From IMG/VR virus record IMGVR_UViG_3300005613_000511, positions 1-20,117 of that record: DNA of 20,117 nucleotides. One strand, written 5' to 3'. Below the pieces are notes generated by a model. It searched no databases and was not told the origin of the DNA. It worked only from the letters and a program-made list of their open reading frames with translations. The DNA is from a virus. Below, one piece after another: positions 1 to 20,117 of this stretch. Position numbers and translations under genes: made by a program. Position 1 is the first letter of the stretch. Each line of letters starts with the position of its first letter.

Positions 1-450
1 TGTTAAATCCTTCATATGAATCGAATCGCTGGACTTGTAATCTTCTATCGAGTACCGCTCTCCGTACTTATGCTTAATAGGTCTATACAGAACATTCATA
101 GCAATATGCATCGTTTCCCAGTCCGTTATGTAGCTATCCAAGTCTATGTACTCCCCTAATGAAATATCTTCTAATTTCGGAATGAATCCGTAATCCTTAC
201 CGTTTAGCTTAGTCCTCTGCACTAACTGGTGCTTTGAATTTAGCACCTCCGACAACATTTCTATAATAGCAGTCGTATCAGATAGCTTCATATTTAACAC
301 CACATCGGATGGTACTTTGCAGAATATCTCAATCATTTTAACCTGAAGAAACCGCTCGTCCTCATTCTTCTTTTGAATATCCAAGAACTTCTGATACTGA
401 CCCAAAGTGATATCAGCTAAAGTTTCCGGTACATTTATTTCTACTCTCAT
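1..450 (-). CDS. Phage tail-type structural protein, partial (C-terminus off the window)
   Basis: The frame is open for 150 codons from an ATG at 450 to the window edge, so the C-terminus is missing. It begins MRVEINVPETLADITLG and contains KLNGKDYGFIPKLEDISLGEY, followed by WETMHIAMNVLYRPI. I recognise this pattern as a family common in Bacteroidota phages, usually found with tail genes and possibly acting as a tail-assembly chaperone; that role is inference. It is the first gene after the terminator at 485-510, and only about 35 bp separate the two. No clear TAnnTTTG box lies in that gap; the closest is TAAAATTG, with one mismatch. The protein is probably cytoplasmic or a virion component, since no signal peptide or membrane segment is visible. 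Confidence 0.75.
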   Translation of the reverse strand, partial: MRVEINVPETLADITLGQYQKFLDIQKKNEDERFLQVKMIEIFCKVPSDVVLNMKLSDTTAIIEMLSEVLNSKHQLVQRTKLNGKDYGFIPKLEDISLGEYIDLDSYITDWETMHIAMNVLYRPIKHKYGERYSIEDYKSSDSIHMKDLT

Positions 451-484
451 ATTGATATAACGTTATTTTCACGCAATTTTAGAC

Positions 485-510
485 AAAAAAAAAGAGACCC
501 GAAGGTCTCT
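485..510 (-). terminator. Rho-independent terminator with UUCG loop
   Basis: On the minus strand the sequence reads AGAGACC-TTCG-GGTCTCT followed by nine T residues. The seven-pair stem is perfect and is closed by a stable UUCG tetraloop. It lies 20 bp after the stop of the 41-aa gene and ends the terminase transcription unit before the tail-type gene at 450. Confidence 0.93.
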
Positions 511-530
511 GTTAAAATTAGTTTCATTCT

Positions 531-656
531 TTAAAGCATCGAAGCTTCAAAACATACACCTGAGCAATACCCTTCGTGGTCTATCGGTGTACCGCATTCG
601 CTACATTCAAACTCGTATGGTTCGGGTTCAGCCATATAATCAAAGTAACTCGTCAT
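531..656 (-). CDS. Small zinc-finger-like protein, 41 aa
   Basis: Its ATG overlaps the TGA of the upstream gene as ATGA at 653-656, which implies translational coupling. The protein contains CSECGTPIDHEGYCSGVC at about residues 18-35. This gives a CxxC pair and a CxxxC pair that could bind one zinc ion, and the C-terminus is FEASML. I have an impression of similar short CxxC...GYCS...C proteins in Bacteroidota phages and hosts. The function is unknown. It is the last gene before the terminator at 485-510. It is shorter than usual gene-calling limits and is easily missed. Confidence 0.8.
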   Translation of the reverse strand: MTSYFDYMAEPEPYEFECSECGTPIDHEGYCSGVCFEASML

Positions 657-883
657 AGTCCGAAAGATTCGTAAATAGTTCCTACACTCATCTTCATATC
701 TAAAATAGTTGAAACCTCCATAGCTTCACCAACAGTAAGCTGGATGATGAATTGCTTAGTCTTTAAAGCTTCAATGAGTTCACCTGTGGTAACAGGGTAA
801 AGCTTGCTACGCTCGTTTAATTTGGATAGTTGCTCTGGTGTTAGCCTGTCGTAAAGCATCACACCGTCTTGGTAATTTGTCAT
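653..883 (-). CDS. Conserved hypothetical phage protein, 76 aa
   Basis: I place the start at the ATG at 883 (MTNYQDGVMLYDRL) rather than at an upstream start at 907. The ATG at 883 sits directly after a leader (AAACAAAAACGAAACGAT) that is nearly repeated before the gene at 12607, and the upstream start would lie inside that leader next to its promoter box. The protein is a small soluble acidic-basic mix with a helical middle part (LTPEQLSKLNERSKLY). No motif is recognised and the function is unknown. Its TGA overlaps the ATG of the 41-aa gene downstream. It lies about 50 bp after the terminase large subunit and has its own promoter box at 905-912. Confidence 0.75.
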   Translation of the reverse strand: MTNYQDGVMLYDRLTPEQLSKLNERSKLYPVTTGELIEALKTKQFIIQLTVGEAMEVSTILDMKMSVGTIYESFGL

Positions 884-929
884 ATCGTTTCGTTTTTGTT
901 TAACCAAAGATATAAAATATTTTTGATAA
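877..929 (-). promoter_or_regulatory. Promoter plus leader, copy 1 of a duplicated ~53-bp unit
   Basis: On the minus strand this contains TATATCTTTG (TATCTTTG at 905-912), a perfect match to the Bacteroidota TAnnTTTG -7 element, followed by an A-rich untranslated leader and the ATG at 883. Almost the same 53 bases, from TTATCAAAA through the start codon to ATGACAA, recur at 12600-12655. No convincing TTG -33 element is seen at the expected spacing. The shared TTATCAAAA block may take its place. Confidence 0.7.
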
Positions 930-933
930 ATAA

Positions 934-2139
934 CTAATGAATAGCATATTTACCCGCGTTAGGGTTCTTTAATTGGTATGTGATACTATAACGTGATGCG
1001 TCAATTCCGTGATTATGGTCGTCTATTGGTGTGTTGCTCTTTCTCTCTAACCAGCAATAGTTATTTAATTCTTTGATTAGGTTAGTCGAATCTGGGTCAA
1101 CTATTAAGTCATAGTCTTGCATCATACTAATCCCAAAAGTAACACTACCCTGACCTTTGATTGCTTCTTTAATATTGCATTCTCTCTTTAATTCTGTAAT
1201 CAGTCTTGGTTCTGCACTATCGCCTATTATTAAACTATCCCCTGCGTATTGCTTATTTAAACGCGCTATATCGCTCGTTGTTAGCTTAGGTAGGTAGAAA
1301 CACTCTTTTAGGTATATTCGTTTGTTAGACTTGTCTATATTGGTTTCTATTAGTGTCGTAGGGTCGTTACTGAATCCGTAGTCTTGTCCAAATACACTAA
1401 CACCCACTTTTTGAAACTCACCGATTGACCAATTCGTGAATATAACGCCGTCAGCTTTGTCTAACCATCCACCCAAGATTTGGTGCTTGAATTTCTCAGG
1501 TCGTCTTATCTTCATCTGCTCTATCTGGTCGATGAATGATTGACTTAAATTCTTAGCGTTGTCTAAGTAGGTAGAATGTATGTAAGTAGTATCTCCTTTC
1601 GTTATATTGCTTCCAGCTTCTATTCCTCGTGATTCAAAGAATCTCTTGTAAATGAAATGCTCCTTTGTGGTAGGGTTTAAAATTAAGATGATTCGGTTCT
1701 GATTCTTCTTTGACCGAATGGAGAAATCTATAATATCGAATTTCTTTTCGTCTGTTAGTTCTTCAGCTTCTTCTAACACCCACGTTGTAACACCTTGTAT
1801 TGACTTTAATGAAGCCGTTTGGTCTCCACTGGATGTCTTGATTCCTTTAAATATAATTCGACTCCCAGTAGTCTTATTTATAATCTCATCCTTTGTGATG
1901 TGAAAATGCTCTAACAGTTCAAGTAGTTCTATCTTCTCAAGAAATTCAGGTATGATAGATATAGCAGCTGACACTAATGTGTACCTCGTAAATAGAATGA
2001 CGTGGTCCTTCTCGAATGTCAGTAATAGAATAAGAATCGAAACATTAAAAGACTTACCAGATGCACGACCACCACTTATGATGTAGTAACGTGAATCTGA
2101 CTGTGCAAATACTTCGTACTTCTTTTGAACCGAAATCAT
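934..2139 (-). CDS. terL: Phage terminase large subunit
   Basis: This is the ATP-driven motor and nuclease that packages DNA through the portal. At 401 aa it has full length for the PBSX-type family. The N-terminal ATPase has a Walker A motif GGRASGKS (residues 23-30) and Walker B with catalytic acidic residues in VLEEAEE (121-127). ILNPT (about 153-157) fits the coupling motif. The C-terminal RNase H-fold nuclease shows three expected acidic positions: D253 in GQDYGF, D307 in IIGDSAEP and D380 in HGIDASRYS. Its ATG overlaps the TGA of the small subunit (2136-2139). The portal gene is not next to it but some 16 kb upstream in transcription, which is an uncommon order. Confidence 0.96.
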   Translation of the reverse strand: MISVQKKYEVFAQSDSRYYIISGGRASGKSFNVSILILLLTFEKDHVILFTRYTLVSAAISIIPEFLEKIELLELLEHFHITKDEIINKTTGSRIIFKGIKTSSGDQTASLKSIQGVTTWVLEEAEELTDEKKFDIIDFSIRSKKNQNRIILILNPTTKEHFIYKRFFESRGIEAGSNITKGDTTYIHSTYLDNAKNLSQSFIDQIEQMKIRRPEKFKHQILGGWLDKADGVIFTNWSIGEFQKVGVSVFGQDYGFSNDPTTLIETNIDKSNKRIYLKECFYLPKLTTSDIARLNKQYAGDSLIIGDSAEPRLITELKRECNIKEAIKGQGSVTFGISMMQDYDLIVDPDSTNLIKELNNYCWLERKSNTPIDDHNHGIDASRYSITYQLKNPNAGKYAIH

Positions 2140-2396
2140 TCGAATTTAAGAAGGTCTTTAAAATTGATGCTTAATCCATCAGACGATAGCGTTACATTCT
2201 CTTTGGGTTTTCCGAATCGGTAATTAAAGTATAGCTGAATAGCACGCATATCACCCATCTTTATTTTGTTCTTTAGCACCTCAATAGCTTCATCTGAATT
2301 AATGATAGCATCCAAGCGTTCTATCAACTTACCTTCTTCATCTTTTGGTTTACGTCCAGCGTTCTTATTTCCTCCGTTATTTACCCTTCCGTCCAT
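2136..2396 (-). CDS. terS: Phage terminase small subunit-like protein
   Basis: The protein has 86 aa from the ATG at 2396; an in-frame TTG lies two codons upstream. It opens with NNGGNKNAGRKPKDEEGKLIE, the glycine/basic head seen in many phage small terminases, followed by a predicted helical segment (IERLDAIINSDEAIEVLKNKI...MRAIQLYFNYRFGKPKE) that would recognise DNA and oligomerise. It overlaps the large subunit by four bases. That position and the head motif make the call; the sequence is otherwise weakly conserved. A 50-bp intergenic stretch separates it from the divergent plus-strand gene. Confidence 0.85.
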   Translation of the reverse strand: MDGRVNNGGNKNAGRKPKDEEGKLIERLDAIINSDEAIEVLKNKIKMGDMRAIQLYFNYRFGKPKENVTLSSDGLSINFKDLLKFE

Positions 2397-2446
2397 AATC
2401 AATTAAAATCATTAATGTTTTACGTTATTTACATAAACGAAATATT

Positions 2447-2758
2447 ATGCGCTATTTGCTTCTTATCATTCCTTTACTCTCATTTGGTCAGCAAGACAAA
2501 GTTAAGCACTTCTTAGCTGGTTCTGCAATCTCGTCTGCCACTTACTCAGTAGTCTACCTTCAAACCCATAACCCTAAGAAAGCCTTTTGGTTTGGACTCG
2601 CTTCGGGTGTTGCTGCTGGTATTGCTAAAGAAATCTACGACCCTGTATTCGACCCTAAAGATTTAGCTGCTACCACTGCTGGTTCTTTGAGCGTTAGCTT
2701 TACTATTAATCTATTTCAACCCAGCCGAGAATCTAAGGTGTTAAATGTTTCGTTGTAA
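2447..2758 (+). CDS. YfiM-like small exported protein, only plus-strand gene
   Basis: The 103-aa protein begins with a short hydrophobic signal-like segment, MRYLLLIIPLLSFGQQ. It then has DKVKHFLAGSAISS, FWFGLASGVAAGIAKEIYD and DLAATTAGS, a pattern I associate with YfiM/DUF2279-type periplasmic proteins that are frequent in Bacteroidota phages. The two glycine/alanine-rich stretches could be membrane-associated helices. The role is unknown; a cell-envelope or lysis-related function is inference. It is the only supported gene on this strand and is divergent from the terminase small subunit. Its last 43 bp overlap, tail to tail, the end of the gene at 2716-3015. No TAnnTTTG box is seen in front of it. 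Confidence 0.8.
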   Translation: MRYLLLIIPLLSFGQQDKVKHFLAGSAISSATYSVVYLQTHNPKKAFWFGLASGVAAGIAKEIYDPVFDPKDLAATTAGSLSVSFTINLFQPSRESKVLNVSL

Positions 2759-3015
2759 TATTCTTCTGCTTCTGTAATCGTATCAAGGTCTATTGTATCA
2801 CCGTACTCATCTATTACTCCTTGCTTATATGCTCTTTGTATTACCTCTTTCTCTTTCTGAAGAAGTCCTGTGTATATTAAGTTTAACATCTGACCATACG
2901 CAAAAAGCATCCCATCGTAATAATCCTTCTGTATATGCCACTCATTTCTTTGCTCACGAGCGTCTCCAATATTTGACCGAATCCACTCTTCAAGTTCTCT
3001 CATTGGTGTTTTCAT
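2716..3015 (-). CDS. Conserved hypothetical phage protein, 99 aa
   Basis: I chose the ATG at 3015 (MKTPMRELEEWIRSNIGD), five bases after the stop of the zinc-ribbon gene, and rejected a start 16 codons upstream that would run into that gene. The pattern MxELxEWI...DxxLxxxxxLL is familiar from short proteins of Bacteroidota phages. The sequence appears fully helical: an N-terminal helix, a middle segment with YYDGMLFAYGQMLNLIYTGLLQKEKEVIQRAYKQG, and an acidic C-terminus (DLDTITEAEEYYNETF). No catalytic motif is visible and the function is unknown. The 3' end overlaps the plus-strand YfiM-like gene by 43 bp. Confidence 0.8.
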   Translation of the reverse strand: MKTPMRELEEWIRSNIGDAREQRNEWHIQKDYYDGMLFAYGQMLNLIYTGLLQKEKEVIQRAYKQGVIDEYGDTIDLDTITEAEEYYNETFNTLDSRLG

Positions 3016-3019
3016 AGTT

Positions 3020-3190
3020 CTACTTCTCTGTTTCGACCCAGCCGAGCATCTCGATATCACCATTAATGCGGTAGTAACTCTCTTCCAAGTCTACACTTGA
3101 CCTTCCGCATTTACATACGTCTAAGTGCCAACGTTTAATCTTTGAAAGCTTTACATCGTCACAGTACTTGCACCTCCATTTTAGTCGCAC
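3020..3190 (-). CDS. Small zinc-ribbon protein, 56 aa, GTG start
   Basis: This frame runs from a GTG at 3190, inside the last codons of the lipoprotein gene, to a TAG four bases before the next ATG. The product begins (M)RLKWRCKYCDDV and contains CKCGRSSVDLEESYYRINGD. CKYC (about residues 7-10) and CKC (26-28) give the four cysteine ligands of a zinc ribbon. I recognise the layout of N-terminal RLKWxCxYC, a central CKCG and a following VDLEEYxRxxGD as a common small Bacteroidota phage protein of unknown role. The tight fit between its two neighbours supports it. Confidence 0.85.
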   Translation of the reverse strand: MRLKWRCKYCDDVKLSKIKRWHLDVCKCGRSSVDLEESYYRINGDIEMLGWVETEK

Positions 3191-3399
3191 GTTACTACTG
3201 TCTTGATTACATCAAAGCTACCATCCTCATAACGGATAGTCTTTGTGTAGTTCTTGTATTGGTCAGGACCTTCCCAGCTTGCGGAATTTATTAGAATCCA
3301 TTCTACTCCATCCTTCTTGTAAACGGATTGCTTACAGTTACCTTCTTCTTTTGCGCACCCGAATCCAAGTGCTACCATTAGTACAATTGCTTTTTTCAT
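3181..3399 (-). CDS. Small lipoprotein, 72 aa
   Basis: The N-terminus is a lipoprotein signal: MKKAIVLMVALGFGC, with a hydrophobic core and cysteine at residue 15. The mature part of about 57 residues starts with CAKEEGNCKQS and has two further cysteines, including one near the end (VVTCD). It ought to be processed and anchored in a membrane facing the periplasm. The body (YKNYTKTIRYEDGSFDVIKT) looks like a small beta structure. The function is unknown; superinfection exclusion or envelope modification would be possible roles for a phage lipoprotein but nothing here proves them. Its end overlaps the zinc-ribbon gene by 10 bp. Confidence 0.8.
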   Translation of the reverse strand: MKKAIVLMVALGFGCAKEEGNCKQSVYKKDGVEWILINSASWEGPDQYKNYTKTIRYEDGSFDVIKTVVTCD

Positions 3400-3422
3400 T
3401 TTTTATTTATTTAAGTTTAATT

Positions 3423-3451
3423 TTTGATTCTTGTTTATCCCGTGTTGTAGG
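3423..3451. repeat. 29-bp direct repeat, copy 1 (28/29 identical to copy 2)
   Basis: The plus-strand sequence begins TTTGATTCTTGTTTATCCC and ends TGTTGTAGG. It recurs with one mismatch at 4400-4428, 977 bp away. Copy 1 lies between the 48-aa gene and the lipoprotein gene. Both copies are between genes on the minus strand, downstream of one stop codon and upstream of the next start. Confidence 0.85.
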
Positions 3452-3465
3452 CGATATTTTTGCGA

Positions 3466-3612
3466 TCAGTCCTTATTTTCATTGTATGCCATTAAAACGA
3501 CACGCTTCAATATTTCAACAACTTGCTCAGGTGTGTAAAATTCAACTATTCCGTGTCCTTGAATATTTCCCTCATTAGGCTGCATTATTTCTTTTAATTC
3601 CGTTGTTTTCAT
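3466..3612 (-). CDS. Hypothetical protein, 48 aa
   Basis: An ATG at 3612 opens 48 codons: MKTTELKEIMQPNEGNIQGH, then GIVEFYTPEQVVEILKRVVLMAYNENKD. It follows the tRNA gene by 25 bp. The short leader is A-rich (ATAAAAAATAAAAGCAGT), like other leaders in this genome. FYTPEQVVEIL is a plausible amphipathic helix with a beginning strand. No motif or family is recognised. Reading-frame length and the leader are the only support, but the composition is like that of neighbouring small genes. Confidence 0.6.
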   Translation of the reverse strand: MKTTELKEIMQPNEGNIQGHGIVEFYTPEQVVEILKRVVLMAYNENKD

Positions 3613-3637
3613 ACTGCTTTTATTTTTTATTTTTTTG

Positions 3638-3709
3638 TTGCAGGGGTAGGAATCGAACCTACTACCTCTGGCTCATGAACCCAGAATGCAACCACTACAC
3701 CTCCCCACA
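3638..3709 (-). tRNA. tRNA-Met (anticodon CAU)
   Basis: The minus-strand sequence folds as a 72-nt cloverleaf. The acceptor stem UGUGGGG pairs with CCCUGCA (two G-U pairs). The D arm is GUGU/GCAU with GG in the loop. The anticodon stem is CUGGG/GCCAG around loop UUCAUGA, and the variable loop is AGGUA. The T arm is GUAGG/CCUAC with loop UUCGAUU. The discriminator is A and CCA is not encoded. Odd points are A at position 8 and a G-G mismatch at 31-39. CAU could also be tRNA-Ile2 after lysidine modification or an initiator type; the first acceptor pair U-A does not decide this. Confidence 0.85.
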
Positions 3710-3725
3710 ATATATAAATTATAAA

Positions 3726-3749
3726 TCCTCTAATCGGATTCGAACCAAC
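3726..3749 (-). other. tRNA-like T-arm and acceptor 3' half (tRNA remnant or candidate attP core)
   Basis: The minus strand reads GTTGG-TTCGAAT-CCGAT followed by TAGAGGA: a canonical T stem-loop with a GGTTCGAATCC box and seven bases in acceptor position. I could not find a matching 5' acceptor strand, D arm or seven-base anticodon loop within 100 bases upstream. It lies 17 bp upstream of the intact tRNA-Met. It may be a decayed tRNA, or the 3' tRNA end that temperate phages carry in attP. A third option is chance within the short frame WQKIVNEFSEMNEALNTHMN... Confidence 0.45.
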
Positions 3750-3777
3750 CAACTTTTAAATTCATATGTGTATTTAA

Positions 3778-3810
3778 CGCTTCGTTCATTTCACTAAATT
3801 CATTTACTAT
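3778..3810. repeat. 33-bp direct repeat, copy 1
   Basis: It starts CGCTTCGTTCATTTCACTA and matches 3862-3894 at 31 of 33 positions. On the minus strand copy 2 encodes ENECSEMNEA in the 49-aa gene, while copy 1 lies after that gene's stop and would encode VNEFSEMNEA. It is therefore a duplicated piece of coding sequence left downstream, with no start codon for the whole fragment. Confidence 0.8.
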
Positions 3811-3849
3811 TTTTTGCCACTAAATTGTAATTAGTGGTTATTTATAGTG

Positions 3850-3999
3850 TTACCCCACTATCGCTTCGTTCATTTCACTACATTCATTTTCTATGCTATC
3901 AATACGTTTCTTAAAGCTATCAGATAAGCTATCGTAAGGTATCCCACCATTTGAAGTAGGCTTGAAAATGTCAAGTATCTTGGTTAATGAACTTTTCAT
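3850..3999 (-). CDS. Hypothetical protein, 49 aa
   Basis: An ATG at 3999 opens MKSSLTKILDIFKPTSNGGIPYDSLSDSFKKRIDSIENECSEMNEAIVG. Two helical stretches are separated by a glycine-rich turn. No family is recognised. The C-terminal segment SIENECSEMNEA is repeated at DNA level just downstream (3778-3810), which supports it having been a real coding segment. It is about 50 bp after the AT-rich zinc-ribbon gene. A TAAAAGCATATNAAAA motif occurs twice in front of it (about 3999-4010 and 4020-4036 on the complementary strand) and could be an operator or chance. Confidence 0.6.
   Translation of the reverse strand: MKSSLTKILDIFKPTSNGGIPYDSLSDSFKKRIDSIENECSEMNEAIVG
3862..3894. repeat. 33-bp direct repeat, copy 2 (inside the 49-aa gene)
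   Basis: This is the source-like copy of the repeat at 3778-3810, with two mismatches. It is in frame within the end of the 49-aa gene, and the two copies are offset by 84 bp. Confidence 0.8.
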
Positions 4000-4051
4000 A
4001 TGCTTTTAGATATAATGTGTTAATATTAATTGATTTTATATGCTTTTACTC

Positions 4052-4282
4052 CTATGTTGCTTTATTTGGCATAAATGATTTTAAGAAAAATTTATTTAAA
4101 TCAAAATCATAATAAAAAGCATCATTATCAATCCTTTTTTGTTTTGATTTGTTTATTTCAATTAATTTCTTTACGTTTCTAAATTTGTCGCTGCATTTTT
4201 TATCACACCAAATTTTATCTCTTCTTGATGTAATAAATTCTTTGTCACACATTGGACAATTCAATTTAATCTGTTTGTTCAT
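4052..4282 (-). CDS. Small zinc-finger protein, 76 aa
   Basis: MNKQIKLNCPMCDKEFITSR is followed by DKIWCDKKCSDKFRN. CPMC (residues 9-12) and CDKKC (about 25-29) form a typical treble-clef/zinc-ribbon layout, as found in FCS- or HNH-associated fingers. The rest is a lysine- and asparagine-rich tail with KFFLKSFMPNKAT at the end. It may bind nucleic acid, but no nuclease residues follow the finger. The gene is visibly richer in A and T than its neighbours, which with the flanking repeats suggests an acquired segment. The ATG at 4282 is the first good start. Confidence 0.75.
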   Translation of the reverse strand: MNKQIKLNCPMCDKEFITSRRDKIWCDKKCSDKFRNVKKLIEINKSKQKRIDNDAFYYDFDLNKFFLKSFMPNKAT

Positions 4283-4436
4283 CTGTCATCTAATTAGTTT
4301 ACTTTTTAATTTAGTAAGTCTTTATCCTTACTTTGTTTATGTCTTTGTCAGGTTATACCCTTAGTTTATCCATAATATTCTCTTGCGTCATTATGGTTAT
4401 TTGATTCTTGTTTATCCCATGTTGTAGGTAATAATC
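4283..4436. other. AT-rich intergenic stretch with repeat copy 2
   Basis: Only a 12-codon frame (MTQENIMDKLRV at about 4390-4352 on the minus strand) and a weak inverted repeat AGTAAG/CTTACT are seen. The 29-bp direct repeat copy lies at 4400-4428, next to a hairpin GTAGG/CCTAC formed with the end of the upstream gene. I see no convincing gene or promoter here. Confidence 0.5.
4400..4428. repeat. 29-bp direct repeat, copy 2
   Basis: It matches 3423-3451 with a single mismatch (A for G after TTTATCCC). It lies directly after the stop of the 75-aa gene. The pair brackets the 1-kb stretch that holds the tRNA, the T-arm fragment and three short AT-rich genes. Confidence 0.85.
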
Positions 4437-4664
4437 CTACTCGTGCCATTCTCCAAGTATCGGTGTAAGGGTTTTTATTTCGTCAAGTGTAACGGACTTA
4501 CAATTCAAATCTGAAATAGTCAAATCGCAAGTAAGTAACTTATCTCCTTCGTAGGTAAATTCTACTTCTAAAACGCCTTTAACATATCTGTTGGTATGAT
4601 ATTGGTCGTGTTCATACTGTTGAGTCAGTTCAAAACCAAGCCCTTTTAATTCATTTTCTGTCAT
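4437..4664 (-). CDS. Conserved hypothetical phage protein, 75 aa
   Basis: MTENELKGLGFELTQQYEHDQYHTNRYVKGVLEVEFTYEGDKLLTCDLTISD... reads as an N-terminal helix followed by alternating beta strands. The start MTxNELKxLGF and the motif YxxGxLEVEFTY are familiar from short proteins in Bacteroidota phages and prophages, with no known function. It is cytoplasmic by appearance. It lies 63 bp after the thermonuclease gene; that gap contains only an 8-codon frame. Confidence 0.75.
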   Translation of the reverse strand: MTENELKGLGFELTQQYEHDQYHTNRYVKGVLEVEFTYEGDKLLTCDLTISDLNCKSVTLDEIKTLTPILGEWHE

Positions 4665-4727
4665 TCTATTAAGTTTTAGTTGTTTAATATTCGTTTTATC
4701 ATAGTTTTGTTTCCTTTTATAAATCTA

Positions 4728-5057
4728 TCACTTATACTCCGTTGCGTGTCCTTCATAAAGAAGGATAAGGTTAGCATTCTCTCCTGTGCTTATTATTACG
4801 TCTCCTAAGCACCTTCCGTACTTATCAACACCTTGAGATACTAATACAAATTTATTGTCGCTTAAAAGGTCTTGTAATCGCTCTTTAGCTGCTATTCCTT
4901 TCTTCTTCTCTTCTAAGTCTTTTGTTCTCGTTTCAGGAGTGTCGATTCCGTACAGTCTTATGGTTACTCGTTTCCAAGTGTAAAATCCTAGGTCCACGTT
5001 AGCCTCTATCGTGTCCCCATCTATTACCCGAATCAGTTCAGCGTTGTATCTGTACAT
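4728..5057 (-). CDS. Staphylococcal nuclease-like (thermonuclease) protein
   Basis: This is a compact 109-aa SNase domain that should cleave DNA or RNA with Ca2+. The motifs are VIDGDTIEANVDLGF (D13 and D15), RLYGIDTPE (R34, D39, E42) and DKYGR (R82). They match the metal ligands and the Arg35/Glu43/Arg87 catalytic set of the family. It is shorter than secreted relatives, without a signal peptide, so it probably works inside the cell or enters another route. Its ATG shares one base with the stop of the 32-aa membrane protein (TAATG). It may help in DNA turnover or recombination along with the nearby RecE-like nuclease; that is inference. Confidence 0.93.
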   Translation of the reverse strand: MYRYNAELIRVIDGDTIEANVDLGFYTWKRVTIRLYGIDTPETRTKDLEEKKKGIAAKERLQDLLSDNKFVLVSQGVDKYGRCLGDVIISTGENANLILLYEGHATEYK

Positions 5058-5155
5058 TAGATTAAAGCTATTACAATCGCTATCGCTGAAATGATAAACG
5101 AAATGAACGCAAACTTTGCTGCGCTTTCTACTTGGTCTTGTCGTTTTCCTTGCAT
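5057..5155 (-). CDS. Very small single-pass membrane protein, 32 aa
   Basis: An ATG at 5155, inside the end of the 50-aa gene in another frame, opens MQGKRQDQVESAAKFAFISFIISAIAIVIALI. The charged N-terminal dozen residues are followed by one long hydrophobic helix to the C-terminus. The TAA overlaps the thermonuclease ATG (TAATG), so the gene fits exactly between its neighbours. A random frame would rarely give such a clean transmembrane segment. The function is unknown. Small inner-membrane phage proteins often inhibit host processes or assist lysis. Confidence 0.65.
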   Translation of the reverse strand: MQGKRQDQVESAAKFAFISFIISAIAIVIALI

Positions 5156-5280
5156 ATCTCTAATATTTCATTTGCTAACTTCTCTGCGTATTCCCGTCTC
5201 GAATAGATGCGTTTCATCAATAGTTCAATTAACCTCTCTTTATGAAGTAAACGTATGCTACTATTACTATTGTTGTCCAT
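5128..5280 (-). CDS. Small basic helical protein, 50 aa
   Basis: MDNNSNSSIRLLHKERLIEL is followed by LMKRIYSRREYAEKLANEILEICKENDKTK. It is probably one or two amphipathic helices with many basic residues, possibly DNA- or protein-binding. It starts 10 bp after the DnaA-like gene and overlaps the 32-aa membrane gene by 28 bp in another frame. No family is recognised. Composition and position in the tight operon support it as a real gene. Confidence 0.65.
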   Translation of the reverse strand: MDNNSNSSIRLLHKERLIELLMKRIYSRREYAEKLANEILEICKENDKTK

Positions 5281-5289
5281 AAAATCAAA

Positions 5290-5715
5290 CTAAACCAATT
5301 CTCTACGAACTTGTTCCATCCGCTCTGCTTCTTGTTTTTCATACTTGATTTTAGCTAACCGGTAAATATCTGACATATTTTTCTCATCCAAATTTTGAAG
5401 GTAGTACTCCCCCGTGAAGTCTTGACCATTAGCTTTCTCTAACTGATGCATCCACCCAACTAAATGATGGCTGAATTTTAAATATGTCGGAAAGTTATTC
5501 AAAGAATAATAAATCACGGCGTGGTCGTAACTCTTCTTCATTCCTTTTGAATGATAGAATGCTGCTATACGTGTAAGTGAATAGCTAAAGTTCTGGTAAA
5601 GCATAAAATTAAACAACGCTCGTGCTTCAATCACTTCTCTCCTCCTATTCTTTTGAAACATATCAATCCCAGTTATGCGATTGATTTGCTTACTCAAGTA
5701 CTCTGCTTCCTTCAT
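5290..5715 (-). CDS. DnaA domain IV-like DNA-binding protein, 141 aa
   Basis: The central part RRREVIEARALFNFMLYQNF (about residues 24-43), followed by SLTRIAAFYHSKGMKKSYDHAVIYYSLNNF, matches the layout of the C-terminal DNA-binding domain of DnaA: R-x-x-E-x-V-x-A-R in the first helix, then a helix-turn-helix ending in (K)SYDHAVIYY, where DnaA has DHTTVLHA. The ATPase domains of DnaA are absent. It could bind DnaA boxes at a phage or host origin, or act as a regulator; this is inference. The ATG overlaps the RecE-like gene stop by four bases. The C-terminal third is helical and charged. Confidence 0.7.
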   Translation of the reverse strand: MKEAEYLSKQINRITGIDMFQKNRRREVIEARALFNFMLYQNFSYSLTRIAAFYHSKGMKKSYDHAVIYYSLNNFPTYLKFSHHLVGWMHQLEKANGQDFTGEYYLQNLDEKNMSDIYRLAKIKYEKQEAERMEQVRRELV

Positions 5716-6476
5716 AAAGTGTCTTCTATGTAATATTGGTCTAAATCTCCTTCGTCTTCAAAGAATGCTTTGTATCGCTCGATTCCAAGTTCAGTCTTAC
5801 GTCCACCCTCAAGATAAAACTCCATCGAAATATTAAATACCCCTATGTCTAATGAACCTTTATCTATAACTAAAAAGGTGAAATTCTCAGGTGCTATACC
5901 AAAGAGTTCGCAATAAATGAACGCTTGTACATCGTAGCCGTATTTCTTAGCACTGTACGGAAAGGATTTAATATCTGACGTGGTTTTTATATCTACAATT
6001 TTATTTTCTCCCAAGACATCAGCTTTACCCCTGAATGGATACCCTATCACCTCTCCAATAGTGGGGACTTCGAATTGGCAGTTAGCTATCAAACTAACCG
6101 CTTTCTGATTCTTTAAGAACGCATCAGCCATACGCTCTGCTTCTTCCTTCTCTTTAATCGTAAACACCTTTCCTAACTCCTCCTTCGCTTCTTTGTAAAG
6201 CTTCGTGTTCTTTGACTGTACATTCACAAAGTTTTGAGCGTTAAATACCTCAGGTTCTAATATCGCTGCGTGAAATAGCCAGCCACTTCTAAGCGCATCC
6301 GTTTCCGCATTCCCGTATTTGGTAACGTAGTGGTAGGTCTTAGGAGAATCTAAAAGTAGCTTGATTGATGATGATGATAAAGCTAATCGGTTTAGTTCTC
6401 CATAGTAGAAGGAGTCGTCTCCCATTCTTTGAATCAGCTCGTCTTTGTCTGTTTTCGTGCCGTTTAGTAGTTTCAT
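5712..6476 (-). CDS. RecE-like PD-(D/E)XK exonuclease
   Basis: The 254-aa protein resembles the exonuclease VIII/RecE C-terminal (DUF3799-type) nuclease. Visible motifs are LSSSSIKLLLDSPKTYHY near the start; H69 in GWLFHAAILEP; E142; D153 in RGKADVL; D162 and K164 in IVDIKTT; and QAFIY (184-188) with the QxxxY motif. These form the metal-binding core that resects linear double-stranded DNA. The usual partner annealing protein (RecT, Erf or Redβ) is not recognisable in this window. The gene has its own promoter box at 6493-6500 and an A-rich leader ending AAAAAGATATG, and it is followed by the DnaA-like gene with an ATGA overlap. Confidence 0.88.
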   Translation of the reverse strand: MKLLNGTKTDKDELIQRMGDDSFYYGELNRLALSSSSIKLLLDSPKTYHYVTKYGNAETDALRSGWLFHAAILEPEVFNAQNFVNVQSKNTKLYKEAKEELGKVFTIKEKEEAERMADAFLKNQKAVSLIANCQFEVPTIGEVIGYPFRGKADVLGENKIVDIKTTSDIKSFPYSAKKYGYDVQAFIYCELFGIAPENFTFLVIDKGSLDIGVFNISMEFYLEGGRKTELGIERYKAFFEDEGDLDQYYIEDTL

Positions 6477-6511
6477 ATCTTTTTGTTTTGTGCAAAGATA
6501 TAAAAAACTTT
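6477..6511 (-). promoter_or_regulatory. Promoter for the nuclease operon (TATCTTTG box)
   Basis: On the minus strand TATATCTTTGCACAAAACAA precedes the ATG at 6476, with TATCTTTG at 6493-6500. The box and the A-rich leader resemble those at 905-912 and 12631-12638. No TTG -33 element is visible; TAATATAAAAAG lies there instead. Confidence 0.65.
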
Positions 6512-6940
6512 TTATATTATCCTTTTAATAATAGATGGAATGGTCGGGAAGATTAAAAACAAAAGAATAATAGCTGATAAGATGAGGATTGGTTTCCAAG
6601 CTATTTTTTCAATGATTTTCTTTTCCTTGAGTTCTCTATCCTTTTTTATGATTTCGTGTCTTAAATCGCTTATAATGCGTTCTTTCGCTTTGATGTCGAA
6701 TGTTAGTTGGTTGTCCTTGACTTGAATTATAATTGTATCGGTATCACGTACGTAAATTCTTTTAAACTCGATAGCTATTGAATCTTTACATATTTCAGGT
6801 ATAACCATAACATCCGTCAAGAGTGGTGATTTGATTTGCTCTGTACGCACGTAGACCGAATCAATTACTTTAGATTCTAACCTGTAGGTCTTTTTACCGC
6901 AGGATGTCAGTAGCAACGCTAAAATCAATATTCTTTTCAA
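6512..6940 (-). CDS. Lipoprotein with C-terminal membrane helix, candidate unimolecular spanin
   Basis: The start is a TTG at 6940 (no ATG is available). MKRILILALLLTSC is a lipoprotein signal with lipobox LTSC (Cys14). About 95 periplasmic residues follow, with a charged coiled-coil-like stretch (DIKAKERIISDLRHEIIKKDRELKEKKIIEK). A single transmembrane segment, WKPILILSAIILLFLIFPTI, lies near the C-terminus. An outer-membrane lipid anchor plus a C-terminal inner-membrane helix is the topology of u-spanins such as T1 gp11, which fuse the two membranes at the end of lysis. The position is not in the endolysin cluster, which weakens the call. It could instead be another tethering protein. Confidence 0.65.
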   Translation of the reverse strand: MKRILILALLLTSCGKKTYRLESKVIDSVYVRTEQIKSPLLTDVMVIPEICKDSIAIEFKRIYVRDTDTIIIQVKDNQLTFDIKAKERIISDLRHEIIKKDRELKEKKIIEKIAWKPILILSAIILLFLIFPTIPSIIKRII

Positions 6941-6952
6941 TGTAACAGAATG

Positions 6953-7807
6953 TTAGTGTGTCAGTGTAATTTCAAAGGTTATTGGAATATTTTTCTTGTA
7001 GTCAAATCTTGTAAATGCTCCGCCTAAGTGTTTAGGCACACCTATTCGTTCTGAAGCCCATCCTCTACCCTCGGCAAATTCTTCCTTGTACGTTCCCGTC
7101 TTCACGTGCCATTGCTTTTCTATTTGAACCTTATACGCTTGATTGCGTATTCGATACCTCGGTTGGGTCATAATATAAGAATCGTGAGTGTGTCCTGAAA
7201 AAATTATGTCAGCATCGGGAAACATCGCACTATACCTCATCACGCTTAACGCTCCTTTTGTAACGATACCTCCCCAATGTCCGTGAGAGTAAGCCACATT
7301 GATAGGTTTGCTATCTCCGCCTTTTGTGTAGGAGAAATTAAGTGTGTAGTATCCTAAGTAATTTCCTATTTGAATGTTGCTATCTGCGAGAAGGTTTAGC
7401 CGTTCTACAAAGCGTTCCATCACATCCGTTTCATTCCTCTTACTTACGCTTGTTTCGTGATTGCCACGTGAAATTAAAATGATGTTCTTAGCATATGGAA
7501 TCATCCTGTTGGCTGCATCATTAATCACAAGGTCAAGATAGTTGTCTTCGTTGTGTTCTGGTAGAATGCTGCTCTTGCTTTTACGCGGGTCATAAGCTCC
7601 TTGCATCAAACAGAAGAAATCACCCGTGATAGTAATCATCGCATCAAGTTCTAACGCTCTATCCATATGCTTGAAAAAAAGTTCTCGGTTGCATTTTGGA
7701 TTGTCAAAGTGTACGTCAGAACAAGTGAACATCCACTTCTCGGAATTTGATTCCATCGGAATATCAAAGCGGTGGTAATTCGATGATAATTTTTTAGGTT
7801 GTATCAT
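6953..7807 (-). CDS. Calcineurin-like metallophosphoesterase
   Basis: The 284-aa protein has the complete two-metal motif set: SDVHFD (D31, H33), ITGDFF (D63), SRGNHETS (N116, H117), YSHGHWGG and FSGHTHD. It resembles phage and bacterial phosphoesterases of the calcineurin-like superfamily. The substrate cannot be told and may be a nucleotide or nucleic acid end. It starts one base after the stop of the 69-aa gene (TAACATG) and sits in the early/middle operon downstream of the sigma-like gene. The internal stretch GAYDPRKSKSSILPEHNEDNYLD is typical of the phage members I know. Confidence 0.93.
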   Translation of the reverse strand: MIQPKKLSSNYHRFDIPMESNSEKWMFTCSDVHFDNPKCNRELFFKHMDRALELDAMITITGDFFCLMQGAYDPRKSKSSILPEHNEDNYLDLVINDAANRMIPYAKNIILISRGNHETSVSKRNETDVMERFVERLNLLADSNIQIGNYLGYYTLNFSYTKGGDSKPINVAYSHGHWGGIVTKGALSVMRYSAMFPDADIIFSGHTHDSYIMTQPRYRIRNQAYKVQIEKQWHVKTGTYKEEFAEGRGWASERIGVPKHLGGAFTRFDYKKNIPITFEITLTH

Positions 7808-7808
7808 G

Positions 7809-8018
7809 TTACTTGCTTACAACAAGCGCATTGTAAATCTTGTTAATGTCGCTTATCCATTGGTTAATTTCTTTAGGTCGGCAGGTACAAGGCTTATAAT
7901 ACTGATGGTTAAATAAACTTGCGTGCAACTGGCACACGAGTTCAAATTCTTTTTGTGTAATAGTGGATTTCTTGCTTTCTCGAAACTTTGTCCACTCTGT
8001 ATACTGTGCCTTTGTCAT
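7809..8018 (-). CDS. Conserved hypothetical phage protein, 69 aa
   Basis: MTKAQYTEWTKFRESKKSTI leads into TQKEFELVCQLHASLFNHQYYKPCTCRPKEINQWISDINKIY. The motif NHxYYKPCTCxPKxINxWIxDxxxIY is one I associate with small proteins next to sigma-like genes in Bacteroidota phages. The CTC plus one upstream cysteine might bind metal. The function is unknown. Its ATG overlaps the TGA of the 50-aa gene. Confidence 0.85.
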   Translation of the reverse strand: MTKAQYTEWTKFRESKKSTITQKEFELVCQLHASLFNHQYYKPCTCRPKEINQWISDINKIYNALVVSK

Positions 8019-8167
8019 TTTCTTGAGATTTTAATTTCGTTTAACGCTTTCTTTCTGTCCTCGCATCCGCAAGATTCGTAACCCAAAAGGTCAATGACTA
8101 TTTTCTTTGTGAGCCATTTGATACCAGTATAACGGAAAATAACTTCCAATGTGTCTCCAAGTTTCAT
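8015..8167 (-). CDS. Small phage protein with CGC motif, 50 aa
   Basis: MKLGDTLEVIFRYTGIKWLTKKIVIDLLGYESCGCEDRKKALNEIKISRK begins with an ATG that overlaps the sigma-like gene's TGA (8164-8167) and ends with a TGA overlapping the next ATG (8015-8018). The pattern (T)GIKWLxKKI...CGCxxRKxxLN is familiar from small genes in Bacteroidota phages. The role is unknown. The double ATGA overlap makes it a firm gene despite its length. Confidence 0.88.
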   Translation of the reverse strand: MKLGDTLEVIFRYTGIKWLTKKIVIDLLGYESCGCEDRKKALNEIKISRK

Positions 8168-8637
8168 TTTATCTGTTTTAATAGGTGTGATTTAACCTTC
8201 CGGTAAGTATTGTAAAGTGAATAATAGCTAATCTTCGACTTCCTGTGCAATGCGCTAATGCTTTGACCGTTCTGAATGATTCCGTACACCATTTGGTCGT
8301 ACCAATGAAACTTATCTAATTCCTCTTCTACCTTCTCGTATATCTGCTCGTAGTCGATTTGCTCGTCAATCTCTATTTGATGGTCCTCTATGCACTCCAG
8401 GTGATACCTTTTCTCTTTTCTTTTCAAATCCAAGAATAGGTTGTTTAGCGTCTTGAAGATATAGTAGTAATTCACTTCGGATTTAGAAAACATAATGTCC
8501 GTACCTTGCTCAACCTTTAAATGAATCTTAACATACATATCTTGGACAATGTCCTCTGCGGTCTCTTGGTTGCAACCAAACCGCTTAACCATCTCTACCC
8601 ATTCGTGGTGTTTAGCAAATACGAATTTCAATGCCAC
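8164..8637 (-). CDS. Sigma-70-like (ECF-type) transcription factor
   Basis: The 157-aa protein (GTG start) has a region 2-like N-terminal half: EWVEMVKRFGCNQETAEDIV, then QDMYVKIHLKVE and YYIFKTLNNLFLDLKRKEKR, with the AEDIVQDMYVKI signature. Its C-terminal helix-turn-helix resembles region 4: MVYGIIQNGQSISALHRKSK, then ISYYSLYNTYRKVKSHLLKQ. An acidic linker (about residues 78-103) joins them. It could direct RNA polymerase to phage promoters, perhaps the repeated boxes in this window, which lack an obvious -33 element; that link is inference. Region 4 is degenerate, and a non-sigma DNA-binding role cannot be excluded. The start overlaps the 47-aa gene by 10 bp. Confidence 0.8.
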   Translation of the reverse strand: MALKFVFAKHHEWVEMVKRFGCNQETAEDIVQDMYVKIHLKVEQGTDIMFSKSEVNYYYIFKTLNNLFLDLKRKEKRYHLECIEDHQIEIDEQIDYEQIYEKVEEELDKFHWYDQMVYGIIQNGQSISALHRKSKISYYSLYNTYRKVKSHLLKQIK

Positions 8638-8771
8638 TTGATGAATTTAATATAAAATAGCAGAAAGATTAAACCGTACTCGTCAAAATGCTGAAGCTTC
8701 AAAATGTCGTAGTTCTCTTGGTGATAGTATCCCACCGCTAAACCATCGAATATTCCAACTTCTATATCCAT
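8628..8771 (-). CDS. Small hypothetical protein, 47 aa
   Basis: MDIEVGIFDGLAVGYYHQENYDILKLQHFDEYGLIFLLFYIKFIKWH starts at 8771 and overlaps the sigma-like gene's GTG by 10 bp. It has a hydrophobic, aromatic C-terminal stretch (YGLIFLLFYIKFI) that may be a membrane segment, although it also may be a buried strand. No family is known to me. A TAAATTTG box at 8789-8796 precedes it. It could be a coupling leader peptide for the sigma-like gene. Confidence 0.6.
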   Translation of the reverse strand: MDIEVGIFDGLAVGYYHQENYDILKLQHFDEYGLIFLLFYIKFIKWH

Positions 8772-8788
8772 TTTTTTGACGTATGCAA

Positions 8789-8796
8789 CAAATTTA
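8789..8796 (-). promoter_or_regulatory. Possible promoter box TAAATTTG for the sigma-like operon
   Basis: This is a perfect TAnnTTTG match 18 bp before the ATG at 8771. Its first three bases are also the stop codon of the HTH gene, so it may be coincidental. No clear -33 element is visible. Confidence 0.4.
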
Positions 8797-8988
8797 GTCT
8801 TTTTTTTCGTTCATTTTACTTTCTATCTCTACCCACTCAACCCGATGCTTACCGTTTAGATGCTGCTCAAGGATTCGGAACACTTTACTTTGATGCATAT
8901 TTAACCGCTTCGCAATGTTCTTGTCGCTATTTTCTTGGTTATTTCTCCAATCCCAAACTACCTGTAATCTTTCAAAATCAGTTATCAT
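8794..8988 (-). CDS. Small helix-turn-helix DNA-binding protein, 64 aa
   Basis: MITDFERLQVVWDWRNNQENSDKNIAKRLNMHQSKVFRILEQHLNGKHR has a clear helix-turn-helix: SDKNIAKRLNMHQSKVFRIL fits a DNA-binding unit of the homeodomain/HTH_23 type. It is short enough to be a single-domain regulator or a replication accessory. It overlaps the upstream 149-aa gene by 11 bp and ends at the promoter-like TAAATTTG box. A role in timing transcription is plausible but not shown. Confidence 0.8.
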   Translation of the reverse strand: MITDFERLQVVWDWRNNQENSDKNIAKRLNMHQSKVFRILEQHLNGKHRVEWVEIESKMNEKKD

Positions 8989-9427
8989 AACGCAGTAAAG
9001 CTAAATTAGCCGATTTAAGCGTGTTTTCTATTACTTCCTCTCTTGTCCATAGTCTTGAGTTAAAAAACGCTTCTAATCGCTCCTGAGAGTGTTTAGGAAG
9101 GTCGTTACCATCTTCTTCAATAGCCAAGTCTTCGTATAGCTGCTTTGCGTTTAAACTTGAAGTAAGCTGGTCTATGTGGAATTGAACCGGTAGTTCTAAG
9201 ATTTTATGAACCCGTACCTGCGACTTCTCTTCGCTCTTGTCGTATAGGTTTATGAAGTAGTTTAACGTCCACAGGTATAGCTTGTAGTACGAATTTTGTG
9301 TTGGGGTTTTATTTGTTTCGGTAAAGTAGTCTATTAGCGTATTTATGCACTCCTTGTCGAATGCGGTCGAATACTGGTTAGTTCCTATCTTCTTAGCTAA
9401 ATGGTTTAATGCTTTATCTACTGTCAT
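8978..9427 (-). CDS. Conserved hypothetical replication-region protein, 149 aa
   Basis: The ATG at 9427 follows the ATPase stop by one base. The first 75 residues, MTVDKALNHLAKKIGTNQYS onward with NTLIDYFTETNKTPTQNSYYKLYLWTLNYFINLYD, look helical. The C-terminal part has LPKHSQERLEAFFNSRLWTREEVIENTLKSANLALLRYDN. I see no enzyme motif or zinc ligands. Its place directly after the RecA-fold ATPase, and before the HTH gene with an 11-bp overlap, suggests a replication accessory or a packaging regulator, by position only. Confidence 0.75.
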   Translation of the reverse strand: MTVDKALNHLAKKIGTNQYSTAFDKECINTLIDYFTETNKTPTQNSYYKLYLWTLNYFINLYDKSEEKSQVRVHKILELPVQFHIDQLTSSLNAKQLYEDLAIEEDGNDLPKHSQERLEAFFNSRLWTREEVIENTLKSANLALLRYDN

Positions 9428-9428
9428 C

Positions 9429-10238
9429 TTAAAATGTTCTATGAACCTCGTATGGAAGTCCGTTTTCGTTTATGTTAAACTTAAATCCATCAAATGGAAA
9501 CGACCTTGTGTACTTCGCTTTGACTTGAACGTTGTTATCTTCATCTATTTCTACAAATGCTACGGTTTCTGCTTTCTTTAAAATAGCTGACCCTAAATGT
9601 CCGGTGGGTTTGTCAGTTCCGTGGTTACGGTGAATGATTGTAATGATATGAGCATTGCTTTCAGATGTTAGCTTCATAAGCTTTTGAACCACTCTATTTG
9701 ATTCCTTTAAATCGTTAACATCATCCATCAGGTCCGCTGCACCATCCAAAGCTACTAAACCTACTTTACCCTTGTATGCATCCATTAGCAAATATTCAAG
9801 AAATTCCAACCGAACGCTTGCTGGTTGCTCTCTAAGATAGAAAGATTTGTAATGTGCATAATTTGCACCTACCATATCGACCACTCTTTGGGATACGCGT
9901 TGCGAATCAAACTTTGACTGCTCGGTATCTATGTCTAATACATATTTACCTTCCGTTTCGTGACCACGTATTTCGCTAAAATAGTTCTGAGCATTACCCC
10001 CAATGTAGCACGCTATTAATGCTGATTTTAAAAATGTCTTCTTAGACTTAGATGCTCCTACTATGCAGCTAAAGTTTCCATACGTTCCAAACTGAATCGG
10101 AAATAGTTCATTGCGAAAATGGTAAGTACCTATTGACAACGCTACCGGTGGGTAAGGTAGTTTCTCATTTAGCTTTAGAAACGTATCTCTAAAGACATTT
10201 AACATATTAACCGACTCTACTTCTAACTTCTCTATCAT
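9429..10238 (-). CDS. RecA-fold ATPase, RepA/DnaB-type replication helicase
   Basis: The 269-aa protein is a single RecA-like core. A Walker A-like loop GASKSKKT is at residues 61-68, in which the usual glycine before the lysine is lysine. DIDTEQ (102-107) lies near the catalytic position, and Walker B KVGLVALDG at 158-166 is followed by DLM. IITIIHRNHGTDKPTGHLGS fits the sensor/DNA-binding loop of hexameric RepA/DnaB-type helicases. It probably unwinds or loads at the phage origin together with the upstream initiator, which it overlaps by four bases. The Walker A change is known to me from related Bacteroidota proteins, so it is probably tolerated. Confidence 0.85.
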   Translation of the reverse strand: MIEKLEVESVNMLNVFRDTFLKLNEKLPYPPVALSIGTYHFRNELFPIQFGTYGNFSCIVGASKSKKTFLKSALIACYIGGNAQNYFSEIRGHETEGKYVLDIDTEQSKFDSQRVSQRVVDMVGANYAHYKSFYLREQPASVRLEFLEYLLMDAYKGKVGLVALDGAADLMDDVNDLKESNRVVQKLMKLTSESNAHIITIIHRNHGTDKPTGHLGSAILKKAETVAFVEIDEDNNVQVKAKYTRSFPFDGFKFNINENGLPYEVHRTF

Positions 10239-10915
10239 AATGAACCTTTTCTAATCGTTTTATACTCTTCTAATCGTCCCTTAGCATTCATTGAATTTAA
10301 CCAATTTTTAAAATGAGCTAAAAATTTCTGCGTAGATGGGTGTAATATATTCTCAGCAAGTAGGTGCGTATTGAATTGGTTTGATAAGCTTTTTAAGGAT
10401 TCTAATTTAAGCTGCATCTTAATTCGTTCCAAAACTATCTGATGACCTCCATTTTCAATCTCCTTTAAAAACCTATCGTAAAGCAAAAGAATTTGAGATT
10501 CGTTGCTAATATTATTATTCTTTATTTCTTTATATTCTTTAGTTGTTGTTATTTGTCTGTTATTTGTCTGTTGTTCGTCTGTTAGGTTGTTTGTTATGCA
10601 TACGTTAGAAATCTGAAATTTATCCCATTTTACAAGGGTTACAAGCTGATATTTGTTTGTTACCTTCCTTGTTACTTCTCGGCTACTTTCTAATTTACCT
10701 ATTGCAGTACGACATTGCATAGGTGTTAGTCCAACATCCTTAGCAAGTGTATCCCAAGAAAGCACCATAGAACCTTTAGGAATATCAACTCCTTTCCATT
10801 TCTTATCCTCATAATTTACAGACAACAGTAGATGAACCAGCAAACGCGTAGCGTTATGGTCATCGTACCACTCCCACTCTTTTAAGCTTCTAAATATTTT
10901 AACGAATCCAGACAT
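10235..10915 (-). CDS. Replication initiator-like winged-helix protein
   Basis: The likely start is the ATG at 10915 (MSGFVKIFRSLKEWEWYDDH), because an in-frame start at 10951 lies inside the hairpin leader. The 226-aa protein has an N-terminal domain typical of phage initiators of the O/DnaD type: FRSLKEWEWYDDHNATRLLVHLL, then GSMVLSWDTLAKDVGLTPMQCRTAIGKLESSREV and LVTLVKWDKFQI. This is followed by a low-complexity polar linker (about 117-147) and a helical C-terminal domain. The linker DNA contains three 11-bp iterons beside an AT-rich stretch. The following gene encodes the helicase-type ATPase, as in lambda O-P order. Confidence 0.8.
   Translation of the reverse strand: MSGFVKIFRSLKEWEWYDDHNATRLLVHLLLSVNYEDKKWKGVDIPKGSMVLSWDTLAKDVGLTPMQCRTAIGKLESSREVTRKVTNKYQLVTLVKWDKFQISNVCITNNLTDEQQTNNRQITTTKEYKEIKNNNISNESQILLLYDRFLKEIENGGHQIVLERIKMQLKLESLKSLSNQFNTHLLAENILHPSTQKFLAHFKNWLNSMNAKGRLEEYKTIRKGSL
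10503..10581. other. Candidate replication origin: three 11-bp iterons and AT-rich stretch
   Basis: Plus-strand TTATTTGTCTG occurs at 10549-10559 and 10560-10570, and a variant TTGTTCGTCTG follows at 10571-10581. The flank 10503-10548 is almost only A and T. The repeat length is not a multiple of three and the copies encode different amino acids, so protein repeats do not explain them. They lie in the linker part of the initiator gene, as in lambda O. Confidence 0.6.
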
Positions 10916-10923
10916 AATAAGAA

Positions 10924-10976
10924 ACCCACCAATCTTGATAGCCGTCACCACAATGGCATCTCAAGAATTGGTGGGT
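10924..10976 (-). promoter_or_regulatory. Structured RNA leader element A, upstream of the initiator gene
   Basis: On the minus strand ACCCACCAAT (10967-10976) pairs perfectly with ATTGGTGGGT (10924-10933). Inside it CTTGA pairs with TCAAG, then GCC with GGC, around a loop with TTGTGGTGA. The 3' strand ends eight bases before the ATG at 10915, so it may hide the start region. Layout and core match element B at 11228-11279, while the stems differ in sequence. It is not a terminator: no T tract follows directly. Confidence 0.75.
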
Positions 10977-11013
10977 ATTTAAAGTTTTTTAACATTATGG
11001 TGACAATTTAAAG

Positions 11014-11021
11014 CAAATATA
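11014..11021 (-). promoter_or_regulatory. Promoter box TATATTTG before leader A
   Basis: This is a perfect TAnnTTTG match about 100 bp before the initiator ATG. It is followed by GCTTTAAATT, which is nearly the same as after the box before leader B (GCTTCAAATT). The expected TTG -33 element is replaced by TTATGG. Confidence 0.6.
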
Positions 11022-11026
11022 CATTT

Positions 11027-11209
11027 TTATATCTGCTCCATAAGTAATTCAATTGCGTTAAACGCTATTTTTACAGCTTGGTCTTCGATATCTAACTCAA
11101 CATCCTCCGCTTTAGCTAAAATGCATTTAAACAATTCTCCAGCTTGTTCATTAGTAAGTTCACATACAATAGTAGAAAGCCCACTAAGTAATAAAATTTG
11201 ATTTTCCAT
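11027..11209 (-). CDS. Short DUF6291-like phage protein, 60 aa
   Basis: MENQILLLSGLSTIVCELTNEQAGELFKCILAKAEDVELDIEDQAVKIAFNAIELLMEQI contains LTNEQAGELFKCIL and VKIAFNAI. This recalls DUF6291-type proteins (L-x-x-E-Q-x-G-x-L-F-x-A-I ... V-x-x-A-F-x-x-I) found beside phage replication genes, but it is shorter than those I know. The function is unknown. It has its own structured leader (element B) 18 bp upstream, and its end overlaps no gene but lies next to the TATATTTG promoter box for the initiator. Confidence 0.75.
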   Translation of the reverse strand: MENQILLLSGLSTIVCELTNEQAGELFKCILAKAEDVELDIEDQAVKIAFNAIELLMEQI

Positions 11210-11227
11210 AAGATTATAAAAAATAAA

Positions 11228-11279
11228 GCCGCCTCACCACGATAGCCACCGCCAGAAGGCATTTCGTGTATGAGACGGC
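11228..11279 (-). promoter_or_regulatory. Structured RNA leader element B, upstream of the 60-aa gene
   Basis: On the minus strand GCCGTCTCA (11271-11279) pairs with TGAGGCGGC (11228-11236) in nine pairs including one G-U. Inside, CACGA pairs with TCGTG, and GCC with GGC, around loop TTCTGGCGGT. The core AATGCC..TT.TGG...GGCTATC agrees with element A. A TTTATTTTTT run follows the 3' strand, so it might also act as an attenuator. The start codon at 11209 is 18 bases further on. Confidence 0.75.
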
Positions 11280-11315
11280 AAATTAAGTTCGTAAATCACT
11301 GGCAGTAATTTGAAG

Positions 11316-11323
11316 CAAAGATA
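11316..11323 (-). promoter_or_regulatory. Promoter box TATCTTTG before leader B
   Basis: This is a perfect TAnnTTTG match directly after the stop of the SSB-like gene. It is followed by GCTTCAAATT, as in the leader A promoter. About 110 bp separate it from the ATG at 11209. Confidence 0.6.
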
Positions 11324-11325
11324 AA

Positions 11326-12075
11326 TTAAAATCCTAAACTATCAGGGTCGTAATCAAAATACTCCTTATCCGAACTCGGTGGTGGAGTAGGTTGCCTATC
11401 ACTTTCTTCTACTGCATCATTAAGCATTGAAATGCTTGCTGCTATTCTATCTCGTTTAGTAGGCTCACTTTTGAAATAAGAAGCCTCGTAGCGTGATAAT
11501 AATTCGTCTGCTGCTTCAGCTAACTTTTCTTGTTCGCTTTTTAGTTTACCACCAAACCCAAACACTGGGTAGGTAAAAGTAACTGCTCCAGTTTTGCCTT
11601 CTTTGTAACCTTCAACGTGAACAAACTCGTTAAAGAATCGGTGTGTCTGGTTCTTCTGAAACTCAAACCAAGTAGATAAAGAAGCGCCTTGCAACTGAAG
11701 ATTAACAAGTTCCCCATCCGGTAACATCGCATAAACGCTTTCGGTGTATCTGCCGTTCCACATCTCTACGGTTTCTTTGATGTCTGCCCAAGCACCTCTT
11801 GCGATTTCTTGTCGGTCGCCTTTTTTGTAAAAGTTAACTACAAACTCATCCTTTAGGCTTTTAACCTCGTTGGCGATAATAGCACCTTCACGTTTCTGAT
11901 TCCATCCTTTAACAGTCTTAAAACGTGCCAAGGCTAAAAACTTTACTGGCATTTCCAGAAATACATTCTGCCCAGTGGTCTTGTCGTAGTAACTGAACTT
12001 TTGGTGTTCACTCTTCCAGCTTAGAAACTTAGTAGCCGGATTCGACATTTCGGTTGTCATTCTGTTTTCTCTCAT
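11326..12075 (-). CDS. Candidate single-stranded DNA-binding protein, 249 aa
   Basis: The body contains alternating strand-like segments (ATKFLSWKSEHQKFSYYDKT, EMPVKFLALARFKTVKGW, DEFVVNFYKKG) with many aromatic and basic residues. It ends in a proline/serine-rich linker and an acidic tip, EYFDYDPDSLGF. An acidic tail with terminal phenylalanine is the hallmark of bacterial and T7/T4-type SSBs, where it recruits replication proteins. The protein shows no classic OB-fold signature that I can read, so the SSB call rests on tail, length and its place among replication genes. It starts at 12075 (alternative ATG at 12060). The next promoter follows its stop immediately. Confidence 0.6.
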   Translation of the reverse strand: MRENRMTTEMSNPATKFLSWKSEHQKFSYYDKTTGQNVFLEMPVKFLALARFKTVKGWNQKREGAIIANEVKSLKDEFVVNFYKKGDRQEIARGAWADIKETVEMWNGRYTESVYAMLPDGELVNLQLQGASLSTWFEFQKNQTHRFFNEFVHVEGYKEGKTGAVTFTYPVFGFGGKLKSEQEKLAEAADELLSRYEASYFKSEPTKRDRIAASISMLNDAVEESDRQPTPPPSSDKEYFDYDPDSLGF

Positions 12076-12114
12076 AATATTAGATTTATTGCGCTACATA
12101 TTGCGGTGTAACGC

Positions 12115-12261
12115 TTACCGCTGTGACATCGACTCGCAGAATGAAGAGATAGTGCGAATCATAGCATTTAATTCGTTCTGAAGCATTTCGTTACGCTTCT
12201 CCAATGCAACCACCCTTGCTTTAAGATAGTCTACTGTGCTTTCGTCGTTTGATACTTTCAT
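12115..12261 (-). CDS. Small coiled-coil protein, 48 aa
   Basis: MKVSNDESTVDYLKARVVALEKRNEMLQNELNAMIRTISSFCESMSQR has heptad-like leucines and methionines through about residues 10-40, giving one amphipathic or coiled-coil helix. It starts after the bidirectional terminator, with the leader GTTTAAACAAAAACGAA, like the leaders at 883 and 12607. It lies 39 bp before the SSB-like gene. No family is recognised. A dimerising adaptor is possible. Confidence 0.7.
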   Translation of the reverse strand: MKVSNDESTVDYLKARVVALEKRNEMLQNELNAMIRTISSFCESMSQR

Positions 12262-12273
12262 TTCGTTTTTGTT

Positions 12274-12305
12274 TAAAAAAGAACCCCCCGTAGGGGGTTT
12301 TTATT
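12274..12305. terminator. Bidirectional Rho-independent terminator
   Basis: The stem AACCCCC/GGGGGTT (12282-12288 and 12293-12299) has a CGTA loop on the plus strand and TACG on the minus strand. A run of T follows on both strands. It separates the gene ending at 12317 from the 48-aa gene. Confidence 0.9.
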
Positions 12306-12316
12306 TGCTCTTTGGT

Positions 12317-12607
12317 TTAGATTGATGTTTCGTAAGCTATCGTGTTTCCTTTTCGTGGTTGACCATTTCTCGATGTTTTTTCAAAAAACATAATATGATA
12401 ATCTTTGTGAAAATCATCAAATGTCTCATCGTAAAGATTAGCCCATTCATTAATTTGAGATTTAGATACCTCAATTTCAGTAGATGTCTTGGTGTAACTT
12501 TCACTCCATACCCTGATGTAAATCTTATTACCTACACGTTTAACATTCATACTAAATATTTGATTTGCGTAGTGGTATGCTTTCTGTGCGTTTGTTAAAG
12601 TTGTCAT
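12317..12607 (-). CDS. Hypothetical protein, 96 aa
   Basis: I set the start at the ATG at 12607 (MTTLTNAQKAYHYANQIFSM). A start 21 codons upstream would cover the promoter box and leader shared with the gene at 883. The protein continues NVKRVGNKIYIRVWSESYTKTSTEIEVSKSQINEWANLYDETFDDFHKDYHIMFFEKTSRNGQPRKG, with an N-terminal helix, beta strands and a polar C-terminus. No family is recognised. Its promoter and two flanking terminators make it a single-gene unit, typical of an accessory or early gene. Confidence 0.75.
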   Translation of the reverse strand: MTTLTNAQKAYHYANQIFSMNVKRVGNKIYIRVWSESYTKTSTEIEVSKSQINEWANLYDETFDDFHKDYHIMFFEKTSRNGQPRKGNTIAYETSI

Positions 12608-12655
12608 ATCGTTTTCTGTTTTTGTTTCACCAAAGATATAAAAATATTTTGATAA
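12600..12655 (-). promoter_or_regulatory. Promoter plus leader, copy 2 of the duplicated ~53-bp unit
   Basis: The minus strand has TTATCAAAATATTTTTA, then TATCTTTG (12631-12638), GGTGAAACAAAAACAG and ATGACAA. It agrees almost base for base with 877-929, allowing a few single-base gaps. Between the two lie more than 11 kb, so the copies are independent promoters of the same regulon or a recent duplication. Confidence 0.75.
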
Positions 12656-12668
12656 AAAAAATAAAAGC

Positions 12669-12694
12669 AAAAAAAAAGGAGTCCGAAGACTCCC
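12669..12694 (-). terminator. Rho-independent terminator with UUCG loop
   Basis: The minus strand GGAGTC-TTCG-GACTCC, preceded by one more G, is followed by nine T residues. It ends the NinG-like unit 42 bp after its stop codon and just before the promoter at 12631-12638. Confidence 0.93.
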
Positions 12695-12735
12695 TTAGTA
12701 AAACAAAAATAGTTGAAACGACCCGGTAAAGATAG

Positions 12736-13101
12736 CTATTTCTTATTTAACTCGGAATACTTAGATATCATTTCTTGCATCTCGTAATCGCTTATCCTTA
12801 CTATTTGTTTGCTTAGCGAAATAAGTTCTTCTGCTTTCTCATCCCCCAACCATTTACCGAATTTAAACTGTTCCCCTTGACCGAACATATTACACTTGAT
12901 ACATTGCACCTGTACGTTGTCTTCGTGCCATCTGGTCGCTCGGTGTCGTCTACTCATAAAGTGTCCAGCTTGCATCTCCTTCCAATGCGCTCGCTTCCCA
13001 CAAGTAACGCACTCTGCTATTTCTCCGTGTCGTCTACGGATGTATTCACTAAATACTTTGTCTAACTTTTTTAGTAGCGCAGTCTTTGTCGGTTTCTTCA
13101 T
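12736..13101 (-). CDS. ninG: NinG/Rap-like recombination protein
   Basis: The 121-aa protein has the zinc-binding and nuclease-like layout of lambda NinG (Rap): CVTCGKRAHW (C31, C34), AGHFMSRRHRATRWHEDNV and QVQCIKCN (C67, C70), with histidines H47, H53 and H59 between. Rap is a branch-structure-specific nuclease that helps phage recombination. It is shorter than lambda NinG but retains the core. A basic N-terminal helix (KKPTKTALLKKLDKVFSEYIRRRHGE) precedes the fingers. It is transcribed after a promoter box and hairpin at 13115-13173 and ends at a terminator, so it can be expressed on its own. Confidence 0.92.
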   Translation of the reverse strand: MKKPTKTALLKKLDKVFSEYIRRRHGEIAECVTCGKRAHWKEMQAGHFMSRRHRATRWHEDNVQVQCIKCNMFGQGEQFKFGKWLGDEKAEELISLSKQIVRISDYEMQEMISKYSELNKK

Positions 13102-13114
13102 AACTTAAAGGTAC

Positions 13115-13150
13115 AAAAAAAAGGCTCGTAGCTATCACCCCACGAACCTT
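13115..13150 (-). terminator. Terminator or attenuator hairpin after the lysis operon
   Basis: The minus strand AAGGTTCGT pairs with ACGAGCCTT (13142-13150 and 13121-13129, one G-U pair) around a 12-base loop GGGGTGATAGCT, followed by eight T residues. It lies after the holin-like gene and 14 bp before the NinG start. A TATATTTG box at 13166-13173 makes a promoter-attenuator pair possible. Confidence 0.85.
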
Positions 13151-13165
13151 CTTTAAAATATTGGA

Positions 13166-13173
13166 CAAATATA
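13166..13173 (-). promoter_or_regulatory. Possible promoter box TATATTTG upstream of ninG
   Basis: This is a perfect TAnnTTTG match directly after the holin-like stop codon and 16 bases before the hairpin. If active, it would give a short attenuated RNA or drive ninG by readthrough. No -33 element is visible. Confidence 0.4.
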
Positions 13174-13410
13174 CTACTTATCTCCGTCCTTTGAAAACAC
13201 ACCAATAAGACCAACAACCGCTGAAATTAAAGCAAGTACATTGTCTACACCTCCAGATGCGTTATCGAATACTTGATTAACGCTTTCCGTTACTACCGCT
13301 TGGTCCTCTACGGAAATCACTCCTAACATTATTAATAAAGAAAGGATAATCGGAACAAAACCTAACACGGTAGTCTTCCAAGATTTTAAAGCTTCAGTTA
13401 ATTTACTCAT
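13174..13410 (-). CDS. Holin-like small membrane protein, 78 aa
   Basis: I prefer the ATG at 13410 (MSKLTEALKSWKTTVLGFVP), which leaves a 28-bp leader after the endolysin gene; a longer frame would overlap it. Two hydrophobic segments are seen, TVLGFVPIILSLLIMLGVIS and VLALISAVVGLIGVFS, joined by an acidic loop of about 25 residues, with a charged end (KDGDK). Two membrane helices plus a place next to the endolysin fit a class II holin that forms the inner-membrane pores in lysis. It also resembles the small membrane proteins often misannotated as such. Confidence 0.7.
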   Translation of the reverse strand: MSKLTEALKSWKTTVLGFVPIILSLLIMLGVISVEDQAVVTESVNQVFDNASGGVDNVLALISAVVGLIGVFSKDGDK

Positions 13411-13438
13411 TGTATTAAATTTAAGGGTTAGTATTTTA

Positions 13439-13807
13439 TCAGTACGTCCAAATGACATTCTGTGGTTTATCCAAATCGCTATCCACGTGAATGAAAGTAT
13501 TCGCTATTCCTATCCTGTTGAATCCAGCTTTTAAAAGTGCATCTAATATGATGTATCTTGAGTTCGAATCCAAGATTGATATATCCGCAGCGCACCCCTT
13601 TAAGTGAGATGAGTTCTTGGAAACCTTATAGCCACGTTTTGCGAGACGTTCTATATCCGCTGGTACTCTGTATCCACTTGTGATTTTAAATGGAATATTA
13701 GCTATCTCACGCGCTTTATCCAGCTTCTCCAAGAACTTTAGTTGCATACGTTCTCCGCTACCCTTCTCTAAAGGAGAATCGAACTCGCTAAATGTGAAAT
13801 ATTTCAT
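13439..13807 (-). CDS. Peptidase M15 endolysin (D-Ala-D-Ala or L-Ala-D-Glu type)
   Basis: The 122-aa zinc peptidase should cut peptidoglycan peptide stems at the end of infection. It has the M15 motifs: FKITSGYRVP (40-49), SSHLKGCAADI with zinc ligands H68 and D75, and FIHVDSD with H107 and D109. There is no signal peptide, so it needs a holin; candidate holins lie on both sides. It overlaps the upstream small membrane protein by four bases (ATGA). A nearly identical layout (M15 domain only, about 120 aa) is common in Bacteroidota phages. Confidence 0.92.
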   Translation of the reverse strand: MKYFTFSEFDSPLEKGSGERMQLKFLEKLDKAREIANIPFKITSGYRVPADIERLAKRGYKVSKNSSHLKGCAADISILDSNSRYIILDALLKAGFNRIGIANTFIHVDSDLDKPQNVIWTY

Positions 13808-13989
13808 TTGAATTTTGATTTTATGAAATAGAATAGTTGCTTACCCGCTAAACCAAAGAACCCACCTACCGCACCAAGGATAGCCATTGAAAGGATAGCA
13901 TCGAATGTTACTCCTTGATACTGGTTAACTGCTGTAACGGTACTTACTGCTGCTCCCGAAACGAAAGATATTTTATTGTCAAGTGTCAT
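13804..13989 (-). CDS. Small membrane protein next to endolysin, 61 aa
   Basis: MTLDNKISFVSGAAVSTVTAVNQYQGVTFDAILSMAILGAVGGFFGLAGKQLFYFIKSKFK has one weak and one clear hydrophobic helix (FDAILSMAILGAVGGFFGLAG) and a basic C-terminus. The stop overlaps the endolysin ATG. It may be a holin, a pinholin-type protein or an antiholin paired with the 78-aa protein. Order and size suggest lysis; no family signature is decisive. Confidence 0.75.
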   Translation of the reverse strand: MTLDNKISFVSGAAVSTVTAVNQYQGVTFDAILSMAILGAVGGFFGLAGKQLFYFIKSKFK

Positions 13990-13994
13990 TGTGT

Positions 13995-14321
13995 TTAATT
14001 AAAATTCCAACCTAAAAATGAGTGCGCTCCATTAGGACTTACCCAAGATTCATCGTATGCTATTTCTTTAGTTTTCCATCCGTAAGGGTACTCCACAACA
14101 TCATCTGTTACATTTAGAATACTCGCATCCCAAAGTACATCAACACTATACTTATCGCTTTGTACTCCGTTGGTTAGTTCGTTACCTTCTTCATCGAATG
14201 TTGGTTCTTCAATCCATAGGTAACCTAACTTAACCACGCAATGCGGAGTATCTCCCAAAGCTTCTATGCGCTGCTCTGCTACTTCTTGAGAATCGAACTC
14301 GTATTTTTTAAATATGTTCAT
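13995..14321 (-). CDS. Fibre-associated hypothetical protein, 108 aa
   Basis: MNIFKKYEFDSQEVAEQRIEALG opens a small alpha/beta protein, followed by the tryptophan-rich region GYLWIEEPTFDEEGNELTNGVQSD, then VDVLWDASI and YPYGWKTKEI, with a GxHSFLGWNFN ending. Proteins with this ending often follow tail fibre genes in Bacteroidota phages. It is tightly coupled to the fibre gene (ATGA overlap). It may be a fibre-tip, adaptor or assembly helper. No catalytic motif is seen. The strong acidic character suits a virion surface protein. Confidence 0.75.
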   Translation of the reverse strand: MNIFKKYEFDSQEVAEQRIEALGDTPHCVVKLGYLWIEEPTFDEEGNELTNGVQSDKYSVDVLWDASILNVTDDVVEYPYGWKTKEIAYDESWVSPNGAHSFLGWNFN

Positions 14322-15514
14322 CGGGTAAGTTCTATTAGTTGCGCATCAGTCATTGCTTGGTTATAAACCAATACTTGTCTTACCTTACCAAGAAATGGAA
14401 ATGTATCTGTGGGGTAAGCTAAATCTAAAGTGTCAAGTCCACTCATTGCAGATGCAGTAAATGTTCCAAAGACCGTTTTCTCAACACCATTAATAAATAC
14501 TTTGTAATCCTCGGTTTGCGTGCCATATTGAACCGCTATTTTTAAATTGTCGGTTAAATCAAAGTCTTCACCATACACACGTGTAGATGTACTGGTCCCG
14601 TTGTTGTGAATCTGGAGCAAACCGTCCGCTGTGTAACGTATCAGCAACATATTAGATGCGGAATTGTCGCTAAGAGAAATATAAGCATTGCTATCAGGTG
14701 CATCACCTATCGCTTGAATTTCGGCAAATAAAACCCCTTCTGTATCGTTAAAATCTCCTGAACCTCCTACGCAAGTTTCCGCTACTCGTGTCGTAGTCGA
14801 ACTAAAAGTAGGAATGTAAGAAGAATTGTGATTACCTGATTCCAACTGCGCTCCCCATAACAGGGTGTATTTAGCTACATCACCTGCGTAAGTGGTATTG
14901 TTGGATTCGTTTCTGTGTCGGTAGTAAACCGTTGAAGTACCCGAAGTTGCACTAACACCCGTAACAGAACACCTATACCACCCATTAGGAAATGCTTCAA
15001 TACTCGCAGTACCTGTAACTACACTTACCGTACCAGCTTCTAAATCAAATGTTGCGTTAACCTCAAAGCGTGAACTTGTAGAACTAAATAGATTTAATGG
15101 TCTACCCCCATATTTTGCAAACACAGAAAACGTATAGTAAGTATCACCACCAGCAAACGAATAAGAACGACTAATACGATGCTCTCCACTTGTAGTTGTT
15201 TCTCGAATCCCATCAGCAGTCTGTCGACCATCAGGAGCAATTTCTGCATCTGCATCTATAGTTATATTCGTCTTACTCCAATACGCATTGCTAAAATCTT
15301 CTGACCTTTGAAATTGGTTTGTTCTCGCGGGTTCTAACGGCAGATAATTAGCTTTCTCTACCCTTGGTACTCCCGAAGCGACATATTCGATTAAACCGTC
15401 TTTATTTACTCGTGTCGCAGTCGAAGCACGGGTAAAGGTCATATCTCCTCCAATGAAGGAATACACCTTACCTGACTTGTAACCTGACGGAACGAGTGCA
15501 AAACTATTCGACAT
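14318..15514 (-). CDS. Tail fibre protein with carbohydrate-binding-like domains
   Basis: The 398-aa protein begins with the phage fibre module TRASTATRVNKDGLIEYV, then GVPRVEKANYLPLEPARTN and SEDFSNAYW (about residues 29-83). This module is shared by many phage fibre and head-spike proteins. A beta-rich carbohydrate-binding-like domain follows (to about 235, ending ESGNHNSSYIPTFSSTTTRVAET). The C-terminal third resembles a LamG/concanavalin A-type lectin (FAEIQAIGDAPDSNAYISLS...LKIAVQYGTQ...VFINGVEK). It should bind host surface glycans. It is coupled to both neighbours (11-bp and 4-bp overlaps). Which structure it sits on cannot be read from sequence. Confidence 0.82.
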   Translation of the reverse strand: MSNSFALVPSGYKSGKVYSFIGGDMTFTRASTATRVNKDGLIEYVASGVPRVEKANYLPLEPARTNQFQRSEDFSNAYWSKTNITIDADAEIAPDGRQTADGIRETTTSGEHRISRSYSFAGGDTYYTFSVFAKYGGRPLNLFSSTSSRFEVNATFDLEAGTVSVVTGTASIEAFPNGWYRCSVTGVSATSGTSTVYYRHRNESNNTTYAGDVAKYTLLWGAQLESGNHNSSYIPTFSSTTTRVAETCVGGSGDFNDTEGVLFAEIQAIGDAPDSNAYISLSDNSASNMLLIRYTADGLLQIHNNGTSTSTRVYGEDFDLTDNLKIAVQYGTQTEDYKVFINGVEKTVFGTFTASAMSGLDTLDLAYPTDTFPFLGKVRQVLVYNQAMTDAQLIELTR

Positions 15515-15704
15515 TCTCCTCTATTGTAATTCCTTCTTCTGCTAACTTTGCTAACCACTCCGCTTCATCGGTGTACTGGTCTACTATCGGATGCGGTGTA
15601 ACCATCTCTTGATTCGTATCTACCATTCCGTACGCTTTAACTTCGTACTGCTCATCATCCCTTGCGATGAAGTAGGTTAATTGTTCGGGTTTTGTGATTT
15701 TCAT
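15504..15704 (-). CDS. Small protein between fibre genes, 66 aa
   Basis: MKITKPEQLTYFIARDDEQYEVKAYGMVDTNQEMVTPHPIVDQYTDEAEWLAKLAEEGITIEENVE is acidic, with a beta-like N-terminal half and a helix DEAEWLAKLAEEG. It overlaps the fibre gene by 11 bp. Proteins of this kind are found among fibre genes in Bacteroidota phages. It could be a chaperone or trimerisation helper for the fibre. No known motif is seen. Confidence 0.75.
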   Translation of the reverse strand: MKITKPEQLTYFIARDDEQYEVKAYGMVDTNQEMVTPHPIVDQYTDEAEWLAKLAEEGITIEENVE

Positions 15705-15738
15705 ATCTTAGTTTTTTAAGTTTTACTATCGCTTTTTG

Positions 15739-17607
15739 TTACACCCCTCCTCCATCGGTAATAGTCCATCCGTAAGTAGTAACAAGTGTTGTTCTTGCAG
15801 TTTCAGCAGCACCACCTAACGAGTATTGAGCAGTACCGAAATGAACATTTAATCCGCTTGTAGGTGTTTGCGCTGCCCAGCTTATTAAAGTGTTATCGTA
15901 GTTAGTTGTTATTTGATTGTCAAATTCGTCTAATTCGTTTATTTGTGTGTTAAATGCAAAGTTTCCTAAGTTAGTTACAGATGCTATATCAAGTCCTGAT
16001 AAATCTTCTTTTAAGGATGTGCAGTTTTGGAACGTACCATACATACGCGTAACACTACTCGTGTCCCAAGAACTAACGTCTAATGTTGTTAAGGAGGAGC
16101 AGTCTCGGAACGTATCATTCATACTCGTAACACTACTTGTATTCCATCCGCTTACATCTAACGTGGTTATGGATGAGCAGTTTGAAAATATACTATTACA
16201 ATCAGCAGGCAACGCTAAAGCATCTTCTGCGCTTACTATCGTTCTTGAACATCCCCGAAAAGCAACATTCATACTCGTCCAAGTACCATCTCCCCAATTC
16301 TTGATGTCAACTAACTTTAATCTATCTCCTGTGTTATTGAAATATATCCTTGGAAACGCACCTGTAATCTGAATATCATAATTCCCAGCATCCGAGTAAG
16401 TATGCGTACCATCTCCTGTTAATCCCGTAGACGTACTTCCATCTCCCCAGTCTACATCATAGCTATATCCTGTTCCTGTTGTAGGGATAGTAAACGATTC
16501 AGAAGCAGTAGTAGTTTCAACAGTTATAACAAATTCAGGTTCTTCTAATAGTCCTCCGTCTGTAATAGACCAACCGAAGGTGTTAACTAAACTGTTTCTT
16601 GCTTGTATTGCTCTCCAAGAGTAACGTGAAGTTCCAAAGTTTGTGACTATGTTAGTACCACTTAATGGAGGATATCCCACCCCATCAGGGTAAGCAGTTT
16701 GTAGTTCAGCTTCCCAAGCTATTAGTGTAGCATCGTAGTTTGTGGTTGATAGTGTTACGTTAAAAGCAAAATTAGTTGCATCAATTAAGTTAGTAATATC
16801 TATTCCTGAAAGGTCTGCATTAAATGATGTGGCTCCATAAAACATAGTGTTTATGTATTGAAGGTTAGGGGTGTTCCAAGAACTAACATCTAAAGTAGTT
16901 AAACTCGAACAACCTCTAAACGCATCAATCATACGAATGACATTGATTACATTCCAGTTTGAAACATCCAAGTTATTAATGTTACCACAATCGCGAAATA
17001 TATTTGTGATTGTATTTACAGAGCTAACATCCCAATTCGAAACATCTAATGTGTTTAATGCGTAACATCCGTAAAATGCCTGCTCTAATCTTCCTACATA
17101 ACTCATATTCCATCCTCCAACATTTAATGATGTCATTAAATTACAAGCTCTAAAAGCAAAATAGAAATCACTGTTTAAGCTAAAATCTGGAATATCTTCT
17201 GCGCTTACTGCGGTTAAACTTGAACACCCATAGAAAGCAGCGTTAAATGTAGTCCAAGATACCGCTCCCCAATTCTTTATATCTACTAACTTCTGTCTAT
17301 CACCTCCATTGTTGAAACGAATCTGACCAGTAGCAGCAGTAATAGCAACATCATAAGTACCAGCACTTGCATAGGTGTGAGTCTGAGAATCGACTACTCC
17401 TTCTTCAACAGTTCCATCACCCCAGTCTACATCGTATGTACCAGTCCACGGTAAAGTAAACTGCGTAGAAGTAGATGTACCTGCATTGTCAGTTTTGACC
17501 GATATGATGAATCTTTCATCGCCAATTAAACTGCGATACGCTTCACCAAAACCACCGCTTACTGTTTCCCCCCACCACGTGGACTTGTAGATTTCTCCGT
17601 ATGACAT
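15739..17607 (-). CDS. Tail fibre/adhesin with two PKD plus BspA-type leucine-rich units
   Basis: The N-terminus MSYGEIYKSTWWGETVSGGFGEAY is a known start of Bacteroidota phage fibre proteins and likely docks to the tail. Then a unit repeats twice (about residues 33-365 and 371-620). Each has a PKD-like domain (YDVDWGDG at about 58-65 and again near 398-405, ending HTY and FNN-GDR), then DUF285/BspA repeats (CSSLTTLDVSSWDTSSVTSM) and a closing TTYGWTITDGG-type segment. BspA repeats in other bacteria bind host or surface proteins. The units should form an extended receptor-binding arm. The whole is 622 aa and intact. Confidence 0.88.
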   Translation of the reverse strand: MSYGEIYKSTWWGETVSGGFGEAYRSLIGDERFIISVKTDNAGTSTSTQFTLPWTGTYDVDWGDGTVEEGVVDSQTHTYASAGTYDVAITAATGQIRFNNGGDRQKLVDIKNWGAVSWTTFNAAFYGCSSLTAVSAEDIPDFSLNSDFYFAFRACNLMTSLNVGGWNMSYVGRLEQAFYGCYALNTLDVSNWDVSSVNTITNIFRDCGNINNLDVSNWNVINVIRMIDAFRGCSSLTTLDVSSWNTPNLQYINTMFYGATSFNADLSGIDITNLIDATNFAFNVTLSTTNYDATLIAWEAELQTAYPDGVGYPPLSGTNIVTNFGTSRYSWRAIQARNSLVNTFGWSITDGGLLEEPEFVITVETTTASESFTIPTTGTGYSYDVDWGDGSTSTGLTGDGTHTYSDAGNYDIQITGAFPRIYFNNTGDRLKLVDIKNWGDGTWTSMNVAFRGCSRTIVSAEDALALPADCNSIFSNCSSITTLDVSGWNTSSVTSMNDTFRDCSSLTTLDVSSWDTSSVTRMYGTFQNCTSLKEDLSGLDIASVTNLGNFAFNTQINELDEFDNQITTNYDNTLISWAAQTPTSGLNVHFGTAQYSLGGAAETARTTLVTTYGWTITDGGGV

Positions 17608-17681
17608 TCTTTCAAATATTTCTTGAGCAGTTCAATGTTGCTCTGTTTTGGTTTTAACTTAATTTTCTTTACAGTACCCAT
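17559..17681 (-). CDS. Possible small basic protein, 40 aa
   Basis: The ATG at 17681 lies in the end of the adaptor gene and opens MGTVKKIKLKPKQSNIELLKKYLKECHTEKSTSPRGGGKQ. It is very basic, with one helix (SNIELLKKYLKECH). The frame fills the 61-bp gap before the fibre gene and then overlaps that gene by 49 bp, longer than other overlaps here. The lysine-rich helix looks coding rather than random, but coding use is not proved. Confidence 0.4.
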   Translation of the reverse strand: MGTVKKIKLKPKQSNIELLKKYLKECHTEKSTSPRGGGKQ

Positions 17682-18169
17682 CCCGAGTAGTTTGAACTTG
17701 AGTCCGGATGTATGTCGTCATTCGTATTCGACCGATATTCGGGAAACAATATCTCATTAAACGACATATAATCTACAAATCTCCTTGTGTAGTACTCCGC
17801 AAATTCACGCTCTTTGTTTACTAAATAGTCAACCTCTGACTTCTCTACCGTAGTCGCATTTTCAGAAGTGTGTTTAAATACTCCGTTGTTCTTAATCTGA
17901 TACGCTGCAAATGGTAAATAGTCCACCATAGCGAAGTGAATCAGCATCGGTTGGACGTATGTATTAACTAACGTTAAATAATCCCCTGAAAGCGTTCCTG
18001 CGATGATGTCAGCACTTATCTTGTTATACAAATCAGTACCTAAATAATTACGAATATGTATCTCTTGCGCTATCTTGATAAAGTGAATGAATTTATCTGT
18101 ATCAACATTACCATCCAATATGGTATTGCTGACTAAATCTTTGCGTGTTATAAATAAAGCTACTGCCAT
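17669..18169 (-). CDS. Head-tail adaptor (DUF6712-like)
   Basis: The 166-aa protein begins FITRKDLVSNTILDGNVDTDKFIHFIKIAQEIHIRNYLGTDLYNKI, with LTLVNTYVQPMLIHFAMVDYLPFAAYQIKNNGVFKHTSENATTVEKSEVD further on. This matches a helical family found after the portal in Bacteroidota phages (DUF6712-type), like other head completion/connector proteins. It would sit on the portal ring and receive the tail. Its ATG shares one base with the portal stop (TAATG). The C-terminal part is flexible (SNTNDDIHPDSSSNYSGW). Confidence 0.82.
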   Translation of the reverse strand: MAVALFITRKDLVSNTILDGNVDTDKFIHFIKIAQEIHIRNYLGTDLYNKISADIIAGTLSGDYLTLVNTYVQPMLIHFAMVDYLPFAAYQIKNNGVFKHTSENATTVEKSEVDYLVNKEREFAEYYTRRFVDYMSFNEILFPEYRSNTNDDIHPDSSSNYSGWVL

Positions 18170-19941
18170 TATCGTCTTGGTTTACGTCCTCTTTTCTTAA
18201 TGAATCCGTTATTTGGCATATCAACAGGTCTCATAGCTACTTCCTTTTCATTTACCTCCGGTTTAAATCCATCTTTTCTCGCTTGGTTAACGCTTACCTC
18301 TGCATTCGGGTTATTAGCATCAGGTTTAACCCCTTTCGCTCGATACGTCTTGCGCATCCAGAAGTGATGGCAATTTCCACCGCCGGAGTACTTCCAGATA
18401 GAGTAGTTATCAGCACCATTAGGACCCCATCCCGGATTTACCTTCTTGCTTCCCATTTGTATTATATCCTCCTTACGGTAAATCTTCTTAGCATCTACCA
18501 TCTTACGACAGAACTCTCTCGAATTATCAGATACCGTTAAAGGTGCATATTGATATCGTACTTTGAAATTAACATCACCAACCTTCCCATCTTGGGAACT
18601 ACTCGCATTCGGTCTTGCAGTACCCGTAGATGCTAAACTAAGCATTGTGTCTAAAGCTTCTTCTTGGTCATAATTAACAGGTCTTTCATCAACCAATTCC
18701 CAATTCTCTAAATCCTCATCCTCACCGAATAGTTCTAACTCGTCAAATATCCCGCTTAAATCCTCATCGGAAACCTCCTTAGACATCTTTACTCCAGTTT
18801 CTTCTTCTCTCGTTTCCGAGTCCACCGCAGTACCTTCTAAATCCACAAATTCCAACGGTTGAAGCGTTTTAAAGTACAGATTAAGTGCTATGTTGTTAAA
18901 AGCTAATACCTCGTCAAACGCATCTATTAAAAGCTCTTGAAATGGACGGATAACAGTGTTGTCCATCAGAATAGAAGCCGTCTTTAATTCGTCTGCATTG
19001 TTACCCAGTCCTGTAGAATCCTTAACCCCTAAAAGCATAGGACTAACCACCCTGTGCGATACCATCACCTTCCGCATTGATTCATCGCTCAAGAACTGAT
19101 ACTGATTGTGCGCATCCGAAAGCTGAATCGGTTCAATAGAAGCTTGCTGCGCTGCATCGTCATTAAATGCTAAAATGAACTTACCCGCATTCGATGAACC
19201 GCTAAACTTCTGGTAAATCTTATTTTCAATCAACCTTCTTTCTTCTTCATTTGGAGTACCGTTGTTGAAGTTAATCAACATCGAAGGTGCTAATCCATTA
19301 AGTATATTGTTCAAATGGTAATTTGCAATCTCCTCCTCAAGTTCTGCGTACTGCAACCCACCTTGATAGTCCACAGGAGAGTAGTAAAAGAATCCAGCAC
19401 GATACGGTTTAACGTACAGTATCTCAATAGCTTCTTTTGAATACCCAAATGCAGGTATACGTTGTGGTTTTTCGTTCGGTTTAATCTTTTTCCAGTCAGG
19501 AGAATAGTAGTAAGCTTCTATCTCTCCGTCTTCGTTGCATAACTCTGCTCTCAACGTCTCAATAGGAAAATGCTCTACCTTTGCCACCTTACTTCTATCC
19601 TTTGAGTAAATCACCTGCATAGCGCATTGACCCATAAGCTTTAAATCGTACGCTAACTTCCGAACGCAATCTTTCTTAAATAGGGAAACCGCTTGTGCGT
19701 ACTGGTCCGGTTTACGCTGGGAATCGGTAGCATCCAAACCACGTCCGTAAATCATCTCCGACATTCCGTTAATGATTGCATTGTTAGTCGGAGAACCGTT
19801 GTACCGGTCAATCAAATATTGGAAATAGTTGTTATCTTCTCCATATCCAACCCATTCCCTCTTCTTGTCCTCCACTATCTTAGGACTTGTGTATGACGAA
19901 AGGTTCACTATCGAAACCTCGCTATGTGTTTTCTTCTTCAT
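18169..19941 (-). CDS. Phage portal protein with extra C-terminal domain
   Basis: The first 420 or so residues form a portal: EWVGYGEDNNYFQYLIDRYNGS...INGMSEMIYGRGL, YSPVDYQGGLQYAELEEEIANY, the helical stem and HRVVSPMLLGVKDSTGLGNNADELKTA. It forms the dodecameric ring through which DNA enters. At 590 aa it is longer than usual. After an acidic linker it has a second domain (about 470-560), NSREFCRKMVDAKKIYRKEDI...NPGWGPNGADNYSIWKYSGGGNCHHFWMRKTY, with Cys and His-His that might bind metal. I know this domain from other Bacteroidota phage structural proteins. It may serve as a minor head protein. A basic tail KKRGRKPRR closes it. The start overlaps the upstream gene. Confidence 0.92.
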   Translation of the reverse strand: MKKKTHSEVSIVNLSSYTSPKIVEDKKREWVGYGEDNNYFQYLIDRYNGSPTNNAIINGMSEMIYGRGLDATDSQRKPDQYAQAVSLFKKDCVRKLAYDLKLMGQCAMQVIYSKDRSKVAKVEHFPIETLRAELCNEDGEIEAYYYSPDWKKIKPNEKPQRIPAFGYSKEAIEILYVKPYRAGFFYYSPVDYQGGLQYAELEEEIANYHLNNILNGLAPSMLINFNNGTPNEEERRLIENKIYQKFSGSSNAGKFILAFNDDAAQQASIEPIQLSDAHNQYQFLSDESMRKVMVSHRVVSPMLLGVKDSTGLGNNADELKTASILMDNTVIRPFQELLIDAFDEVLAFNNIALNLYFKTLQPLEFVDLEGTAVDSETREEETGVKMSKEVSDEDLSGIFDELELFGEDEDLENWELVDERPVNYDQEEALDTMLSLASTGTARPNASSSQDGKVGDVNFKVRYQYAPLTVSDNSREFCRKMVDAKKIYRKEDIIQMGSKKVNPGWGPNGADNYSIWKYSGGGNCHHFWMRKTYRAKGVKPDANNPNAEVSVNQARKDGFKPEVNEKEVAMRPVDMPNNGFIKKRGRKPRR

Positions 19942-20117
19942 TCGATTATAATGTAATCATTGTCAAAAGTCTCTTCCGATGTGTAGGTGTCTTGATTCAC
20001 CGAATAGTAGTCGTTAGTCGCTTGGTCTACGTCCTGGTCGGTACAAAATACCTTATCCCTATAAATGACCGCTGCTCCGTCAAAAATAGTCAATTCATAG
20101 AATCTATCTTCTATCAA
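19938..20117 (-). CDS. Phage structural-region protein, partial (N-terminus off the window)
   Basis: The last 59 codons of a gene end in a TGA that overlaps the portal ATG (ATGA at 19938-19941). The visible end reads RFYELTIFDGAAVIYRDKVFC and SEETFDNDYIIIE. The pattern LTIFDGxxVIYRDKxFCT...DNDYI is familiar from proteins beside structural genes in Bacteroidota phages. The function is not known. It is acidic, beta-rich and without a membrane segment in the visible part. Confidence 0.7.
   Translation of the reverse strand: MIEDRFYELTIFDGAAVIYRDKVFCTDQDVDQATNDYYSVNQDTYTSEETFDNDYIIIE

Follow-up and report, generated by a model that had tools for sequence, protein, structure and literature searches.

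A covarying class of leader RNAs precedes replication-initiation genes in phages and may attenuate their expression

Why should a phage carry two leaders of the same design in front of two consecutive genes, and what might those leaders do? The question is raised by a virus record of 20,117 bases, the whole of which is called the window here, whose genes include those for terminase, portal, NinG, exonuclease VIII and a DnaD-like helicase loader. On its minus strand, element A lies ahead of the DnaD-like loader gene (10235-10915; PHROG 2514, E 1.6e-16, with relatives found) and element B lies ahead of a 60-amino-acid DUF6291 open reading frame (11027-11209; PF19808, 27.9 bits against a cut-off of 27.2). 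The original prediction described both as hairpins with a common core behind a promoter-like box, and all that it claimed about coordinates, stems, steps, core and pairing is present in A (10976-10924) and B (11279-11228). The shared core, ATGCC-N9..12-GGCTATC-NN-G, occurs twice in the window against an expectation of 0.00, and TAnnTTTG followed by GCTTYAAATT stands ahead of both copies. A and B are homologous leaders. The layout first proposed for them was right and the extent was too short: the loop of the hairpin pairs with the leader, so the element starts in the leader.

We refer to the leader segment as X, to the loop as X', to the leader hairpin as H1 and to the terminator-like hairpin as H2. 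In both A and B the bases of the H2 apical loop can pair with a stretch of leader that follows closely on the TAnnTTTG box, a feature that the original prediction lacked. In A, the box (TATATTTG, 11014-11021, minus strand like all parts of both elements) is a putative promoter that matches the consensus of the Bacteroidota-type -7 box; X (10994-11004) and the apical loop X' (10944-10954) form a kiss of GUCACCAUAAU with AUUGUGGUGAC, 11 bp with one G-U. The box of B (TATCTTTG, 11316-11323) is likewise a consensus match, and its X (ACUGCCAG, 11299-11306) pairs with CUGGCGGU over 8 bp, again with one G-U, the apical loop X' being UUCUGGCGGU (11248-11257). Dinucleotide-shuffled leaders match the kiss score in 0.02% of cases for A (p = 0.0002) and 0.12% for B (p = 0.0012). 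X and X' differ in sequence between the two elements, and thus the kiss pairing itself covaries.

The remaining parts of A and B give them the appearance of terminated leaders. H2 of A (10924-10976) has a 10-bp outer stem, a 5-bp second stem, an internal loop and a GCC/GGC pair of strands, and its counterpart in B spans 11228-11279. Behind the H2 stems are U-rich tracts, UUUCUUAUU and UUUAUUUUUUAU, at 10915-10923 in A (the UUCUUAUUA region, which runs into the ATG of the DnaD-like gene) and at 11214-11227 in B. It is this order, H2 stem and then U-rich tract before an ATG, that makes the hairpins look like intrinsic terminators. A simple terminator scan of the window called neither of them because its loop size was limited to 3-8 bases. 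A folds with a minimum free energy of -26.3 kcal/mol and B with one of -29.0 kcal/mol (z -5.1 and -4.3), and none of 200 shuffles folded as well. H1 is less even: in B the hairpin AAAUU-ACUGCCAGU-GAUUU (11293-11311) folds alone at -3.1 kcal/mol, whereas the possible weak H1 of A (UUUAA..UUAAA, 10988-11012) was placed by eye and by homology with H1 of relatives, and that segment taken alone has no predicted fold (0 kcal/mol).

Are these leaders peculiar to one phage? The same layout recurs in viral contigs with a related loader, ahead of the loader or of a small open reading frame just before it: a TAnnTTTG box, H1 (for example GGUUC-X-ANNAUA-GAACC), an A/U-rich linker of 12-15 nt, H2 with X' in its loop, a U-tract and a start codon. 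Dozens of viral contigs have the architecture ahead of genes for replication initiation, either DnaD-like loader or DUF6291, and two cultured phages carry it in unannotated sequence: Cellulophaga phage phi18:3 (L095 3071-3173, minus strand), upstream of the loader, and Gundel_1 of Tenacibaculum (33,891-34,005), where an antirepressor (Ant) gene follows. There is usually one copy per contig, or about one per viral contig of about 30 kb. Strong U-tracts lie 3' of H2 in the relatives, where a GC-rich stem is followed by a U-run and termination is predicted; H2 lacks a U-tract in some of them (L080, L166). In some relatives (L001 547-969, L012 2169-2708) the gene that precedes the element codes for a small protein whose helix-turn-helix is DnaA C-terminal-like (PF08299), the L001 match (E 9.9e-7) falling just under the family cut-off.

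A promoter-free scan of 522 kb yielded 32 distinct candidate leaders, of which one or two have the look of chance matches; shuffled sequence yielded none. At DUF6291 genes the scanner saw kiss-type pairing upstream at 53 of 80 loci, and a covariance model adds at least four, but the scanner demands a kiss and its matches cannot be used to estimate kiss frequency. Two tests are free of that bias. When the H1 pattern was scanned with X and X' left open, 44 viral contigs matched, and a matching X' followed within 70 nt in 35 of them, the other nine matches being unrelated sequence. The second test used model R2, a covariance model made from 48 relatives and no window sequence, which was applied to the entire window with its filters switched off: the best two places were A (10915-11019, E 0.0024) and B (11218-11327, E 0.13), values that are rough, as covariance-model E-values are.

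Members of the class share pairing rather than sequence. With the kiss counted, a set of 14 sequences had 95.3% of its cells paired and two-sided changes in 22 of 29 pairs; in 48 sequences aligned to the first model these figures were 98.1% and 24 of 28. The covariation score of the larger set was 0.755, against 0.221 when shuffled and 0.056-0.096 when slid. That alignment had been fitted to H1, P1 and P3 and not to the kiss, and still the eight kiss pairs were 94.8-97.2% paired across the 48 sequences, six of the eight having changed on both sides. The nearest relative of B (L005, IMGVR_UViG_3300024517_000244) has a P1 of entirely different sequence that is nevertheless paired, and an X and X' that differ from those of B. 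Further copies thus exist and their stems stay paired, which was the test set beforehand for the prediction of a functional structured RNA with compensating stems before initiator genes; the covariation in both sequence sets supports it strongly. That these leaders make up a structured RNA class is, in our judgement, close to certain.

A and B are outlying members, with a longer H2, a different internal loop and, in A, a weak H1. Their internal loops are GAU/UA and AAU/UA, unlike the UGAA/GGAU of the relatives, which together with the joiner ANNAUA in H1 makes up the conserved unpaired part of the class; the relatives combine that joiner with a stable H1, and B has an H1-like stem and A a weak one. 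The internal loop is reversed in phi18:3 (GGAU/UGAA) and is replaced at L001-type loci by AGUA/GAA, which resembles a sarcin-ricin loop. Four leaders upstream of DUF6291 (L175, L181, L184, L200) have a shorter H2, a 6-7-nt kiss, an H1 of the form ACAUC-CUGCAU-GAUGU and an H2 loop containing AUGCAG, and they form a possible third subclass.

What kind of RNA is it? No Rfam family matched the window (its tRNA aside), 19 element loci or, in permissive searches, A, B and another member (L045), which removes the known riboswitch and ribozyme classes as candidates. The suggestion of a riboswitch-like sensor or a ribozyme found no support: the apical loop is a freely covarying partner, with 23 distinct X strings in the 48 rows, and the AUGCC/GGCUAUC core on which the idea drew is local, occurring only in A, B and L005 among the sequences examined. 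A metabolite riboswitch was rejected on the same variation of the loop and on the conserved unpaired bases, which amount to short joiners and a small internal loop with no invariant core. The element was absent from 76 other viral contigs with GGCGGTGGCTATCGTG. A short leader open reading frame was discarded too, the frame seen in A and B not being kept, by eye, in L005 or L001. A literature search, which covered open-access papers, turned up no description of the element, and this does not by itself prove novelty.

The genes behind the leaders bear on the presence of two of them in one genome. The gene that follows the element in L005 (2659-3285) is a fusion of a DUF6291-like N-terminus to a loader-type C-terminus, and this C-terminus is nearly identical to that of the DnaD-like loader in the window. 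In the window, by comparison, these parts are divided: a short open reading frame behind B has the DUF6291 part to itself, and the gene behind A has the DnaD-like part together with the C-terminus shared with L005. The simplest reading of the two leaders would be an exchange of initiator modules, each with its own leader. The interchangeable N-terminal domains of the DnaD-like gene and the L005 fusion further suggest that DUF6291 may be a replication-initiation domain.

Elsewhere in the window, a tRNA-Met (CAT) gene (3637-3709, minus strand) is flanked, about 200 nt and about 700 nt off, by 34-nt direct repeats that are 91% identical (3423-3456 and 4400-4433), and a second pair of 36 nt and 92% identity lies nearby (3775-3810 and 3859-3894); the direct repeats around the tRNA gene may mark an insertion or duplication. 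A 53-nt promoter-like repeat with TATATCTTTG is present in three minus-strand copies (876-928, 6464-6516 and 12602-12654), and the genes behind them are without a hairpin leader.

Read as a whole, the element is most likely an attenuator of the initiator operon. Control of initiator expression in cis appears probable, and for its mode we lean, by a little, towards termination or attenuation. H2 would act as an intrinsic terminator at which many transcripts end as an RNA of about 100 nt, while some would read through H2 to become initiator mRNA. The X:X' kiss may compete with completion of the lower H2 stem and in this way decide between read-through and termination. The base pairings of kiss and terminator in cis are not mutually exclusive, and the competition rests on a crude rod model in which coaxial stacking is assumed: with 5 bp of H1, 8 bp of kiss and 19 bp of H2 stacked coaxially, the 12-15-nt linker needs 5.6-6.9 Å per step, which is nearly full stretch, and without the lower H2 stem the linker is slack. 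If the model holds, the kiss in cis would oppose the full terminator. A kiss supplied in trans would relieve the one in cis and favour termination, giving an allele-specific negative feedback by the accumulated short RNA. In the most speculative step, the short terminated RNA would act in trans, on leaders whose X/X' allele matches its own, and shut the gene off, as P4 CI RNA does, with self-limitation and allele-specific exclusion of relatives as the outcome. This trans action we regard as doubtful. The proposal in full, that the class of leaders to which A and B belong attenuates replication-initiation genes and that allele-specific shut-off in trans is included, falls slightly short of an even chance.

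The proposed attenuation would account for a terminated RNA, for paired loops, for a position ahead of the DnaD-like loader, DUF6291 or an adjacent small open reading frame, for swaps of alleles between phages and for different alleles in one genome. The swaps are seen in some near-identical phages, which have wholly different X/X' alleles inside flanks that are about 99% identical. Between L133 and L152 a few bases differ in about 300 nt on each side and about a quarter of the roughly 110-nt element differs, with H1, X, X' and P3 replaced and the pairing of H1, X and X' kept; in L037 and L045 the downstream flanks are identical and X is unrelated; and L115 and L121 have element differences almost solely in X and X'. 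Where downstream divergence is below 3%, 29 pairs share X (element divergence 0.8%) and five do not (29%), and once related loci are considered the closest relatives show about three independent swaps. As far as these comparisons go, X is as a rule conserved and now and then replaced whole; a general hypervariability of X was rejected since close relatives mostly share it.

A third copy of X directly before the start codon was found at 17 of 68 genes, close relatives included, against 86 of 4556 (1.9%) when the start-codon segments were swapped between loci. Examples are GUUGCAG-AUG, AGGCAG-UAAA-AUG and CACUACAC-C-AUG. The test is clear with the start codons of loader and DUF6291 genes and weak on mixed classes, and neither A nor B belongs to its best cases. 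The third copy is missing from class I, which takes in most sequences, and subclass II has the order X - X' - X. In one leader (L190, 124 to 1 nt before the DUF6291 start) the complementarity with the hairpin is extended and falls into two parts, GUGCGAUA..AAACCAUGA with UCAUGGUU..UAUCGCAC; its third copy, GUGCGAU, stands at the start codon.

The swapped alleles at nearly identical loci, the third X at the start codon and the precedent of P4 CI RNA hint at action in trans. Against specificity in trans, the swaps are few and can be the product of recombination without selection, and most close pairs share X. The strongest competitor is an attenuator that works in cis only and that we consider nearly as likely as feedback in trans, that is, possible rather than probable: the kiss would shape a leader fold on which terminator strength or mRNA stability depends, and which may respond to a signal from the host, for example polymerase speed or a protein, and the differences in X and X' would be compensatory drift and recombination. 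It fits the match of X to X' within one leader and the retention of the same X in most near-identical relatives, and the conserved ANNAUA joiner and UGAA/GGAU internal loop would suit a precise tertiary fold or a protein site. It is hard put to explain by slow drift the wholesale change of H1, X, X' and P3 within about 110 nt between L133 and L152, and it gives the third copy of X at start codons no role.

An improbable reading is that the RNA of about 100 nt is a stable small RNA that uses its loops to target other RNAs of the phage or the host, or one that multimerises by intermolecular H1-H2 kissing like phi29 pRNA, control of the next gene being secondary. Its own promoter-like box and terminator-like end, its two mutually complementary loops and the strained cis geometry of the rod model would suit such an RNA; its usual single copy per contig and its position, mostly directly before replication-initiation genes or, in Gundel_1, the antirepressor gene, do not. 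Least probable is a DNA-level element in which X, X' and X would serve as repeats bound by a protein or would belong to a replication origin placed between DnaA-like and DnaD-like genes, with an RNA structure that is only incidental, for although some phages place the element between a DnaA-domain gene and the loader and X is found in both orientations, the four helices have G-U pairs and two-sided changes, the element keeps a single orientation relative to promoter and gene with its U-tract at the 3' end, and X varies freely among phages.

If attenuation extends to shut-off in trans, these leaders could be the basis of an RNA incompatibility system in Bacteroidota phages: the kissing loop of a released short RNA would shut off only initiator leaders of the same allele, and X/X' alleles would define compatibility groups among competing, mostly non-integrating phages. 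We rate this as more doubtful still than trans action itself. Classical prophage immunity is unlikely for most of these phages because an integrase is rare among the records searched: a tyrosine integrase was found only in phi18:3 among 17 records (15 virus contigs including the window, Gundel_1 and phi18:3; contigs may be incomplete), and immunity of integrated prophages was set aside on this ground. Nor did 395 Bacteroidota genomes hold a convincing copy by either covariance model; host-encoded copies were rejected, the weak model matches being without a kissing partner by the scanner.

The covariation of the class is unusually strong, and its members stand at the point where a phage becomes committed to replicating. 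With such an element a phage may be able to restrain its own replication genes, or those of competing phages. Should the loops work in trans, phages would be able to recognise relatives and keep them out by means of RNA alone, and the different X/X' alleles would supply orthogonal pairs ready for use. In phi18:3 and Gundel_1, both of them cultured, the element can be put to a direct test.

The RNA class, which matches no Rfam family, is probably new, and its mechanism is probably a variant of same-strand antisense or attenuation control. In the ColE1 RNAI/RNAII system kissing loops control plasmid replication and loop alleles define compatibility; the ColE1 partners come from opposite strands, whereas here both are on one transcript. 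The HMP-PP (thiS) riboswitch has a possible pseudoknot built into a leader terminator hairpin (PMC6478431), as these elements may have, but it and other terminator-embedded aptamers keep a well conserved ligand-binding loop where the loop here is a freely covarying partner. IsrK of prophage Gifsy-1 is a terminated small RNA with read-through into the downstream phage operon, and in trans it activates translation of a gene further down its own operon (PMC4825925); terminated RNA and read-through are predicted here as well, in a different host phylum and with a different structure. The C4 antisense RNA of P1/P7, a trans-acting phage RNA, represses antirepressor synthesis (PMC8546580) and is called a processed 77-base RNA in a title in the reference list of that paper; the Gundel_1 element likewise precedes an Ant gene, and the elements described here have no Rfam match. 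In phage P4, CI RNA pairs with seqA and seqC, upstream and downstream of itself, and causes premature termination of replication-gene transcription (PMC4825925). Pairing in our elements differs in being loop-to-loop between two small hairpins, the second of which is itself terminator-like, and most members are without a seqC. The likeness to P4 is one of layout: a same-strand RNA lies in the leader of a phage replication operon, its central segment is complementary to an upstream segment, the counterpart of seqA, and in subclass II to a downstream segment too, where the order X - X' - X is the order seqA - seqB - seqC of P4.
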